Shown here: positions 1 through 64,000 of the stretch, piece by piece
Layout of the letters: the number at the start of each line of letters is the position of its first letter
Position numbering within the stretch: position 1 is the stretch's first letter
Source of the DNA: Methanococcoides vulcani
GTDB taxonomy: Archaea > Halobacteriota > Methanosarcinia > Methanosarcinales > Methanosarcinaceae
Assembly (NCBI RefSeq): GCF_900111645.1
Contig: NZ_FOHQ01000004.1
Span: 1-64,000 of the forward strand
Direction: 5' to 3'
DNA: 64,000 nt
The notes under the pieces: generated by a model
What the model was told of the DNA's origin: nothing
Seen by the model: only the letters and a program-made list of their open reading frames with translations
The model's database searches: none
Made by a program: the position numbers and the translations under genes

Positions 1-1
1 T

Positions 2-73
2 GCCAAGGTGGCGGAGCGGCTACGCAATCGCCTGCAGAGCGATTCCATTCCGGTTCGAATCCGGACCTTGGCT
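2..73 (+). tRNA. tRNA-Cys (anticodon GCA)
   Basis: A full cloverleaf can be folded. The 7-bp acceptor stem pairs positions 2-8 with 66-72. The anticodon stem 27-31/39-43 encloses a loop with GCA at 34-36. The T arm has a TTCGAAT loop closed by TCCGG/CCGGA. CCA is not encoded. It lies 20 nt upstream of 5S rRNA, so it is probably the tail of an rRNA operon that begins outside the window. Confidence 0.95.
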
Positions 74-93
74 TTCATCCATTAATATGAGTT

Positions 94-223
94 AGAGTAC
101 GGCGGCCATAGCGGCAGGGCAACTCCTGTTCCCATTCCGAACACAGAAGATAAGCCTGCCCACGTTGCTTACTGTACTGAGGTACGAGAGTCCTCGGGAA
201 ATCTGCGTCGCTGCTGTGCTCAC
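94..223 (+). rRNA. 5S ribosomal RNA
   Basis: The stretch has the archaeal 5S layout: a terminal helix formed by the ends (GAGTACGGCGG against the 3' CTGCTGTGCTC, with G-U pairs), then the conserved core CCCATTCCGAACACAGAAG. Length is about 128 nt, as expected. It follows tRNA-Cys directly and is followed by a T-rich run near 230-241 that could end transcription. Exact ends are approximate. Confidence 0.93.
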
Positions 224-229
224 TCTATT

Positions 230-714
230 ACCCTTTTTCTTTAACTGATCTTAACTCACTAGCTTTGACTTTGCTGTTCTGATATGTTTCTATTCATGAT
301 CACTTTTACAGATTCGAATTGTTATACCAATCTGATTAACTTCTGTTTCGTCGAACTGATCTCTGCAACCTGCGCTACATCTTCTTACTGATTATTGAAC
401 CAGTGGAGAATAGAAATAATTGAAAGATCTGAATACAAATACAATATTCCAATTCATCGTTAATAGTCTGACTGTAATTTCAATACTTTTCAAAGTATTT
501 AAGCTGAAGATGTATTCTTCTGAGAATTGATTTCCATTATCGACTTACAAACGATATTTTTGGGAAATGAAATAGAAAATAGCTTAAAATAACTGATGAA
601 CCCATTGTTCTCACAATGAGTCCGCCATTGGTTGTAACACCTTTTTACCAATCATATTTTTAAGATACTCGGTTTTCAGGTTGTTGAGTTGATCCGTTTT
701 TCACAGAATTAAAT
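230..714. other. gene-free AT-rich spacer after the rRNA operon
   Basis: No convincing reading frame, tRNA or repeat is seen here. The first 12 nt are pyrimidine-rich (CCCTTTTTCTTT) and could terminate the rRNA transcript. The rest is AT-rich and has stops in all frames. Confidence 0.5.
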
Positions 715-1117
715 TTATGTTGCCAATACTTCGTACTCCTTAGGGACAGTATATACATTGGCAAAATCAAATTCAGCCTGTGAAGCTGTTTCTCCTGTTA
801 CCTGGTGGTTGGTCATATCTTTCAGACCATACAAGCTTTGTCTTGCGTCTTTGAAGTAGAATCTTTCCTGCAGGAAATCCTCATCCTTCAGTCTGCCCAA
901 TGCATATCGGATGGTACGGGGAGGAAGATAACTTTGTTCGGCGATTTCTTTCTGTGTAAGAAGACCACCGTATTCAAGTACCTTGTAGACAAGTTTTGCA
1001 GAAGGTGGCAACCCTTCAATTGTCTTTCTCAGGTGTTTGTCCTTTGGCTCTTCGATGCTTTTCTTTATCTGTACGTTTTTCTCGTGATTGTCAACAAAAG
1101 CGATCCCTCATTTTCAT
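715..1117 (-). CDS. winged-helix transcription regulator, frameshifted near its N terminus
   Basis: The readable main frame (715-1011) encodes a MarR/wHTH-type DNA-binding domain, with a helix-turn-helix stretch LTQKEIAEQSYLPPRTIRYA. The same frame continues upstream as protein-like sequence (KSIEEPKDKHLRKTIEGLPP) but has no start codon. A strong start, ATG at 1117 behind GGAG, lies in the neighbouring frame. Removing one T from the T4 run at 1096-1099 joins the two into one protein of about 134 residues. This may be a real 1-nt insertion, a sequencing error or a frameshift site. If the gene works unshifted it would need the TTG at 1011. Target genes are unknown; sulfur genes lie downstream on both strands. 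Confidence 0.7.
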
Positions 1118-1215
1118 TACTCCTTTGTATAGGTTAAATCTTAGTCGTATCCATAGTTTGATATGGCACGTTACAACTTCACTATCGTGAAGTCACAATT
1201 GTGAATACAATTCTC

Positions 1216-1227
1216 TACTATATAAAT
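1216..1227 (+). promoter_or_regulatory. possible TATA box upstream of TusA-like gene
   Basis: TATATAAATATA is a strong archaeal TATA-like element, about 165 nt upstream of the TusA-like start. A long leader would result. Other AT-rich stretches nearby could serve instead. Confidence 0.35.
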
Positions 1228-1392
1228 ATATCGGCAAAACACATCAATTGGATAAAATATGCAGAATGTTTTGTGTTGCTAGTCTTACATTGGATTGATG
1301 AAGAATACGTCTTTATTTGCCTGTATCTTAGCTCTTATATCTTTACAGGTAGAGCTATTTTCATTCCAATATTAAAGACCAAAGGTGAAAAT

Positions 1393-1626
1393 ATGACTGA
1401 AGATTCGATCGAATTAGATCTCAGGGGGGAGATTTGTCCCTTTACTTTCGTAAAAACAAAATTGCAATTAGAGGAGCTGGAAAGTGGTGAACATCTCACA
1501 GTTATCTTTGATTATGCATCTGCGATATCAAATGTTCCTAAAAGTGTGAAGAATGAAGGTCATACCATTCTTGGTATCGACAAAGAAGAAAATAACATCT
1601 GGAAAGTCCATATTAAAAAAGCCTGA
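1393..1626 (+). CDS. TusA/SirA-family sulfur-transfer protein
   Basis: A 77-residue protein with the TusA fold signature LDLRGEICPFTFVKTKLQLE near the N terminus. TusA proteins carry a persulfide on the Cys of a CPxP motif; here the Cys-Pro is kept but the second Pro is replaced (CPFT), so it is a divergent member. The ATG at 1393 sits 5 nt behind AAGGTG; the longer frame upstream has no ribosome-binding site. It is the first of three TusA-like genes in the window and stands at the edge of the sulfur locus, which suggests sulfur delivery to a partner not yet known. Confidence 0.8.
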   Translation: MTEDSIELDLRGEICPFTFVKTKLQLEELESGEHLTVIFDYASAISNVPKSVKNEGHTILGIDKEENNIWKVHIKKA

Positions 1627-1724
1627 TCTCTCGGTCAAGTCTCTTTTTTCATCATCTTTTTCATTTAAAAATAGACAAAAGTAGATCCCCTATAGATTAT
1701 AGGGTAATCACTTTTACTAAAGAT

Positions 1725-2732
1725 TCACTGTATCGTCTTGCGCTTGAATTTAGCAACACGATCCAGCATTACCTCTATTCCATTGTTGACAAGTGCGTTG
1801 AACTTTTCAGGTTTCATGGCTGCACGTCTGATGGGTTCGTGGAGGTCGATCAGTAGTATTACATCAACCCAGTTATCCCTGAGACGATAGTTCATCGGGT
1901 CTTCGAACAGGCAGGATGCCACATCTTCTGAAACCTTTGCTGCATCCGTATCTTTAAATTTAACAGGGACATGCAGGGTTACTGATGAGCTCTTTCCGCT
2001 TTCGTCCTTTGGAATGTATAGCCTCACTATCTCATTCCCGAAACGTCCGATGAAATGATCCGTACCTTTCGTGAAACCGAGTGCGAGGATAGCATCCACC
2101 AACCGTGCCGGCAGGTCGTCCATAAGACAGCCACAAAGCGCTTTTGTGATACTCTCTTCCTTCAATGATTCTGTGAGCTCAACAAAGGCCTCCATAGGGA
2201 ATCCGAATACTATTTCATCGTTCCTGTAATCGCTGAACATACGTGCTCCGGCACACAAAAGTGAGAGGTTCACCTTGTTTTCCATTATTGGAATGGTAGT
2301 ACATTCTCCACAGACCGCGAATTCCCCTTTGAATTTGGCATTTACCATATCTCCTTTCACTTTAGACAACGTTGCTGCCACACGCATGAGCTTGCTGGCG
2401 GTTCCGACAACCACCACCACATCAGGTTCGAATTCACATTTGTCAAGTGGTGTAACGGTCATTGTTCTGGTATCCGCGGGTTTCACCCTTGGATACACAT
2501 CCCCGTAAGCAGGTTCGGTGAACCCGAGTGCAAGTTCTGCGCTTGCACAGGACATATCGTCAGCCGAACAGGTATAGGACGTACCAAACGCTGCAGCTTT
2601 TCTGACTATCTCACAATAACGCATAGGATGCGGGATATTAGGATCATCATCGCTGTTGAATTTCACAGCAACCGGTGTAAGTGGCAACTCGAAGAATTGC
2701 CTGAACTGCTTTGTTAGTTCCGTGTATTTCAT
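1725..2732 (-). CDS. DUF169 (COG2043) family protein
   Basis: A 335-residue protein of the DUF169/COG2043 family, whose biochemical role I do not know. Several cysteines stand out, including CSADDMSC at about residues 57-64, CGEC near 140-143 and CGC near 200. They could bind a metal or carry sulfur. The start codon overlaps the stop of SepCysS by 4 nt (ATGA type), so the two are surely co-transcribed and probably translationally coupled. That context points to tRNA-dependent cysteine synthesis or sulfide supply, but this is inference only. Confidence 0.85.
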   Translation of the reverse strand: MKYTELTKQFRQFFELPLTPVAVKFNSDDDPNIPHPMRYCEIVRKAAAFGTSYTCSADDMSCASAELALGFTEPAYGDVYPRVKPADTRTMTVTPLDKCEFEPDVVVVVGTASKLMRVAATLSKVKGDMVNAKFKGEFAVCGECTTIPIMENKVNLSLLCAGARMFSDYRNDEIVFGFPMEAFVELTESLKEESITKALCGCLMDDLPARLVDAILALGFTKGTDHFIGRFGNEIVRLYIPKDESGKSSSVTLHVPVKFKDTDAAKVSEDVASCLFEDPMNYRLRDNWVDVILLIDLHEPIRRAAMKPEKFNALVNNGIEVMLDRVAKFKRKTIQ

Positions 2733-3898
2733 GCTTCATCCTCCACCGGTATCTCATATTTCCTTGCAATCTCAATGAAAGCGTTGGCGACATACTCTAC
2801 CTGCTTTCTGCTGAGTCCGAATGTATTTAATTTGAAACTCTTGCTCATACCAGGCTGTATTCCGATTATCTTTCGTTTTTTCAGTTCGTGGTACAGAAAA
2901 TAACCTCGTTTCTTGGTCTTGGCAGCAGCCTCAAAGAGCGGCAGGGATTCAAATGCCACAAGTGTATGTTCTGTCGGCTTGACACCCATCTGGTGAAATC
3001 CTTCGATACGCTCGAGCTGTGTGGCAAGGTATCTTGCATTCTCTACCTGCTCATCCCAGTGCTTCACACGTTCCACAACGCTCGGGAATGATGCCATCAG
3101 TGACATTACCGGAACTCCGAAGACAGGTGAACATCCAAACAGAGCAACCTCCTTTTTAGTGAAACCGCGTCCGCTCCAGTCACCTCTGATGGTTGACTTA
3201 TCGAATACCTGCTGGTTCCACTCGAAGGTGGTTGCGAGTATTCCCATTGGGGCGGATGCCGCCCAGCTTTTGTGCCCGGAAGCACACAGGAAGTCCACAC
3301 CAAGTTTTTTCCCGTCAACAGGCATTACTCCCGAGGAGTACGCTGTGTTCAGCAGGAACGGAACGTCGTATTCTTTACAGATCTTACCCACGGATGCAGC
3401 ATCTGCCACATTACCATAACGATAATCAACATGTGTCAGCAGTGCCAGTGCCGGAAGTGAGCCGGTATTGCGTTCAACTTCCTCGAACTTTTCCGCGTAT
3501 CCGTCAGGATCTATCGTAAATTCAGGGTAGCCACTATGTGGTACTTCAACGACTTTCAACTGGTTTGCCTCTGCTGCAAGATATGATGTATAATGTGCCA
3601 GTGAATCCAGTACAATGGTCTCACCGGGTTCGGTAACCATATGCATAACCGCCCATTTTGCATGCCGGCAGCCGGCTGTATACCTCACGTCATCCATATT
3701 CAGGAATTCGGCAATATCTGCTGTAAGGTTTCTTACGGGTGGGTTCTGGACAAGATCTACCCTTGATTCGAAACAGAAGTCACAAACTGAATAACCATCC
3801 GCAAATTCAAGCGCTGCTTTTCTGGCTTCAGCGGTAAGCACTCCTCCACGCTGGATAGGGTTCAGGTTAATGTATGTGCTTTCAACACCCCTGTTCAA
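2729..3898 (-). CDS. pscS: Sep-tRNA:Cys-tRNA synthase (SepCysS)
   Basis: PLP enzyme that converts O-phosphoseryl-tRNA(Cys) to Cys-tRNA(Cys) with a sulfur donor, the second step of tRNA-dependent cysteine synthesis in methanogens. The 389 residues match the family length. Cys39 and Cys42 (YSVCDFC) and Cys256 (LFGCSPV) correspond to the three cysteines known to be important for sulfur transfer, and Lys210 (SGHKSW) is the expected PLP lysine. Cys39/Cys42 numbering agrees with the described archaeal enzyme if the TTG at 3898 is the start, although no clear Shine-Dalgarno is present. SepRS itself is not in the window. The gene overlaps DUF169 downstream and lies about 2.7 kb from tRNA-Cys. Confidence 0.95.
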   Translation of the reverse strand: MNRGVESTYINLNPIQRGGVLTAEARKAALEFADGYSVCDFCFESRVDLVQNPPVRNLTADIAEFLNMDDVRYTAGCRHAKWAVMHMVTEPGETIVLDSLAHYTSYLAAEANQLKVVEVPHSGYPEFTIDPDGYAEKFEEVERNTGSLPALALLTHVDYRYGNVADAASVGKICKEYDVPFLLNTAYSSGVMPVDGKKLGVDFLCASGHKSWAASAPMGILATTFEWNQQVFDKSTIRGDWSGRGFTKKEVALFGCSPVFGVPVMSLMASFPSVVERVKHWDEQVENARYLATQLERIEGFHQMGVKPTEHTLVAFESLPLFEAAAKTKKRGYFLYHELKKRKIIGIQPGMSKSFKLNTFGLSRKQVEYVANAFIEIARKYEIPVEDEA

Positions 3899-3969
3899 AT
3901 TTTTATAAATATCAAGATTCAGTTAGGAATTCCCCCTGAATTCGGTTGGTCTAATACAATTCTTCTTAG

Positions 3970-4260
3970 TCAAAGGAACTCTTCAAGTTCCTCTCGTATC
4001 TCGTCCTTTTCCACTCGTCCGATAAGCACGACCTCTCCATTAATAGTGATAGTAGGCACTTCTTCTATCCCGAGTTGCTTTGCTCTCTCAGTACCTTCAA
4101 GGCTTGTTACGTTAATTTCCTTGAACATAACACCTTTAGGAAGAACGTCTATTATCTGGTTCCTTACATAATGACAGTTCATGCAAATATCGGAATAATA
4201 TAGTTCTATTAATGTCATCGATTGCTTATTGGCCGCCATATAAATAACAAATGGCATCAT
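3970..4260 (-). CDS. glutaredoxin/thioredoxin-like protein
   Basis: A small thioredoxin-fold protein with the redox motif CMNC and the cis-proline segment EEVPTITING. The core fold runs from MTLIELYY to the C terminus. The start is uncertain: ATG at 4260 lies 11 nt behind GGAGG and suits a TATA-like element on this strand near 4303-4310; ATG at 4218 would leave just the core domain; ATG at 4302 gives a hydrophobic extension. Placed between SepCysS and the sulfate permease, it may act as a reductant in sulfur metabolism, for example for the APS reductase, but no direct evidence is visible. Confidence 0.8.
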   Translation of the reverse strand: MMPFVIYMAANKQSMTLIELYYSDICMNCHYVRNQIIDVLPKGVMFKEINVTSLEGTERAKQLGIEEVPTITINGEVVLIGRVEKDEIREELEEFL

Positions 4261-4273
4261 GACAATTATTGCC
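4261..4273. promoter_or_regulatory. palindrome GACAATTATTGCC, possible operator
   Basis: On the minus strand this reads GGCAATAATTGTC. It differs by one base from the perfect interrupted palindrome GGCAATAATTGCC at 12827-12839. It lies directly before the glutaredoxin start at 4260. Shared binding by a sulfur regulator is possible but unproven. Confidence 0.3.
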
Positions 4274-4316
4274 TCCCCCATTACCTTATTAATATCTTGC
4301 ATATATAAGATATTCT

Positions 4317-4544
4317 ATGGATGCCACAACAATTAACAGGACAAAGTCGGCGATCGATGCTCTTATCGAAGTACAGCAGCTATGGATCGATAATGTCCCT
4401 GAGTACGATCTTTCAGACAGGGAGCTTGTACTATTGAAAAAACGCCTCAATCGTGCAAAAGATAATATCCAGAAGATCTATGACGATAATGAAGAAATTA
4501 TGAACAGGGCTGAAGAATTACTTAAAAAAGAAAATCCCAGATGA
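4317..4544 (+). CDS. small coiled-coil protein of unknown function
   Basis: A 75-residue, highly charged and probably all-helical protein. Its last 35 residues are rich in Lys and Glu and look like a coiled coil. I do not recognise a family. A TATA-like TTATTAAT near 4277-4288 lies about 30 nt upstream, so the transcript would be leaderless. It is divergent from the glutaredoxin-like gene and points toward the convergent PiT permease gene. Confidence 0.7.
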   Translation: MDATTINRTKSAIDALIEVQQLWIDNVPEYDLSDRELVLLKKRLNRAKDNIQKIYDDNEEIMNRAEELLKKENPR

Positions 4545-4600
4545 ACCTGTCGCTTATATTGCGACACATCGATCCGGAATATAATTATCTATTTTTTTGT

Positions 4601-5560
4601 TCAGGAAACAAGCCTGATAGCAGTATATGCTATCAGACCTGCTATCAGTGGTGACGTGACCCACATAACTACAATGCGTTTTACTGTTTTACTCTTCATC
4701 GTATCCATGCCTTTATTAGCACATCCAATGCCGATAATGGCTGCCGGTACTACCTGGCCGAGTGCCACAGGTATGCCCTGAAGGGAAGCACCGTGCACAA
4801 TGATCGCAGCGATCGCTTCAATGAAGATCGCACGGATCGTACAGATCTCTGCTATTTCCGTTCCGACCGTCTGGAGGATACGACCTCCTATCACTATCGC
4901 TCCAATGCCAAGTGTAAGACCTCCGATAACGGCTCCCGTTGTCTGGTCTATAAATCCTGCTCCTACAAGAGGACCAACGGCATTGGCAGCATTATTTGCA
5001 CCTGCTGAATAGGCGACATAACAACCGGTTACTGTCAGAAGCTTTGCAATAGTGCTTCTTATCTGTGCTTCAGATTCATGTTCTACAAGCCACACGACAA
5101 GTCTGGGGTGAAGGTACTTCCCGGAAAGATAAGCAAGAACGAATGCAAGCACCGGGGTAGCTATCCACCATCCGACTATCTGTGAAAGCAGTTGAATATC
5201 GAGTATCCCGTAGAATACACCAATTCCTACAATGGCTCCTACTGCTGACTGGCTTGCTGATATCGGAACCTTTAGTATGTTCCCGATGAAAAGACTGATA
5301 GCAGCTGCACTTGTTGCAATGATCGCTGCGGTAAGGGTTATTGTATTACCTGGAATTATTCCCTCCCCGAGCGTCCTGATCACATCCTCACCGCTCAGTA
5401 CAGCGCCAAGCAGGGAAAAAATGGCTATTAATATTACTGCCTGTTTTTTAGTACGGGCCCTTGCACCATATGCTGCTCCCATAGCTGCTGCTGCATTGTT
5501 CCCGCCAATGTTGATCCCCATGAAGACCGCAGACGCAATCGCAGCCAGTGCTATGATCAT
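4601..5560 (-). CDS. PiT-family anion permease (possible sulfate permease, CysP-like)
   Basis: A 319-residue membrane protein with both PiT family signatures: GGNNAAAAMGAAYGA near residue 19 and GANNAANAVGPLVGAG near residue 188, in two inverted halves separated by a short loop. Most family members carry phosphate, but Bacillus subtilis CysP is a PiT-family sulfate permease. Here the gene sits 220 nt from, and divergent to, sulfite reductase and the sulfate-activation genes, so sulfate is a good candidate substrate. Sequence alone does not separate the two. Confidence 0.88.
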   Translation of the reverse strand: MIIALAAIASAVFMGINIGGNNAAAAMGAAYGARARTKKQAVILIAIFSLLGAVLSGEDVIRTLGEGIIPGNTITLTAAIIATSAAAISLFIGNILKVPISASQSAVGAIVGIGVFYGILDIQLLSQIVGWWIATPVLAFVLAYLSGKYLHPRLVVWLVEHESEAQIRSTIAKLLTVTGCYVAYSAGANNAANAVGPLVGAGFIDQTTGAVIGGLTLGIGAIVIGGRILQTVGTEIAEICTIRAIFIEAIAAIIVHGASLQGIPVALGQVVPAAIIGIGCANKGMDTMKSKTVKRIVVMWVTSPLIAGLIAYTAIRLVS

Positions 5561-5627
5561 CTATTAATAACCCCCTTTTAGATAGTCCCGTTTAATTTTA
5601 TATATCTCGACTTACTTAGCTTTATTT

Positions 5628-5674
5628 ACAAGTTTAATTTGGAGTAAATATATAGCAAATGAAAGGTAACTTGT
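5628..5674. promoter_or_regulatory. inverted repeat ACAAGTT...AACTTGT in the divergent permease/sir promoter region
   Basis: Perfect 7-bp arms at 5628-5634 and 5668-5674 enclose a TATA-like TAAATATATA. The position between two divergent sulfur genes suits a regulatory site, but arms this short can arise by chance. Confidence 0.3.
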
Positions 5675-5732
5675 TATATAGCAGTGGGGAATGTGGCTAA
5701 AATTACCACTAAAAAGAGTGCAACTTTTGCCT

Positions 5733-5742
5733 TTTTATATAC
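5733..5742 (+). promoter_or_regulatory. TATA box for the sulfite reductase gene
   Basis: TTTTATATAC lies 48 nt before the ATG at 5781, giving a transcript start near 5760 and a short leader that contains the Shine-Dalgarno AGGGTGAT. Confidence 0.5.
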
Positions 5743-5780
5743 CTATATATTTCAATCTGCGGAAGTTAGGGTGATAATAC

Positions 5781-6641
5781 ATGGGTACAAAGACGATCAA
5801 CTATGACAGACTCAAACAAGGCGGTTTTCTTCGCCAGAGGCAAAAAGAGGATATTTTCTCAATGCGGCTTCGTGTTGTTGGTGGTCAGCTAACCTCTGAT
5901 CAGCTTCGGGCACTTGCCGACGCTTCTGAGAAGTATGGCAAGGGTGAGGTCCACATAACTGCACGACAGGGACTTGAAATATCATACGTTCCGCTTGAGG
6001 ATTCAGAGGATCTTCTTGACGAACTTGAGAAAAGAGATGTTCATCAGGGTACCTGTGGTCCGAGAGTTCGTGGCGTAGTTGCATGTCAGGGGAATCTCAT
6101 CTGTCCGCGTGGGCTGATCGATGCAGAGGATATTGCAAAAAGAATCGATGAGAAGTACTTTGCCATGGAACTTCCCGGCAAGTTCAAATTTGCAGTTACG
6201 GGCTGTCCGTCATCATGTATGAAACCACAGGAGAACGATCTTGGTGTAATGGGGGGGCTTGAGCCAAAATGGGTAGAGGAAGAATGTACCTATTGTGGTC
6301 TCTGTCAAACAGTGTGTCCCGTGGATGCGATCAAGGTCGAGGCTGGAGCTCTGTATTATGATAGGGACAAATGCAACCTGTGTGGTCAGTGTCTCCTGAT
6401 GTGTCCAACGGACGCATGGATCAAATCAAGAGAAGGGTATACGATCTACGTTGGTGGCAAGGTTGGGAAGCATCCAAGGCTTGGTGTCAGACTGACCGAG
6501 CTTGTAGACGAGGATACTCTGTTCAGAATTATTGAGAGATCAGTGGAGTTCTTCAAAAGGGAAGCAACTTCAGGAGAGCGCTTTGGCGATACTATCCAAC
6601 GTGTAGGCTTTGAAGAGTTCAAGGCCTTTGTGCTGGAATGA
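5781..6641 (+). CDS. small siroheme sulfite reductase with two [4Fe-4S] domains
   Basis: Reduces sulfite to sulfide with siroheme coupled to a [4Fe-4S] cluster. The 286 residues contain the coupled-cluster motif C102-x5-C108 and C142-x3-C146, then two ferredoxin clusters (C169-C172-C175-C179 and C198-C201-C204-C208). This is the layout of the small archaeal assimilatory/dissimilatory-like sulfite reductases; it lacks the F420H2-oxidising N-terminal half of Fsr, so the electron donor is probably ferredoxin. It precedes the APS reductase and sulfate adenylyltransferase genes on the same strand, consistent with assimilation of sulfate. A sulfite-detoxifying role is also possible. Confidence 0.9.
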   Translation: MGTKTINYDRLKQGGFLRQRQKEDIFSMRLRVVGGQLTSDQLRALADASEKYGKGEVHITARQGLEISYVPLEDSEDLLDELEKRDVHQGTCGPRVRGVVACQGNLICPRGLIDAEDIAKRIDEKYFAMELPGKFKFAVTGCPSSCMKPQENDLGVMGGLEPKWVEEECTYCGLCQTVCPVDAIKVEAGALYYDRDKCNLCGQCLLMCPTDAWIKSREGYTIYVGGKVGKHPRLGVRLTELVDEDTLFRIIERSVEFFKREATSGERFGDTIQRVGFEEFKAFVLE

Positions 6642-6646
6642 ATCGA

Positions 6647-6683
6647 GGTTCCGGATTAACAGTGTATAGCTGTTATCTGGACC
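6647..6683. terminator. imperfect hairpin between sulfite reductase and APS reductase genes
   Basis: GGTTCC...AACAG at 6647-6662 can pair with CTGTT...GGACC at 6670-6683, with a bulge. A short T-containing tract follows. It could attenuate or end the upstream transcript, or act as a processing site. Evidence is structural only. Confidence 0.35.
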
Positions 6684-6753
6684 TTATTTCGTTTGAGCTT
6701 TGATAATTATAATTTCAACAAATATTTGATCAAAATGATCGGGAAATGGAACT

Positions 6754-7497
6754 ATGCCAGAACCAAATCCGGAATTAATAAAAGAAATAGAACAGTTAGC
6801 TGAAGGCTACAAAGACAGTTCGCCCCAGGAAATTCTTGAATATGCTTTGAAGAGGTTTGACAATGGTATCTCTATTGCATTCAGTGGTGCTGAGGATGTC
6901 ATCCTTATCGATATGGCATCCAAGATCAAAGCAGATGTAAGTGTTTTCTGCCTTGATACCGGCCGTCTGCATCCTGAAACATACAAATTTATCGATGTGG
7001 TCCGGGACAAATACAACATCCCACTGGAGATCTTCTTTGCAAACAGGGAAAAGACCGAAGAATTGGTTCTCAATAAAGGTATGTTCTCATTCTATAAGGA
7101 TGGACACGAAGAATGTTGTGGTGCCAGGAAAGTTGATCCATTAAGGCGTTCCCTTAGCAAGAGAACGGCATGGATTACAGGTCAGCGTAAGGACCAGAGC
7201 CCTAACACACGTGCATCTATCCCTGTGATCGAAGTTGATTCAGCGTTCGGTGATGGTACACTTGTGAAGTTTAATCCTCTGGCAAACTGGACCTCTAAGC
7301 AGGTATGGGATTACATAAGGGAAAACGATGTCCCGTACAATGAACTCCATGAGAAGGGATATGTCAGTATTGGCTGTGAACCATGTACCAAGCCGGTTCT
7401 CCCAGGTCAGCATGAACGTGAAGGACGCTGGTGGTGGGAAGAAGCAACCAAGAAAGAATGTGGACTTCATTCAGGAAATGTTAAATCCCAAGTTTGA
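6754..7497 (+). CDS. APS-type adenylylsulfate reductase (CysH family)
   Basis: Thiol-dependent reduction of adenylyl sulfate to sulfite. The 247-residue protein has the PP-loop-like SGAEDV near residue 44 and the [4Fe-4S] cysteines Cys121-Cys122 and Cys208-x2-Cys211, followed by the catalytic ECGLH (Cys236). The CC...CxxC set marks APS reductases rather than the cluster-free PAPS reductases, so APS kinase is not needed, and none is found here. It precedes cysD by 42 nt and is probably in one transcript with cysDN. The thioredoxin-like donor may be one of the small redox proteins in this window. Confidence 0.92.
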   Translation: MPEPNPELIKEIEQLAEGYKDSSPQEILEYALKRFDNGISIAFSGAEDVILIDMASKIKADVSVFCLDTGRLHPETYKFIDVVRDKYNIPLEIFFANREKTEELVLNKGMFSFYKDGHEECCGARKVDPLRRSLSKRTAWITGQRKDQSPNTRASIPVIEVDSAFGDGTLVKFNPLANWTSKQVWDYIRENDVPYNELHEKGYVSIGCEPCTKPVLPGQHEREGRWWWEEATKKECGLHSGNVKSQV

Positions 7498-7539
7498 CAG
7501 TCAAAATATTTATGAAAAAAAATTAGTGGAGGATCAAAT

Positions 7540-8448
7540 ATGGCCATTACGGAAGAATCTTATCGGCTTTCAAATTTAAAGACACTTGAAGCGGAAAGCA
7601 TAGGCATTATCAGGGAAGTCGCTGCAGAATTTGACAATCCAGTGATGTTGTATTCGGTAGGCAAGGACTCGTCGGTGATGGCCCATCTTGCAATCAAGGC
7701 CTTTTACCCGAAAAAAGTACCTTTCCCTTTATTGCATGTTGATACCGGATACAAGTTTCCTGAAATGTACGCCTTCAGGGATTACTATACAAAGAAGCAC
7801 AATCTTGACCTAAAGGTTCACAGAAACGAGGAAGCACTTAAGAAAGGGATAAATCCCCTTTCAGTGGGAACTGTCAAATGTTGTGCCGAGCTTAAAACAA
7901 AAGCACTCCTTGACGCATTAAAGGAAGGCGGCTATGATGCAGCGTTTGGAGGCGCCCGGAGAGACGAAGAGAAATCAAGGGCAAAGGAAAGAATTTATTC
8001 ATTCCGCGACAAGCATGGCCAGTGGAATCCGAAGGACCAGAAACCTGAGCTGTGGAACCTCTTTAATTCAAAGATAGATCCCGGGGAATCCATAAGGGTA
8101 TTCCCTCTTTCAAACTGGACCGAACTTGATATCTGGACATATATCTACCATGAAAATATTGAGATCGTTCCTCTTTACTTCGCAAAGAAAAGACCGGTTA
8201 TTGAGAAACATAACCAGCTAATTCCGGTTTATACGGATGAACACGAGGAAGAAGTCAAGGAAGTTATGTGCCGCTTCAGGACACTGGGGTGCCATTACTG
8301 TACGGGTGCAGTACGGTCAGAGGCAGATACTTTACCGAAAATCATCGAGGAGATGATGGTTGCCCGCCATTCCGAGCGTATTACAAGAATAATCGATCAC
8401 GATCAGGATAGCTCCATGGAGCAAAAGAAGAAGGAGGGATACTTTTGA
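7540..8448 (+). CDS. cysD: sulfate adenylyltransferase subunit 2 (CysD)
   Basis: Forms APS from ATP and sulfate together with the GTPase subunit CysN. The 302 residues match the bacterial CysD length. The ATP pyrophosphatase loop SVGKDSS is at about residues 39-45, and the family segment [15 protein letters not shown] is intact. Behind a clear GGAGG. It overlaps cysN at the stop/start junction, so the two subunits are translated together. The CysDN type is mainly bacterial, which suggests acquisition by transfer. Confidence 0.96.
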
Positions 8449-9989
8449 AGGGTTCTGACTCTTTGGTTGAACAAAATCAGAATATTGATCTATTGAGGTT
8501 TGCCACTGCAGGAAGTGTGGATGATGGTAAATCAACCCTTATTGGGAGATTATTATACGATTCAAAATCAATATTCGAGGATCAACTGGATTTAATTAAG
8601 ACATTCTCGAAAACCCATAGGAACCAGGATATTGATTATTCCCTGGTAACTGATGGCCTTAAATCAGAAAGGGAGCAGGGAATTACAATTGATGTTGCAT
8701 ACAGGTTTTTTTCGACTCCAAAAAGGCGCTTTATTATTACCGATACCCCCGGGCATGAGCAATATACAAGAAATATGGCTACAGGTGCATCAAATGCATC
8801 GCTTGCCCTGATTCTTATTGATGCCAGGAACGGAGTTGTGACACAGACAAAACGGCACTCATTTATCTCATCTCTTCTTGGTATCCGGAACTTTGTAGTT
8901 GCAGTCAATAAAATGGATCTTGTTGACTATTCAGAAGAAGTGTTTGAAAATATTGTAAGCGAGTATAATGCTTTTTCTGATAAGTTATCAGATGAATCAA
9001 TTTATTATATACCCATAAGTGCCCTCAAAGGTGACAATGTCATCGAACGAAGCGTCAATATGCCCTGGTTCCAGGGATCGACACTGCTTGATTACCTGGA
9101 GAATGTAAATATATCCGGTGGTCGCAACCTGACTGATTTCCGGTTCCCTGTCCAGTATGTTAACTGGGGAGGCGATGATTTCAGGGGTTATTGTGGTACA
9201 ATCTCTTCAGGTGTTATCCACAAAGGAGAGAAGGTAAGAGTTCTTCCTTCGGGAAAAACGAGTGAAATTTCAAGGATCGTCACGTATGACGGGGACCTCG
9301 ATTATGCCTTTGCTCCTATGGCAGTAACCCTTTGCCTTGAGGATGACATTGACATAAGCCGCGGTGATATGATCGCGAAGGTTGATAATCTTCCTGTAAT
9401 TGCCGGAAGTCTGGAGGCGAATGTAGTATGGATGGATAGCGCTCCCATGGAAATCGGGAAAGATTATTTAATCAAGCATACTACCAGCACGGTGAAAGGA
9501 AATTTTGCAGAAGTACTTCATGAGTTTGATCCTGAAGACATCAGCATGAAACCTTCGGAGTTTTTGAGCTTAAATGAAATCGGAAAAGTTAAGGTTGAAT
9601 TAAAAACCCCGATATTTGCCGATATTTATTCTGAGAACAAGATCACAGGTTCATTTATTGTAATTGATCCCCACACCAATCAGACGGCTGCTGCCGGCAT
9701 GATCTCGAAATACAATCAGGTATCTCCTGACAAAGCATGCAAAGCTGTAAAGGCGAAGGTTATTCGTTATCCGGGAGACAAAAAAGAAGAGGCACAGGCC
9801 AATTATGACCGCCTTTCCATGCAGGGTACGCATTGTATCTACGTGGATGATGATCTGCTACAGGAAACCCTTTGCAAGGGAATCCCGGTTGACAGTGAGC
9901 AATATTCCGACACAATTGAGGATTTGTGCAAGATTGTTACGAAATCAGGTGTGTCTGTGGTTTTGTGCTCTGATCATTTGAGCAGTTGA
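8445..9989 (+). CDS. cysN: sulfate adenylyltransferase subunit 1, GTPase (CysN)
   Basis: GTP-hydrolysing subunit that drives APS formation by CysD. The 514-residue protein carries all EF-Tu-like G motifs: GSVDDGKST near residue 23, DTPGHEQY and NKMD, followed by two beta-barrel domains. No APS kinase domain is fused to the C terminus, in line with the APS-type reductase upstream. The likely start is the TTG at 8445, 6-7 nt behind GGAGGG, overlapping the cysD stop. Confidence 0.96.
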
Positions 9990-10005
9990 ATTTATTGAGA
10001 TGGGA

Positions 10006-10101
10006 TACCTCTGCATTTGATAGATGGGTGCGGAGTTATTGCCTCTCTATTATGGGCACATTTCCTGTTGCTACACTGCTGAAGAGGTTATTACAGAGGT
10101 A
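10006..10101. other. long inverted repeat downstream of cysN
   Basis: TACCTCTG at 10006-10013 pairs perfectly with CAGAGGTA at 10094-10101 and is followed by GCTTTTTCTTT. The 80-nt loop could hold further structure. This could be a terminator or a small stable RNA between the convergent cysN and SBP genes. I have no family match. Confidence 0.3.
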
Positions 10102-10215
10102 GCTTTTTCTTTAACTTCTTTTTTATTAGAGCTTAAATTCGAAAAGAGCAACTTAATAATTAAAGCTAAAGAAGTAAAAAAAAGTAAAAAGTAAAAATGA
10201 ATGAAAAAATACAGA

Positions 10216-11124
10216 TTAAAGTCTTAATTCTTCAACAAAACGAAGGTTGAAGATATCTTTTTCCCCGAGTTTCTTTGAGATATATCCGAGTTCGTTCAGT
10301 ACATCTACAAATCTCATGGTGGAGCTGATATATTTTTCTGATATGCCTGCTGAGTATTTTGGTGATACTTTATACATATCGTTCACAAAATCCGCATCAA
10401 TGATCCCAATCGTCCCGGCAACAAGCCTTGATGCTTCTTCGGTATTTTGACGGATGAATTCACAGGCATTTTCATGAAATTCTATGAACTTCAAAAGAGT
10501 ATCCGGTGAGTTTTCGATCATTTCACTGGTTGTAACTATTCCATAACTTGGATTATCAGGCCACAGTTTTTCAGGCGGGATCACTATTTTCGTATCACAA
10601 TATCCCTTTGCCACGATAGCCAGGGATGGAGTTCCAACTGCGACTTTGATCTCCCCGTCTGCTATGGCTTCGGGGATCATGTCAGCCCAATCATAGTTGA
10701 GGACATAAATATCAGTCTCAAGACCTTCTTCTTTGATATAGTTCCTGATAATTACGTCATGGATAGAACCACCCGGAGGACAGGCTATTGAATATCCTTT
10801 GAATTGTTTTAAAAAAAGTGTCCGGTCATTTTTGCATTCTTCGAGTGTCATAAATTCAGGAGTAGCGATCATCACCGTCCCTTCAACATGACCGCCTGCA
10901 ATACACTTGATCCGCAAACCGTGATCAATCCCTATCATTGCAGGAGGAAGCCCAATATATCCGATATCGAGCTCGTGGTTCTCGAATGCACGGATAATTG
11001 CAGGTCCTCCTCCAAAAAGTTTCCACTCAGGCTTTATGCCTGCTTTTTCAAGCCAGTTCGTCCCCATCAGTATGAATGAGGTATGATACATGGTCGAAAG
11101 GTGTCCTATCCTCAATTCCATCAT
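10216..11124 (-). CDS. SBP-fold protein of the NMT1/SsuA type without signal peptide
   Basis: The 302-residue protein resembles the solute-binding proteins of the NMT1/THI5 and sulfonate (SsuA/TauA) group: an N-terminal beta strand LRIGHLST, the GGGPAI and LDIGYIGLPPA segments and a CPPGGSIHD loop. It starts directly with the first domain strand and has no signal peptide or lipobox, and no permease or ATPase gene is near. So it is probably cytosolic and either an enzyme or a ligand sensor, as known for THI5 and MqnA/MqnD relatives. It is the third gene of a transcript with the threonine synthase homologue and the sulfur carrier, which suggests a sulfur or amino-acid role. Confidence 0.8.
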   Translation of the reverse strand: MMELRIGHLSTMYHTSFILMGTNWLEKAGIKPEWKLFGGGPAIIRAFENHELDIGYIGLPPAMIGIDHGLRIKCIAGGHVEGTVMIATPEFMTLEECKNDRTLFLKQFKGYSIACPPGGSIHDVIIRNYIKEEGLETDIYVLNYDWADMIPEAIADGEIKVAVGTPSLAIVAKGYCDTKIVIPPEKLWPDNPSYGIVTTSEMIENSPDTLLKFIEFHENACEFIRQNTEEASRLVAGTIGIIDADFVNDMYKVSPKYSAGISEKYISSTMRFVDVLNELGYISKKLGEKDIFNLRFVEELRL

Positions 11125-11204
11125 AGATTCACCAATTTTAAGGAATTACAGGTCTTTTATTATGTATCTTAGTTCCAAAACCTGCTCTTCCCTATTTTTT
11201 AGTA

Positions 11205-11480
11205 TCAGCCTCCGCTTACTGCCGGTAATATTGAAATTTCGTCAGCATCGGTTATTTCGGTTTCAAGACCTGAAAGATGCCTTATATCTTCCCCGTTGAC
11301 ATAAACATTGACGAACCTTCGCACCTGTCCGTCCTGAAACAGGCGCCTTTCAAACTCCTCGCCATATTCACTAGTAAGTCTATCAAAAAGGGTCTTTATT
11401 GTAGTATCGCCCAGATCGATGCTTGTTGACCTTGTTCTTGTTATGTTGTTCAATGCTGATGAAAATCTTATAGATACCAT
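11205..11480 (-). CDS. MoaD/ThiS-type ubiquitin-like sulfur carrier
   Basis: A 91-residue beta-grasp protein ending in the required Gly-Gly (PAVSGG). Such carriers are adenylated by an E1-like enzyme and turned into a C-terminal thiocarboxylate that donates sulfur; archaeal relatives (SAMPs) can also be conjugated. The gene lies 21 nt after the threonine synthase homologue, and an E1-like gene follows in the divergent direction at 13054. This arrangement suggests sulfur delivery to a PLP enzyme rather than to molybdopterin or thiamine, but the true client is not shown by sequence. Confidence 0.88.
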   Translation of the reverse strand: MVSIRFSSALNNITRTRSTSIDLGDTTIKTLFDRLTSEYGEEFERRLFQDGQVRRFVNVYVNGEDIRHLSGLETEITDADEISILPAVSGG

Positions 11481-11501
11481 TTAACTTCACCTCTTGATGT
11501 A

Positions 11502-12749
11502 TTAATTATTGTTTTCTGTTATATTGCTGAACTTCTTCGTGAATTCGGAATACGACGGATTGATCGACTCAGGCCTTTCAAGTGCCTCCGCAATAGTTTC
11601 CTGTGCCTTTAGACCATTACCGGTTACATATACAACTGTTCTTTCATCGGGGTGAATATGGCCGCTTTCGACAAGGATCTTAAGACCTGCAACCGTTGTC
11701 CCGCCGGCAGGTTCTGTGAAAATGCCTTCAGTTCTTGCAAGTAGGGATATGGCCTCAAGTATCTCCTCGTTCGTCACAGATGCAGCATAACCACCTGAAT
11801 TCTGGATCGCCTGCTTTGCATAGTATCCATCAGCAGGATTTCCGATAGCAAGGCTGTGGGCGATTGTATCAAGTTCCCTTATCGGGATGACTTCCGTGTC
11901 GTTCTGGACAGCGGTCGATATAGGAGAACAACCGGTTGGCTGTGAACCCGATATCCTGATGTTACTGCCGGAGTCGATTAAACCTATCTTTTCAAGTTCA
12001 CTGTAACCTCTGGTAAGGGCACAAAGCAGTGCTCCGCTTCCAAGTGGTGCAACGATGTGATCCGGAGCATTCCATCCGAGCTGTTCAGCAGTTTCAAAGG
12101 CAAGTGTCCTGGAACCTTCCGTATAATATGGCCTTATGTTTATGTTAACAAATGCCCAGTCGGGATTCTGGTCTGCAACTTCACTTGCAAGGCGATTTGC
12201 ATCATCATAGGTACCGTCAACCGCGATGACGTTTGGATCGTATGTGAGCATCTGTGTTATCTTTCCAAGTTCGATCGAGGAAGGTATGAAAACGTATGCC
12301 GGAATTCCTGCTTTTGCGGCATGTGCTCCTACAGCGGATGCGAGATTTCCGGTGGAGGCACAGCCAATTGCTGTAGCACCGAGTTCGAGAGCTTTGCTGA
12401 CCGCGACTGATGTTACCCTGTCCTTGAACGAATTTGTAGGATTGACAGAATCATCAAGAATGTATAATTCTTTAAGCCCCAGTTCCTTCCCAAGGTTCTT
12501 TGCATGATGCAACTTATTATAACCTGAACCAAGGTCAACATAATTCGTACCATCAACAGGAAGCAGGTCGGCATATCTCCATATAGACGGCGGTCCTCGG
12601 GCGATCTTCTCCTTACTTACCGTATTCTGTATTTCATCCCAATCGTAGTGCACTTCAAGCGGTCCGAAACATTCATAGCATGTATTCTGGATTCCACTTG
12701 GATATTCAGCACCACATTCTCTACATTTTAAACCAATTACTTTACTCAT
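11502..12749 (-). CDS. threonine synthase family PLP enzyme
   Basis: The 415 residues start with a zinc-ribbon-like segment (CRECG...CYECFG) typical of archaeal threonine synthases, then a fold-type II PLP domain with the Schiff-base lysine in NPTNSFKDR and the phosphate loop ASTGNLASA. The default role is O-phosphohomoserine to threonine. Its tight linkage to a thiocarboxylate-type sulfur carrier and the nearby E1-like and TusA genes raises the possibility that it makes a sulfur amino acid instead, as CysM does with CysO in mycobacteria. That is inference; whether another thrC exists outside the window would matter. Confidence 0.9.
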   Translation of the reverse strand: MSKVIGLKCRECGAEYPSGIQNTCYECFGPLEVHYDWDEIQNTVSKEKIARGPPSIWRYADLLPVDGTNYVDLGSGYNKLHHAKNLGKELGLKELYILDDSVNPTNSFKDRVTSVAVSKALELGATAIGCASTGNLASAVGAHAAKAGIPAYVFIPSSIELGKITQMLTYDPNVIAVDGTYDDANRLASEVADQNPDWAFVNINIRPYYTEGSRTLAFETAEQLGWNAPDHIVAPLGSGALLCALTRGYSELEKIGLIDSGSNIRISGSQPTGCSPISTAVQNDTEVIPIRELDTIAHSLAIGNPADGYYAKQAIQNSGGYAASVTNEEILEAISLLARTEGIFTEPAGGTTVAGLKILVESGHIHPDERTVVYVTGNGLKAQETIAEALERPESINPSYSEFTKKFSNITENNN

Positions 12750-13053
12750 TTTATTAATCTCCTAACAATTCATGGGTATTAACTAATCGACATAATAACA
12801 CGTCATATTATTACTGTTAGTTATGGGGCAATAATTGCCTATATTCTGATCTGGTGCCTTATGAATTGGCTTTTGAGCTATCCGGAGTATGACTGCGTAA
12901 AATTGCCGCTTTCTATACCTATTTATCAGGACATTGCACTTTTTTGAAAATGCTGACACGAATTGTAATCTGTCATGGATCATCGTTACAAGACTATGAT
13001 CTACTGTGATCTATTACAATTCAGTGCGATTTATTGTTTTCAGGGAGGTAAAA
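12750..13053. other. divergent promoter region between thrC-like and MoeB-like genes
   Basis: No gene is supported here; an antisense 66-codon frame lacks family features and a ribosome-binding site. The region holds the 13-bp palindrome at 12827-12839 and a short repeated motif (CTATGATCTA/CTGTGATCTA near 12993-13012). Confidence 0.5.
12827..12839. promoter_or_regulatory. 13-bp interrupted palindrome GGCAATAATTGCC, possible operator
   Basis: GGCAAT-A-ATTGCC is a perfect odd palindrome placed between two divergent sulfur-transfer genes. A 12/13 match is found before the glutaredoxin gene at 4261-4273. It could bind a dimeric wHTH repressor. Confidence 0.4.
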
Positions 13054-13872
13054 ATGATAGGCGAATTTACTGAAGAACAGATCCGGCGGTATTCAAGACA
13101 CATTATACTGCAGGAAGTTGGCGGGAAAGGACAACACAAGTTACTAGCTTCAAAAGTGCTCTGTATAGGCGCAGGAGGGCTTGGATCTCCGATCATCCAA
13201 TATCTGGCTGCTGCCGGGGTTGGAACTATCGGGATCGTTGATGATGATGTTGTTGACCTTAGTAATCTTCAAAGACAGGTCATACATGGCGGGAATGTCG
13301 ATATTCCAAAAGTCGAATCTGCAAAGCAATATGTTGAAAATTTAAATCCCGATGTGAACGTCATCACTTATCGGGAAAGGATCGATCCTGATAATATCCT
13401 TGATATCATAAACGATTACGATATCGTAGTGGACGGTTCCGACAATTTTGCGACCCGTTATCTCGTAAACGATGCCTGTGTGCTTTCCAAAAAACCTCTT
13501 TCACATGGCAGTATTTTCCGTTTCGAAGGACAGGTAACGACCATTCTTCCCGATGAAGGTCCCTGTTACAGATGTCTCTTTGAGCATGCTCCACCTGCAG
13601 GAATGGTTCCAAGTTGTCAGGAAGCCGGGGTGTTCGGAGTACTTCCAGGCATCATCGGTGTCATTCAGGCAACCGAGGTTATCAAATACCTGCTGGGATT
13701 AGGTGAGATGTTGGTAGGCCGGCTTATATTCTATGATGCTTTCAACATGTCGTTCGATGAGATCAAGATACGTAAGAATCCTTCATGCCCGGTATGTGGT
13801 GAAGCTCCGTCCATAACATCAATTGAGGATGAGAACTACCAGGATGGAGGCGGGGTCTGTAGTATTGGATAA
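13054..13872 (+). CDS. E1-like ThiF/MoeB/HesA family adenylyltransferase
   Basis: Adenylates the C-terminal glycine of a ubiquitin-like carrier, the step before thiocarboxylate formation. The 272-residue protein shows the nucleotide loop GAGGLGSPI near residue 31, the zinc pairs CYRC and CPVC, and a possible catalytic Cys in VPSCQEAG. No rhodanese domain is fused, so another protein must supply persulfide sulfur, possibly the TusA encoded just downstream. The ATG at 13054 follows GGGAGG; a longer frame upstream is not used. The likely client is the carrier at 11205-11480. Confidence 0.9.
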   Translation: MIGEFTEEQIRRYSRHIILQEVGGKGQHKLLASKVLCIGAGGLGSPIIQYLAAAGVGTIGIVDDDVVDLSNLQRQVIHGGNVDIPKVESAKQYVENLNPDVNVITYRERIDPDNILDIINDYDIVVDGSDNFATRYLVNDACVLSKKPLSHGSIFRFEGQVTTILPDEGPCYRCLFEHAPPAGMVPSCQEAGVFGVLPGIIGVIQATEVIKYLLGLGEMLVGRLIFYDAFNMSFDEIKIRKNPSCPVCGEAPSITSIEDENYQDGGGVCSIG

Positions 13873-13894
13873 AATGATAAGGGGAATGACTGTA

Positions 13895-14131
13895 TCAGGC
13901 TTTACGTAAGTATATGTTGAAAACGCCTCCCTTTTCTTCAACAGCAAGCAGTACATTCCCTGTCTTTTTTGCCCACGTGGCGATGTTTTGAGGTGTCATG
14001 GCTTCATTTGCTACTACCAGCAGCACCTCATTTGTTTCCAGCTCATCCATTATTTCTTTTGTTCTGATAAGTGGATACGGGCAGCACTGTCCTCTTACAT
14101 CAAGTTCAAAGTCTGCTATTATTTTATCCAT
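13895..14131 (-). CDS. TusA/SirA-family sulfur-transfer protein
   Basis: A 78-residue protein with a canonical CPYP motif (VRGQCCPYPLIRTKE) preceded by an additional Cys. It is convergent with the E1-like gene (22-nt gap). A sulfur-relay function to the ThiF/MoeB-carrier system is plausible by position. Confidence 0.9.
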   Translation of the reverse strand: MDKIIADFELDVRGQCCPYPLIRTKEIMDELETNEVLLVVANEAMTPQNIATWAKKTGNVLLAVEEKGGVFNIYLRKA

Positions 14132-14369
14132 TTTGAATCAACCATAATTATTATCTGTTTAATATTGTATATATTCAATGAGGCAATATTTGTTATCACT
14201 ATATTTCTATATTCTCCTTTTCTTTTCATCGGCACTTCTTACCGCAAACAGCGCTGTTATGTATATGGGAATATTTTACTAACATACTTCAATGCTCTAA
14301 CAATTATGTAACGTTTAGAAAAAGCCTGCCATATTATTCTACCATATCATTAACGGAGGACAAGGATCC

Positions 14370-14780
14370 ATGAAAATGCTAATGTTCGATACGGAATATT
14401 TTTGGTTTGAAACCTTCAGCAAGACCCTTGACCACGTAGATGATATTGAAAGAGAAGAAAAAATAGAGGACACAGCAGTTGTTTTCATCCACGTTGAAGC
14501 AGAGGATGAATTAAGAAAGAACAAAGTAGTAAAAAGTGCAGTAGCAAATCTGAAATGGTATCTCAATAAAGTAAATAAAAAAAGAATAGTCCTGCATTCA
14601 TTCGCTCATCTTTCTTCAAGTAAATCCTCCCCTGAATTCGCAGTAGAGGTAATTTTAGCTATCAAAGAAAAGCTGGATAATAAAGGAATTGATGTTTACA
14701 CTACTGCCTTTGGATACTTTTCAGAATTTTCGATCCACGTTCGTGGTGAGTCACTGGCAAAAGTGTTCAAAGAGATCTGA
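14370..14780 (+). CDS. free-standing archaeal ThrRS editing-domain protein
   Basis: The 136 residues correspond to the N-terminal editing domain of archaeal threonyl-tRNA synthetase (D-aminoacyl-tRNA deacylase fold, tRNA-Thr_ED family), with the family features FAHLSSSKSSPE and FGYFSEFSIHVRGE. There is no catalytic or anticodon domain after it. In Crenarchaeota such separate proteins clear Ser-tRNA(Thr) in trans. Here it follows a strong GGAGGA and is not overlapped by other genes. A separate role, such as clearing another mischarged tRNA, is possible. Confidence 0.75.
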   Translation: MKMLMFDTEYFWFETFSKTLDHVDDIEREEKIEDTAVVFIHVEAEDELRKNKVVKSAVANLKWYLNKVNKKRIVLHSFAHLSSSKSSPEFAVEVILAIKEKLDNKGIDVYTTAFGYFSEFSIHVRGESLAKVFKEI

Positions 14781-14939
14781 AGATACTTCCCATCTGTATT
14801 ATTTTCTTTTTTTCTTCTTCCTTTTCATCATCCTCTTTTTCCTCATTCACCTCATTTTTAGTAAACAGTATGTTATTCTGAGTGCCAAAGTCTTCTAAAA
14901 CATACCTATAATTAACAAAAAAACCATTCTCAAACATGT

Positions 14940-15572
14940 ATGGGCGATGAGGGCGAACTTCCTGAAAGTGAAGGATTTGAAGAGTTGATAAGATATACTA
15001 TTCCTGGATATGCCCTGGGTCTTATTGCAGGTATTTTCCTTGATATGCAGGGTTACCAGAGAAGTCCTGTGGGTCAATGGCTGGTCAGGACCCTTTCAGG
15101 AGAAGGCGAAAGCATACTGGAAGGTATCTATTCGATTCGCCAGCGCTTTCTTGGTGGCGCGAGTACAATGGCAGAAGCCTATGGCTGGGGGAAGCTATTT
15201 GGTCTAGCAGTTCCCTGGATAATCGATATTGCCAGTCGTCTTGCAGGTGTTAATGTATATGGTGTTGAGGGTTTCTATATCCCTTACTTCTATGCACTTA
15301 GTGACCAGATAGGAGCAAACATTTCCGGGATGCTTTTCCTGAAGAGAAAAGAAGGTACCTGGGTTGGAGCTGTCAATAAGTATGTACATCATCCGGTAAT
15401 GGTTGCAAGTCTGGCAATAATTGTAACCGTGCCTTTCGGTCTTTTACTTTTACGCATATATGGCTTCAGCCCAACGACCCAAACCTTTACTGCCCTTGAG
15501 ACCATTGTGGCAAATCTATGCTGGGTTCCACCTCTTGTGGGATGGTATGTGCAGAGAAAAAGAGAGTTCTGA
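14940..15572 (+). CDS. integral membrane protein of unknown function
   Basis: A 210-residue protein with about three to four hydrophobic segments (residues about 20-35, 90-105, 150-170 and 188-203). I do not recognise a family. A TATA-like CCTATAATTA near 14904-14913 suggests a leaderless transcript. It ends 9 nt before the TPR gene, so they form an operon and may act together at the membrane. Confidence 0.75.
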
Positions 15573-15581
15573 GGATATTCT

Positions 15582-16277
15582 ATGGCAAAAGATGACGTAA
15601 GTAAGATCGTTGAGAGGTATATTGCCTCCGGCAGATCTGAAAAGGATGTTGAAAGGAAAGAACATTATTTCAAGATGGCTTTACAGCTGCAGCCTAAAAA
15701 TGTCCACGCATTGAACAATATGGCTCTTCTTTTACAGCAGCAACGCAAATTCAGAGGAGCTATAGATATTTATGAGAAGATCCTGAGCATAGGTGTTGTG
15801 GCAAGACCATATCCTGTATACTATAATATCTCACTTTGCCTGGAAAGCCTTGGTAACCTTGAAGGCGCAAAAACATACATAAACAGGGCCCTGGCAATAA
15901 AGCCTGATGATGAGATCTTCCTTGAATTAAAAGAAGAGATCATTGATCTTTTAAGTAGTGGCTCAAAGGAATCTGCTCCAAAGATAACTTCGAATACTCT
16001 GGAGGTCGGAGCAGTCTATGATGAATGGGATCCTCCGGCAGTTTCGACGCTTACGAGTCAGATATATTATGCTGACTGGAATGATTACAAGTATCATCGT
16101 GGATTGGGTGAGACAGATCTTCACGAAAAGGTTATCCGGGACAAACTGGAACAGCGGGTCTACTGCTGTAATGCATGTCGTTATTTCTCAGCAGGCACAT
16201 GCAGGAAGAAAGGGAAGGTTGGCAGGAAAGTACTGCCGGATTCGATATGCAAGCAGTTTTTCCCAGCAAAACACTGA
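15582..16277 (+). CDS. TPR protein with C-terminal cysteine cluster
   Basis: 231 residues. The N-terminal two thirds hold about three TPR helix pairs (ALNNMALLLQQQRKFRGAI, YYNISLCLESLGNLEGA). The C terminus carries CCNACRYF...TCRKKG...SICKQF, five to six cysteines that probably bind zinc or an Fe-S cluster. The family seems restricted to methanogens, but I cannot name it. TPR units suggest a scaffold; the partner may be the membrane protein encoded immediately upstream. Confidence 0.8.
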   Translation: MAKDDVSKIVERYIASGRSEKDVERKEHYFKMALQLQPKNVHALNNMALLLQQQRKFRGAIDIYEKILSIGVVARPYPVYYNISLCLESLGNLEGAKTYINRALAIKPDDEIFLELKEEIIDLLSSGSKESAPKITSNTLEVGAVYDEWDPPAVSTLTSQIYYADWNDYKYHRGLGETDLHEKVIRDKLEQRVYCCNACRYFSAGTCRKKGKVGRKVLPDSICKQFFPAKH

Positions 16278-16400
16278 TTTGTTTTATTTTTTTACTAAAC
16301 CTATTATTATATTTTCTAGCATTCATATTTTATTTATTGGGGCGATTGCATTTTTTCTAAAAAACCCGTCCATTTATGGAAAGGTTTATCTATTAGGCAG

Positions 16401-16410
16401 TTATACTATA
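16401..16410 (+). promoter_or_regulatory. TATA-like element of the cohesin-protein gene
   Basis: TTATACTATA lies about 170 nt before the start codon. Transcription from here would begin near 16430 and give a long leader containing most of the inverted repeat that follows. Confidence 0.35.
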
Positions 16411-16419
16411 ATTTGTCCT

Positions 16420-16512
16420 TAGAAGAGAACATTGAGACCATTCCTGAACACAACTACATAAACTATTGTACCACCAACATATTCCCCCACTCAAACTCAA
16501 AGTTCTCTTCTA
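16420..16512. repeat. 11-bp inverted repeat in the leader of the cohesin-protein gene
   Basis: TAGAAGAGAAC (16420-16430) and GTTCTCTTCTA (16502-16512) are perfect complements separated by 71 nt. They could form a long stem-loop in the leader RNA or be a two-half DNA operator. Confidence 0.45.
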
Positions 16513-16577
16513 GTGGTTCCATTCAAAAGATAGATATGTTAGAGGGGACTAACTTTTCCTTATAAGTGGTGCTCAAT

Positions 16578-17813
16578 ATGATCAATAAACATTTAATTCC
16601 AGATAGTTTTACGAATAGTCTTCTAAAAACTCCGGATTCAAATTTACCCGGACGTCTCTTTATGGTCTTTCTGTTGTTACTATCAGCATTTGCTCTTATA
16701 AGTCCGGTCTCTGCAGAGACGGTTGTGAGTCTCTCTCCTGATAACCAATCTGTGGAATTGGGTTCGGAAATTGTTGTTGATGTCTACATCGAGCCAGACA
16801 TGCCTATATCCGGGGCACAGTTCGATCTATACTTTGATGGTTCTGTTCTTGATGTGAAAAGTGTATCAGAAGGAGACCTGTTTAGCAACACTGCTACTAC
16901 TTTTTTCAGTGAAGGTACTGTTGACAATACAGCTGGGACCATCATATATGCATATAGTGTTCTTTTTGGAAAAGATGAGGTCACAAGTCCCGGCATACTT
17001 GCAACTATCGTTTTTAAAACAACAGGTTCTGGTCAATCCAACTTGCAGATTGCCAATGTTGTGGTAAGTAACTCCAGCGGAACAGCAATTCCAATATCGA
17101 TTGAAAATGCTGTAGTGAGCATATCGGATACGTCTTCATCCGGAGGGAGTACTGATAGTGCTGGTTCAGGAAGTAGTGGGGGCGGAGGTGCCGGCGATTC
17201 AGGCGAGCAATTTGGGAATATTGAATTCAAAGATGTTACTGAAAGGAATGTTATTAAAGGAATGAATATGTCCTATCATTTCAATTCTCGCGAGAATCCG
17301 ATTGTGAACGTAAACTTTACCCCACTAAAAAATTCAGGTTCTATAACCACAACGATTGAAGTTTTGAAGGATAGGTCTGCTCTTGTTCAAGATGATCCCG
17401 AGGGGCTTGTTTACAGGAATATGAACATATGGGTTGGGAAATACGGTTTTGCAACTCCTGCAAATATTGAAGCTATGGCAATTGGCTTCAGGGTTGAAAG
17501 TTCATGGATGGAGGCAAACGATGTTAATGCTTCTGCTATCAGGCTAAACAGACATTCTGATGGTAAATGGGAGGCTCTTCAAACCATATCCATGGGTGAA
17601 AAAGATGGTTATGTTTATTTTGAATCTTCAACTCCGGGTTTTTCGCCATTTGCAATAACTGCAGTTCCAGATTCGAGTGTAATATCAGATGATGTTTCTC
17701 TAGAGGATTCAACATCTGATGATAATGAAGATCAAACTCTGGATCAGAATATGATCTTAGTACTTTTTATTGTGTTTATGGTCCTGATTGTAAAGCGCGG
17801 CAGAGATCGGTGA
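16578..17813 (+). CDS. secreted cohesin-domain protein with PGF-pre-PGF domain and C-terminal anchor
   Basis: 411 residues: a signal peptide (hydrophobic about 29-46, then VSAE), a cohesin-type beta domain (about 50-180), a Ser/Gly linker, a PGF-pre-PGF-like domain (FKDVTERNVIKG ... STPGFSPFAIT), an acidic spacer and a C-terminal membrane segment ending in KRGRDR. It is a cell-surface protein that might bind dockerin-bearing partners; none is in the window. The ATG at 16578 follows GGTG at good spacing. The C-terminal anchor lacks an obvious PGF sorting motif, so it seems to be held by the transmembrane helix. Confidence 0.85.
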   Translation: MINKHLIPDSFTNSLLKTPDSNLPGRLFMVFLLLLSAFALISPVSAETVVSLSPDNQSVELGSEIVVDVYIEPDMPISGAQFDLYFDGSVLDVKSVSEGDLFSNTATTFFSEGTVDNTAGTIIYAYSVLFGKDEVTSPGILATIVFKTTGSGQSNLQIANVVVSNSSGTAIPISIENAVVSISDTSSSGGSTDSAGSGSSGGGGAGDSGEQFGNIEFKDVTERNVIKGMNMSYHFNSRENPIVNVNFTPLKNSGSITTTIEVLKDRSALVQDDPEGLVYRNMNIWVGKYGFATPANIEAMAIGFRVESSWMEANDVNASAIRLNRHSDGKWEALQTISMGEKDGYVYFESSTPGFSPFAITAVPDSSVISDDVSLEDSTSDDNEDQTLDQNMILVLFIVFMVLIVKRGRDR

Positions 17814-17837
17814 TCTCTGTCAACACCTTTTATACAT

Positions 17838-18064
17838 TTATACTCTTCCTGGAATAAGGAGTGCAATAAAGCAGAAGAAGCCTATTAGGAGGTACATTGC
17901 ATATGTTGCCTGCTTCTCTGTTAGGTTATAATAGTAAGGAAGTATCCATTTTAATGTGTATGGATTTGGAACTTCAGGTATACTATCTCCTCGATCTCCT
18001 CCAAATTTAGCTACCGGGAATTTCTTAACTTTCCAGTAAACGTAAGTTTGTTGTTTAGTAAAAA
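17838..18064 (-). pseudogene. C-terminal remnant of a membrane-anchored protein gene
   Basis: On the minus strand an open frame of about 70 codons with no start codon reads as convincing protein: a polar part (YWKVKKFPVAKFGGDRGD), then YYYNLTEKQATYAMYLL and a hydrophobic anchor ending IALLIPGRV. An in-frame TGA lies just upstream. It looks like the tail of a larger surface protein whose front was lost. I do not recognise the family. Confidence 0.4.
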
Positions 18065-18104
18065 AAATAAAGATCCTGAAAATTCACATTAAGCTAAGGA
18101 TAAT

Positions 18105-19040
18105 TCAGTCAGTTCTGATTATACTGTCACTATTATAGGATTCTATTGCTGAAAGTGCGACTTTTAGTGCATGTTTTCCGTCAATGCCTGATTCGAGTGG
18201 TGTATCTCCTTCCCTCACACAGTTGATGAAATGTTCGAGTTCTTTTTGCAGTGGTTCAGCCTTCTCAACCTTTGCATTTCTGACCCATTTAGCATCATGG
18301 ATCGTAACCGTCTGGTCAACGTAGTCCAGATAACCAACTCCCTCTACGCCAATAACTTCCATTTTCCTCACTTTGTGTGGGGTCAGCCAGTTAATGTTAA
18401 CAACACCTGCCTGTTCATCACCAAATCTGAGCATTATGGAGGCATGATCTTCCTTTGGATGGATGTCTCTACCTGCAATAGCGTAGACTTCTGTGACATT
18501 GCAACCGTACATGTATGCTATGGCATCGATATCATGTACTCCGAGGTCGAGGATAATACCTACATCCCTTATTCTCGGGTTGTAGGGACCAACCCTTTTA
18601 GTGGTGATCGAGACTATTTTTCCAAGGAGCCCGCTATCGATTATCTCTTTCATTTTTGTTGTTGCAGGATTGAATCTCTCGATCTGTCCTACCATAAGGA
18701 TAACTCCTGCCTTTTCGGCGGCTTCTATCATTATGTCGGCATTTTCAAGTGTATCTGCAATGGGCTTTTCTACAAGTACATCCGTATCTGAATTTATGGC
18801 ATCCAATGTGACCTCTTTGTGGAGTGTGGTTGGAACGACAATACTTACTGCATCAAGATTCTCTTTTAAGAGCTCTTTGTGATTAGTGTAAGCTTTTATG
18901 CCATATTTTTCTGCCAGTTCTTCGACCCTGTATTTGTCAACATCGGATATTCCTACAAGTTCTACTCCTTCCATTTCGTTGTAGATTCTTACATGGTGCT
19001 GCCCCATAGCACCAACACCGATAACTCCTACACGTAACAT
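18105..19040 (-). CDS. Gfo/Idh/MocA oxidoreductase (UDP-sugar 3-dehydrogenase-like)
   Basis: 311 residues with the N-terminal NAD loop GVGAMGQHH and the family EKP motif (VEKPIADT). With the aminotransferase and acetyltransferase genes upstream it matches the WbpB-WbpE-WbpD (WlbA-C-B) steps that oxidise C3 of a UDP-GlcNAc-derived sugar, aminate it and acetylate it. In archaea the product, a 2,3-diacetamido sugar, is used in N-glycans of S-layer and archaellin proteins. The 6-dehydrogenase is not in the window. Adjacent to the aminotransferase with a 1-nt gap. Confidence 0.88.
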   Translation of the reverse strand: MLRVGVIGVGAMGQHHVRIYNEMEGVELVGISDVDKYRVEELAEKYGIKAYTNHKELLKENLDAVSIVVPTTLHKEVTLDAINSDTDVLVEKPIADTLENADIMIEAAEKAGVILMVGQIERFNPATTKMKEIIDSGLLGKIVSITTKRVGPYNPRIRDVGIILDLGVHDIDAIAYMYGCNVTEVYAIAGRDIHPKEDHASIMLRFGDEQAGVVNINWLTPHKVRKMEVIGVEGVGYLDYVDQTVTIHDAKWVRNAKVEKAEPLQKELEHFINCVREGDTPLESGIDGKHALKVALSAIESYNSDSIIRTD

Positions 19041-19041
19041 T

Positions 19042-20118
19042 TTACATAACCCCCTCTATTACATTTTTTATTATCTTTTCAACATCTTTTTCTAAAACTC
19101 CCGGGTGTACCGGAAGTGAGATAACTTCCTTTGCTGCTTTTTCACATACTGGCAGATCGTAAGTGTATCCTGCTTCAATATATGTTGGCTGCATATGTAT
19201 TGGTATCGGGTAATAGACACCGGTCCCGATGCCATTCTCATTCAGTTTTGTGATAAGATCATCGCGTGCTTCCGTCCTTATGGTATATTGGTGGAACATA
19301 TGTTCACATCCTTTCCTGACAGTTGGAATGGTCACTCCACTTACATCTTTTAGTCCTTCTGAAAGGAGCTGTGCATTCTTCTGGCGTTTAAGATTGAACC
19401 CATCGATCTTTTTGAGCTGAACAAGACCAATTGCAGCTGCAATATCAGTCATTCTGAAATTATACCCTAACATCTCGTGCAGGTAACGTTCCTGTGAACC
19501 ATGTGCACGTATCATTCTTGCTTTTCTGGCAACTTCGCTGTCATCGGTGGTTATTATTCCGCCTTCACCGGTAGTCATGTTCTTTGTAGGGTAGAAGCTG
19601 AATGCTCCTGTTCCGAAGGAACCCACTTTCTTACCATGGTAAGTTGCGCCATGAGCCTGGCATGCATCTTCAATAATGGCCAGATTGTGATCTTCTGCAA
19701 TTTCATTTATCTGCTTCATCTCTGCTGGATGGCCGTAGAGGTGTACCGGCATCAGTGCCTTTGTATCTTTGGTTATACTATCCTCTATCAAACTTGTATC
19801 AATATTGAACGTTTCAGGCTCAATATCCACGAATACCGGCCTTGCACCGGTATACATGATACTGTTAGCAGTTGCTATGAAGCTAAAGGACGTTGTGATG
19901 ACCTCATCGCCTTTACCTATCCCATGTGCCAGCAGTGCGGCATGAAGGGCAGCTGTTCCGGAGTTCACCGCGATCGCATGCTCTGTTCCGATATATTCTG
20001 CAAAAGCACTTTCAAACTCTGCAACACGTTTTCCTTCTGCGATGATCCCTGAAGCCAGCACCTCAGATACTGCATCTATTTCTTCATCTCCAAGATTGGG
20101 TTTTGCTATTGGAATCAT
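19042..20118 (-). CDS. DegT/DnrJ/EryC1 sugar aminotransferase (WbpE-like)
   Basis: 358-residue PLP aminotransferase that transfers an amino group to the keto-sugar nucleotide made by the neighbouring dehydrogenase. The PLP lysine is in [14 protein letters not shown], and the substrate-pocket segment [12 protein letters not shown] is intact. It is the middle gene of a three-gene operon: acetyltransferase, aminotransferase, dehydrogenase. Confidence 0.92.
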
Positions 20119-20160
20119 AGTATCCTCTTCTATTTTTGGAATTTTCCTGATAAGTTCAGA

Positions 20161-20829
20161 TTAGATCCTGTTTAGTGATCTCAGTTCTTCTGGAAGTTCT
20201 TCTATCTTTGCAGGGCAACCTATCGCAAGTTTCCATGGGGGGACTTCCCTTGTCACCAGCGCCCCACCTGCTATAAATGCACCTTCTCCAATCTCAACTC
20301 CGGGGAGTATGGTTGCATTTGCACCGATGGATGCTCCTTTTCGAATTATAGGGCCTTCAGGGTTGTATTCTTTACGAATTGGGTATTTATCATTTGCAAG
20401 TACTGCGCAAGGTCCGATGAAAACATTATCCTCTATCATCACATGGGTTGGAATATAGACGTTCCCCTGGATGCTGACATTATTGCCAATAGTTACATCT
20501 CCATCGATGATTACGTTTGTTCCTATCAGGACATTATTTCCAATAGTGGTGTTCTCACGTATCATACAGTTGTGTCCTGTCTTGAAGTTGCTACCTGTCC
20601 TGACATTATTGAAGATCGTTGTATTCGGTCTTATGAATGAGTTGGGGCCAATTTCACATCCCTGAAAATCAGAATCTTCGATGGTGGCATCACCCTCTAC
20701 TATTCGGGAGAGGATCTTATGTTCCGGATATCCAAGTATAACGTTTTCAAGTACTACTGAATTATCTCCTATAGTGCTTGATCCATATATCTTGGCAGAA
20801 GAATGTATTTTTAAATTTATATTATTCAA
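20161..20829 (-). CDS. hexapeptide-repeat sugar N-acetyltransferase (WbpD/WlbB-like)
   Basis: 222 residues almost wholly made of left-handed beta-helix hexapeptide repeats (for example IGNNVLIGTNVIIDGDVTIG) with a C-terminal helix. Acetyl-CoA-dependent acetylation of the 3-amino group of the UDP-sugar fits the operon. Length and the GPNSFIRPNTTI turn are as in WlbB-type enzymes. Confidence 0.88.
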   Translation of the reverse strand: MNNINLKIHSSAKIYGSSTIGDNSVVLENVILGYPEHKILSRIVEGDATIEDSDFQGCEIGPNSFIRPNTTIFNNVRTGSNFKTGHNCMIRENTTIGNNVLIGTNVIIDGDVTIGNNVSIQGNVYIPTHVMIEDNVFIGPCAVLANDKYPIRKEYNPEGPIIRKGASIGANATILPGVEIGEGAFIAGGALVTREVPPWKLAIGCPAKIEELPEELRSLNRI

Positions 20830-21091
20830 TATGAACTCCCCTGAATCTTATATGTCAGTAATATATTGATAATGTTTATGGTTTGTAACATATAGCATTT
20901 TGGAATTATTCTTTGAAATTGATAGTTTATTTGTTGGTGGCAGTTTTTCATCTGATAGACAATTTGCCTTTAACTTACACTTGTATTCAGTTGCAATGAG
21001 TGATTTTATATCGTTTCCATCCTCTGTGTCAATTATTATTTCAGCAGCAAAGTAAATTTATTATCTCAAAATCTCTAATGTTGCCAAATGC

Positions 21092-21104
21092 TTTATATGT
21101 ATAA
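21092..21104 (+). promoter_or_regulatory. TATA box of purA
   Basis: TTTATATGTATAA is centred about 27 nt before the purA ATG, so the mRNA is probably leaderless or nearly so; no Shine-Dalgarno is present in the gap. Confidence 0.6.
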
Positions 21105-21122
21105 ACTGCAATTTCCCCCTCT

Positions 21123-22394
21123 ATGTTTACTATTCTGACAGGATCACAGTTTGGTGATGAAGGAAAAGGAAAGATCGTTGATCTGCTTTCAAAAGACTAC
21201 GATCTTGTCGTCAGGTTCCAGGGTGGCGACAACGCTGGCCATACGGTAACAGTTGGCGAAGATGTCTATAAGCTACATTTGATACCTTCCGGGTTTTTAC
21301 TTGATTCAAGGGTGCTGATAGGTCCGGGTACTGTCCTGAACCCTGAGGTTCTGGCAGAGGAGATCGATATGCTTGGAAAGGGTGGCGTTGATGTCCATTC
21401 CGATAAGCTTGGTATAGATGCTAAGACCAGTATCATTATGCCATATCATATTGAGCAGGACGGTCTTCGTGAATCTTCCCGTAAGGAGAAGATCGGCACT
21501 ACTAAGAGGGGTATTGCTTTTGCTTATATGGACAAGATCGCGAGGGATGAGATCCGCATGGGAGACCTGGTCGATTCCGAGAAGCTCCTGAGCAGACTTT
21601 CAGAGATGGCTCCTTCCAAAGAGGCAGCTATCAGGGAACTTGGCGGGGATCCTTCAATTGTCACCGATAAGGAACTTATTGATAAGTATGTGAAACTTGG
21701 TCAGAGGTTAGCTCCTTATGTTACCGATGTGTCCTATGAAGTGAACAAAGGTATTGAAGATGGCAAGAACGTGATGGCTGAGGGTGCACAGGGCACTCAT
21801 CTTGATGTTATCCACGGTACGCAGAAGTTTGTGACCTCTTCAAGCACTATTGCAGGTTCAGCATGTGCAAATCTTGGTGTTGGTCCTACTAAAGTGGATG
21901 AGGTTCTGGGTATTGTTAAAGCTTATATCACAAGGGTCGGAGAAGGTCCGCTTCCAACAGAGCTTGATGATGAGGCTGGCAAACATTTGCATGATGTGGG
22001 TCATGAGTTCGGTACTACTACCGGAAGGTCCCGCAGATGTGGCTGGTTCGATCTCCCGCTTTTGAAGAAGGCAATTTTCCTGAACGGCTACACAAGTGTC
22101 GCATTGACAAAACTGGATGTGCTGACGGGCCTTGAAATCAATAAAATATGTGTTGCCTATGAGCTTGATGGGGAAAGGCTGGATTATCCGCCTATTGATA
22201 CTTCCGATCTTGACAGGTGCAAACCTGTTTATGAGGAGATGCCGGGCTGGTCTGATGATCTCACAGACGTCAAAAGCTATGCAGATGTTCCCGAACCTGC
22301 CCGCAACTATGTCGAGCGCCTTGAAGAATTGATGGGCGTACCCATTGAATACGTGTCCGTAGGACCCGGCAGGGAGCAGACTTTCGGGAAATAA
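21123..22394 (+). CDS. purA: adenylosuccinate synthetase
   Basis: GTP-dependent joining of IMP and aspartate, first committed step to AMP. 423 residues, normal length. The GTP loop GSQFGDEGKGKIVD is at residues 8-21, with GDNAGHTV and the IMP-binding segment EGAQGTHLD. Monocistronic by appearance. Confidence 0.97.
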   Translation: MFTILTGSQFGDEGKGKIVDLLSKDYDLVVRFQGGDNAGHTVTVGEDVYKLHLIPSGFLLDSRVLIGPGTVLNPEVLAEEIDMLGKGGVDVHSDKLGIDAKTSIIMPYHIEQDGLRESSRKEKIGTTKRGIAFAYMDKIARDEIRMGDLVDSEKLLSRLSEMAPSKEAAIRELGGDPSIVTDKELIDKYVKLGQRLAPYVTDVSYEVNKGIEDGKNVMAEGAQGTHLDVIHGTQKFVTSSSTIAGSACANLGVGPTKVDEVLGIVKAYITRVGEGPLPTELDDEAGKHLHDVGHEFGTTTGRSRRCGWFDLPLLKKAIFLNGYTSVALTKLDVLTGLEINKICVAYELDGERLDYPPIDTSDLDRCKPVYEEMPGWSDDLTDVKSYADVPEPARNYVERLEELMGVPIEYVSVGPGREQTFGK

Positions 22395-22597
22395 TGCTCC
22401 ATTATCTATAATACCATGCATGAGTACAGGAGTATATGCGCAAACTGCCGAAACACGTATATACTAATCAATAAATTACAACCCTATTTCCATGCACACA
22501 TTATGATAGATAATTATACTTGCTGGTAACAAGTTTACTGAATAAATCAACTACAAATAAAAATCCAATCGATACATTTCATTCCAAGGAGGATAAG

Positions 22598-23047
22598 ATG
22601 ACTACAGCATATGATGTTCCTGCTGCAAATATTATTGCAAAGGTGGCAGAGAAACTAAAAGAGAACGATCAGATCAATGCTCCCGTATGGGCAGCTCACG
22701 TTAAGACAGGTGTTCACAAAGAATTGCCACCTATTGATAATGAATGGTGGTACACCCGCTGTGCAGCTATCATGAGGACCATTTACATGGAAGGTCCTAT
22801 CGGTGTGGAGAGATTAAGGTCTGTCTATGGCGGTAAGAAGAGGAGAGGCGCAAACCCATCCAAGAAAGCAAAAGGAAGCGGTTCTGTCGCAAGGGAAGTA
22901 GCTCAGCAGCTCGAAAATGCAGGCTTTGTCCGCAAGTTGAAGAGCGGAAGGGTAATCGCTCCTGCTGGCCAGTCACTGCTTGACAATATGGCAGTAGAGG
23001 TCAAGAACGAGCTTGTCGAAACAATTCCAGAACTTGCAAAGTACTGA
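22598..23047 (+). CDS. rps19e: 30S ribosomal protein S19e
   Basis: 149 residues, archaeal/eukaryotic-type S19e with the family core [19 protein letters not shown] and [10 protein letters not shown]. The ATG at 22598 follows GGAGGA closely, so the longer frame upstream is not used. First gene of a conserved euryarchaeal cluster running to ftsY. Confidence 0.96.
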
Positions 23048-23168
23048 ATGGGTGTTAAGGGAGTTGATCTCCCATCCTGCTCAGATACATAACAATTGCT
23101 ATACAATTGCTATATAATGGTTCTATCAGGGCCATTTATAATAAAATCGGAAAGGACGTGATGAAGTA

Positions 23169-23528
23169 ATGGTGGACGATATTGATGCTATCCGGAGAAA
23201 GAGGCTTGCTGAAATGCAGCAGCAGCAACAGCAGGCTGCTCCTCAAATGGAAAATGATGCACAAGCCGCATACCAGCAGCAACAGGCACAGGCTGAAAGG
23301 GATGCCCAGGTCCAGGCGGTCCTTCGTCAGATCATGACCCCTGAGGCGCGCGAGAGGCTAACTCGCCTGAAATTATCACGCAAGGAACTGGCTGAACAGC
23401 TTGAATCCCAGCTTGTGATGCTCGCTCAAAGTGGTCGTCTGCAGTCAATGATCGATGATGATAAGCTAAAAGTACTTCTTTCACAGATGCAGCCCAAAAA
23501 ACGTGAACCAACTATCACACGCATGTGA
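23169..23528 (+). CDS. PDCD5-like DNA-binding protein
   Basis: 119 residues, archaeal homologue of eukaryotic PDCD5: Gln-rich helical N terminus (MQQQQQQAAPQ) and the core MTPEARERLTRLKLSRKELA. In archaea it is always near S19e, as here. Role uncertain; nucleic-acid binding and ribosome-linked roles have been suggested. The stop overlaps the start of the next gene. Confidence 0.93.
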   Translation: MVDDIDAIRRKRLAEMQQQQQQAAPQMENDAQAAYQQQQAQAERDAQVQAVLRQIMTPEARERLTRLKLSRKELAEQLESQLVMLAQSGRLQSMIDDDKLKVLLSQMQPKKREPTITRM

Positions 23529-24124
23529 ACATGAAAGCTCAGGTATTGTTCAGTGGAGGAAAAGATAGTTCATTGTCGGCAATATTGCTTGACCCCTTCT
23601 TTGATGTCGAACTTGTGACCTGCAGTTTCTCGATCCTTCCGGTTGGAGAAGTTGCAAAGGTTGCTGCAGATGAGCTGGGTTATTCCCACAGGGTACTGGA
23701 ACTTGACAGAGGCATATTGGAATCCGCTTTGGATATCATAATAGATGATGGTTATCCAAGGAACGCTATCAATCACATACACAAGACCGTGATCGAGACA
23801 CTTGCAAAGGAAGATGATGTCTCTTTGATCGCGGATGGTGTCAGGCGCGACGATCGTGTTCCAAAACTAACCGATGCAGAAGTTCGAAGCATAGAGGACC
23901 GGTTCGGTGTAAGTTACATATGCCCTCTCCATGGCTATGGTAGAAGTGCCGTTAATTTGCTGGTGGGCCGGTATCTGGTGATCGAAGAAGGTCAAAGTGA
24001 CAGTATTGCAAAAGCAGACTATGAAACTGAGCTTCGTGAACTGATAAGGCAGCAATATGGTGATGAAAAAGTACTTGAAATATTTCCGGAGCATGTTCAA
24101 TCAAGGGTTATCAGGCGTGTCTGA
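23525..24124 (+). CDS. PP-loop ATP pyrophosphatase-family protein
   Basis: 199 residues. The N terminus carries the ATP-pyrophosphatase loop FSGGKDSSLSA, as in tRNA thiolation and diphthamide-type enzymes. The exact reaction is unknown to me; conserved linkage with S19e, PDCD5, L39e and L31e suggests an rRNA, tRNA or translation-factor modification. Starts at GTG 23525 or ATG 23531, overlapping the PDCD5 stop. Confidence 0.85.
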   Translation: MNMKAQVLFSGGKDSSLSAILLDPFFDVELVTCSFSILPVGEVAKVAADELGYSHRVLELDRGILESALDIIIDDGYPRNAINHIHKTVIETLAKEDDVSLIADGVRRDDRVPKLTDAEVRSIEDRFGVSYICPLHGYGRSAVNLLVGRYLVIEEGQSDSIAKADYETELRELIRQQYGDEKVLEIFPEHVQSRVIRRV

Positions 24125-24281
24125 TGGTCTGATGATGTTTTGGATGAGCAATTTGATAAGCAATTTGTTATGTGAAGGCAGGAATCTATCGTACGTAGAT
24201 TAATATTTTATAGGATAATCGATTTATAGACGCAAATCTTTTAGATTGGCGTTACAATTAATCAATTCACAGGTGAGATAA

Positions 24282-24437
24282 GTGAGCCACAATACAAAAG
24301 GACAGAAAATAAGGTTGGCAAAGGCGCACAACCAGAATCAGCGCGTTCCAACCTGGGTTATCATAAAGACTAACAGACACGTTGTTAGCCACCCTAAGAG
24401 AAGACACTGGAGAAGAAATAGTTTAGATGTAAAGTAA
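24282..24437 (+). CDS. rpl39e: 50S ribosomal protein L39e
   Basis: A very basic 51-residue protein with the L39e core [15 protein letters not shown] and [12 protein letters not shown]. The GTG start at 24282 follows AGGTGAGAT. It lies 10 nt before L31e. Easily missed because of its size. Confidence 0.95.
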
Positions 24438-24447
24438 GGTGATGACA

Positions 24448-24714
24448 ATGGTAGAAGACGCGGTAAAGGAACAGATCTACACCATTCCACTTCGTCAAGC
24501 AAAGCTTGCACCAAGGTGGAAACGTTCCAACAGGGCAGTTTTACTTATCAGGAAGTATCTGATAAGACACATGAAGGCAGAACCTTCACAGATCAAGATC
24601 GATGCTTCCATCAACCACAAGGTTTGGGAGAAAGGTTCTCAGAAACCACCATCTTCAATACGCATTCGTGCAGCTAAGTTCGAAGATGGGGAAGTTCAGG
24701 CAGAACTTGCCTGA
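24448..24714 (+). CDS. rpl31e: 50S ribosomal protein L31e
   Basis: 88 residues with the L31e signature [20 protein letters not shown]. The ATG at 24448 has AGGTGAT 4 nt upstream; earlier in-frame GTG/ATG codons lie inside the Shine-Dalgarno. Co-transcribed with L39e and aIF6. Confidence 0.96.
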
Positions 24715-24762
24715 TCCTTCTTTCGATGATGGATAATATTCAACAAAAGTATAAGGACAATA

Positions 24763-25416
24763 ATGATCAAAACAGTGAACATTTACGACAATCCCGTTTT
24801 AGGGGTTTTTGCCACATGCACTGAGGATGTGGCAGTTGTTCCTATTGGTACAACTAAGAAGGTCATTGATCTGGTTGCAGAACTGCTTGATGTCAGGGTT
24901 ATCTCTACACTGGTAAATGGCAGTACTGTTATAGGTTCCCTTTCCAGGGGCAACTCTAATGGTTTTTTACTATCCAGGGATGCCAGTGTCAACGATCTGA
25001 AAGAAGTTGATGTCCCTGTGGAAGTGCTTCCAGACAGGCTTACTGCAACTGGAAACGTGATATTGGCAAATGATACGGCTGCACTGGTGCATCCGGATAT
25101 CAGTGACAGATCCATGGAAGTTATATCAAGGGTTCTTGGTGTGGATGTTCACAGAGGCACAATTGCAGGCCTCGGTACGGTTGGAATGTCTGGCGTAGCC
25201 ACTAACAAGGGACTTCTGGTTCACCCAATGGTGACGCAGGAGGAACTTGCTCATATTGAGGAAGTGTTCGGACTTTCTGTGGATGTGGGAACTACAAATT
25301 ATGGTTCACAGGCCGTAGGTTCCGGATTACTGGCCAACTCGAAAGGGTATGTGGCAGGTTCCAATACAACAGGACATGAGCTAGGTAGGATAGAGGATGC
25401 TCTGTTCTTTGCTTGA
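24763..25416 (+). CDS. eif6: translation initiation factor 6 (aIF6)
   Basis: Anti-association factor that binds the 50S subunit. 217 residues with five-fold internal pseudo-repeats typical of IF6, for example [12 protein letters not shown] and [12 protein letters not shown]. Normal length and context. Confidence 0.96.
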
Positions 25417-25461
25417 TCATATTATTGTCTAAAATAAAAATTATAAAACAGGTGATTCCGT

Positions 25462-25638
25462 ATGCAGAATTATGTTGTCAAAGGCACATTCAAAGCAGGT
25501 CATTCTTGGGAAAATTTCACTAAGACCGTTGAGAGCCAGAACGAGAAGAACGCTCGTGATAAGACGTATTCCACTTTCGGCAGTAAACATGGTATTAACA
25601 GATCATTGATCAAGATCGATAGTGTCGTAGAGGCGTGA
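25462..25638 (+). CDS. rplX: 50S ribosomal protein LX (L18a/L20a)
   Basis: 58 residues beginning [11 protein letters not shown], with [20 protein letters not shown], which matches archaeal LX. Shine-Dalgarno GGTGAT lies 6 nt before the ATG. The stop is 5 nt before the prefoldin start. Confidence 0.95.
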
Positions 25639-25643
25639 GGCAC

Positions 25644-26060
25644 ATGTCAGAAGTAAGTGAGCAGGATGTGAGAAATCTCGCAGTTCAGCATCGCGAGCTC
25701 CAGAATCAGGCAGAATCTCTGCAACAGCAGATGGGAATGGTTCAGATGTCCATCGAGGATTGCACACGTGCAATAGGAACTCTCGAGGAACTTGAGGCTG
25801 TTTCCGGCAGTATCAACACGATGCTTCCTCTTGGAGGCGGGACTTTCGTACATGCAAATGTCGCTAACGTCGAGAAGGTCGTTGTAAGTGTTGGTGCAGG
25901 TATAAGCGTGGAGAAATCCCCTGCTGAAGCAAAGGAACTCCTTAATCAGCGCAAAGAAGAGCTAAGTAAAGTAGTTGAACGCTTGAATGGATCAATTGCT
26001 CAGGTCGGACAGCGTATCCAGTCCATAGAATCAATGGCTGGTAACAGAAGTCCGCAGTGA
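25644..26060 (+). CDS. pfdA: prefoldin subunit alpha
   Basis: 138 residues: two long coiled-coil helices flanking the beta hairpin region (PLGGGTFVHANV ... VVSVGAGISVEK). Chaperone that holds unfolded proteins for the thermosome. The ATG at 25644 is preferred to the GTG at 25635, which overlaps the LX stop. Confidence 0.95.
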   Translation: MSEVSEQDVRNLAVQHRELQNQAESLQQQMGMVQMSIEDCTRAIGTLEELEAVSGSINTMLPLGGGTFVHANVANVEKVVVSVGAGISVEKSPAEAKELLNQRKEELSKVVERLNGSIAQVGQRIQSIESMAGNRSPQ

Positions 26061-26118
26061 TCCTGTTCATGAAGTTCTGATACTCTTTTTATTTTTATTA
26101 TTTTAAGGATGAGTTTGC

Positions 26119-27240
26119 GTGTTCAATAAACTCAAGGATAAACTCAGTAATTTCAAACAATCGATCGGAAAGACGATCGATGAGAAAGCAGTTGATCTTG
26201 AAGAGCCGGTGGTAGAGTCTGTTGAAGTGCCAGCTGAAGAGTTGGTTGCCGAACCGATCGAAGAGTCCGTCATTCCGGAGGAAATAACTTCCACTCCTGA
26301 AGCTTCAACTACTCCTGCAGCCCAGCCTGAAGCAAAACTATCATTCAAGCAGAAGATAGGTTTTGCCCAAAAGGCAAAGGCCCTTGTTTTCGAACGAGAG
26401 GTCATACTGGATGAGGATGATATCAGCGATTCCCTCTGGGAACTGGAAATGGCATTGCTTGAAAGTGATATTGCTATTACAGTTGCTGAAGCCATTGTCG
26501 AAGCCGTCAAGGCAGAACTCGTGGGCAGCCGTAAAAAGATCGGAAGTAATACAGGTGAACTTGTGGAACAGGCGCTAAGGACTGCGATCTACAATGTGAT
26601 GTCTGCCAATGTTTTCGACCTGGATGAATATATCGAGAAGGCTGAAAAGCCTGTTCATATAGTTTTCATTGGGGTCAACGGAACCGGCAAGACCACCACT
26701 ATCTCCAAGATGGCAAAACGTCTGAAAGACATGAAATATTCTGTTGTCATTGCAGCAGGGGACACTTTCAGGGCAGGAGCCATTGACCAGATCGCTATCC
26801 ATGCAGAACGAATCGGTGTAAAACTGATAAAACATCAGGAAGGCGGCGACCCTGCAGCTGTTGTCTATGATGCGGTACAGCATGCAAAGGCCAACAATGT
26901 GGATGTAATTCTTTCTGATACCGCGGGCAGGATGCACACCAATGTGAATCTCATGGCACAGCTTGAAAAGGTCTGCCGTGTAAGCACTCCTGACCTTATC
27001 ATCTTTGTTGATGAAGCCGTTGCAGGCAATGATGCTGTAGAGCGTGCAGAGCAGTTCAATGCTGCTGTCCCTATCGATGGGTCCATACTGACAAAAACAG
27101 ATGCAGATTCAAAAGGTGGCGCAGCGATCTCCATCGCATATATCACCGGAAAACCTATCCTGTTCCTTGGAATGGGTCAGGGATATGATGATCTGATAAA
27201 ATTTGATCCGCAATGGTTTGTGGACCAGTTGTTCGAATGA
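26119..27240 (+). CDS. ftsY: signal recognition particle receptor FtsY
   Basis: 373 residues: an acidic N-terminal A domain rich in Glu/Pro, then NG domains with the G1 loop GVNGTGKTT, DTFRAGA, DTAGR and TKTD. GTPase receptor for SRP at the membrane. GTG start. Last gene of the cluster, followed by a strong terminator hairpin. Confidence 0.97.
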   Translation: MFNKLKDKLSNFKQSIGKTIDEKAVDLEEPVVESVEVPAEELVAEPIEESVIPEEITSTPEASTTPAAQPEAKLSFKQKIGFAQKAKALVFEREVILDEDDISDSLWELEMALLESDIAITVAEAIVEAVKAELVGSRKKIGSNTGELVEQALRTAIYNVMSANVFDLDEYIEKAEKPVHIVFIGVNGTGKTTTISKMAKRLKDMKYSVVIAAGDTFRAGAIDQIAIHAERIGVKLIKHQEGGDPAAVVYDAVQHAKANNVDVILSDTAGRMHTNVNLMAQLEKVCRVSTPDLIIFVDEAVAGNDAVERAEQFNAAVPIDGSILTKTDADSKGGAAISIAYITGKPILFLGMGQGYDDLIKFDPQWFVDQLFE

Positions 27241-27288
27241 ACAAAATTTAATGAGCAAATTTAAAAGAACAACATTAAATGAACAAAA

Positions 27289-27325
27289 AAGGTCTTTGAA
27301 GATATCAAGGACCTTCTTTATTTCA
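27289..27325 (+). terminator. hairpin terminator after ftsY
   Basis: AAGGTCTTTGA pairs with TCAAGGACCTT (one G-U) around a 5-nt loop and is followed by CTTTATTTC. It lies between the convergent ftsY and trpA genes and could serve both. Confidence 0.65.
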
Positions 27326-27404
27326 TCATTTGGATCTATTTTATTTTGTATTAATTAATTTAGTCTATATTAATTTATATTATTTTCACATCATTTTATA
27401 TTCA

Positions 27405-28184
27405 TCAATCGACCTTACACCCGCTTTTAATATCATGTGCAAGTTCTTCAAGTCGTTCGTTAACATTGTCTCCGGATGCGATAATGTCCACGAAAGCAGA
27501 TCCCACAATGACGCCATCGGCTCCTGCTGCAACCACTTTTGAAGCCTGTTCTCCGTTCGAGATCCCAAATCCGACTGCTTTTGGTATGTCAGTCTTCACT
27601 CTGGAAAGTATTTGTGCAGTAGCATCTGTGACATCGGAACGTGCTCCTGTAACACCAAGTCTTGATACAATGTAGACAAAGCCGGAACTTTTTTCCAGTA
27701 ACATCTTTATTCTCTCATCTGTGGTAACAGGTGCTATCAGGAAGATCAGGTCTACGCCGTTAGTAGAACATGATCTTGCAAGATCTTCACTTTCCTCTGC
27801 AGGCAGGTCTGGTACTATAAGTCCGCTAATGCCGGAATTTACACAATCGGTCACAAATTTGTCAAGACCCCGCTGGAATATCAGATTATAGTATGTCATG
27901 CAGACAAGAGGGACATCAACATCAAGGGATGCAACAAGCTCAAAATACCTGTCAGGGTCCATTCCAGCTTCCAGTGCCCTTTCGGATGCTTCCTGTATTG
28001 TAGGTCCGTCTGCAACAGGGTCTGAAAAAGGTAATCCCAGCTCGATAATATCCGCACCGCCTTTTATAAGTGCATCAACGATCGCTGGTGTTGCCTCAAT
28101 ATTTGGATCACCTGCGCAAACATATGCCAGTAACGCAGCTTCATTCCTGGAACTAAGCTCATTGAATTTAGTAGATAATTTCAT
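27405..28184 (-). CDS. trpA: tryptophan synthase alpha subunit
   Basis: Cleaves indole-3-glycerol phosphate to indole. 259 residues with catalytic Glu in IELGLPFSDPVADGP and the phosphate site GFGISNGEQ. The ATG at 28184 follows GGTGAG; the stop of trpB overlaps this region, so trpBA are coupled. Confidence 0.96.
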   Translation of the reverse strand: MKLSTKFNELSSRNEAALLAYVCAGDPNIEATPAIVDALIKGGADIIELGLPFSDPVADGPTIQEASERALEAGMDPDRYFELVASLDVDVPLVCMTYYNLIFQRGLDKFVTDCVNSGISGLIVPDLPAEESEDLARSCSTNGVDLIFLIAPVTTDERIKMLLEKSSGFVYIVSRLGVTGARSDVTDATAQILSRVKTDIPKAVGFGISNGEQASKVVAAGADGVIVGSAFVDIIASGDNVNERLEELAHDIKSGCKVD

Positions 28185-28185
28185 T

Positions 28186-29370
28186 TCACTCACCCCTGTC
28201 GATCTTTCGAACGGCTTCAAGGTCTTTGTCTCCCCTTCCTGAAAGGTTGATCACCACAAGCTCACCAAGCTCTCCTGATTCTGCTGCTTCCATGACATGA
28301 GCAACCGCGTGTGAGGATTCCAGTGCCGGGATGATGCCTTCCATAAGGCTTAGTTCGTGGAATGCCTTGAGTGCCATATCATCATTTGCCACACGTGGCG
28401 TAAGTCTGCCGATATCTGAAAGATGTGCCAGCTCCGGTCCAACTCCGGAATAGTCCAATCCGGCAGAAACAGAACTGGATTCCAGGATCTGTCCATGCTT
28501 GTCCTGCAGGATGCGTGTACAAGCCCCCTGAAGAACTCCTTCCTCTCCCACGGACAGTGAAGCAGAGTGCAGTGCGGCTCCTTTTGTATATTTCATGCCG
28601 CTACCTCCGGCTTCTACAGCGACGAGCTTCACATCCTTCTCTTCAATAAATGAATGGAAGATTCCCATGGCATTACTGCCGCCCCCTGTGCAGGCTACAA
28701 TGGAATCGGGGTAACGACCTTCCTTCTCCATTATCTGCTGTTTGACCTCCTTTCCTATCACACTCTGGAAATCCCTGACCATCATTGGGTATGGGTGGGG
28801 TCCCACGACAGAGCCTATCAGGTAGTGTGTGTCCTCTACATTTGAGACCCAGTCCCGTAAAGCTTCATTAATTGCATCTTTGAGCGTCTTTGAACCGGAT
28901 TCCACAGGATGTACCTCAGCTCCCATAAGTTCCATGCGATAAACATTCATTCGCTGCCTCACGGTATCTTTTGCTCCCATGTAAACGTGGGTCTGGAATC
29001 CCATGTTCGTGCCTGCCATGGCCGTTGCAGTTCCATGCTGGCCTGCACCGGTCTCAGCTACAAGTCTTGTTTTTCCCATGTATTTTGCAAGCAATGCCTG
29101 ACCGATGGTATTGTTCAGCTTGTGCGCACCACCATGTACGAGATCCTCTCTTTTCAGGTAGATCTTAACACCGTACCTCTTGCTCATGTTCTTTGCATGA
29201 TATAACGGAGTCTCACGCCCGGCAAAGTCCTTGAGGTAATAATCCAGTTCCTTCAGGAATTCGGGATCGTTCTTGTATCTTTCATATCCTTCCTCAAGTT
29301 CCTCAAGTGCAGGCATAAGTATCTCTGGGACGAATTGTCCTCCATACTTGCCATACTTTGGTCCACTCAT
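28186..29370 (-). CDS. trpB: tryptophan synthase beta subunit
   Basis: Condenses indole with serine. 394 residues, TrpB1 type, with PLP lysine in [10 protein letters not shown] and phosphate loop [10 protein letters not shown]. Middle gene of the trpCBA operon. Confidence 0.97.
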
Positions 29371-29399
29371 ATAATTTCCTCCTAATTATCAATTGTATC

Positions 29400-30203
29400 T
29401 TAGTCAAGAGCATCAACAAGCTCTTTCGTCTTGTTGTAAATATCGTCATTTTTCACTATGGATGTTCCAATGAGTATCGCATCGGCACCAGCTGAAATCA
29501 TCCTTCTCACATCATCTGCATTATGGACTCCGCTCTCACTTATGATGAGATGTTCAGTATCGCTTATGCGATCGTGTTCCTTTATGATCGGTATAAGTTC
29601 TTCTGTCGTTGCAATGTCCACTTGCATTGTTGTAAGGTTCCTGTTGTTAATTCCAATGATCCTTGCTGAGGTATCAAGCGCATTTAGCAGTTCTTCCTTA
29701 TTGTGCACCTCTACCAGAGGTTCAAATCCCTTTGAACGGGCATGCTGGATGAATTCTTCAAGTTTCTCATTTAGAAGTCCTGCGATAAGCAGGATCAGAT
29801 CACTTTTAACCTCATCGAACTGGATCTTATCAATTATAAAATCCTTCCTGAGAACGGGCAATGATATATTTTTCCTAACTTCCATCAGGTTGTCGATGGA
29901 TCCATCAAAAAATTCAGGTTCAGTTAGAACGGAGATCGCAACAGCACCGGCCTTTTCCATTTCTGTGGCTATTCTTTTTGCTTCTGTCGGATCTATTTCT
30001 CTTATTTTCATAGAAGGGGATGCTGGCTTTACCTCGGAAATGATCGGAGCTTTTCCTTTCTGTTTTTTCGATAATATCGAGTCGATTATCTTTTGCGTAT
30101 TGGGGGTGAAACTTTCCAGTGGGGTTTCATTATTCTTGATCTTATAGAGTTCTTTGACCCTATTTTCAGTTGAATTGATAATTTCATGTATTGCGGAATG
30201 CAT
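29400..30203 (-). CDS. trpC: indole-3-glycerol phosphate synthase
   Basis: 267 residues from the ATG at 30203 (a GTG lies 9 nt earlier). Catalytic features are present: ISEVKPASPS with the key Glu and Lys, VLRKDF, IGINNRNL and ISESGV. The gene leads trpB and trpA; trpD, E, F and G are not in the window. Confidence 0.95.
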   Translation of the reverse strand: MHSAIHEIINSTENRVKELYKIKNNETPLESFTPNTQKIIDSILSKKQKGKAPIISEVKPASPSMKIREIDPTEAKRIATEMEKAGAVAISVLTEPEFFDGSIDNLMEVRKNISLPVLRKDFIIDKIQFDEVKSDLILLIAGLLNEKLEEFIQHARSKGFEPLVEVHNKEELLNALDTSARIIGINNRNLTTMQVDIATTEELIPIIKEHDRISDTEHLIISESGVHNADDVRRMISAGADAILIGTSIVKNDDIYNKTKELVDALD

Positions 30204-30270
30204 AATAACCACTTATGTACAACAATGCTCAATGATGTACATAAGTTTAATGGTATATACGTTTTGCGGA

Positions 30271-30633
30271 TTATGGAAGACGTTCAAGCATTGTCTGCAT
30301 CTTCTTTGTCCTTTTGTAGAACACCGAAGTTTCCTTTATAAAGTTTGCAGCTATAAGTCCTTTGTCTGTAATGACGTACCCACCACGCTGTACTTTTTCA
30401 GCAAGGCCTTCAAACTGGAAAACAGTTTTCATCTTGCTCCCAATGCTTCCGCGATCGGCAACCTTGTCAGTATATTTTCTGATCTCCGCAAATTCTGTGA
30501 TTTCCCCCTCATTCTTCTTCAGTACCAGCAGGATAATACGATATTGAATGTCTCCTGGTCCCTGGTTGATGCCAAGTGACTGATAAAACTCAGCAACCTT
30601 TTTCTCAAAATCCAAATTGATCTTGTCAGGCAT
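30271..30633 (-). CDS. winged-helix-like regulator encoded with a 7TM protein
   Basis: 120 residues with an HTH-like fold (ITEFAEIRKYTDKVADRGSIGSK, then a wing-like YVITDKGLIAANF). The gene overlaps the 7TM gene by 8 nt, so the two are co-translated. Divergent from the archaellin genes. I do not know the family name; a role in surface or motility gene control is a guess from position. Confidence 0.7.
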   Translation of the reverse strand: MPDKINLDFEKKVAEFYQSLGINQGPGDIQYRIILLVLKKNEGEITEFAEIRKYTDKVADRGSIGSKMKTVFQFEGLAEKVQRGGYVITDKGLIAANFIKETSVFYKRTKKMQTMLERLP

Positions 30634-31414
30634 TTACATCTACCTCAGGATCAAACTCGTCCATTTCATCGTAGGGTTCGTAATGCTTTTCTTCGATCCC
30701 AAGTCTTTCCTGCAGTGTAAGTGGGGGGAAATAGGAGAGGTATGCTAAGATCGATCCGATCAGGACGAATATCCTTGCAGCAAGTTGCATTACATCGATG
30801 TTCGTGATCATATCTACAAGCATGAAATCTATAACAAAGGATATTGAGACCAGTAATAGTGTTGTATGGTAAAGTTGCTTCTTCGAAACCTTCCTGAGGA
30901 ATATTAATGTCATGATTCCCAAGATCATGGCGGTTGGCAGTATGAACAATCCTGTAAGGTATATATTGATGGCAATGTCACTATTTACAGTGATGAGGGA
31001 TGACCAGTATGAAACTCGTGGTTCCATTACTCCCTGGCTGAATAGCAGCATCAGATATGCTAATCCAAAAATGGAGAAAATTAATCCGATAAATCTGCTT
31101 GTCTGTTTATTACCTGTAAGAATATACATTAAAATATATGCCAATGGTACGGAAATAAATGCGAAGGGTATTGCTGCTACATAGTACACAGACATATCAA
31201 GTTCTGTATTATTTGCGTAAGCAGCTATCATGCGAAATGCTGTGAATAAATATGTTATCGCCACAAGTGACCATAGCGATATCAATGCTCTGAGCGAGGG
31301 TTTTGTTCTATCGTTCCATAACGACTTATTTCTTGTGATCACTGCTGCGAATGTTAAACAGATAATTGCAATAGCAAAGCAGATCGTAGTATTTAGGAGC
31401 AGTCCTGCACTCAT
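30626..31414 (-). CDS. seven-helix membrane protein with acidic cytosolic tail
   Basis: 262 residues with seven hydrophobic helices (about 5-25, 40-62, 75-98, 107-127, 150-172, 182-200, 208-228) and a strongly acidic C-terminal tail. The topology resembles bacterial 7TM sensor units, but no signalling output domain is fused; the overlapping wHTH gene may supply it. Divergent from flaB1 with a 242-nt spacer. Confidence 0.7.
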   Translation of the reverse strand: MSAGLLLNTTICFAIAIICLTFAAVITRNKSLWNDRTKPSLRALISLWSLVAITYLFTAFRMIAAYANNTELDMSVYYVAAIPFAFISVPLAYILMYILTGNKQTSRFIGLIFSIFGLAYLMLLFSQGVMEPRVSYWSSLITVNSDIAINIYLTGLFILPTAMILGIMTLIFLRKVSKKQLYHTTLLLVSISFVIDFMLVDMITNIDVMQLAARIFVLIGSILAYLSYFPPLTLQERLGIEEKHYEPYDEMDEFDPEVDVNA

Positions 31415-31656
31415 CCTATTCCTCTTTTTTAAACGAATAATGACTTTTTAACATGAATATATTCATACTGTTTAATATGGGTATGGTTTTTGTTTGAAAT
31501 TTCCAACCGGAGGTTATTTATACCACATATCTCATACTCATTATGATAATAATGCCTTTAAGTACTATATAGCATTGTTTGTTAGGGATAAAGCCCGGAC
31601 AAATACGTTATTGAGTATTTGATGCCAACCCATAACTCGTAATTTGGAGAGCCAAT

Positions 31657-32442
31657 ATGAAATCTGGAAAGTTTATGTTTATGAAAAAAGATTCCTGCGG
31701 ACAGGTTGGTATTGGAACCCTTATTATCTTCCTCGCCATGATCCTGGTGGCTTCTGTGGCTGCCGGTGTACTCATCCAGACCTCCGGTGTCCTTCAGCAA
31801 AAGGCACAGGCTACTGGTGCCCAGGCAACTGAGGAAATATCTTCCAACCTGAAAATTATAGGTATTGAAGGTATTCGGGCAAAGGACACTGGGTCGAATA
31901 TGTCCGATTCCATTGACCTGCTCAAGATGAAAATGGGTTTGAATGTTGGCACTACTGAAGTTGATCTTAGCACTCTCATTATTACGATTTCAGATGGTCA
32001 GGTCACCAATGATCTGGTCTATGGAAGTAATACTATGTTATACGGTAGTGAAATGAATGGTTTTACCGGCGATGTAAAAACCGGTGACCTTACAGAACTG
32101 CTGAATAACACTCACGAAGTTGCAGGACCAAACATTGCATCCTTCTTCACAGTCGAAAGAATGAGGGATGAGGACAATTCCTTAGCTGCTTCGACACCTG
32201 TGCTGAACTCAGGAGATATTGCTATCATCTACATCGGAACTGCCAGTTCTGATGCAGTAAATTACACATACCTCGGAGATTTCAACGCTACAGGCGCCGG
32301 AATAAGTCTGAAAGATTCCGGTTTGACCCTTAATTCAAGGACAACGGTGGATATTCAGATAACTCCGGAAAAAGGATCCCAGACTATCTCACAGTTTACG
32401 ATCCCGACTCTGAACGTGAACGAAAAATACATGATAAGATAA
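31657..32442 (+). CDS. flaB1: archaellin (flagellin) 1
   Basis: 261 residues with a type IV pilin-like N terminus: a charged leader (MKSGKFMFMKKDSCG), a probable prepilin-peptidase site before QVGIG, and the conserved hydrophobic helix ending VLIQTSGVLQ. Filament subunit of the archaellum. Behind GGAGAG. No assembly genes (flaH, flaI, flaJ) are in the window. Confidence 0.92.
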   Translation: MKSGKFMFMKKDSCGQVGIGTLIIFLAMILVASVAAGVLIQTSGVLQQKAQATGAQATEEISSNLKIIGIEGIRAKDTGSNMSDSIDLLKMKMGLNVGTTEVDLSTLIITISDGQVTNDLVYGSNTMLYGSEMNGFTGDVKTGDLTELLNNTHEVAGPNIASFFTVERMRDEDNSLAASTPVLNSGDIAIIYIGTASSDAVNYTYLGDFNATGAGISLKDSGLTLNSRTTVDIQITPEKGSQTISQFTIPTLNVNEKYMIR

Positions 32443-32482
32443 AATTCCAATGATCTAATTTAACCTATGAGGAGATGAATAT

Positions 32483-33265
32483 ATGAAAGCAAACAGATAT
32501 CTGATGAAAAAAGATGAGCGTGCACAGGTAGGTATAGGCACCCTTATTATCTTCATCGCAATGGTATTGGTAGCTGCTGTAGCTGCCGCGGTATTGATCC
32601 AGACATCCGGTGTTCTTCAGGAAAGAGCACAGTCAACTGGTAAACAAGCTGCTCAGGAAGTATCATCCAACATGATGCTCAAAAGCATTGAAGGTGTAAG
32701 GTCCAACGATGGTGCTGATCCTGCAGTCCTCTCTGAGACAATTGACCTTCTTAAGCTCAAAGTAGCACTCAACATTGGTAGCTCTGATATAGACCTTAAC
32801 CAGGTTGTCATTACTGTGACTGATGGTTTGACCACGAACGATCTGGTGTATGCTGGCAATGTTAAAACATATGGTGTTCAGATGTCTGGCTTCGATGCAG
32901 ATAACAGTTCTATGAATAACACAATTGAGTTAATGACAAACACCACAACTGATGCTGGTGTCAATGGTAAGTACTTCTTCACTGTTGAGAAGATCAGGGA
33001 TGAAGACGAGTCATTCTCACAGGAAAGCCCAATTATGACCCAGGGAGATCTTGTAACAATCTACATATCCACTGTGGACGATGATGCAACAACCAACACA
33101 GATGTTGGTGGCTGGACTGTAGCTGACCTTGATGACACCGGTCTTACAATAGAACCAAGAGCAACACTCAGCATACTGATGACACCTGAGGCAGGTTCAC
33201 CAACCACTGCAGAATTCACTGCACCATCCTTCGGTGTAGACACAAACATCGGCCTCTGGCCATAA
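32483..33265 (+). CDS. flaB2: archaellin (flagellin) 2
   Basis: 260 residues, a close paralogue of the preceding archaellin in the N-terminal helix but divergent in the outer domain. Leader MKANRYLMKKDERA then QVGIGTLIIF. GAGGAGATG precedes the start. A perfect hairpin terminator overlaps the stop. Confidence 0.93.
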   Translation: MKANRYLMKKDERAQVGIGTLIIFIAMVLVAAVAAAVLIQTSGVLQERAQSTGKQAAQEVSSNMMLKSIEGVRSNDGADPAVLSETIDLLKLKVALNIGSSDIDLNQVVITVTDGLTTNDLVYAGNVKTYGVQMSGFDADNSSMNNTIELMTNTTTDAGVNGKYFFTVEKIRDEDESFSQESPIMTQGDLVTIYISTVDDDATTNTDVGGWTVADLDDTGLTIEPRATLSILMTPEAGSPTTAEFTAPSFGVDTNIGLWP

Positions 33266-33298
33266 GGTGAATTAATTCACCTTATTCTTTTTCTTTTT
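33264..33298 (+). terminator. perfect hairpin terminator after flaB2
   Basis: AAGGTGAATTAATTCACCTT is a 20-nt perfect palindrome starting in the stop codon, followed by ATTCTTTTTCTTTTT. It looks like an intrinsic terminator. Confidence 0.75.
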
Positions 33299-33457
33299 AA
33301 GATATTTAATTTAAAATTTACATTTTATCGTGGCTATTAATTTATACTTGTTCTATTATATTACTTTCAAGTTAGTAAGATAAAATTACGAAATGAAGAT
33401 TGTGCATACTTGTATAATCTCAAAAACTGAATAACTTATACAAGGAGTTATTTTCAT

Positions 33458-34411
33458 ATGGTGGTATTCTTAAAAAAAACGTTATCCTGTGCATTGATGT
33501 GTGCGGTTATGTTACTTGTTGCCGGCAGCGGATGTCTGGGTTCAGGTTCTGATGAAGCGGTAAACGAAACTGTCACTTCATTCCTTACCTCATTCAATGA
33601 AGGTGATCTTGACACTGCATTCTCCTATTATGAAGGGAAGGATTTCCTTGTTCCTGCTACACTGGAGATCAAGTTCAAGAACAGGGACATTTTAGTAGGT
33701 TCTATAGAGCAGTTCGAACTGAAGGATACTACAGTGGATGGGGATGTTGGTTATACTACTGCAGTATGTGAGGTTACGCGTTTTGAAAAGAATAAAGCTG
33801 CTGGCACGGAACAGAAACTGATATACTTCAGGGTCCAGAAAGTGGGCGCTCTCTGGACCATTACAAAAGTAAATCTTGATGGGCCAATATCTGCTTCTGA
33901 AACGCTTGAAAATGTCGAAGTTCCCGCTACACCTCTTGATCCTATTATTAATAATATTCCTCTAATTTCAGGAGTGACGATTGCTGTATTGGTTCTGGGA
34001 GTTTACCTGAACAAAAAGGACAAGTCAAAGGGAGGTGCCGTTACTCCTGTGCTGGACATATCTACTGCTGTCCCGGTGGAAAAAGAAGCTCTTGCACAAT
34101 TCATTAAGTTCGCACCAGCTCCACAATATTCAGCAGGCTCGAAGGCAGCAGTTGATGTGTGGGTCAAGAACTTCTCACAGCAGCCATATGATAACTTAAC
34201 GATCATTGCCAATTTCCCGGGAACTGTTAAAGTGAAGAAGCCTGCATTAGCATTTGGCAGCATTGGTCCGGGTGAGACCGTCAAGAAGACATGGAATGTC
34301 ACACCGTCTATTCCTGGTTGGGTGGCCATAGAAGAACCAATGGTTGTTTTCGAATACGCTGGTGCCCGATATTCCGGGCAGCTTGATCCGATATGGCTTA
34401 ATGTTCAGTAA
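33458..34411 (+). CDS. lipoprotein with central membrane helix and C-terminal beta domain
   Basis: 317 residues. A signal peptide ends in a lipobox-like AGSGCLG (Cys near residue 28). An NTF2/DUF4878-like domain (ETVTSFLTSFNEGDLDTAFSYY) is followed by a transmembrane helix (about 170-188) and a C-terminal CARDB/Ig-like beta domain after a Lys-rich stretch. If both the lipid anchor and helix are used, the C-terminal domain would face the cytosol. Role unknown; it lies just after the archaellin genes but behind its own terminator. Confidence 0.75.
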   Translation: MVVFLKKTLSCALMCAVMLLVAGSGCLGSGSDEAVNETVTSFLTSFNEGDLDTAFSYYEGKDFLVPATLEIKFKNRDILVGSIEQFELKDTTVDGDVGYTTAVCEVTRFEKNKAAGTEQKLIYFRVQKVGALWTITKVNLDGPISASETLENVEVPATPLDPIINNIPLISGVTIAVLVLGVYLNKKDKSKGGAVTPVLDISTAVPVEKEALAQFIKFAPAPQYSAGSKAAVDVWVKNFSQQPYDNLTIIANFPGTVKVKKPALAFGSIGPGETVKKTWNVTPSIPGWVAIEEPMVVFEYAGARYSGQLDPIWLNVQ

Positions 34412-34519
34412 AGATGGAAATCGTTTGTAAACCTTTTCATTTTTCACTTTTTAGTGTGTATTTTTAAAAGATGAGTTACATATTATATTCTGTTGTTAAC
34501 AAACTAGGGGAGGTTGTTT

Positions 34520-34762
34520 ATGGTAAAAGTAACTCTTGTTCATGCTTCGTGGTGTCATGTTTGTCCTGCTGCTAAAAAGTTATGGAACGATCTCAGATCT
34601 GAACATGACTTTGATTATGAGGGGATAGATATTGATACTCCGGAGGGCGAAGCACTCTCGGAAAAGTATTCGATCATGTCTGTTCCAACAACTATAATCG
34701 ATGGTGAGATCGCTTTTATAGGCGTCCCTGGGAAGGAAGAAGCGCTTTTGAAAATATCCTGA
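34520..34762 (+). CDS. thioredoxin/glutaredoxin-like protein
   Basis: 80-residue thioredoxin-fold protein with active site WCHVC and cis-Pro SVPTTI. ATG at 34520 behind GGGGAGG. It lies 13 nt before thioredoxin reductase, so the two very likely form a redox pair that may reduce APS reductase or other thiol enzymes. Confidence 0.9.
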   Translation: MVKVTLVHASWCHVCPAAKKLWNDLRSEHDFDYEGIDIDTPEGEALSEKYSIMSVPTTIIDGEIAFIGVPGKEEALLKIS

Positions 34763-34775
34763 TGGGGTAGTTCAA

Positions 34776-35696
34776 ATGGTATATGATGTAATTATTGTAG
34801 GTGGCGGTCCGGGAGGTCTGTCTGCCGGAATATATGCGGTTCGTTACGGGTTGAACACACTCGTTCTTGAGAAAGGATTTGTCAGTGGTCAGATATCGAC
34901 CACTGGTGAAGTAGAGAACTATCCGGGTTTTCCTTCTATAAGTGGTATGGACCTGATGGATAAGTTCTCCGAACATGCAAAAGCAGCCGGTGTGGTAGTG
35001 GAGAGCAGGGAGATCCTTGGAATCCGATCAGAGGGTGATCGTAAGATCGTCAGTACTGACTCCGGAGACCTGGAAACTCTCAGTGTCATAATAGCTACAG
35101 GTGCGAATCCCCGACATCTCGGTGTTCCCGGAGAGGAGGAGTTCCGTGGGAAAGGGGTTTCATATTGTGCTACGTGTGATGGTCCTTTCTTCAAGGGTCG
35201 CAATGTGATCGTTGTGGGCGGAGGGGAATCTGCAATCACTGATGTATTGATCCTTTCAAATATTGCAGCTTCTGCCTGTGTGGTGCATCGCAGGGATAAG
35301 CTTCGGGCATCACAGATTCTTCAGGACAGGTCCTTTGAGAAGCCTAATATTGAATTCTCATGGAATACGGTTCTTGAGGAGATCATTGGTGATTCTGTTG
35401 TAAGGGAGGTCGTACTTCGAAACACCGCTACAAATGAGGTATGGAGGATTCCTATTGATGGCATCTTCATTTACGTTGGTATTGAGCCTAATACTGAATT
35501 TGTTGATGTTGAAAAGGATGATTCCGGGTTTATTGTGACCGATGAGAGAATGGCTACATCAGTGGATGGCATATTTGCAGTTGGGGACTGCAGGACAGCT
35601 ATCCTGCGTCAGGTGATCACTGCTGTCAGTGATGGTTCTATTGCGGCGTTTGGAGCCTACGAATATGTGTCCAATATGAAACACAACGGGGAATAA
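34776..35696 (+). CDS. trxB: thioredoxin reductase
   Basis: 306 residues, FAD/NAD(P)H class with GGGPGGLSAGIYA at the N terminus, the redox motif CATC, the second nucleotide loop VGGGESA and the C-terminal FAVGDCR. Co-transcribed with the preceding thioredoxin-like gene. Confidence 0.95.
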   Translation: MVYDVIIVGGGPGGLSAGIYAVRYGLNTLVLEKGFVSGQISTTGEVENYPGFPSISGMDLMDKFSEHAKAAGVVVESREILGIRSEGDRKIVSTDSGDLETLSVIIATGANPRHLGVPGEEEFRGKGVSYCATCDGPFFKGRNVIVVGGGESAITDVLILSNIAASACVVHRRDKLRASQILQDRSFEKPNIEFSWNTVLEEIIGDSVVREVVLRNTATNEVWRIPIDGIFIYVGIEPNTEFVDVEKDDSGFIVTDERMATSVDGIFAVGDCRTAILRQVITAVSDGSIAAFGAYEYVSNMKHNGE

Positions 35697-35780
35697 ACAG
35701 ATATTTCTGTTGTGTTACCCTTTAGGAATACATTAAAAACCAAATAATTAAATATTTCAATTTCAGGTGGGATGTAATAA

Positions 35781-36173
35781 ATGATGTGTTTGAAGATTTG
35801 CCAGGATTCAACTTCAGAAGACCTTAAACCAATTGCGGAAGCGGTTCATTCGCTTCTGGGAATCCCTACTACTATCCGAAGCAAAAGCTTCCATGGGATC
35901 CGAATGGAGAAAGGTCAGATAATCGATGATGATTATACTGGTCCTGTTCTTGAAGAGGTACTGGAAAAGAATACGATCATCAGGAAAGTTCCTATGGAAG
36001 GTGTCTATAAGGGTAAAGCTGTGGTCGTGGTCCCGATCAGGTCAAATGAAGGTGAAGTTTTAGGTGCTCTTGGTCTCGTGGACCTGGTAGCAGCTCTTGA
36101 TATCCTTTCTGTCTTCCGTGAATATCCTGATATCATCGATGAGGTTGAAGAGGCGAAAAAGCGTATGTCATGA
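35781..36173 (+). CDS. DUF2111 protein
   Basis: 130 residues; matches my knowledge of the methanogen-restricted DUF2111 family. The C-terminal half (GKAVVVVPIRSNEGEVLGALGLVD) is like a small ligand-sensing alpha/beta domain. Function unknown. Confidence 0.8.
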   Translation: MMCLKICQDSTSEDLKPIAEAVHSLLGIPTTIRSKSFHGIRMEKGQIIDDDYTGPVLEEVLEKNTIIRKVPMEGVYKGKAVVVVPIRSNEGEVLGALGLVDLVAALDILSVFREYPDIIDEVEEAKKRMS

Positions 36174-36246
36174 TGGCATAGGGTTTTTCTTCTCATTTTT
36201 GATCTGGCAACAAAAAGCTCTTTAATATTCAGGACAATTACTGCCG

Positions 36247-37137
36247 ATGATAGACGATGTACTCAAGGTCTTCAGGAAGCTGGATAGCAAAGACCTCCGA
36301 ATTCTAACCGGTATCGAGATCGGTATGAAAAATTTTGAATGGGTCCCCCTCGAAGAGATCCGTAAATATACCAAACTTTCTTTCGATAAACTCGAGTTCA
36401 GGCTTCTCAGGCTTTTTAGATCCAACATGGTAGTGGGTACGAAAACTCCCTATGAGGGCTATCAGATCTATTTTGACGGCTATGATGCACTTGCATTGAA
36501 CACATTTGTCAAAAGGGGTAGTGTCAGTGCCATAGGTGATGAGATCGGTGTCGGCAAGGAATCAGTGGTCCATGAAGCTATCAGGGAACCCGAGCTTGCA
36601 ATTGCAGACCCTATACCTGTTATCATCAAGTTCCACAGGGAAGGAAGGACAAGCTTCAAACGCGTAAAAAGAGTGCGTGATCACCTTGTTGACCGTGAAC
36701 ACTTCTCCTGGATATATGCAGCCAGGCTTGCTGCCAAAAGGGAGTATGATATCATGCAGACATTATATGACAAGGTTTCAATACCTAAACCGCTTGATCA
36801 CAACAGGCATGCAATTGTCATGGCTCCTGCAAAGGGAAGCATCCTTGTAAAGACCAGACTTCTGGAACCGGAATGGGTTCTCGATGAGATCCTTTCACAG
36901 ATAAAAGTCGTTTATTCCCTTGGAATAATACATTCCGATCTTAGTGAGTACAATATCTTCGTAAGTGATGAAGGCGTGGAGTTCATAGACTGGCCTCAGT
37001 ATGTTACAGTGGACCATCCGCATGCGGATGAGTTGCTTGAGAGGGATGTGTCCAATGTGTTGGCACACTTCAGGCGGAAGTACGATCTTGGGAAGGATAT
37101 GGGTGAAGTGATCTCCCAGATCAAAGAAGATGTATAA
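36247..37137 (+). CDS. rio2: RIO2 serine/threonine kinase
   Basis: 296 residues: N-terminal winged helix, then RIO kinase fold with ATP-loop region GDEIGVGKES, catalytic HSDLSEYNIF and metal-binding IDWPQ. Acts in 30S subunit maturation in archaea and eukaryotes. Confidence 0.95.
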   Translation: MIDDVLKVFRKLDSKDLRILTGIEIGMKNFEWVPLEEIRKYTKLSFDKLEFRLLRLFRSNMVVGTKTPYEGYQIYFDGYDALALNTFVKRGSVSAIGDEIGVGKESVVHEAIREPELAIADPIPVIIKFHREGRTSFKRVKRVRDHLVDREHFSWIYAARLAAKREYDIMQTLYDKVSIPKPLDHNRHAIVMAPAKGSILVKTRLLEPEWVLDEILSQIKVVYSLGIIHSDLSEYNIFVSDEGVEFIDWPQYVTVDHPHADELLERDVSNVLAHFRRKYDLGKDMGEVISQIKEDV

Positions 37138-37192
37138 AGGTTAACATCAGAACTGTATGTTAGTTTGAAATAATTATCATGGGTGATTGTTT

Positions 37193-38653
37193 ATGCTAAA
37201 TGGTCTCAAAGGCAACATGAATGGTAAATTAAAATATCTCTCCGATGAGGATTGTGAAGAGATCCATTACTCTTCTTTAGAAGTGTTAGATGAGACTGGT
37301 CTGAAGATTGAATCGAAAAAAGCTTTAGACAAATTGGATGAATTTGGGTGTGATGTGAATAGAAGAACTTCTATTGTCAGGTTCCCAAGTTATCTTGTAG
37401 AAGAATGCTTGAAATACACCCCTCCTTCAGTAAAGCTGTATGGAACTGATTCAAAATATGATATTAAAATTGGAAAAAGGAGAACTTACGTATCCACGTG
37501 TTCTGGGCATGGAATAATCGATAGAAAAACCGACTTAGCCAGAGATGGGCTACTAAATGATGTTGCAGAAGGAACTTTGGTAGCAGAAAATCTTGAAAAC
37601 ATTCATTCCATCATTCCCCCTTTAGCCGGCGTCTCCGATGTCCCTCATGAGGCAATGACTCCAGTAATATTGGGTGAAACTCTAAAAAATACTCATAAGT
37701 CTGTCGACTTCTACTTAACTGGAGGGGCGAATGCTGACAAAGACATGAAAAACATTCTTGAGTTATGCAAAATAATTGCCGGGAGTGAATCAAAACTGGA
37801 AAAAAGACCATTTATGATGTTTATAATTGACCCGCTCTCCCCTCTGACTTATACGGAGGACCAAATAGAGGCATTGTTCCGAAGTGTTGATGCAGGCCTA
37901 CCTGTTTCAATTATGCCTGGAGCACAAGGTGGTGCTACCGCTCCTGTAACCCTTGCTGGAATGCTTGTGCAGACCAATGCGGAATTTTTGGGAGGGGTTG
38001 TGCTCGCAAATTTGGTAAAAAAGGGAGCTCCAGTTTTATATGGCCATACCAGCACAATTATGAATATGCATACAGGCGTTTACACCGGAGGTGCAATTGA
38101 AATGGGAATACTCGGAGCTTGCGTTTCCCAGTTAGGCGCTTATTATAACGTCCCAACAAGCGGTTTCTATCCCATGTCAGATTCTCACATTCCTGATCAG
38201 CAGGTAGGTTACGAAAAAACGATGCAATGGGTCCTAACGGCATTAAGTGGCATGAATTATGTGTCTGGGGCAGGAAATATTGAAAATGGAGCCCTAATCT
38301 CTCTTGAACAGCTAGTCATAGATAACGAGATTGTAGGAATGATTGATAGAATGTTAAACGGAGTTCAGATAGACGATCAAAGACTTGCAGTTAGTGTAAT
38401 AGGAGACATTGGACCCGGCGGTAATTATCTCAAGCATGCACACACAAGAAACTGGATGCATAACGAATATTTTACCCCAAATATTAGTGAAAAAGATACA
38501 TATTCAGAATGGGAGAAAAAAGGAGGTGGAGACGTGGTGAAAAGAGCAAGAGAACATGTTGAAACTATACTTAAAAATGAAGTAAGTCCGGTTGAAAAGG
38601 ATATAATCAAAGACATAGAAGTTTTCCAGAATAAACTATTGAGGCAAAAATAA
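37193..38653 (+). CDS. pyrrolysine-free MttB-family (COG5598) methyltransferase
   Basis: 486 residues of the trimethylamine methyltransferase superfamily, start ATG at 37193 behind GGGTGAT. No in-frame TAG, so it belongs to the non-pyrrolysine branch that includes glycine betaine methyltransferase MtgB and the carnitine and proline-betaine enzymes; these transfer a methyl group from a quaternary amine to a corrinoid protein. The region NVPTSGFYPMSDSHIPDQQ corresponds to where true MttB carries pyrrolysine. No corrinoid protein is in the window. Next to an MttP-like permease and choline lyase genes, a quaternary-amine substrate is likely, but which one is not visible. Confidence 0.9.
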   Translation: MLNGLKGNMNGKLKYLSDEDCEEIHYSSLEVLDETGLKIESKKALDKLDEFGCDVNRRTSIVRFPSYLVEECLKYTPPSVKLYGTDSKYDIKIGKRRTYVSTCSGHGIIDRKTDLARDGLLNDVAEGTLVAENLENIHSIIPPLAGVSDVPHEAMTPVILGETLKNTHKSVDFYLTGGANADKDMKNILELCKIIAGSESKLEKRPFMMFIIDPLSPLTYTEDQIEALFRSVDAGLPVSIMPGAQGGATAPVTLAGMLVQTNAEFLGGVVLANLVKKGAPVLYGHTSTIMNMHTGVYTGGAIEMGILGACVSQLGAYYNVPTSGFYPMSDSHIPDQQVGYEKTMQWVLTALSGMNYVSGAGNIENGALISLEQLVIDNEIVGMIDRMLNGVQIDDQRLAVSVIGDIGPGGNYLKHAHTRNWMHNEYFTPNISEKDTYSEWEKKGGGDVVKRAREHVETILKNEVSPVEKDIIKDIEVFQNKLLRQK

Positions 38654-38686
38654 ATTTGTCCTAACATATACTCATATATATATTTT

Positions 38687-38708
38687 TTTTACGAAAGCTT
38701 ATATATAG
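38687..38708 (+). promoter_or_regulatory. upstream BRE/TATA element
   Basis: TTTTACGAAAGCTTATATATAG. It resembles the element at 39167-39190 (ACGAAA..C-TTATATA) and would start a transcript near 38733, giving a leader of about 540 nt before the permease gene or an independent small RNA. Confidence 0.4.
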
Positions 38709-38856
38709 AAAAAAACAATACTTTTTTTATAGGCACTTATAAAACCTGAAGGCAGACATTGTTACACCTGGAAGGGGTGACTTATGGGGGGGCAGGGGTT
38801 TTCCCCATGTTTGGATGAAAGGTTACAGGAGCATACACTAGTGGTTACAAGAGCTT

Positions 38857-38965
38857 AGGCTTTGTAGAGATCAAGCCAATATCGGAGTCCAAAAGTAATG
38901 ATATGCAGTGTTAATTTTGGAAGGACGATATGGATCTCAAGTCCTATAGGATTTCTACAAAGCCT
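38857..38965. repeat. MITE-like element with terminal inverted repeats
   Basis: AGGCTTTGTAGA (38857-38868) and TCTACAAAGCCT (38954-38965) are perfect 12-bp inverted ends, extendable to 15 with mismatches, enclosing 85 nt without coding capacity. Such ends look like those of IS-derived mini-elements. No clear target-site duplication is seen. Confidence 0.4.
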
Positions 38966-39166
38966 TTTTACTTTTCTAAATCAGACAGGGAAGGGTTGCA
39001 GGAAACATATGATGATCGCCCAAACCATGCCAAGGACGGTCAGCACAATTTGTGATTTCATAGTTTATCTACAAACCATTGCGCTCAGTTGGAGGAGCTT
39101 CCCCAATCAAGCCATTGTATCTTCTAGTATATAAAACAATTTGTCAAAAAAAATAATATAAAAGCT

Positions 39167-39190
39167 TTTCTACGAAATCCTTATATAATA
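39167..39190 (+). promoter_or_regulatory. BRE/TATA promoter of the permease cassette
   Basis: TTCTACGAAATCCTTATATA, with TATA about 90 nt before the ATG at 39277; transcript start near 39212 and a leader ending in AAAGGAG. Confidence 0.5.
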
Positions 39191-39276
39191 GATGGGAACA
39201 TATTTCCTATGCCTTAAGGAGTAAAGGCAGATGAAATGAACAAAAACTTGATGGAGTCATAAAAGGAGAAATTATT

Positions 39277-40329
39277 ATGGACATTCAGGAATTAAGAAAA
39301 TTAGAAATTAAGAAAAGAGTCAACAAAGGTTATATGTGGGCACTTTTCACTGCAGTTTTGTGGGCTTTATGGTATGTTCCGGGTACAATTATCTGGGCCA
39401 TACCTCCATTCGATGCAATGTGGTATGACCTTGCCCTCCCTGACTATTCAAATGCAACAACGGCAACAATGATGTGTGCTGTATTGATAACTGCATTCAA
39501 TGCATTGACTGTTATCATTGCCCTGTTAGTATGGAACGGGGTACTTGGAAAGTTTGGTGAAATAAAGAGAACCCTTAAAGAATTACATCCCTGCAGCAAG
39601 TGGTTTTTTGCAGCTTCCATGTTCGGTGGGCCAGTTGCAATATTAGGTGCATTTATGGCAATAGGATTTATTGGTCCGGCATTCGGTGCTGTATCAGCTC
39701 TTTTGTACCCTGTTGCCGGTTCAATTCTCGCCTATTTCTGGTACGGTGAGAAAATAAGTAAAAGAGCCGCTATCGGTATTTTTGTTATTATTATTGGTGG
39801 TGTCACCATTTTCGGCGGAGGTATCATGGCAGAATTAGGTACCGGAAGCGTAGCATGGCTTGGATATGTCGGTGGTCTGATGTGTGCTCTCGGTTGGGGT
39901 ATTGAAGGTGCAATTGCCGGAAAAGGTCTTGACATCGCAGAGCCTGATGTAGGTATTACTATCAGGTTCCTTGGTGAGAACATCATCTGGTGGCTCATTA
40001 TCATACCTATTGTTGCACTGGCAGGTTACCCAATAGTCGAATATGCAATTGCAGCACTGAACCCACTGTCTATCCTAGTGCTTTCATTTGCAGGTATCAG
40101 TTTTGGATACTGTTATGTGGCTTGGTACAAGTCCTTCCCTCTCGTCGGTGTAGCACGTGGACAGGGTGTGGCAAACCTCTACGCTATTTTTGTAGTGATG
40201 TTCCTTTACCTGTTCCTTGCACAGGTTCCAGCATGGACTATACTCGTCGGTGGCGCACTTTGTGTCCTCGGTAGCTTTGTAATGATCTCTGAAGAAACAG
40301 GTGAAATGGAATCACTGAGAGGTGAGTAA
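39277..40329 (+). CDS. MttP/MtmP-like methylamine-type permease
   Basis: 350 residues with about ten hydrophobic helices; in general layout (two repeats, KGYMWALFTAVLWALWYVPG start) it resembles the methylamine permeases encoded beside Methanosarcina methyltransferase genes, which belong near the drug/metabolite transporter superfamily. Substrate could be tri- or other methylamines, glycine betaine or choline. It heads a three-gene cassette and precedes cutC. Strong AAAGGAG upstream. Confidence 0.75.
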   Translation: MDIQELRKLEIKKRVNKGYMWALFTAVLWALWYVPGTIIWAIPPFDAMWYDLALPDYSNATTATMMCAVLITAFNALTVIIALLVWNGVLGKFGEIKRTLKELHPCSKWFFAASMFGGPVAILGAFMAIGFIGPAFGAVSALLYPVAGSILAYFWYGEKISKRAAIGIFVIIIGGVTIFGGGIMAELGTGSVAWLGYVGGLMCALGWGIEGAIAGKGLDIAEPDVGITIRFLGENIIWWLIIIPIVALAGYPIVEYAIAALNPLSILVLSFAGISFGYCYVAWYKSFPLVGVARGQGVANLYAIFVVMFLYLFLAQVPAWTILVGGALCVLGSFVMISEETGEMESLRGE

Positions 40330-40330
40330 A

Positions 40331-40627
40331 ATGGCTGGAGAACGCCCAATAAAATTCAGGTTGCTTGAGCTATTCTCTGATGAGAAGGAGCACTGGAACA
40401 ACGAGATCGTCACACAGATGCAGAAAGAATACAACATGAACAGCAACTTCGGAAGGGATTCGCTCAACTTCGATATCCTCGAGCTTGCTTCAGGTGGTAT
40501 GCTCAAATCTGTAGAGTCAAAGGTCGATGAGGATGGTGTATACAAGAAAGGCTTCCTCTTGCACAAATATGTGATCACTGATTTCGGAAAGGTTCGTGCA
40601 TCCGATGCATGTCTGGAGTACGTATAA
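40331..40627 (+). CDS. small winged-helix-like protein of the permease cassette
   Basis: 98 residues from the ATG at 40331. It looks like a compact wHTH (KFRLLELFSDEKEHWNNEIVTQM, then KYVITDFGKVRASDACLEYV). It may control the permease or methyltransferase genes, or serve as a cytosolic partner of the permease. 1-nt gap to the permease stop. Family not recognised. Confidence 0.7.
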   Translation: MAGERPIKFRLLELFSDEKEHWNNEIVTQMQKEYNMNSNFGRDSLNFDILELASGGMLKSVESKVDEDGVYKKGFLLHKYVITDFGKVRASDACLEYV

Positions 40628-40639
40628 GGAGGTTTGAAT

Positions 40640-40798
40640 ATGGGAGTAATGAACGACTATATGGTAGGTTACTATGGCGAAGGCTTTGATATGACCATGG
40701 CCCCTGTACCAGCAGCAGAATATACCTGGATGATCGCGATCATCGTTATTGCTTTGGTCGCATTGTGGCAGGCAAGGACATTTGTGTCCCAATTCTAA
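40640..40798 (+). CDS. 52-residue single-helix membrane protein
   Basis: A small protein with an acidic, Met-rich N terminus and one transmembrane helix (about residues 30-44) ending ALWQARTFVSQF. A perfect AAGGAGG stands before the ATG at 40640. It closes the permease cassette and may be a permease accessory subunit. Its last 39 nt are repeated exactly at 44525-44563 beyond the cut genes. Confidence 0.8.
   Translation: MGVMNDYMVGYYGEGFDMTMAPVPAAEYTWMIAIIVIALVALWQARTFVSQF
40760..40798 (+). repeat. 39-bp direct repeat, left copy
   Basis: The 3' end of the small membrane-protein gene. The identical sequence is at 44525-44563. Together they bracket a 3.7-kb segment that contains cutC and cutD. 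Confidence 0.9.
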
Positions 40799-40809
40799 AA
40801 GTATTTTAT

Positions 40810-40836
40810 TGCCCGATTTTCGGGCATTTTATTTTT
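40810..40836 (+). terminator. hairpin terminator after the permease cassette
   Basis: TGCCCGA-TTT-TCGGGCA, perfect 7-bp stem, followed by TTTTATTTTT. It separates the permease cassette from cutC and implies a separate promoter for cutC. Confidence 0.8.
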
Positions 40837-40896
40837 CAAATATTTTACTGATATGTAAGTATAATCGAAATTTGAAAGTAATGAGAGGTGGAAGAT

Positions 40897-43332
40897 ATGA
40901 AAATGAGCGCAAACAGTACAAAAGTCTCAAACGAGACAAACGTAACGGGAGTTCCGGATGGAATAACAGAGCGTCTTAAGAAGCTGAAAGAAAACTTCCT
41001 GAAGCAGGTCCCGACTATCACAACATATCGTGCAAGAGCGATAACAAAGATAGCCAAGGAAAACCCTGGAATGCCGAAAATATTGTTACGCGCAAAGTGC
41101 TTCAAATATTGCTGTGAAACGGCGCCACTTGTAATACAGGATAACGAGTTGATTGCAGGTTCTCCGTGTGGCGCACCGAGAGCAGGTGCTTTTTCCCCTG
41201 ATATTGCCTGGAGATGGATGGAAGAAGAAATCGATACCATAGGCACTCGTCCGCAGGACCCGTTCTATATTTCCGAAGAAGACAAGAAGATCATGCGCGA
41301 AGAACTGTTCCCTTATTGGAAGGGTAAATCGGTCGACGAATACTGCGAAGATCAGTATCGGGAAGCCGGCGTTTGGGAACTTTCCGGTGAATCCTTTGTT
41401 TCGGATTGCTCATATCATGCCGTAAATGGTGGAGGAGACTCATGTCCTGGTTACGACGTAATCCTGATGAAAAAGGGCATGAAAGATATTCAGCGCGAAG
41501 CAAGAGAGCATTTGGAAACACTGGATTATGATAATCCGGAAGACATTGATAAGATCTATTTCTATGAAGCAATCATAGATACCACCGAAGGTATTATGGC
41601 TTATGCAAAACGGCTGTCGGAATATGCAGCAGAGCTGGCCGCAAAGGAAACAGACCCTAAGCGTAAAGCAGAGCTAATGAAGATATCCGAAGTCAATGCA
41701 AAAGTTCCAGCCAATAAGCCAAGCACCTTCTGGGAAGCTATTCAGGCGGTGTGGACCATCGAATCCTTGCTTGTGGTGGAAGAAAACCAGACAGGCATGT
41801 CTATCGGACGTGTTGACCAGTATATGTATCCCTTCTACAAGGCGGACATAGAAGAGGGCAGAATGACTGAATTTGAAGCATTCGAGCTGGCAGGCAGCAT
41901 GTTGATAAAAATGTCCGAAATGATGTGGATAACAAGCGAAGATGCCTCAAAATTCTTTGCAGGCTACCAACCGTTTGTAAACATGGCCGTAGGCGGTGTT
42001 ACAAGAGAAGGCAGAGATGCCACTAACGACTTGACTTATTTATTGATGGATGCGGTCAGGCATGTTAAAGTTTACCAGCCTTCATTGGCTTGCCGGATAC
42101 ACAATAATTCTCCACAGAAATATATGAAGAAAATAGTTGAAGTTGTTCGTTCCGGTATGGGTTTCCCTGCTTGCCACTTTGATGATACACATATAAAAAT
42201 GATGCTGGAAAAGGGCGTATCCATAGAAGATGCTCGTGACTATTGCTTGATGGGCTGCGTAGAGCCGCAGAAGTCGGGAAGACTTTATCAGTGGACTTCC
42301 ACTGCATATACTCAGTGGCCTATTTGCATCGAGCTTATTTTAAACAGAGGTGTTCCGCTTTGGTACGATAAACAAGTTTGCCCTGATCTGGGTGACATAA
42401 ACAACTTTAAAACCTACGAAGAATTTGAAAATGCTGTAAAAGAGCAGATCAAATACATTACAAAATTGTCAAATGTCGCCACGGTTATTTCCCAAAGAGT
42501 TCACAGGGAGCTTGCACCAAAGCCGCTCATGTCCATCATGTACGAAGGTTGTATGGAAGACGGTAAGGACGTTTCATCCGGTGGGGCAATGTACAATTTC
42601 GGACCGGGGGTTGTTTGGACAGGCCTGGCCACATATGTAGATTCCATGGCTGCAATAAAGAAATTAGTGTTTGATGATAAGAAATACACCTTGCAGGAAT
42701 TTAATGAGGCTTTAAAAGCCGATTTCGAAGGCTATGAGCAAATCAGAACGGATTGTCTGAATGCACCTAAATATGGAAACGATGATGATTATGCGGATTT
42801 GATCGCTGCCGATGTGACTAACTTTACGGAAATGGAACACAGGAAACACAAGACCCTGTATTCGACGTTGAGCCACGGTACGCTGTCAATTTCAAATAAC
42901 ACGCCGTTTGGACAACTTACGGGAGCTTCCGCAAACGGAAGGAAAGCTTGGATGCCGTTGTCGGATGGTATCAGCCCTACTCAAGGAGCAGACTTCCTGG
43001 GACCTACTGCTATCATTAAGTCGGTTTCAAAGATGGCTTGTGACGATATGAACATAGGTATGGTTCACAACTTTAAGTTTATGTCTGGCTTGCTCGACAC
43101 ACCTGAAGGGGAAAATGGCGTAATTACATTGCTGAGAACTGCATCGTTATTTGGTAACGGCCAAATGCAGTTCAACTACCTGGATAATGAAACATTGCTT
43201 GAAGCACAGAAACATCCTGAACAGTACCGTGACCTGATAGTTCGTGTGGCAGGGTACAGCGCATTCTTTGTTGAATTGTGCAAAGATGTGCAGGATGAGA
43301 TCATCAGCAGAACAATGCTAAAACACACTTAA
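40897..43332 (+). CDS. cutC: choline trimethylamine-lyase (glycyl radical enzyme CutC)
   Basis: Radical cleavage of choline to trimethylamine and acetaldehyde. 811 residues from the ATG at 40897. Every active-site residue known from the Desulfovibrio enzyme is found in the same spacing: Tyr173 and Asp181 ([10 protein letters not shown]), Phe354 and Phe360 (FAGYQPF), Cys454 and Glu456 (GCVEP), Tyr471, and the radical Gly786 in RVAGYSAFF. Cys-to-Gly distance is 332, as in the Desulfovibrio protein. The shorter N terminus lacks any microcompartment-targeting extension that I can see. CutC is a bacterial family, so transfer is likely. Followed 50 nt later by its activase. Confidence 0.95.
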
Positions 43333-43382
43333 AAGAAATGCGTGAAATGGCAAAATAAAAAACAGTTAAGTAGGTGATGAGG

Positions 43383-44336
43383 ATGAGCAATAAAGATGCA
43401 GGAGCAATTGAACAAAAAGCTTCCATTTTCAACGTGCAAAGGTTCAACATATATGATGGACCCGGAGTGAGGACCATCATATTTTTCAAAGGATGCCCAC
43501 TGCGTTGTGAATGGTGCTCAAACCCCGAAGGGTTAAAGCCAGGATATGACGTGATGGTAAAAAGCAACGTGTGTACCGATTGCGGTGCATGTGTAGAGGT
43601 CTGCCCTGTGGATATGCACATGATCCTGGAAAGTAATAATAAGCATAAGGTGCGGCGCGACATCCAATGTATCGGTTGTCACAAATGCGAGGGTGTTTGC
43701 CCCGCATCTGCTTTATTTATAGCAGGGGAAGAAAAAAGTATTTCTGAGCTTTTAGAGATCGTCGAAAAAGACAGAGCTTTTTATGATACTTCGGGTGGAG
43801 GAATTACCATTGGTGGCGGCGAACCTCTGTTGCAGCCAGAAGCGGCCGCAAATTTGCTAATGAAATGTAAGCAGGAAGGGATAAACACTGCAATCGAAAC
43901 ATCCGGTTATGCAAAGCAAGAGGACCTGTTTAAAGTGGCAGAATTTGTGGATTTATTCCTTTTCGACATAAAACATATTTCGCCGGAGAAGCACCTGGAA
44001 TTTATGGGAGTTCGCAATGAGCTTATTTTAAGCAATCTGCAGGAACTTATTAGGCGCGGATATAATGTGCTTACCAGAATGCCTTTGCTTAAAGGTGTAA
44101 ACAGCAGCAAAGAAGACATAGAAAAGGTCATTGATTTTTTGAAACCTTTCCGTGAATGCGAGAATTTTAAAGGCATAGATTTGCTTCCGTACCACAAGAT
44201 GGGTGTACATAAGTATCAGCAGCTTGATAAAGAGTACCTTTGTAAAGAGGATGCGAGCTTAAATGTAGAAGAGATGAAAGAAATTGAAAGTTGGTTCAAA
44301 GCGCACGATTTCAATGTGAGAATAGTCAACCATTAA
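43383..44336 (+). CDS. cutD: choline TMA-lyase activating enzyme (radical SAM, CutD)
   Basis: Installs the glycyl radical on CutC. 317 residues: radical-SAM motif CPLRCEWC, an inserted ferredoxin domain with two [4Fe-4S] sets (CTDCGACVEVCP, CIGCHKCEGVCP), and the SAM-binding GGGEP. This is the normal layout of glycyl-radical activases. Start chosen at ATG 43383 behind GGTGAT; ATG 43377 is possible. The activase is oxygen-sensitive, which suits a strict anaerobe. Confidence 0.94.
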   Translation: MSNKDAGAIEQKASIFNVQRFNIYDGPGVRTIIFFKGCPLRCEWCSNPEGLKPGYDVMVKSNVCTDCGACVEVCPVDMHMILESNNKHKVRRDIQCIGCHKCEGVCPASALFIAGEEKSISELLEIVEKDRAFYDTSGGGITIGGGEPLLQPEAAANLLMKCKQEGINTAIETSGYAKQEDLFKVAEFVDLFLFDIKHISPEKHLEFMGVRNELILSNLQELIRRGYNVLTRMPLLKGVNSSKEDIEKVIDFLKPFRECENFKGIDLLPYHKMGVHKYQQLDKEYLCKEDASLNVEEMKEIESWFKAHDFNVRIVNH

Positions 44337-44437
44337 AATACTTTTCATAAGCGAAAAGCAAACTAAAAAGTATTATATTGGATACGATGGATACAAGAAA
44401 ATAAAAGGATTAAATTAAGTATTCTTGTGGATCTTAA

Positions 44438-44563
44438 TGGATTGCCATTATAATTGACTATAGCTCCTGCAAATCAATATCTGAATACGCCTGGTTACTT
44501 GCTATTCTGATAGTTGCAGTGGTAGCATTGTGGCAGGCAAGGACATTTGTGTCCCAATTCTAA
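44438..44563 (+). pseudogene. degenerate second copy of the 52-residue membrane-protein gene
   Basis: An open frame without start codon reads EYAWLLAILIVAVVALWQAR and on to TFVSQF, 19 of 26 residues identical to the protein at 40640-40798. The last 39 nt are identical in DNA. Upstream it is diverged and partly matches in another frame (ATAGCTCCTGCA), so the 5' part is lost. Confidence 0.75.
44525..44563 (+). repeat. 39-bp direct repeat, right copy
   Basis: Identical to 40760-40798. Marks the distal boundary of the cutC-cutD segment. Confidence 0.9.
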
Positions 44564-44796
44564 GGGTGCAAAATCAAAAAAGATTACATCCTCAAAGAAG
44601 AAAACGATTATGGAAATTCTGGACCTCTTCCAGAATATTCCTTTCTACTTTTTATTCAAGCTTTTAATTTTCATAATTTACTGGTCATTTGTTCAGATTT
44701 ATTTATCCTTAAAATTACACCAACTGGGTATATATTTCTCTTTAACATATATTACATGGGGATATCTGATCAAACTTTATGCAATGATGGTATATT

Positions 44797-46782
44797 ATGC
44801 AAAATCCAGATTATCAAACCGGGGTAATATTCGGCATAGACATCGCAAAAGGCTCTTCCAGGGCCCGGGAGTTGCCAAGGTATGCAGTTGCTGTGTTGAA
44901 AGAGGGAGAGGTAACTCATCATAAAATGGTGCGCCTTCCGCGTATATTGAAGATGGTTCGCGAAGAGCATCCTGAATATATCGCAGTGGACAACATTTTT
45001 GAACTGGCTCCTAGCAAGAAGGAGCTTGTGCGTTTTCTTGAGAAACTTCCTGAAGGTGTCCGGCTTGTACAGGTTACAGGCGGTCTGCACAAGAAATCCC
45101 TTTTACATCTTGCAAAGGAAAATGGACTATCCTTCAACCAGTTCGATCCAAACGAGGAGGCAGAGGCATGTGCGCGTCTTGCAAGTATGGGAGTTGGCTC
45201 TGAAGTATCCCTTTTTGAAGACATCACGAAGATCAAGGTGAGTCGTGCCCGGTCGCTCGGACGTGGAGGCTGGAGCCAGAACAGGTATCGCCGTAAGGTC
45301 CATGGGGCTGTGAGGGAAAGGAGTCGTGAGGTCGAGGCGATATTGAAGAAAGCATCAAAGGAACACGGATATACGTATACAAGCAGGATATCCAGTGGAT
45401 TCGGAGGTTATGTGCGTGCCGAGTTCACAGTATATGCAAAGAGGAATCAGGTGCCTGTTGGTTCCGGTTCCACTGCGGATGCCCAGATCCGTGTAAGCAA
45501 CGTGGTGCGAGATAAGATCCAGTATACTCCCTTGACCAGGGTCAAAAGGCGCCCTACTATTGTGGGTATCGACCCCGGCACCACGGTAGGAATAGCTATA
45601 CTCTCGTTCGATGCTGATCTTCTGCTCTTGAAAAGTGTTCGTGGCATTTCCCATGATGAAGTTGTCAAACTTATTGCTGAATATGGGAAGCCTGCGGTCA
45701 TCGGTACGGATGTCACACCAACTCCGGGTTCTGTGGAGCGGATCCGGCGCAGTTTCAATGCTGTGATAAGTACGCCTTCTACGGAAATTTCCTCTGAGGA
45801 GAAGATCGCCCTTGGAAGACCATATGGCTATTCCAATGACCATGAACGTGACTCTCTTGCCGCTGCTCTTTATGCTCACCGGAATTACAAGAACATGTTC
45901 TCGCGTGTTGAGAAGAAAGCACCTCCCCATCTGAACATGGATAAGATAAAACTGTATGTGATCCAGGGTGCTTCCATAGGTGAAGCTATCGAGAAAGTTA
46001 CCGGGGTGCCGGTTCCCGAGAAGAAACCTGTGAAGGTTTTGGAAACTCCTGATGAAGGTACTGAAGAAAGGGACAGGAAAATTTCAGAGAAACTTAAGTT
46101 AAAAGATACTCAGATCAGCAATCTCCGGGATTATCTCCAGGAACTTAAGAAGGAGTTGAAGTCAAAGGATAAGCGTATCTCAAAACTTGAACTTAAACTG
46201 GAGAAGATGAGGGAAGCTAATCATCTTCAGATTCGTAAGGACAAGGAGATCGAGATACGTGAACATAAGATCTCAGTTCTGAAGAAAGACCTGCGCAGGT
46301 CTAAAAAGTCATTAAAAAAGGCCCATTCCAACATCAAGAAATTGAAGCAGATAAGAAAGATGGAGATCAAGGGTGAGGGGATCCCTGTAAAGATTCTTCT
46401 GTCCTTTACCCGTGAGGCTATTTTAGAAACAAAGGACCATCTTGGCATCAAGAAAGGGGATGTTATCTTCCTTCAGGATGCAAGCGGTGGCAGTACAGTG
46501 ACAGCTTCAATGGTAGTTGAACTGGGTGTTCGTGCTGTGATCACTTCCTCGGATGTGACCTATGCTGCAGAAGATGTTTTCTTCAGGGCAAATCTACCTT
46601 TGCTCAAAAATGTCAGGATACAGAGAGTTGACGATTTTGCAGTGGTAGACCCTGCCCTTCTTCAGGAAGCTCTGGATGGGTGGGAGAAGGAAGCTGAGAG
46701 AAAGCGTCAGGAAGAAAAAGAAAAGAAATTGAAGCATCTTGTGGATGAATATCGAAGTGAGAGGCGCAGGGGTCTTACCTGA
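44797..46782 (+). CDS. DUF460 (COG2433) archaeal RNase H-fold protein
   Basis: 661 residues: two RNase H-like segments (IFGIDIAKGSSRAR near the start, VGIDPGTTVGIAIL near residue 255), a long coiled coil (about 420-515) and a C-terminal Lys-rich domain. The Asp-containing strands suggest a RuvC/YqgF-type nuclease fold. Conserved across Euryarchaeota; function unknown. Confidence 0.88.
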   Translation: MQNPDYQTGVIFGIDIAKGSSRARELPRYAVAVLKEGEVTHHKMVRLPRILKMVREEHPEYIAVDNIFELAPSKKELVRFLEKLPEGVRLVQVTGGLHKKSLLHLAKENGLSFNQFDPNEEAEACARLASMGVGSEVSLFEDITKIKVSRARSLGRGGWSQNRYRRKVHGAVRERSREVEAILKKASKEHGYTYTSRISSGFGGYVRAEFTVYAKRNQVPVGSGSTADAQIRVSNVVRDKIQYTPLTRVKRRPTIVGIDPGTTVGIAILSFDADLLLLKSVRGISHDEVVKLIAEYGKPAVIGTDVTPTPGSVERIRRSFNAVISTPSTEISSEEKIALGRPYGYSNDHERDSLAAALYAHRNYKNMFSRVEKKAPPHLNMDKIKLYVIQGASIGEAIEKVTGVPVPEKKPVKVLETPDEGTEERDRKISEKLKLKDTQISNLRDYLQELKKELKSKDKRISKLELKLEKMREANHLQIRKDKEIEIREHKISVLKKDLRRSKKSLKKAHSNIKKLKQIRKMEIKGEGIPVKILLSFTREAILETKDHLGIKKGDVIFLQDASGGSTVTASMVVELGVRAVITSSDVTYAAEDVFFRANLPLLKNVRIQRVDDFAVVDPALLQEALDGWEKEAERKRQEEKEKKLKHLVDEYRSERRRGLT

Positions 46783-46848
46783 CCGGCTGCGATCTCATCC
46801 TGTTGCTTTACCTTGAAGTTTTCATCTTTTTATTTGGTCCTGGAATTC

Positions 46849-47400
46849 TTACTTCCTGTCAAAGAACATGTTCTTGCCCTTAATGCTGAGAGGCATTCCA
46901 CATGCGATGTCAGCATCCAGAAGCCCGGCTGACAATGCTCCGGCACCCACTGAGTACATTACCCTGTTGTCAACACAGAGATCCTTTCCCCTTGCAGCAG
47001 CGCTTCCCAGTGCAATACCCATGTCGATGTACTTGAAAGAACAGTGCGGACCTGTAAAATCAACATTTACCTTTGAATGCTGGAGCATATCCTTGCAGCT
47101 TTCAAAACCACAGGCTCCACAGTTGAGACCAACGACACTTTCTGTCTTGAAACCGATAAGTAATACTGCATCTGCATTGCGTACATTCTGCGCATCACGC
47201 TTGAAGAATGCAAATCCTTCTCCTTTCCTGTCTGCCATTTCTTCCATGGCAGAGGCAAGGACCTCGACATCTTCCGTTTCCAGTAATGCTGTTACAATAT
47301 CGTCCTTTCCTTTTGCTTTAGGCGCTGTCCTTGCTGCAACAAGTATTGTCTTTGCAAGCATCTCAATAGTTTCGGATTCAGGATTAAGTTTCATGAACAT
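46849..47400 (-). CDS. DUF2148 ferredoxin-domain protein
   Basis: 183 residues with conserved cysteines (GLNCGACGFESCKDML, GPHCSFKYID) that suit one Fe-S cluster. Family common in anaerobes; role unknown, probably electron transfer. Divergent from mobA. Confidence 0.85.
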   Translation of the reverse strand: MFMKLNPESETIEMLAKTILVAARTAPKAKGKDDIVTALLETEDVEVLASAMEEMADRKGEGFAFFKRDAQNVRNADAVLLIGFKTESVVGLNCGACGFESCKDMLQHSKVNVDFTGPHCSFKYIDMGIALGSAAARGKDLCVDNRVMYSVGAGALSAGLLDADIACGMPLSIKGKNMFFDRK

Positions 47401-47483
47401 ATTTATGTTATTTTCAGACTTAATAATTTCTGTGTAAAGCTATACGCATCTTTTTGTATTATCGTTCTCAATTACAATTTAAG

Positions 47484-48089
47484 ATGACAATATCAGCATT
47501 GATCCTTGCAGGCGGGCGTGGAAGGCGTCTTGGAAATGTGGAAAAGGCCCTGATGAACTGTGAAGGGAAGTCCGTACTGGAAAGAACGATCAATATACTC
47601 GACGATATAGTTGATGAAGTACTGGTATCTGTCAGGGATGAAGGGCAGGAAAAAGAGTTCGAGGCATATTCCTGCGGCAAAAAGATGGTCCTTGACTGCT
47701 ATTCTGACATAGGGCCCCTGGCAGGAATCCTTGAGGGTTTCAAAGCAGCAAAGGGTGGGTATATCTTTGTTACCGCATGTGACATGCCTTTTATTGATCC
47801 GAAAGTTGTTGAGTTCATGTTTCACTGTGCAGAAGGGCATGATGCAGCGGTACCACTGCGTCCGGATGGTTCCATGGAGCCACTATGCGGGGTCTATCGT
47901 GTTGCACCGATGTTGCCTTTGATCGAGAGTTCAATAAGCTCAGGGAAGAGGTTCATACTTGCACCTGTTTTTGAGCTGGATGATGTTGTGGGTGTTGAAA
48001 TGGAGAAGATCCGCGATATCGATCCTGACTTAAAGACATTTATCAACATCAACACGTTTAATGATATGGATAAACTGGACATTTGTTGA
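47484..48089 (+). CDS. mobA: molybdenum cofactor guanylyltransferase (MobA-like)
   Basis: 201 residues beginning MTISALILAGGRGRRLG, the nucleotidyl-transferase signature, with DIGPLAGILEG and TACDMPF. It attaches GMP to molybdopterin, needed for formylmethanofuran dehydrogenase. ATG 47484 is chosen because the domain starts there. Confidence 0.9.
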   Translation: MTISALILAGGRGRRLGNVEKALMNCEGKSVLERTINILDDIVDEVLVSVRDEGQEKEFEAYSCGKKMVLDCYSDIGPLAGILEGFKAAKGGYIFVTACDMPFIDPKVVEFMFHCAEGHDAAVPLRPDGSMEPLCGVYRVAPMLPLIESSISSGKRFILAPVFELDDVVGVEMEKIRDIDPDLKTFININTFNDMDKLDIC

Positions 48090-48189
48090 CATTCTGTATT
48101 TCTATTTCGTATTTCTAAAATCGGCACAATTAATTTATTGTTGATGTTTCTTTTAGATACTGTTTTTCCCATAGTTCATACAAAATCTA

Positions 48190-48197
48190 TTTATATA
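48190..48197 (+). promoter_or_regulatory. TATA-like element before the small ORF at 48279
   Basis: TTTATATA about 90 nt upstream of the candidate TTG start. Confidence 0.35.
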
Positions 48198-48278
48198 AGT
48201 CACTCTCATAATTATTATGAGGATGTTATTACATCCCATAATTGCAGGCAATTAAGCCTGATACAAGAGGGGAACGAT

Positions 48279-48398
48279 TTGAGAGATACAGAATCAGGAC
48301 AACAGGAAGAAGAGTCTGGGCAGATTATGTACGAAGAAGAATGTAATGGGTTCTATTCAAGTTCAGGACAGGCATTTATCAGGATACCGATGAAATAA
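48279..48398 (+). CDS. possible 39-residue acidic small protein
   Basis: TTG start behind GAGGGGAA encodes an acidic peptide with a run YEEECNGFYSSSGQAFIRIP. A TATA-like element lies upstream. No family recognised; support is limited to signals and composition. Confidence 0.4.
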   Translation: MRDTESGQQEEESGQIMYEEECNGFYSSSGQAFIRIPMK

Positions 48399-48672
48399 TT
48401 GGGTTTCCAATGTTTGCTCCATCGATTTGTTGATCGATCCATTCGGTGTATCTGATATTAGGCAGAACTTATTCAGCAAAAGGAATGTCCCTTTTTAATT
48501 TCTTCTTTTTGCTTTTAACCATTTTTTGATTGATACTATTTTTATTTAAGTTTCAATATTATCACTCCAAATTTACTTTATCTCATTTTGTTTTCGATTC
48601 ACCTCTTTCATTTGCAAAACATTATCAACTTTGAACACTAAAATTATATCAAAAAGTTTGAGAGTGATCCCA

Positions 48673-49497
48673 ATGACCGATATTATCTGTTCCCAGCAGC
48701 GTGTTGAAGAATGTGTCATCAAAGAGGAACCCTACTATGTTCCTGTTGGAAATGAGGTCGAGATATTCAGGGCTGCTTATGAGAATAAACTGCCTGTCAG
48801 CCTCAAAGGGCCAACCGGTTGCGGGAAAACACGTTTTATCGAATATATGGCCTACCATCTGGCACGCCCTCTTATTACGATCTCCTGCCATGAGGACCTG
48901 ACGGCTAACGATCTGATTGGCAGGTTCCTAATCAAAGGTGAAGGGACCGAATGGAACGATGGACCCTTAACAGCTGCTTTGAAGAGCGGTGCTATCTGTT
49001 ATCTTGATGAGTTCGTGGAAGCAAGGATGGATACAAGGGTCGTGATCCATCCGCTGACAGATGACAGGCGTATAATGCCAATCGAGAAAATGGGCATTGT
49101 ACTTCAGGCACCACCTGAGTTCATGCTGACCATCTCCTACAATCCGGGATACCAGAGCGTGCTGAAGGACCTGAAACAGAGCACAAGGCAGAGATTTGTT
49201 TCCATTGATTTTGATTACCCGCCGGTTGAACTTGAAACCGATATCGTTGCCCATGAAAGTGGTGTGGATGAGGAAACTGCCCGAACCCTTGTGGATATCG
49301 GACACCGAATACGTAATTTCAAGCAGCATGGTCTTGAGGAAGGGGTAAGCACCCGTCTTCTCATATATGCTGGTATGCTGATCAGGTCCGGGATAGGACC
49401 AAGGGAAGCATGCAGTGTCGCCATGGTTAAGCCGATCACCGATGATGCCGACCTCCAGAAAAGCATAGATGAGATCATATCAGCTATCATGGAGTGA
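48673..49497 (+). CDS. MoxR/CbbQ/NorQ-type AAA+ ATPase
   Basis: 274 residues with Walker [10 protein letters not shown] near residue 38, Walker B AICYLDEF and sensor SYNPGYQ. These ATPases work with a VWA-domain partner to mature or reactivate enzymes. The partner gene follows 6 nt later. Client unknown in methanogens. Confidence 0.93.
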
Positions 49498-49503
49498 AGC
49501 TAA

Positions 49504-52500
49504 TTGTCTCAGGATGAAGGGGAGGTCGTTCATCTTAAGGATGTACTTGATATCCTGGATTCAACAGGTATGCTCGAGGACCTGTCAGATGTGGAAATTT
49601 CGGAAATATCTGTTGAATTTGGGAAATTGCCTCTGGAACTGCTTGTACTTTTCAGAAAACACCCATCCCGATTTGTGGAATGGTTCTCTATCTGGAGATC
49701 TTCACTTAACAAGGATAAGGGCCTTGGAAATGTTTATTTTTCGAACACATTTCCTGTACTTCTTGACCTTGGTTCTGCCACTTTCAGCGGATGGGTCGAG
49801 TTGGTCACAGAACTTAATTCTTTGAATCCCAGTGTCGGGAAGGCATTTCTGAGAAATATCGAAAAGCTTGTGCCTTTGATGGATCCGGATATTTTAGAGA
49901 TCTGGTATCCGATAGTACAGGATCTCGCTGGGAGAAAATGGAGAGTTGCTATCGAGCTTATTGAGAGGACTGTGAATGTTCTTCCTGCTCTTCCAAAACA
50001 CCAGAGAAAATTGCTTTTGCTTTCATCAAAGGAATTCAGGAATATTGATCTTCAGCTGTTCCTCACATTCTTTACCAGTGCACCTCTTGCATTAGCTGCA
50101 CTCAGTAAAAGCGAGTTCGATAAATGGACATATCTCGGAGGAGAACTTGCTTTTGAGAACCGTGAGGTTGCCACCTTATTCCTGAAGATAACTCCAAAGT
50201 TCATTGGCAGGATCGACATTGAAGATCTTGCGGAATATGTGGAAATGGGCAAAGAACTCTTTTCATATGACGAACCAGAAGCTGCGAGAACTTTCTATGA
50301 GGCTGTTTTCAGGGGATTGGGAAATGGTCTTCACAGGTCTGACAGGGAAGGGACAAGACATCTCATCGATATTGGTGTGCAATTAACTAACATCTGCTGG
50401 AGGTGTGTTGAGAGCTTTTTTGAGAACGCACCTGAGATGCGAAATCATCTGGATGAAGAGGAGTTTGATGAGTGGGTCTCTATCGGGAAGGGCATTTCAC
50501 AGAGTTCGACATTTTATGGCTCGGATTATTTCCATAGTTCTCTTTCTGTATTGAAGAACACCGATCGGAAATACTATCCGACATTATTCAACAATGCAAA
50601 GCTTCTGGCAGAAAATAACGGAATGCTTGCAGGTATCTATTTCTCTATCCTGTCAGATGTACTGCTCAATATACATCCCAGGGAGATCGAAAGATGGGTG
50701 CATACAGGTCTTGATGTCTTTGGAATTGACAGAGAAATGGCATTCAGTTTTTTCAGGAATTCCCCTGCATTGTTAAAGGACCTTGATGTTACAGAGCTCG
50801 ATGAGTGGGCCAAAAAAGGTCTTTCCATTTTTGAAAGAGATCGTGGTGGAGGCAGGTCCTATTTCTCGCTTATGTCAAAAAGTGCAACTGAATTTGCTGA
50901 AAAACTGATGAGTGGTGTGGCACTTAAACGTGTGTCAAGGATCCTTAAGTATTACTCAGTGGGCATATCGGGAATAAATTTCACAATACGTTCAAAGAAC
51001 TTCCTGTCAGGTGAATTCAGCAAGTATCCTAATCCGATAGTTTCCGGCAGGACGATCTATCTGGAGCCCACGGTAAAAGGTTATGGTGATTTCGAGGAGA
51101 ACTTCACGATCTATAAGTTGGCTGTAATGCATGAAGTGGGACACATCCAGTTTGGAACTTCGGTCTTTGAGTTAGAGGCTTTTTTGCCACTGGTCGAAAA
51201 GATCGGCATGGATATTTTGGATCTTCCTGGGGATGTGGGAGTTGATCCTGCTGGTAAGTCCAATGCAGTTGCATCCGTTATCGGAAAGCTTTCGGCTCCA
51301 TTCATTGCTGCTGACATAATGGGAATTATAGAAGATGCAAGGGTGGAGTACATGACAACATCCCTTTACAGGGGATTGCGCCGGGAGTTTGAAAAAGTAA
51401 GGATGCAGATGTCACAGAACAGAGCTCCAGATACGTTCGGTATTGGAAAGTTCACGGAATCTCTTTTGCTTTACTCTGTTGGTATCGAACCATCGTTTGG
51501 AATTGAGGCAGATCTTAAGGAAATTGTGGATTTTTCTCATGAAATACTTGTAAATAACGTTTTCAAACCTGATTCATCCACCCTTGATTCACTTGAAGTG
51601 ACTATCGATATCTATGAAATGCTTACTGATCGTTTTGGTCCTCTGGAATTACTGGAATATGAACCTATAAGGAATTTTGATTATCGTGGAATGGGTGTTG
51701 GTGCGTCCTCTCTCACTCAATCTCGTAGTGAAGAGTTTTCGGAGCAGGTAATGGAATCTTTTATCCCGCAGACAGTCCTTCCGGATGACGAAGAGTTCAT
51801 AGAGGGCAGACCGGGCAAAGGGCCGGAATATGCAAATTCGAAGAACTGGGAAGTGCTTGGCAGCTATAGTTATGATGAATGGGATTCCCGGATGCAGGAT
51901 TATAAGAACGACTGGTGCACTGTCTATGAAGTATCCCCTTCAGGAAGTGACAATGAATTCTACCTTGAGGCCAGAGAGCATTATGCACGTGAGATCACTC
52001 TGATCAATCGTATCTTCAAGATGATGAAACCGGAATCATTCCGCAAATTACGCAGGCAACTGGATGGGGATGATTTTGATCTTGATGCTTTGATCGAGGC
52101 TTTTACTGACCGGAAGTGCGGTATCAATCCGACTGATAGGTTGTACATCAGAAGGGATAAGCGTGAGAGGGATGTTTCCACTCTTTTCCTTCTGGACATG
52201 AGTGCATCAACAAGGAAGAAACTGGAAAATGGTCGTCGGATACTTGATGTGGAAAAAGATTCCCTTATCATCATGACCCAGGCCCTTGAGAGCATAGGAG
52301 ATAAGTATGCAATTGCAGCCTTTTCCGGTAATACCAGGTCCGATGTTGAATTCTATACGATAAAGGATTTCAACGAGCACTTCTCAGAGGATGCGGAATG
52401 CAAGATAAGCGCCTTGGAACCTGCAATGAACACAAGGCTAGGTGCTGCGATCCGTCATTCTATTTCAAAGCTTAAGGACATCGATGCTAGGGTAAAGCTT

Positions 52501-52761
52501 CTTGTCCTGCTTTCAGATGGTGACCCTTACGATCTTGGTTTTGCTGAAGGCAAATACGAAGGGCAGATGGCCATTGAGGACACAAGGGTTGCAATACAGG
52601 AAGGCAATGCCCTTGGGATGCACTTCTTCTGTATTACCGTTGACAGTGAAGCAGGGGAGTATCTGGATACCATCTTCTCGGATGTGGGGTACACTATAAT
52701 CGATAATGCGGCTTCACTGCCGGAAAGGCTTCCGATGCTTTACAACAGGATAACTACCTGA
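49504..52761 (+). CDS. large CbbO/NorD-like VWA protein
   Basis: 1085 residues, longer than usual for the family. The N-terminal half is a series of about 35-residue helical repeats (for example FFRNSPALLKDLDVTELDEW). A zinc-site-like HEVGH is near residue 543 with EDARVE near 610, a pair also seen in CbbO/NorD. The C terminus is a VWA domain with MIDAS motif DMSAS near residue 897. With the AAA+ partner it should form a metal-dependent remodelling complex. TTG start, 6 nt after the ATPase stop. Confidence 0.88.
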   Translation: MSQDEGEVVHLKDVLDILDSTGMLEDLSDVEISEISVEFGKLPLELLVLFRKHPSRFVEWFSIWRSSLNKDKGLGNVYFSNTFPVLLDLGSATFSGWVELVTELNSLNPSVGKAFLRNIEKLVPLMDPDILEIWYPIVQDLAGRKWRVAIELIERTVNVLPALPKHQRKLLLLSSKEFRNIDLQLFLTFFTSAPLALAALSKSEFDKWTYLGGELAFENREVATLFLKITPKFIGRIDIEDLAEYVEMGKELFSYDEPEAARTFYEAVFRGLGNGLHRSDREGTRHLIDIGVQLTNICWRCVESFFENAPEMRNHLDEEEFDEWVSIGKGISQSSTFYGSDYFHSSLSVLKNTDRKYYPTLFNNAKLLAENNGMLAGIYFSILSDVLLNIHPREIERWVHTGLDVFGIDREMAFSFFRNSPALLKDLDVTELDEWAKKGLSIFERDRGGGRSYFSLMSKSATEFAEKLMSGVALKRVSRILKYYSVGISGINFTIRSKNFLSGEFSKYPNPIVSGRTIYLEPTVKGYGDFEENFTIYKLAVMHEVGHIQFGTSVFELEAFLPLVEKIGMDILDLPGDVGVDPAGKSNAVASVIGKLSAPFIAADIMGIIEDARVEYMTTSLYRGLRREFEKVRMQMSQNRAPDTFGIGKFTESLLLYSVGIEPSFGIEADLKEIVDFSHEILVNNVFKPDSSTLDSLEVTIDIYEMLTDRFGPLELLEYEPIRNFDYRGMGVGASSLTQSRSEEFSEQVMESFIPQTVLPDDEEFIEGRPGKGPEYANSKNWEVLGSYSYDEWDSRMQDYKNDWCTVYEVSPSGSDNEFYLEAREHYAREITLINRIFKMMKPESFRKLRRQLDGDDFDLDALIEAFTDRKCGINPTDRLYIRRDKRERDVSTLFLLDMSASTRKKLENGRRILDVEKDSLIIMTQALESIGDKYAIAAFSGNTRSDVEFYTIKDFNEHFSEDAECKISALEPAMNTRLGAAIRHSISKLKDIDARVKLLVLLSDGDPYDLGFAEGKYEGQMAIEDTRVAIQEGNALGMHFFCITVDSEAGEYLDTIFSDVGYTIIDNAASLPERLPMLYNRITT

Positions 52762-52770
52762 TATGTAAAC

Positions 52771-54006
52771 TCAGATCATAACGTCTTCGCCGTTGGCAGG
52801 AGCATATCCTTCTGCACCGATTTCTTCATTTACCCATGTAGCGAAATCTTCAGCGTTCTCTCCATGCATGGTGAAGACCTTCTCTCCGCCTTTGTCACAG
52901 AACTTTTTCACAAGCTGTTTTAACTCACGGTCACCACAGTGGGATGAGAAATCATACTTTTCGACCTTCATGCGGACCTGCTGGATGATTCCATCGTTAT
53001 CAATGATCCCGGTGTCGAGCATCATCCTTCCATTGGTGCCTTCTACCTGGTAGCCTGTAAGCATGATCTTGGATTTTGCGTCTTTGTAGAGCTGGTTGAT
53101 GTAATAAAGCACAGGGCCACCGTTAAGCATGCCTGCAGTTGTCACGATCACGGAGCCATGAAGTGGAACTTTTGACCTTTTTCTGCCTTTGACAAATGTT
53201 GCATTATCAAATGCATGTTTCAGGTGTGCCGGGTTCTTCAGGTAATCAGGATGGTTCATTAGAAGTTTGTAGATCCCGACTCCCATTCCATCCACATAGC
53301 AGGGGATACCATGGTCACTGAGGACCATGAGTATTTCCTGTGTTCTTCCGATGGCGAAAGCAGGGATCAGGACGTTGCCTCCCATGTCCAGCGTATCCTT
53401 TAATGAATCGATGAATTCCCTTTCCGTTTCCTTTCTGGAAGGGTGGTCTTCGTTAAAATATGTGCTTTCTGTTATGAGGGCATCTGCTTTTGGAAGTTCA
53501 TCTGCCACAGGTACAAGTCTTGTGTCAAGGGTGTTGATATCGCCTGTATAGACAATGCTTTTTCCATCCTTTTCAAGATATACTGCTGCAGAGCCGGGTA
53601 TGTGACCTGCATTATAGAACTGTGCGGTGTAACCGTGAGCATGGAATTCTATACCGGTGTCCACCTTGTTGGTATTCATTGTCATCTGCTGGAGTTCCCA
53701 GCTGGTATAAGGCACGGACCTCCCTTCTCTTTCTGCTATTGCAAGTGTATCCCTTGCGAGTACATGTGCAAGATCTGCTGTTGGTGGGGTCATGAATACA
53801 TCAGGTTTCATGTCCATGAGGTTTGCAACAGCGCCACAGTGGTCCAGATGACCGTGTGAAACAAAGACTGCTTTAGGATGGACTTCGCCCACAGGATAGA
53901 GTGGTGTCTCTCCCGGTTTGATCCCATAGTCGACCAGTATCTCATCGTTGACCAAGAGTGCAGAACGTCCAACTTCCTTACAACCGCCTTTGAATCCCAG
54001 TTTCAT
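52771..54006 (-). CDS. beta-CASP metallo-beta-lactamase nuclease (aCPSF2 type)
   Basis: 411 residues: metal motif SHGHLDHCG, further His/Asp (AGHIPGSA, YTGDIN), and beta-CASP motifs (FAIGRTQE, SSHCGDREL, MHGE). No KH domains, so it corresponds to the short archaeal CPSF2 form rather than aCPSF1. RNA processing or decay. Convergent with the VWA gene, 10-nt gap. Confidence 0.92.
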   Translation of the reverse strand: MKLGFKGGCKEVGRSALLVNDEILVDYGIKPGETPLYPVGEVHPKAVFVSHGHLDHCGAVANLMDMKPDVFMTPPTADLAHVLARDTLAIAEREGRSVPYTSWELQQMTMNTNKVDTGIEFHAHGYTAQFYNAGHIPGSAAVYLEKDGKSIVYTGDINTLDTRLVPVADELPKADALITESTYFNEDHPSRKETEREFIDSLKDTLDMGGNVLIPAFAIGRTQEILMVLSDHGIPCYVDGMGVGIYKLLMNHPDYLKNPAHLKHAFDNATFVKGRKRSKVPLHGSVIVTTAGMLNGGPVLYYINQLYKDAKSKIMLTGYQVEGTNGRMMLDTGIIDNDGIIQQVRMKVEKYDFSSHCGDRELKQLVKKFCDKGGEKVFTMHGENAEDFATWVNEEIGAEGYAPANGEDVMI

Positions 54007-54028
54007 TTGTATCCCTTCTTTTGTTTAT

Positions 54029-56251
54029 TTATGCAACAGCTTCCTGCCACTTCATGATCTTCCCGACAGGTATGCTGGTGCTTTTTGAAAGTTCTATTGC
54101 GTTTACTTCACCAAGCTCATCTACAGTTGAAACGCCTGCATCCTTGAGCTTTTCGGCTGTAACCTTTCCGATACCGGGTACATCCAGTATCTTCTCAGGT
54201 CTTGGAACTTCAGGAAGCTTCTTTTTCTCTTCTTCCTGTGTCTTCTTCCATTCGATGAAATTACATTGCGGGCAGCCAAGGTCCCATGGTCGTTTTCCGG
54301 CATTTATTATCTTAATATGGTAGATGCCGTGTTCCTCGCATATCTTATCGGTAACAATGACCTGTCCGCTCTTTGGAAGTGGGAGAGAGAAATTACAGTC
54401 AGGATAACCGTCACAGCCGATGAACCTCGAACCTCGTTTTGAGCGTCTGACTATAAGCTTTGAGCCACATTCTTTACAGATGCCGATGACCTTGTCTTCG
54501 CGAAGACCGGCACGTAATGATTCTGATATTTTCTCCTTATTGACTTCAAGTTCGGCAAATACATCATCAAGCATCTTCCTTGATTCGCTCAGGACATCCT
54601 CTTCATTGACCTTGCCTTCTGCAATACGGTCCATATTCTCTTCCAGCTTGCTTGTCATGTCATGCCTTGTGATCGTAGGGGCATATTCCTCAAGGGCCTC
54701 TACTACCGCAAAGGATGTTTTTGTAGGCTGGAGCGGATTTCCGTGGACGTATGCCCGTGAATAGAGCTTGCTGATGATCTCATGGCGTGTTGCTTTTGTG
54801 CCAAGCCCAAGCTCTTCCATGAGCTTGATAAGTCTTCCCTGTCCATACCTTCCGGGTGGCTGGGTCTCCTTGGATGTCATCTCCTTGCTCTTTATACTGA
54901 GCACATCACCTTCTTCAAGGGCAGGAAGCAGCCTGTCCTGTGGTGCATTGTATGGGTAGTACCATCTCCATCCCGCGTGAAGCAGTCTGGCTCCGTTTGC
55001 TTTGAATTCTTCGCTTTCAATGTCGAACTTTACCTTCAGGGTCTCCCACTCGGCCTCTTCAGCAAAGGTCGCAAAGAATCTCCTGACCACCAGTTCGTAA
55101 AGCTTCCATTCCTGGTCATTGAGCTCGCTCTTCTTTGCAAGTGATGCAGGATAGATAGGAGGATGATCTGTGGTCTCTTTCTTACCACGGGTCGGAACAA
55201 GTTTTTCCTTCGCGAGCAGTTTTTCAGCATATTCCTTGAAAGTGCCTTTCTTGAATACCTCGATCTGTTCTCTCAGGTCGATAGATGCCGGATAGACCGT
55301 GTTATCAGTCCTCGGGTATGAAATGAAACCGCTTGTATAGAGTGATTCTGCGATCCTCATGGCATTGGCAGCACTATAACCGATGGAACTTGCAGCGCCT
55401 ATGAATTCGGTGGTATTGAATGGAGTAGGTGGCTTGTCCTTCTTCTTTGATTTGACAACTGAGGAAACCGTTGCATTGTCACCTATGATGTCCATTATCT
55501 TTTCAGCTTCGGTCTTGTCCCAGAACTTCGGGGTCTTGTGCTGAACATCGAAGAGTTCACCACTCTTACCCTTGAGGGTGGCAAATATTTCCCAGTATGG
55601 TTTTGAGACGAAAGCCTGTCTTTCTTTCTCCTTGTCGACTATCAATGCAAGGGTCGGTGACTGTACCCGTCCTACAGATAGGAAAAGCTTACCTAACCTG
55701 CCTGCTGAAATGGAAAGGTATCTTGTGAGCGATGCACCCCACACGAGGTCGATGACCTGTCTGGAATGACCTGCATCAGCAAGATCGAAGTCAATGGCTG
55801 CAGGATTTGCAAAAGCATCATCGATCTCCTTCTTTGTGATCGCGCTGTAGAACACACGGTCAAAGTCCACTTCCGGGTTCACTTTCTTGATGATCTCCAG
55901 TGCTTCGACACCAATAAGCTCTCCTTCCCTGTCGTAGTCAGTAGCAATGGTGACGTGGGTTGCTTCCTTTCCCAGTTTTTTAAGGGCACTCACGATCTTC
56001 ACATGTGTAGGTGTAGTAATGACCTCCGCATCGATGAGCTCTCTTGACTCTACTTTCTGCCAGTTGTTATATGCTTTAGGGAAGTCCAGCTGGACTATAT
56101 GTCCACTAAGCCCCATAACAACGGTCCTGTCCTCGTCCTTGAACTCGTAGGTATCCATTCCGCTGACACGTACCTGCTTTGGCTTCTTCGGGGCAAGGAT
56201 ACTTGCTATCCTTTTGGCCGCAATGTGTTTTTCTGCTATGATAAGATGCAT
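54029..56251 (-). CDS. topA: DNA topoisomerase I
   Basis: 740 residues, type IA: TOPRIM at the N terminus (IAEKHIAAKR, ATDYDREGE), active-site Tyr in SYPRTDN, C-terminal zinc ribbons (CKECG...CDGYPDC) and a helix-hairpin-helix tail (VPGIGKVTAEKLKDAGV). Relaxes negative supercoils. Confidence 0.96.
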   Translation of the reverse strand: MHLIIAEKHIAAKRIASILAPKKPKQVRVSGMDTYEFKDEDRTVVMGLSGHIVQLDFPKAYNNWQKVESRELIDAEVITTPTHVKIVSALKKLGKEATHVTIATDYDREGELIGVEALEIIKKVNPEVDFDRVFYSAITKKEIDDAFANPAAIDFDLADAGHSRQVIDLVWGASLTRYLSISAGRLGKLFLSVGRVQSPTLALIVDKEKERQAFVSKPYWEIFATLKGKSGELFDVQHKTPKFWDKTEAEKIMDIIGDNATVSSVVKSKKKDKPPTPFNTTEFIGAASSIGYSAANAMRIAESLYTSGFISYPRTDNTVYPASIDLREQIEVFKKGTFKEYAEKLLAKEKLVPTRGKKETTDHPPIYPASLAKKSELNDQEWKLYELVVRRFFATFAEEAEWETLKVKFDIESEEFKANGARLLHAGWRWYYPYNAPQDRLLPALEEGDVLSIKSKEMTSKETQPPGRYGQGRLIKLMEELGLGTKATRHEIISKLYSRAYVHGNPLQPTKTSFAVVEALEEYAPTITRHDMTSKLEENMDRIAEGKVNEEDVLSESRKMLDDVFAELEVNKEKISESLRAGLREDKVIGICKECGSKLIVRRSKRGSRFIGCDGYPDCNFSLPLPKSGQVIVTDKICEEHGIYHIKIINAGKRPWDLGCPQCNFIEWKKTQEEEKKKLPEVPRPEKILDVPGIGKVTAEKLKDAGVSTVDELGEVNAIELSKSTSIPVGKIMKWQEAVA

Positions 56252-56499
56252 CGAAAACTCCGGTATTATGATTTATAAATATATGGAACGTCTTGCCGTT
56301 ACCAGTGAAACTATAATGGGTATGCCAGATGTTGAAAAATCTTTATATGATAAAAACTTTTGTATCACACTAATATTCTCGCATACTCGTTCCCGATCAT
56401 CTGTTCCTGTTGAAATAATATAATATACTGTATTATATCCTATTCTGTCCGTTTCGATCCATATTATACAATAATGTTCAAAGAAAAGTAATACCTATT

Positions 56500-57267
56500 T
56501 TACTCTTCTTTTTTCTTATTTGTATCTATCCTGTTGCGAAGCTCATTGATCCCCAACGTCGGTGCCACCTTTTTAGGACAGACTGCAACACACTTGTACA
56601 CAGTGTCGCATCCCCAGACACCGGATTCGGAGTCCACGATCTCAAGCCTTTCTTTTCTATTTTCTTCATTTTCCCTTGGGTCAAGGTCAAAACGCCATGC
56701 TTTTGCGAGAGCTGCCGGCCCGTAGTATTTCCTGTCCCTTTCTGCAACAGGACATGATCCGTGGCATATCGCACATAGGATGCAGTTAGTATATTGTTCA
56801 AGCTTGACCTGCGTTTCCTGATCCATAATGTTTTCCTTTTCAGGAATATCATTCTTCATCTCAAGCCAGGGTCTTACACTTTCCAGCAGGGAATAGAATG
56901 GATCCATATCTACCACAAGATCACGTATGACATCCAGGTTCGGTAATGGTTCTATCAATATTTCATCATTATCTGTTTCTGTCTTCTTGTTGGTTATCAG
57001 GACCTCCGGGTTCCCCTCATTCGTAGGTTCCTTCCTCAGGTCAGACACCTGGGTCTTGCAGGCGAGCCTTGGCACCCTGTTGATAAGCATTCCGCAACTT
57101 CCACAGACAGCACCTCTGCACGAGTATCGGAATGTCAGGCTTCCATCAAGCTTTTCCTGGACATAGAACAATGCTTCCAGCAAATTCATTCCCGGTCTGT
57201 CCTCAACCTCAAAGAGATCGTACCAGACATTTTCACCATCCTGTCTCCTGATCTTTAGCTTTATCAT
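56500..57267 (-). CDS. succinate dehydrogenase/fumarate reductase iron-sulfur subunit
   Basis: 255 residues with the [2Fe-2S] set CRGAVCGSC...C and two further clusters (CILCAICHGSCPV; CDTVYKCVAVCPKK). This is SdhB-like; it lacks the C-terminal CCG domain that makes methanogen TfrB about twice as long. No SdhC/D anchor gene is adjacent. Shares one base with the sdhA stop. Confidence 0.9.
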   Translation of the reverse strand: MIKLKIRRQDGENVWYDLFEVEDRPGMNLLEALFYVQEKLDGSLTFRYSCRGAVCGSCGMLINRVPRLACKTQVSDLRKEPTNEGNPEVLITNKKTETDNDEILIEPLPNLDVIRDLVVDMDPFYSLLESVRPWLEMKNDIPEKENIMDQETQVKLEQYTNCILCAICHGSCPVAERDRKYYGPAALAKAWRFDLDPRENEENRKERLEIVDSESGVWGCDTVYKCVAVCPKKVAPTLGINELRNRIDTNKKKEE

Positions 57268-58943
57268 CAGTACGTCCTCCTCTGTGGCTGGAAGATCGTT
57301 ATGTTAACATCCTTGTATTCCAGCCGGGGTCCTTCCGGTGTAAGATAGGCAAGTGTGTGCTTTAACCAGTTCTTGTCGTCCCTTTCAAGGAAATCAGTCC
57401 TGTAATGTGCTCCCCTGCTTTCCTCACGTACCAATGCCCCTAATGCGATCACATGTGCCAGGTCCAGCATACCCTTAAGTTCGATCGCATTGAGCAGTTC
57501 CAGATTGAACTCCCTGGCTTCTGTTCTGACCTTCAGTGACCTTGCTCGCGCTTCCAGCTTTTTGACATCTTCGACTGCCTTTTCAAGTTCCTTTTTCTCT
57601 CTGAATACTCCCACATTCTCCTGCATGGTCCTTTTAAGTTCCTCGCTGATGCTGGAATAGCTTTCACCATCATTTCCCATCATTTCGGAAATAGCAGTTT
57701 TTTCACTGTCAAGTGCCTGTGTCAGAGGATCATCGCTCGTTTCTCCCAGTGATGTAACATAATCTGCTGCATGTACTCCTGCCCTTCTTCCAAAGACCAC
57801 AGTGTCAAGAAGGGAATTACCTCCCAGCCGGTTCGCACCATGAACACTTATACAGGCACATTCGCCAACTGCATAGAGACCGCTTGCAGGAGTGGCTCCA
57901 TCCTTGTTCGAGCTGATTCCACCCATGGAGTAATGCTGTCCGGGTTGCACCGGGATGGGCTCCTCAACCGGGTCAATACCTGCAAAATCGATACATATTT
58001 GCCGTATGCCGCCCAGTCTTTCTTCGATAAGGTCCTTTCCAAGGTGAGTTATATCCAGATGGACATATCCTCCGGGGAACGCCCTTCCCTCGTCGATCTC
58101 CTGCTGGATAGACCTTGCAACGATATCCCTGGGGGCCAGTTCCATTGATGAGGATGCGTAGTCTTTCATGAACCTTTCATGGTCCTTGTTGTAGAGGTAC
58201 CCGCCTTCACCCCTTGCACCCTCGGTGATCAGTATATTAGTGCCCCATAATGTTGTGGGATGGAACTGTACGAATTCCATATCCTGCAGTGGCACTCCTG
58301 CACGATAGGCCAGGCTTATGCCAAATCCCTTGTTGATGATGGCATTGGTGGACTTCTGGTAGATCCGCCCGTAACCTCCTGTGGCAAGCACTGTGGCCTT
58401 TGTTTTGAAAACCTCAAGTTCGGAGTTCAGCAGGTCCATAGCTACAAAACCCAGACACCTGTCATCCTCGATGACAAGTCTTGTTACAAGCCATTCCCTG
58501 TAGACCTTGATACCGGCACGTAATATCCTTTCATGAAGTGTATGAAGAATGTTATGTCCGGTCCTGTCTCCGGCGTAGCATGTTCTTGGGAATCCTGCAC
58601 CTCCAAAAGGACGTTGTGCTATGGTGCCATCATCCTTCCTTGAAAAATTGGTGCCCCAGTGTTCCATTTCAAGCACCCTGTCAGGAGCTTCCTTGCACAA
58701 TATCTCAACAGTGTCCTGATCAGCAAGGTAGTCGCTTCCCTTTACAGTATCAAATGCATGTGATTCCCAGCTGTCATCGGAACCAATGGATGCATTAATA
58801 CCTCCCTGTGCAGCTCCGGAATGGCTGCGTATCAGAGGAACTTTTGAAACGATAGCTACATCCACTCCCCTTTCATGAAGCTCAATAGCACATCTGAGAC
58901 CTGAAAGACCGCCTCCTATCACTACCACATCATGTGTAATCAT
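57267..58943 (-). CDS. succinate dehydrogenase/fumarate reductase flavoprotein subunit
   Basis: 558 residues with the FAD loop GGGLSGLRCAIEL, the covalent-FAD His region RSHSGAAQGGINA, and the active-site HPTTLWG and HGANRLGGNSLL. Reduces fumarate or oxidises succinate. Overlaps fumC at ATGA, so fumarase and the reductase are coupled. Confidence 0.93.
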   Translation of the reverse strand: MITHDVVVIGGGLSGLRCAIELHERGVDVAIVSKVPLIRSHSGAAQGGINASIGSDDSWESHAFDTVKGSDYLADQDTVEILCKEAPDRVLEMEHWGTNFSRKDDGTIAQRPFGGAGFPRTCYAGDRTGHNILHTLHERILRAGIKVYREWLVTRLVIEDDRCLGFVAMDLLNSELEVFKTKATVLATGGYGRIYQKSTNAIINKGFGISLAYRAGVPLQDMEFVQFHPTTLWGTNILITEGARGEGGYLYNKDHERFMKDYASSSMELAPRDIVARSIQQEIDEGRAFPGGYVHLDITHLGKDLIEERLGGIRQICIDFAGIDPVEEPIPVQPGQHYSMGGISSNKDGATPASGLYAVGECACISVHGANRLGGNSLLDTVVFGRRAGVHAADYVTSLGETSDDPLTQALDSEKTAISEMMGNDGESYSSISEELKRTMQENVGVFREKKELEKAVEDVKKLEARARSLKVRTEAREFNLELLNAIELKGMLDLAHVIALGALVREESRGAHYRTDFLERDDKNWLKHTLAYLTPEGPRLEYKDVNITIFQPQRRTY

Positions 58944-60295
58944 TTTCTCACCCCGGTCATGTTGATAGGATCAAGAAGTTCTTCTACGTCTTTCTCATCC
59001 ATTATGTTCATCTCTTTCACGACCTCGGTTATGCTCTTGTTCTCCCGGTGTGCAGTGTGTGCGATCTCTGCCGCCTTCTCATAACCTATGGTTGTTGCCA
59101 GTATGGTGACAAGAGCAAGGCTCTGCTTTGATAGTTCTTCACATCGTTCCCTGTTCACAGTGATCCCCCGAAGGCACTTTTCTGTAAAGGAGATCGATGC
59201 ACCTGTGAGAATCTCTATCGAACTAAGAAGATCATAGGCAAGCACGGGGGTGAATACGTTGAGCTCGAACTGCCCTCCCTGTGCTGCCATAGTTATGGCT
59301 GTATCATTCCCGATGATCTGGAAACATGCCATGTTCAGCATCTCGGCCATTACGGGGTTCACTTTCCCGGGCATGATAGAAGACCCCGGTTGTACTGCCG
59401 GAAGGTTGATCTCTCCGATACCTGTTCTTGGACCGCTTGAAAGAAGACGCAGGTCGTTTGCGATCTTGATAAGGGTTACAGCAATACTTCGTAGTGCACC
59501 TGATGCTCCAAGAATGGCTTCTGCAGACTGCGTAGCCTCAAATGCATTTTTAGCAAGTCTGAAATCCTGACCTGTGATCAGTTCCATCTCTTTTATCGCC
59601 AGCTGGCCGAAATTTTCCGGTGTGTTCAGTCCGGTACCGACAGCAGTGCCTCCCATGTTCAGCTCCTAAAGACCATCAATGGCTACTTCAAGTCGTTTGA
59701 TCCCGAGTTCAAGCATATGTGAATGTCCTGAGAATTCCTGTCCAAGCGTGACCGGCACAGCATCCTGGAGATGTGTCCTTCCAGGCTTGACGATCTTCAT
59801 GAACTCAGCCGACCTTTCAGCAAATACTGTCAGCATTTCCACAAGTGCAGGCATGAGCTCTGAATTAATGGTCTCCACAGCTGCAATGTGTATGGCAGTA
59901 TGTGTTGTATCATTTGAGGACTGGGACATGTTCACATGGTCATTCGGGTGTATTATGTCGTAATGTCCCTTTTCAACCCCAAGGATCTCAAGTGCCCTGT
60001 TGGCAATGACCTCATTTGCGTTCATGTTCTGTGAGGTCCCTGCACCTGACTGGAACGCATCTACCACGAACTGGTCATCGAACTTCCCTTCTCTTACTTC
60101 GGATGCAGCCCTTATTATGACTTCTCCTTTTGTGGTGTCAAGCTTTCCTGCTTCCATATTTGCACGTGCGGATGCCATCTTAATTGCAGCCTGTGCTTTT
60201 ACAAAAGAAGGAGGCAGCCTCTGCCGGCTGACCTTGAAATTATTAACTGCCCTTGTTGTCTGAGGACCGTAATAGGCGTCCTCAGGCACTTCCAC
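58940..60295 (-). CDS. fumC: class II fumarase with in-frame amber codon (pyrrolysine or decay)
   Basis: The 452 codons cover a full FumC, with GRTHLQDAVP, SQSSNDT, GGTAVGTG and GSSIMPGKVNP. Codon 210 is TAG (59666-59668), between AIDGL and ELNMGGTAVG; reading frame and homology run through it without a gap. Ten further conserved codons upstream of the GTG at 60295 (RLEKDTLGEV) are in frame but start with ATC at 60325 where ATG would be expected. So either TAG is read as pyrrolysine with GTG initiation, or the gene is decaying. Class II fumarases are unusual in methanogens. Overlaps the flavoprotein gene. Confidence 0.8.
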
Positions 60296-60381
60296 TTCCC
60301 CAAGTGTATCTTTCTCTAAACGGATATAACCCCCCCCAGGTTTATTTTATGGTTTTACTTTTCTATTATATACATCAGATC

Positions 60382-61872
60382 TCAGACATGTTCGATCTCC
60401 GTATGATCTGAAATTTCGGAATTTGTAGTGCAAAGATCATTAATGCTTAATTTATGAACATCATCATTTCCTGTGAGTCTTGCGAAATTCTCAAGTTCTT
60501 CGGTGGATACTCTCAGAAAGTTCTCAAGTTTCTTTGCAGAAATGTCGATCTTAAGCCTGGAACGAAGTTCAGGGTCCTGTGTTGTGACACCGACCGGACA
60601 TTTTCCGGTATCGCATAACCTGTATTGCTGGCAGGCACATGCCATGAGCGCTGCTGTGCCTATGGCAATGGCATCTGCACCAAGTGCCAGTGCTTTTGCA
60701 AGATCGGAAGATACACGCAGACCGCCTGTGATGATCAGGGAAATATCCTTTATGTCTTTCTCATCAAGGAACTTCCTTGCACGGTAAAGTGCGAATATCG
60801 TGGGTATCGATGTTGTGTTCTTGACAAATTTCAATGCAGCAGCAGTCGCTCCGGGTCTCCCATCAATGGTGATAAAATCAGCCCCTGCATAAACAGCAAC
60901 TTCAAGATCAGCTTCAATATTGCCTGCTGCCATCTTGATGCCTATGGGTTTGCCTCCCGATGTCTCTCTCAGCCAGTCGACCTTTGCTTTCAGGTCATCC
61001 TTATTCCGGATATCATCAAAATGTGCCGGACTTACGATGTCTGTGCCTTCGGGAAATCCTCTTATATCTGCCAGTTCCTTTGTTACTTTCTCGGCAGGCA
61101 GGTGTCCGCCCATGCCAGGCTTTGCGGATTGACCGATCTTGATCTCAATAGCATCCACTTTTTTGAGATTCTCTTCGGTGACGCTGTATCTATTTGGTAC
61201 ATACTCGAAAATGTACTTGTGGGCTTTCTCCATGCTCTCCTTAAGGATCCCACCTTCTCCAGAGCACATTGCAGTCTTAACAGCAGCACTTCCCATTGCA
61301 AGGGCCTGTTTTATTTCACTGGATAATGCGCCATATGACATATGGGTAATGAATACAGGAGTTTCAATAACAAGCGGGTGTTTTGCTTTTGGTCCGATGA
61401 CGGTTGTCGTGTTAACAGCTTCATCCTCGTTAAGAGGCATCTTTGCAAGCTGTGCTCCTTTGACAAGGATGTCGTTCCATGAAATCACATCCTGCGTTGT
61501 TCTCATCGGTTCGAGGATCGATTCACCGGTAACAGAGATTTTATGGATATCTTCCATGTAGGGTTCAGTAATGTCAGAGGTCCTTCTCCATTCTCCAAGG
61601 TAGCCGCTAATGTCTACTTTTTCAAATTCTGATACCGTGATCTTGCTCTTTTGACCACATTTAGGACAGGTGACGATCTCCTGTGAGGTTATCTCTTCGA
61701 TCTCCTCTTTTTCAACAGGCATCTGGTGGTTCTTGTCAGCACCACAGATCGGGCAGCGCCAGTCGTCAGGAAAATCTTCCGGCTTTGTTCCGGGTTTTAT
61801 GCCGGTATTCGAGTCTCCCCTGGTATCATCATATTCAAAAGCACCACAGACATTGCATCGATATTCAGTCAT
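60382..61872 (-). CDS. glutamate synthase-type FMN protein with N-terminal rubredoxin
   Basis: 496 residues. Residues 1-55 form a rubredoxin (CNVC...CPICGA), then a zinc-ribbon-like pair (CPKCG), then the FMN/glutamate synthase domain with the [3Fe-4S] pattern C-x5-C-x4-C ([12 protein letters not shown]). No glutaminase domain. The fused rubredoxin is a likely direct electron donor. A nearly identical separate rubredoxin gene is adjacent. Confidence 0.9.
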
Positions 61873-61908
61873 CCTGAAAGCACACCCCTTTTGCTATCAT
61901 CAAAAATA

Positions 61909-62070
61909 TCAGACTGGCATCTGGTGGCTTTTGTCAGCACCACATATCGGACATTTCCAGTCGTCAGGGAAATCCTCCGGTTTTGTTCCCGGCTCGATGC
62001 CCATTTCAGCGTTGCCTTCTGTGTCATCGTATTCAAAAACGTTACAAACATTGCACCGATAGTTTGTCAT
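61909..62070 (-). CDS. rubredoxin
   Basis: 53 residues with CNVC and CPICGA iron sites. It is nearly identical to the N-terminal domain of the glutamate synthase protein 36 nt downstream, including the tail HQMPV, so one probably arose from the other by tandem duplication. Confidence 0.93.
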   Translation of the reverse strand: MTNYRCNVCNVFEYDDTEGNAEMGIEPGTKPEDFPDDWKCPICGADKSHQMPV

Positions 62071-62090
62071 TTCAATTCAGACTCCTTTTG

Positions 62091-62528
62091 TTAAATGAAT
62101 AGTGTTATTTTCGCATCCCTTGCTTCATTGATATAGGTGCCCACTGCACCGTATTCATCGATCCATTCGGTGCGAAGCTCTTCAACTTTGACTCCCATGA
62201 TCTCCATGGTCATCTCACAGGCGAGTATTCTCCCGCCCAGTTCCTTGTAGTCGTTCATGAGCTTTTCAAGAGGAGCTACATTTGCTGCTTTCATGCGTTT
62301 GTTTATCATCCACTTTCCAAGTCCCAGCATGTGCATCTTGGACAAAGGCCCCTTTTCAAGTCCGCCTTTCTTAAGTCGCTGAAGTCCCCAGAAAGTAAAG
62401 TACATGGAAACATCCATTCCCATTGCAAGTGCTCCATTGCCAACTATAAGGGCGCTGTATAGTTTGTCCATATCCCCACTATGGACAATAATGACAGCCT
62501 TATCGGTAATATCTGCCGTATCGGTCAT
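62091..62528 (-). CDS. DsrE/DsrF-family protein
   Basis: 145 residues with the DrsE_2-type features (VIIVHSGDMDKLYSALIVGNG, Cys in GGRILACEMTMEIMG). Family members bind persulfide sulfur. ATG at 62528 behind GGGGG. Paired with a TusA gene 15 nt upstream, as in bacterial sulfur relays. Confidence 0.88.
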   Translation of the reverse strand: MTDTADITDKAVIIVHSGDMDKLYSALIVGNGALAMGMDVSMYFTFWGLQRLKKGGLEKGPLSKMHMLGLGKWMINKRMKAANVAPLEKLMNDYKELGGRILACEMTMEIMGVKVEELRTEWIDEYGAVGTYINEARDAKITLFI

Positions 62529-62543
62529 AGTAACCCCCAATTG

Positions 62544-62765
62544 TTACCTGCGTATCTTTATCTTCCATTCCTCATCTTTTTCTTCAACACCAATGATCTC
62601 AAGTCCCAGTGCTTTGCAGGCCATTGGTATCTCCTTTTTTGATGCGGGATGTGTTCCCAGAATCGTGACTTCATCTCCTGCTGATGCCTTCTTCAAAGCT
62701 TTGCGGCATTCTACAAGAGGTACCGGGCATGTTTCGCCTCTGGTGTCGATTTCTATTTCTGCCAT
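62544..62765 (-). CDS. TusA-family sulfur carrier
   Basis: 73 residues with canonical CPVP (TRGETCPVPLVECRKAL). ATG at 62765 behind GGGGAAA. Third TusA-like gene in the window; operon with DsrE-like gene. Confidence 0.92.
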   Translation of the reverse strand: MAEIEIDTRGETCPVPLVECRKALKKASAGDEVTILGTHPASKKEIPMACKALGLEIIGVEEKDEEWKIKIRR

Positions 62766-62859
62766 GGTTTTCCCCATAAATTTGTGTAGATCATAAATGT
62801 GATGCAGCACCACAAATTGATCCCAAATAAGCTATCTTTATTATACTATTAAAGTATTG

Positions 62860-63315
62860 TTACCTTGTCAAAAATAGCCGCATTGCGATCTTAACCGCAT
62901 CCTGTGGACTTGCTGCAACCCGTGCTCCTTCAACATCCCATTTTGATTCCAGTGTGACCACGGGCTTTCCCATCTTAAGTGAAAGAGCTATCTCTGAAAG
63001 TGTACCGTATTCCCCATCTACAGCTATCAGCGCATCACATGATTGTGCAATGATCGCATTTCTTGCATGGCTCATTGCAGTCACGATAACAAGATCGATA
63101 TACTCGTTCGCATCCTCTTTCCTGTTTCCCGGAAGGATGCCTATGGCCTGTCCGCCTTCTGCTTTACATCCCTTTGCTGCGGCTTCCATCACACCACCCA
63201 GACCTCCGCAAATGAGTATTGCGTTGTTCTTTGCGATCTCAGCACCGACAGCCTCGGCAAGTCCGGCTACCCTATTATTGCATGAACCTGCACCTATGAC
63301 TCCTATCTGTATCAA
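62860..63315 (-). CDS. SLOG/LOG-like protein (TIGR00725 type)
   Basis: 151 residues, Rossmann-like, with GVIGAGSC and the nucleotide-site GGLGGVMEAAAKG and EYGTLSEIAL. Probably binds a nucleotide or nucleotide derivative; role unknown. Confidence 0.85.
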   Translation of the reverse strand: MIQIGVIGAGSCNNRVAGLAEAVGAEIAKNNAILICGGLGGVMEAAAKGCKAEGGQAIGILPGNRKEDANEYIDLVIVTAMSHARNAIIAQSCDALIAVDGEYGTLSEIALSLKMGKPVVTLESKWDVEGARVAASPQDAVKIAMRLFLTR

Positions 63316-63338
63316 TGCATCATGCTCCTTTTTGTCGA

Positions 63339-63860
63339 TCAGATGTATTCGCCCTGGATCCTGATGATGTCCTTGCTGTCCTTTGCTCTGGAGTAATCTT
63401 CAAGGGGTTCTTTATTGACCTCAAGGAAACTATGTCCCCAGTTGAACTTTGACAGGATCTCCTCGGCCTGTTCCTTATTTCCAAGTATATAAAGGGCTGC
63501 TGCAAATGCTTCCACGGAGTTGAGCCTGAAAGGTCGGCCGAAGTTCACAGGATTGGCAGCTACAAGATAGGGAAGTGCACGGTGTTTGAGCTGCAATTTC
63601 AAAAGTTGTGGAAAAACTTCCTCAACTGTCTCCCAGGAGCAATCAAGTACAGTTATGTTCTGCTCGTTCCGATCTGCCGGGGAAAGTGCCTGCTCTGCCA
63701 TTGGGTCAAGCAGAATGCTTCCACGGGGGATCTTCTGGACCTTGTCGAAAAGGCGTGCAAGGTCAAATCGTGCCATCTTTTTCCCGGTGCATTTTTTCGG
63801 ATCACACTGGCGAGCGTGATAAATATGAAGGTGGTACTTTTTCTCTTTCTGTTTATCCAT
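63339..63860 (-). CDS. tsr3: Tsr3 (DUF367) rRNA aminocarboxypropyltransferase
   Basis: 173 residues with the family start [21 protein letters not shown] and the SAM-site segments DCSWETVEE and [16 protein letters not shown]. Modifies a 16S rRNA uridine. Confidence 0.93.
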
Positions 63861-63939
63861 GAAGCATTAATTGTTGTGTTTAAGGTTATACTTTTTGGAT
63901 TACAACCCCCATCACAAAAGTTGAAAAATAGGTATGAAG

Positions 63940-63967
63940 CCTGATACCGAGAATACCCTGTATCAGG
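63940..63967. other. 8-bp stem with 12-nt loop upstream of tsr3
   Basis: CCTGATAC and GTATCAGG are perfect complements. May terminate a gene to the right of the window or regulate tsr3. Confidence 0.35.
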
Positions 63968-64000
63968 TTCAAATTGGTGGTAGTATTCGTTTTTCCTCAA

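Follow-up and report, generated by a model that had tools for sequence, protein, structure and literature searches.

A pyrrolysine-free MttB homologue beside apparently borrowed cutCD genes in an amine island of Methanococcoides vulcani

How would a methanogen obtain methyl groups from choline when its genome places the gene for a pyrrolysine (Pyl)-free MttB homologue close to genes for choline cleavage? The question is raised by a 64,000-nucleotide stretch of DNA of Methanococcoides vulcani (assembly GCF_900111645.1, contig NZ_FOHQ01000004.1, positions 1 to 64,000), which is termed the window. Choline-derived methane in saltmarshes has been described as a two-step partnership, in which cutC-bearing bacteria make trimethylamine (TMA) and Methanococcoides consumes it (PMC6331629). 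A first-pass annotation of the window proposed that the MttB-like enzyme demethylates choline directly or else glycine betaine, giving the cell, together with a nearby choline lyase, two choices for methyl groups. Papers designated by PMC numbers are cited for excerpts of their text; compared genomes and loci are designated by handles (G and L numbers).

The MttB-like gene and its clade

The gene occupies 37193..38653 on the plus strand and encodes 486 amino acids from an ATG at 37193; the open reading frame of 488 amino acids opens at a TTG at 37187 and includes neither an in-frame stop nor a TAG over its full length. The product matches the Pfam MTTB family (PF06253) at residues 12–476 with 312 bits (cut-off 25), and its score against NCBIfam TIGR02369 (429 bits) is under the cut-off of 525 for the Pyl enzyme. 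In the alignment, Met328 (ATG, 38174..38176, plus strand) corresponds to the Pyl334 codon in M. barkeri MttB. These results, along with the tree and the predicted structure described below, bear out the identification of the gene as a Pyl-free MttB homologue. Its proximity to choline and permease genes was likewise correctly described: genes for an EamA-type permease, CutC and CutD follow within 6 kb downstream.

Gly110, Met249 and Tyr364 of MttB serve Pyl chemistry (PMC9842639), and the aligned residues of the window protein are Cys, Gly and Ser. Directly before the Pyl site, the window protein has Phe-Tyr-Pro, whereas mostly small residues occur elsewhere in the alignment (row L009 left out). 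The aromatic residues near Met328 may hold a quaternary amine. The AlphaFold model of the protein (pLDDT 89.9) has the TIM-barrel fold and the C-terminal dimerisation part as in MttB. The best match among solved structures is MttB (7xcl; Z 53.7, rmsd 2.4, 478 residues, spanning residues 3–486 of the window protein), followed by MtgB (9yce; Z 51.9, rmsd 2.0, 469 residues).

The Rfam family PYLIS_3 (RF02510) matches positions 38174–38273, starting at Met328, with 44.7 bits (threshold 38). The same family matches the MtgB-like L003 (39.3 bits), and the more distantly related non-Pyl MttBs L178 and L179 match it below threshold. Because these also match, the signal follows protein homology, and its interpretation as a pyrrolysine relic was rejected. 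A match to CsrB in L007 (24 bits, gathering threshold 71) was attributed to chance.

For the tree, 59 sequences were gathered and 11 identical ones dropped, leaving 48, with 33 Pyl MttBs. In this tree, which was made by a quick method whose program warns of some long branches meeting, the window gene and five others form one clade with 100% SH-aLRT support, separate from the Pyl MttBs (99%) and from MtgB. Among the matches listed from 111 genomes of the family, members of this clade (59–75% identity) occur in 6 of the 11 genomes of the genus, and the next matches are Pyl MttBs at about 35% identity. Among 392 genomes of the phylum, nothing outside the genus stands clearly above ordinary MttBs (304 bits at best vs. 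753–975 bits within the clade). The residue at the Pyl position is Met in five of the six members and Lys (AAA) in that of G017 (L007, 1501–2958). By its profile scores and its place in the tree, the window protein is neither a Pyl TMA methyltransferase nor MtgB, and its gene represents a new subfamily within a known family of enzymes, with a clade seen only in this genus.

The dN/dS values of the window gene are 0.07 against G021, 0.12 against G023 and 0.13 against G017; they are rough, as dS exceeds 2 in two of the three pairs and the G025 pair is saturated at synonymous sites, and suggest a working gene. Its codon usage correlates with that of core genes at 0.24, whereas nine core genes from the window reach 0.55–0.88 when taken singly, suggesting that the MttB-like gene may also be mobile. 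The corresponding values are 0.42 for cutC, 0.44 for cutD and 0.49 for the permease gene.

The own genome has three MttB genes: the window gene, the Pyl MttB gene, whose operon reads mttB-mttC-mttP-mtbC-mtbB, and an MtgB-like gene (C10:162037–163413), which adjoins a corrinoid gene and a gene for a BCCT transporter that passes the glycine-betaine cut-off. The MtgB-like gene is drawn next to MtgB in the tree, at an unresolved fork; it passes no MtgB model, and the corrinoid protein beside it is below both MtgC cut-offs, its label being taken from the tree position and the BCCT gene. Another genome of the genus, G022, also carries an MtgB-like gene among the matches listed, and MtgB is recorded for M. 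vulcani SLH33 (PMC6498239, PMC6855144). Since the own genome has this separate gene and the window protein, in a clade of its own, does not group with MtgB, demethylation of glycine betaine by the window enzyme, as the first-pass annotation had proposed, is unlikely, and this substrate was rejected.

No corrinoid gene stands beside the MttB-like gene in the window, and nine corrinoid matches lie elsewhere in the own genome. In G018 and G025, mtqC is located divergently beside the MttB-like gene. A corrinoid gene at C8:382658 was considered as a leftover partner and rejected, as it stands before a TAG-containing gene that we take to be mtbB.

Anatomy of the island and arrival of cutCD

The island is bordered on the left by the rio2 kinase gene (36247..37137), which is conserved in the genus, and on the right by a conserved 661-aa gene (44797..46782), presumably DUF460-like. 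The slot between them holds the MttB-like gene, an mttP unit and cutCD, and all the island features given here lie on the plus strand. The mttP unit comprises the gene for an MttP-type permease of the EamA family (39277..40329), a paralogue of the permease of the own mtt operon (78% identity), and genes for a 101-aa protein (40322..40627) and a 52-aa small protein (40640..40798), which are 98% and 100% identical to their mtt-operon copies. At the DNA level, the 101-aa and 52-aa genes (40322–40798) are 96–99% identical to the mtt operon (L045, 12497–12973), whereas the permease gene preceding them is 67–89% identical, suggesting recent gene conversion or duplication. A terminator-like hairpin with a T run (40810..40826) in the gap between the mttP unit and cutC is a consensus match only, and the scanned region has nine such sites vs. 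6.3 expected.

The cutC gene (40897..43332) encodes choline trimethylamine-lyase, with 811 amino acids from an ATG that is preceded by a plausible ribosome-binding site; the open reading frame opens at a GTG at 40888. The cutD gene (43374..44336) encodes the radical SAM activase of CutC. Both products are equivalog matches, with 1673 bits for CutC (NCBIfam cut-off 1050) and 506 bits for CutD (cut-off 360). The glycyl radical Gly, the Cys-x-Glu motif and the choline-binding Tyr, Asp and Phe of CutC are all present, and the window protein has identical residues at 10 of 10 checked positions of the solved enzyme with bound choline, including Gly786, Cys454 and Glu456. In the numbering of the reference CutC, the catalytic residues are taken to be Cys489, Glu491 and Gly821, the species of the reference and the numbering offset likewise being our assumption. 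The choline contacts used for mapping are those of the solved CutC (PMC8473560).

CutC exceeds its cut-off in one of the 111 family genomes and one of the 392 phylum genomes, namely the own genome in both of these overlapping sets; weaker matches to the model come from two more genomes of the family, where they are fragments, and from 21 more of the phylum. The best 80 of 255 CutC relatives, from a scan that may leave out the window's own genome, are all Bacillota by title. Over 814 columns, CutC shares 86% identity with an Anaerosalibacter protein, whereas in a tree of the 76 of these 80 loci with a usable frame (FastTree, midpoint root) it joins four Peptococcaceae (95%); the two comparisons thus point to different possible donors. 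When cutC is compared with five bacterial relatives, pS is 0.81–0.85 (saturated) and pN is 0.08–0.10, suggesting selection since divergence, though this may have acted partly outside the archaeon. The cutCD genes were apparently borrowed from bacteria, probably from Bacillota.

Gene order was compared across the corresponding region of six relatives. In G018, G019, G020 and G024, the two border genes are directly adjacent, 33–248 bp apart. In G021, the slot holds the MttB-like gene, genes for DUF2284, a VWA protein, a MoxR-type ATPase and a 165-aa protein, mtqB, mtqC and the mttP unit. In G025, pieces of the island and an mtq cluster that includes the MttB-like gene lie next to the 661-aa gene, and rio2 is absent in the stretch read. 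The MttB-like gene of G018 lies with a divergent mtqCB on another contig, that of G017 follows mttB-mttC-mttP, and that of G023 is cut off by the end of its contig.

Beyond cutD, a second 52-aa gene has left a remnant of its 3' end (44483..44563; 80% identity over 81 nt), and from within this remnant onward the sequence shares 79% identity with the junction in G021 over 291 bp. The remnant and the G021-like sequence indicate that an mttP unit bordered the 661-aa gene before cutCD arrived; by this trace in the DNA, cutCD is a late insertion into the island. The ancestral island may also have had mtqBC; no remnants of these genes were detected in the gap at 38654–39276 by comparison with the proteins of eight loci. 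This 623-bp gap, located before mttP, has no detectable similarity to the other compared loci.

A gene pair for a MoxR/NorQ-type ATPase and a VWA protein is located near the island (48631–49497 and 49504–52761). A second, diverged MoxR/VWA pair is present with DUF2284 in the mtqBC clusters of G021 and G025 (L041, 12185–15997; L042, 3376–7229). The pair in the mtqBC clusters may mature the methyltransferase.

The two marks of a GRM1 choline microcompartment, an N-terminal encapsulation helix on CutC and shell genes, were found neither in the window nor in the own genome. A simple motif for the helix tag matches 70 of 76 bacterial CutC proteins, and the window CutC lacks it. The CutC core is preceded by 24 residues from the GTG, or 21 from the ATG, in the window protein vs. 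a median of 60 in the 69 measurable bacterial proteins; among these bacterial proteins, just L100, which is at a contig end, also has fewer than 30. Profile search of the own genome gave no match to the shell family PF00936. In tblastn searches, shell genes were present in 77 of 80 bacterial cut loci (the best 80 of 255); in those of at least 14 kb, a shell gene was present in 67 of 67 and an aldehyde dehydrogenase gene in 66 of 67, whereas the window has neither. There is no gene for an aldehyde enzyme within the island. In the own genome, AOR is absent; a single match to the Fe-ADH family (63 bits, cut-off 31) may serve something else, and of two matches to the ALDH family (475 and 56 bits), the better one reaches the cut-off of none of the 25 specific families listed.

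A distant homologue of the permease is present in 63 of the 67 bacterial cut loci of at least 14 kb (28–31% identity in the five best matches), which makes transport of choline or TMA a reasonable guess for the MttP-type permease. Genes for a permease of about 360 aa and an 88-aa protein are common in the bacterial cut loci (L074–L153; 63 of the 67 of at least 14 kb), with a layout like that of the archaeal mttP unit; the archaeal 101-aa protein matches none in these loci.

Routes from choline to methane

Use of choline, betaine and dimethylethanolamine is described for M. vulcani (PMC7374477); of these three compounds, M. burtonii and M. methylutens are reported to use dimethylethanolamine alone (PMC4239356). 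Five Methanococcoides strains formed ethanolamine from choline (Watkins 2012, cited in PMC7374477), and when choline is used directly, dimethylethanolamine arises as an intermediate (PMC7374477). The choline/tetramethylammonium methyltransferase genes mtqBC were published in 2026: in M. methylutens Q3c, MtqB, a non-Pyl homologue of MtmB, demethylates both compounds together with MtqC, and other non-Pyl methyltransferases were not produced on either of them (PMC13044021).

Among the matches listed for the MtqB of G025, relatives have 54–77% identity in G018 and G021 and 42–47% in G095 and G005, which belong to other genera. The matches listed include no MtqB orthologue in the own genome, where the three matches are two Pyl MtmBs (31 and 32%) and a non-Pyl MtmB (32%). 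A Pyl-free MtmB homologue other than MtqB is encoded at L198 8254–9648 (G000:C13:116274–117584), and at least ten other genomes have TAG-free genes that match the MtqB query with similarly low scores.

With a probability of about 0.6, CutCD is the main choline route, leading from choline through TMA to the Pyl system, and the MttB-like enzyme is an accessory quaternary-amine methyltransferase. If the species names assigned to the genomes are right, the ability to use choline goes with mtqBC or cutCD rather than with the MttB-like gene, which makes CutCD the likeliest route and suggests an accessory role for the MttB-like enzyme. CutD would make the glycyl radical on CutC, which would then split choline into TMA and acetaldehyde, and the TMA would be demethylated by the own Pyl MttB/MttC and subsequently by the dimethylamine (DMA) and monomethylamine (MMA) systems, yielding methane. 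The MttP-type permease would transport choline or TMA. In the MttB-like enzyme, the TIM barrel would hold a quaternary ammonium compound above a corrinoid protein of the methylamine type that is encoded elsewhere in the genome, with the Pyl cavity probably filled by Met and the neighbouring aromatic residues. The assignment of CutCD as main route has points against it: the island has no aldehyde enzyme, with the Fe-ADH and ALDH matches of the genome being of unclear specificity; the ethanolamine formed from choline by the five strains (PMC7374477) is not expected from CutC; the MttB-like gene has no corrinoid neighbour and a codon usage unlike core genes; and the genome names in the phenotype comparison are inferred. 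The earlier idea of two routes to methyl groups survives in another form, since the same slot carries mtqBC in G021 and cutCD here; the part that invoked direct choline demethylation by the window enzyme is possible, but not favoured.

In that direct route, the MttB-like enzyme would demethylate choline to dimethylethanolamine in parallel to CutC. An MttB-like gene near amine genes in all five loci read far enough is consistent with it, as is the action of an MttB member of E. limosum, MthB, on phosphocholine (PMC12155760). In Q3c, however, choline is handled by MtqB with no non-Pyl MttB produced (PMC13044021), and a clade member, with Lys where MttB has Pyl, is present in G017, taken to be M. 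burtonii, a species reported not to use choline (PMC4239356); direct demethylation is judged unlikely. Very doubtful is action on dimethylethanolamine, the methylated ethanolamine left after a first demethylation, even though this compound arises as an intermediate when choline is used directly and three genomes have the MttB-like gene linked to mtqBC. Although M. methylutens is reported to use dimethylethanolamine (PMC4239356), the matches listed include no clade member in G019, taken to be this species; in addition, quaternary amines are the substrates of those non-Pyl MttBs that have been characterised (PMC13044021), the tertiary amine TMA being the substrate of the Pyl enzyme.

Two further explanations concern cutCD rather than the MttB-like enzyme. 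The genes might be silent or non-functional in the archaeon, having been inserted without the shell and aldehyde enzymes that bacterial loci carry, with choline used otherwise; the unclear fate of acetaldehyde would fit this. Both frames are intact, however, with the checked active-site residues kept and a plausible ribosome-binding site before the ATG at 40897, and the pS and pN values argue for selection, perhaps partly outside the archaeon, which makes silence improbable. An assembly artefact joining bacterial cutCD to archaeal DNA could have arisen at the 101-aa/52-aa stretch left of cutC, a misjoin-prone repeat of the mtt operon, but is highly improbable: the right flank is G021-like and continues into the 661-aa gene, the contig has 229,630 bases, and genome contamination is 0.58%.

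CutCD as the main choline route would belong to a broader picture, in which a methanogen with bacterial cutCD and no microcompartment takes choline through TMA to methane in a single cell, with the Pyl-free MttB as a second, direct entry for methyl groups of quaternary amines; this picture is tentative, its chances being put slightly below even. What is surprising is the presence of archaeal, shell-free cutCD in an amine island, for which no earlier report was found in a literature search covering open-licence papers. The excerpts of PMC6331629, PMC8547467, PMC10653893, PMC6325248 and PMC13258700 report no archaeal cutC, and all archaeal gut genomes in the set of PMC10653893 are stated to be non-TMA-producing. 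If the picture is true, a methanogen with its own cutCD breaks the division of labour between bacterium and methanogen for choline, the cutC genes counted in metagenomes do not all come from bacteria, and choline use in a species seemingly without mtqBC is explained. An archaeal CutC also raises the question of how acetaldehyde is handled in a cell without a shell, and the MttB clade would offer a small, defined target for finding a further methanogenic substrate.

Comparison with known systems

The Pyl MttB of M. barkeri (7xcl) shares fold and length with the window protein at 29–31% identity; in contrast to it, the window protein has no TAG in its gene, Met at the Pyl position and a score below the TIGR02369 cut-off. 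MtgB (D. hafniense, 2qne/9yce; C10:162037 in the own genome) is likewise a Pyl-free member of the MttB superfamily (Z 51.9–52.0, 28% identity), but is located on a separate branch of the tree and has Leu where the window protein has Met; unlike MtgB systems, the window gene adjoins neither a betaine transporter gene nor a corrinoid gene. MthB of E. limosum is an MttB-superfamily enzyme for a choline derivative and works with the kinase MthK (PMC12155760).

The MtqB/MtqC system of Methanococcoides (PMC13044021) is found in a similar type of island, and G021 keeps mtqBC in the slot that holds cutCD here; MtqB differs from the window enzyme in being an MtmB homologue (PF05369), not an MttB, and no orthologue of it was found among the matches listed for the window genome. 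With the bacterial CutC/CutD microcompartment locus (GRM1; PMC6325248), the archaeal genes share the profile cut-offs passed, the active site and the activase gene directly downstream. They differ in their archaeal host, in the missing N-terminal helix and in the absence of adjoining shell and aldehyde dehydrogenase genes, and the permease gene that adjoins the archaeal cutCD is a native archaeal paralogue.

Follow-up and report, generated by a model that had tools for sequence, protein, structure and literature searches.

Organization of the Lyase Locus

The window analyzed here, the whole stretch of 64,000 nucleotides from the Methanococcoides vulcani genome (G000; 2.31 Mb in 15 contigs), harbors on its minus strand a gene for a lyase of the class II fumarase/aspartase superfamily, followed by sdhA and then sdhB. 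The features on which the analysis depends are the following.

58940..60325, minus strand: lyase gene ("fumC") of the class II fumarase/aspartase superfamily, 461 codons long (ATC to TGA), with Pfam and NCBIfam matches
59666..59668, minus strand: in-frame TAG, codon 220 counted from the ATC and 210 from the first GTG, putatively read as pyrrolysine
60323..60325, minus strand: ATC at the start-codon position, putative AUC start, in nine of nine genomes
60330..60337, minus strand: G-run resembling a Shine-Dalgarno sequence, seven of eight bases invariant among six close relatives
60288..60336, minus strand: conserved block from the G-run to codon 12, with a single (synonymous) variable position in six species
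57267..58943, minus strand: sdhA/frdA-type flavoprotein gene (TIGR01812, 773 bits vs. a cut-off of 567)
56500..57267, minus strand: sdhB/frdB-type iron–sulfur subunit gene (TIGR00384, 219 bits vs. a cut-off of 88)

The lyase frame runs from the ATC at 60325-60323 to the TGA at 58942-58940, with its first in-frame GTG at 60295 and one TAG at 59668-59666, and the homology extends on both sides of this TAG with no gap or frameshift. The coordinates given in the initial annotation, its placement of the TAG at codon 210 from the first GTG and its description of a frame and homology continuing past it were thus exact.

The closest lyase genes among named records belong to Methanococcoides (82–83% identity). 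Nine genomes of the genus conserve the gene intact, with neither a frameshift nor a second stop in any of them, and in all nine the lyase TGA overlaps the sdhA start (ATGA). Six of these genomes compose what we refer to as clade 1 (G000, G001, G004, G006, G007, and G010) and the remaining three compose clade 2. Signs of a pseudogene, namely relaxed selection and accumulating lesions, were confined to G005, probably M. burtonii (2,575,032-base chromosome), and absent from the nine full-length genes. The operon remnant of G005 (L139:9950-10898) retains ~87 codons of the lyase gene, lacks sdhA, and carries a truncated and frameshifted sdhB.

Affiliation of the Lyase within the Fumarase/Aspartase Superfamily

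The lyase protein matched the Pfam domains Lyase_1 (329.6 bits) and FumaraseC_C (70.6 bits), and it shares with FumC and AspA/AspB the superfamily domains, including FumaraseC_C, and the active-site motifs. It differs from these enzymes in falling under both equivalog cut-offs, with 577.2 bits for fumC_II (TIGR00979; cut-off 664.75) and 553.2 bits for aspA (TIGR00839; cut-off 681.2), and in exhibiting a mixed signature composed of GAGTS and QSSND. The class II fumarase named in the initial annotation therefore stands at the level of the superfamily and not as fumarase itself, the protein being either a fumarase or an aspartase.

That the enzyme is an aspartate ammonia-lyase instead of a fumarase is a serious possibility, somewhat short of an even chance, and one that would leave the conclusions on pyrrolysine and on the start unaffected. 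The NCBIfam model PRK12273 (NF008909), which describes an aspartate ammonia-lyase subfamily, was passed with 623 bits over a cut-off of 510, the best match of solved structure is an aspartase, 1j3u (followed by a mixture of aspartases and fumarases), the GAGTS motif is as in 1j3u, and all 11 Methanococcoides genomes have a class I fumarase gene besides. Pointing the other way, QSSND, which we take to be a fumarase motif, occupies the position where 1j3u has QSTND, and the FumaraseC_C domain is present, though it is not specific. The genomic context in Methanohalophilus mahii also speaks against an aspartase, since Mmah_0724 is listed there as a fumarase and numbered next to the fumarate reductase genes Mmah_0725/0726 (PMC3017947), apparently the same order as that of the lyase gene and sdhAB in Methanococcoides. 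Taken together, the sequence features give a slight lean toward fumarase. The product would interconvert fumarate with malate (or aspartate), next to a pair resembling fumarate reductase/succinate dehydrogenase.

Pyrrolysine Machinery and TAG Usage in the Host Genome

The genes pylT, pylS, pylB, pylC, and pylD, which the initial annotation had named as a check on its reading of the TAG as pyrrolysine, were all found in the host genome. ARAGORN located tRNA-Pyl(CUA) beside pylS, while pylB, pylC, and pylD lie in one cluster, and the encoded PylS, PylB, PylC, and PylD all scored far above the respective NCBIfam cut-offs. PylS was present in 11 of 11 Methanococcoides genomes. As a positive control, two MtmB genes of the host genome were seen to carry the expected TAG.

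Of the non-overlapping ORFs in 400 kb of the host genome that encode 120 amino acids or more, 339 in all, 174 ended at TGA, 158 at TAA, and 7 at TAG. The median open frame beyond the stop reached 162 codons for TAG vs. 17.5 for TGA and 10 for TAA, and a long frame followed the TAG in four of the seven TAG-ended ORFs, which encode MttB, MtbB, a ribonucleotide reductase, and a long protein of unknown family. TAG is thus almost unused as a true stop in the region surveyed, these 400 kb plus the window.

Several other genes with amber codons were observed. Codon 258 of the ribonucleotide reductase-like gene (L175; G000:C5:371725-373818) is an in-frame TAG that corresponds to CAG (Gln) in the copy from G008 and in the two from G009; L179, one of the G009 pair, bears a TAG elsewhere. 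In the long protein of unknown family (G000:C5:226747-228660), the TAG lies just before a stretch rich in Lys, Gly, and Ser, and the frame runs 246 codons further. A gene resembling PaaK, named from sequence only (G000:C10:128997-130337; L151-L152), is located on the same contig as the lyase gene and outside the window; its TAG at frame codon 215 corresponds to Gln in G010, and a second TAG at frame codon 10, common to G000 and G010, precedes the likely start. The pylB gene (L138:6665-7906, minus strand) itself ends at a TAG just past the PylB profile match, and readthrough of this codon would add ~43 codons overlapping pylC; a terminal TAG has also been reported for pylB of M. burtonii (PMC2933860). 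Finally, an MtmB homolog (L170; G000:C13:116274-117617) has no TAG and bears Met at the pyrrolysine site; it is probably the tetramethylammonium methyltransferase MtqB of M. methylutens Q3c (PMC13044021).

Conservation and Selection around the In-Frame TAG

The TAG occupies the homologous codon in seven of the nine full-length Methanococcoides genes, those of the six clade-1 genomes and of G009 (M. seepicolus LLY). The two other genes have CAG (G003) and TGG (G008), codons that can each be reached from TAG by one base change but differ from one another at two bases. On the gene tree, a single ancestral TAG in the genus followed by two single-base losses is the simplest history. A sequencing error was rejected as an explanation, given that independent assemblies carry the same TAG and the same ATC.

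Outside Methanococcoides the site is occupied by a sense codon, for Ala, Leu, Lys, Thr, or Glu in the closest relatives, and across 96 homologs (some genomes being counted twice) the residue was mostly Leu (42), Lys (27), or Ala (7). Pyrrolysine is itself a lysine derivative. Judging from this spread of residues, the site tolerates change, as the initial annotation had supposed. Pyrrolysine is not required here, because two relatives do without the TAG, and an inserted pyrrolysine probably has no catalytic role, since its position is tolerant and precedes the GGTAVGTG motif by a few residues. The retention of the TAG within clade 1 does not prove a special role on its own, because most codons of the lyase gene keep their residue within this clade.

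Strong purifying selection acts equally on the codons ahead of the TAG and on those past it. In the six clade-1 genomes, a simple Nei–Gojobori count resulted in dN/dS values of 0.048–0.093 behind the TAG and 0.038–0.092 before it; between clades the ratios were similar, but dS was saturated. Termination at the TAG is therefore disfavored, as constraint would then have been lost past the stop. Combined with the complete pyl set, the conservation of the TAG in the genus, and the near absence of TAG as a stop, this selection makes it very probable that the TAG is read as pyrrolysine, the reading that the initial annotation had put forward and that these same observations bear out. In the mechanism that we propose, PylS would charge tRNA-Pyl, which would deliver pyrrolysine to codon 220 (UAG), translation would end at the UGA, and the ribosomes could go on to the overlapping sdhA start, a coupling suggested by the overlap.

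The opposite account, in which the gene is decaying, with termination at the TAG, a start codon lost to ATC, and no product other than a useless fragment, is very hard to sustain. The class I fumarase gene found in 11 of 11 genomes means that a loss could be tolerated, and the G005 gene, cut to ~87 codons in a deleted and frameshifted operon, demonstrates that such decay has a precedent in the genus; yet nine species conserve the full open frame, the clade-1 dN/dS stays at ~0.05–0.09 behind the TAG, none of the nine genes has acquired a frameshift or second stop, and the same TAG and ATC recur in independently assembled genomes. Of the circumstances that the initial annotation had held to count against pyrrolysine, the presence of another fumarase was found, in the form of the class I gene, and a product that is only truncated is at odds with the selection acting on the 3′ half.

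In pyl-bearing archaea UAG serves both as sense and as stop codon (reviewed in PMC2933860), and, because a TAG can terminate in these organisms, a mixture of short and full lyase products is possible. A stronger version of this idea holds that decoding of the TAG is ambiguous and regulated, giving rise to a 219-residue and a full-length product, with the supply of Pyl-tRNA tuning both the enzyme and the downstream sdhAB. An amber codon introduced into M. acetivorans resulted in 20–30% readthrough (PMC2933860), and, with the lyase stop overlapping the sdhA start in nine of nine genomes, a polar effect is to be expected if ribosomes terminate at the TAG. Such regulation is nonetheless unlikely: the scarcity of TAG among true stops suggests efficient readthrough, sense codons have replaced the TAG in two relatives, and no special RNA structure was detected behind the TAG (z 0.52 and 0.20).

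A Conserved ATC at the Start Position

An ATC in place of ATG, upstream of the first GTG, had been pointed out in the initial annotation as a hint of decay. The codon is indeed there, and it is common to all nine full-length Methanococcoides genes; being fixed in nine genomes within a near-invariant block, it is not a private lesion. With the ATC fixed across the genus in such a block, the lack of an ATG is indicative of a non-standard start. In Methanolobus profundi (L043), an ATG lies exactly at the position of the Methanococcoides ATC, in the context GGAGGT-CCT-ATG-AGA-CTT vs. GGGGGT-TAT-ATC-CGT-TTA. The 3′ end of the host 16S rRNA reads ATCACCTCCT, and the pairing of the G-run with it reached −10.4 kcal/mol vs. 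−11.2 kcal/mol for the GGAGGT of Methanolobus profundi.

Standard starts were searched for upstream. In the window, no ATG, GTG, or TTG occurs from the upstream in-frame TAA to the ATC, and, in the six clade-1 genomes, no such codon within 60 bases upstream is open into the lyase gene in any frame. An upstream start, or a frameshift over the G-run, was consequently ruled out in these six genomes.

The region around the ATC is unusually invariant. From the G-run through codon 12, the six clade-1 genomes differ at one base, which is synonymous, although 53% of the third positions vary across the lyase gene as a whole in the same genomes. Only 3 of the 453 30-base windows of the gene exhibited as little variation as the start block, and the probability that no more than one of twelve third positions varies is 0.002. 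RNA structure, of which no special form was detected around the start (z −0.16), does not explain why the block at 60288-60336 is nearly invariant in six species, even at synonymous sites.

Alternatively, a GTG could start translation of the lyase, either the one at codon 11 or, in clade 2, one upstream of the ATC, which would then not be a start codon. All six clade-1 genomes have the codon-11 GTG, and the three clade-2 genomes have an in-frame GTG five codons ahead of the ATC. We consider this alternative the less likely one. The RLEKDTLGE motif of the outgroups corresponds to codons 2–10 and is maintained there with different synonymous codons, codon 11 is ATT in clade 2, and the G-run is spaced for the ATC, whereas the GTG at codon 11 is preceded only by a directly abutting GGGGAA. 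The ATG of Methanolobus profundi, exactly at the ATC position and behind a similar Shine-Dalgarno sequence, weighs against it as well.

Hence, from the alignments, translation of the lyase likely starts at AUC, with initiation occurring a few bases behind the strong Shine-Dalgarno sequence formed by the G-run. An AUC start would be the best explanation in clade 1, because these six species have no usable upstream ATG, GTG, or TTG in any frame; it need not serve all species, given the GTG at codon 11 in six of them and the upstream GTG in three others. Initiation at AUU or AUC is known from a few bacterial genes, and the lyase gene would resemble them in starting at a near-cognate codon preceded by a strong Shine-Dalgarno sequence. 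It differs from them in that the gene is archaeal and the putative AUC start is kept genus-wide. The initiation factor aIF1 of Sulfolobus has been reported to discriminate against non-canonical starts (PMC8211752). In a coarse survey for other ATC starts among 96 orthologous pairs of G000 and G010, the conserved pre-start stretches of other genes looked like leaders, overlaps, or short chance matches.

Relation to Known Amber-Codon Genes and Implications

The methylamine methyltransferase genes MtmB, MtbB, and MttB have, like the lyase gene, one in-frame TAG whose position is conserved, and in those genes it is read by tRNA-Pyl. Their pyrrolysine, however, belongs to the active site and is kept, whereas the site in the lyase is tolerant and is taken by Gln or Trp in two relatives. 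Kivenson and co-workers have reportedly proposed (Science, 2025) that archaea including Methanococcoides read every TAG as pyrrolysine; the probable M. burtonii genome (G005) has lost the lyase gene. Another parallel is the citrate synthase gene of M. mahii, annotated as a pseudogene, for which an amber codon has been proposed to encode pyrrolysine (PMC3017947). It too concerns an enzyme of central metabolism with an amber codon in a related methanogen, but the enzyme is another one, and the case comes from a single genome, whereas the lyase gene was put to a cross-species selection test. A literature search combining pyrrolysine with fumarase, whose scope did not include the 2025 pyrrolysine-code paper, returned nothing on the Methanococcoides lyase gene.

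The lyase would be an addition to the known genes with amber codons and pyrrolysine, and the conserved, putative AUC start is the more unusual part. Few pyrrolysine proteins are listed outside methylamine metabolism, and the lyase is a genus-wide, selection-tested candidate to join them. Standard annotation would split such a TAG-bearing gene in two or label it a pseudogene. With TAG, CAG, and TGG at one tolerant site, the entry and exit of pyrrolysine through single-base steps become directly visible, and the lyase start offers a natural test of AUC as an archaeal start codon. Taken as a whole, it is reasonably likely that the genus keeps a metabolic gene whose expression needs both AUC initiation and pyrrolysine at UAG, and that the invariant start block could make the AUC efficient or regulated.
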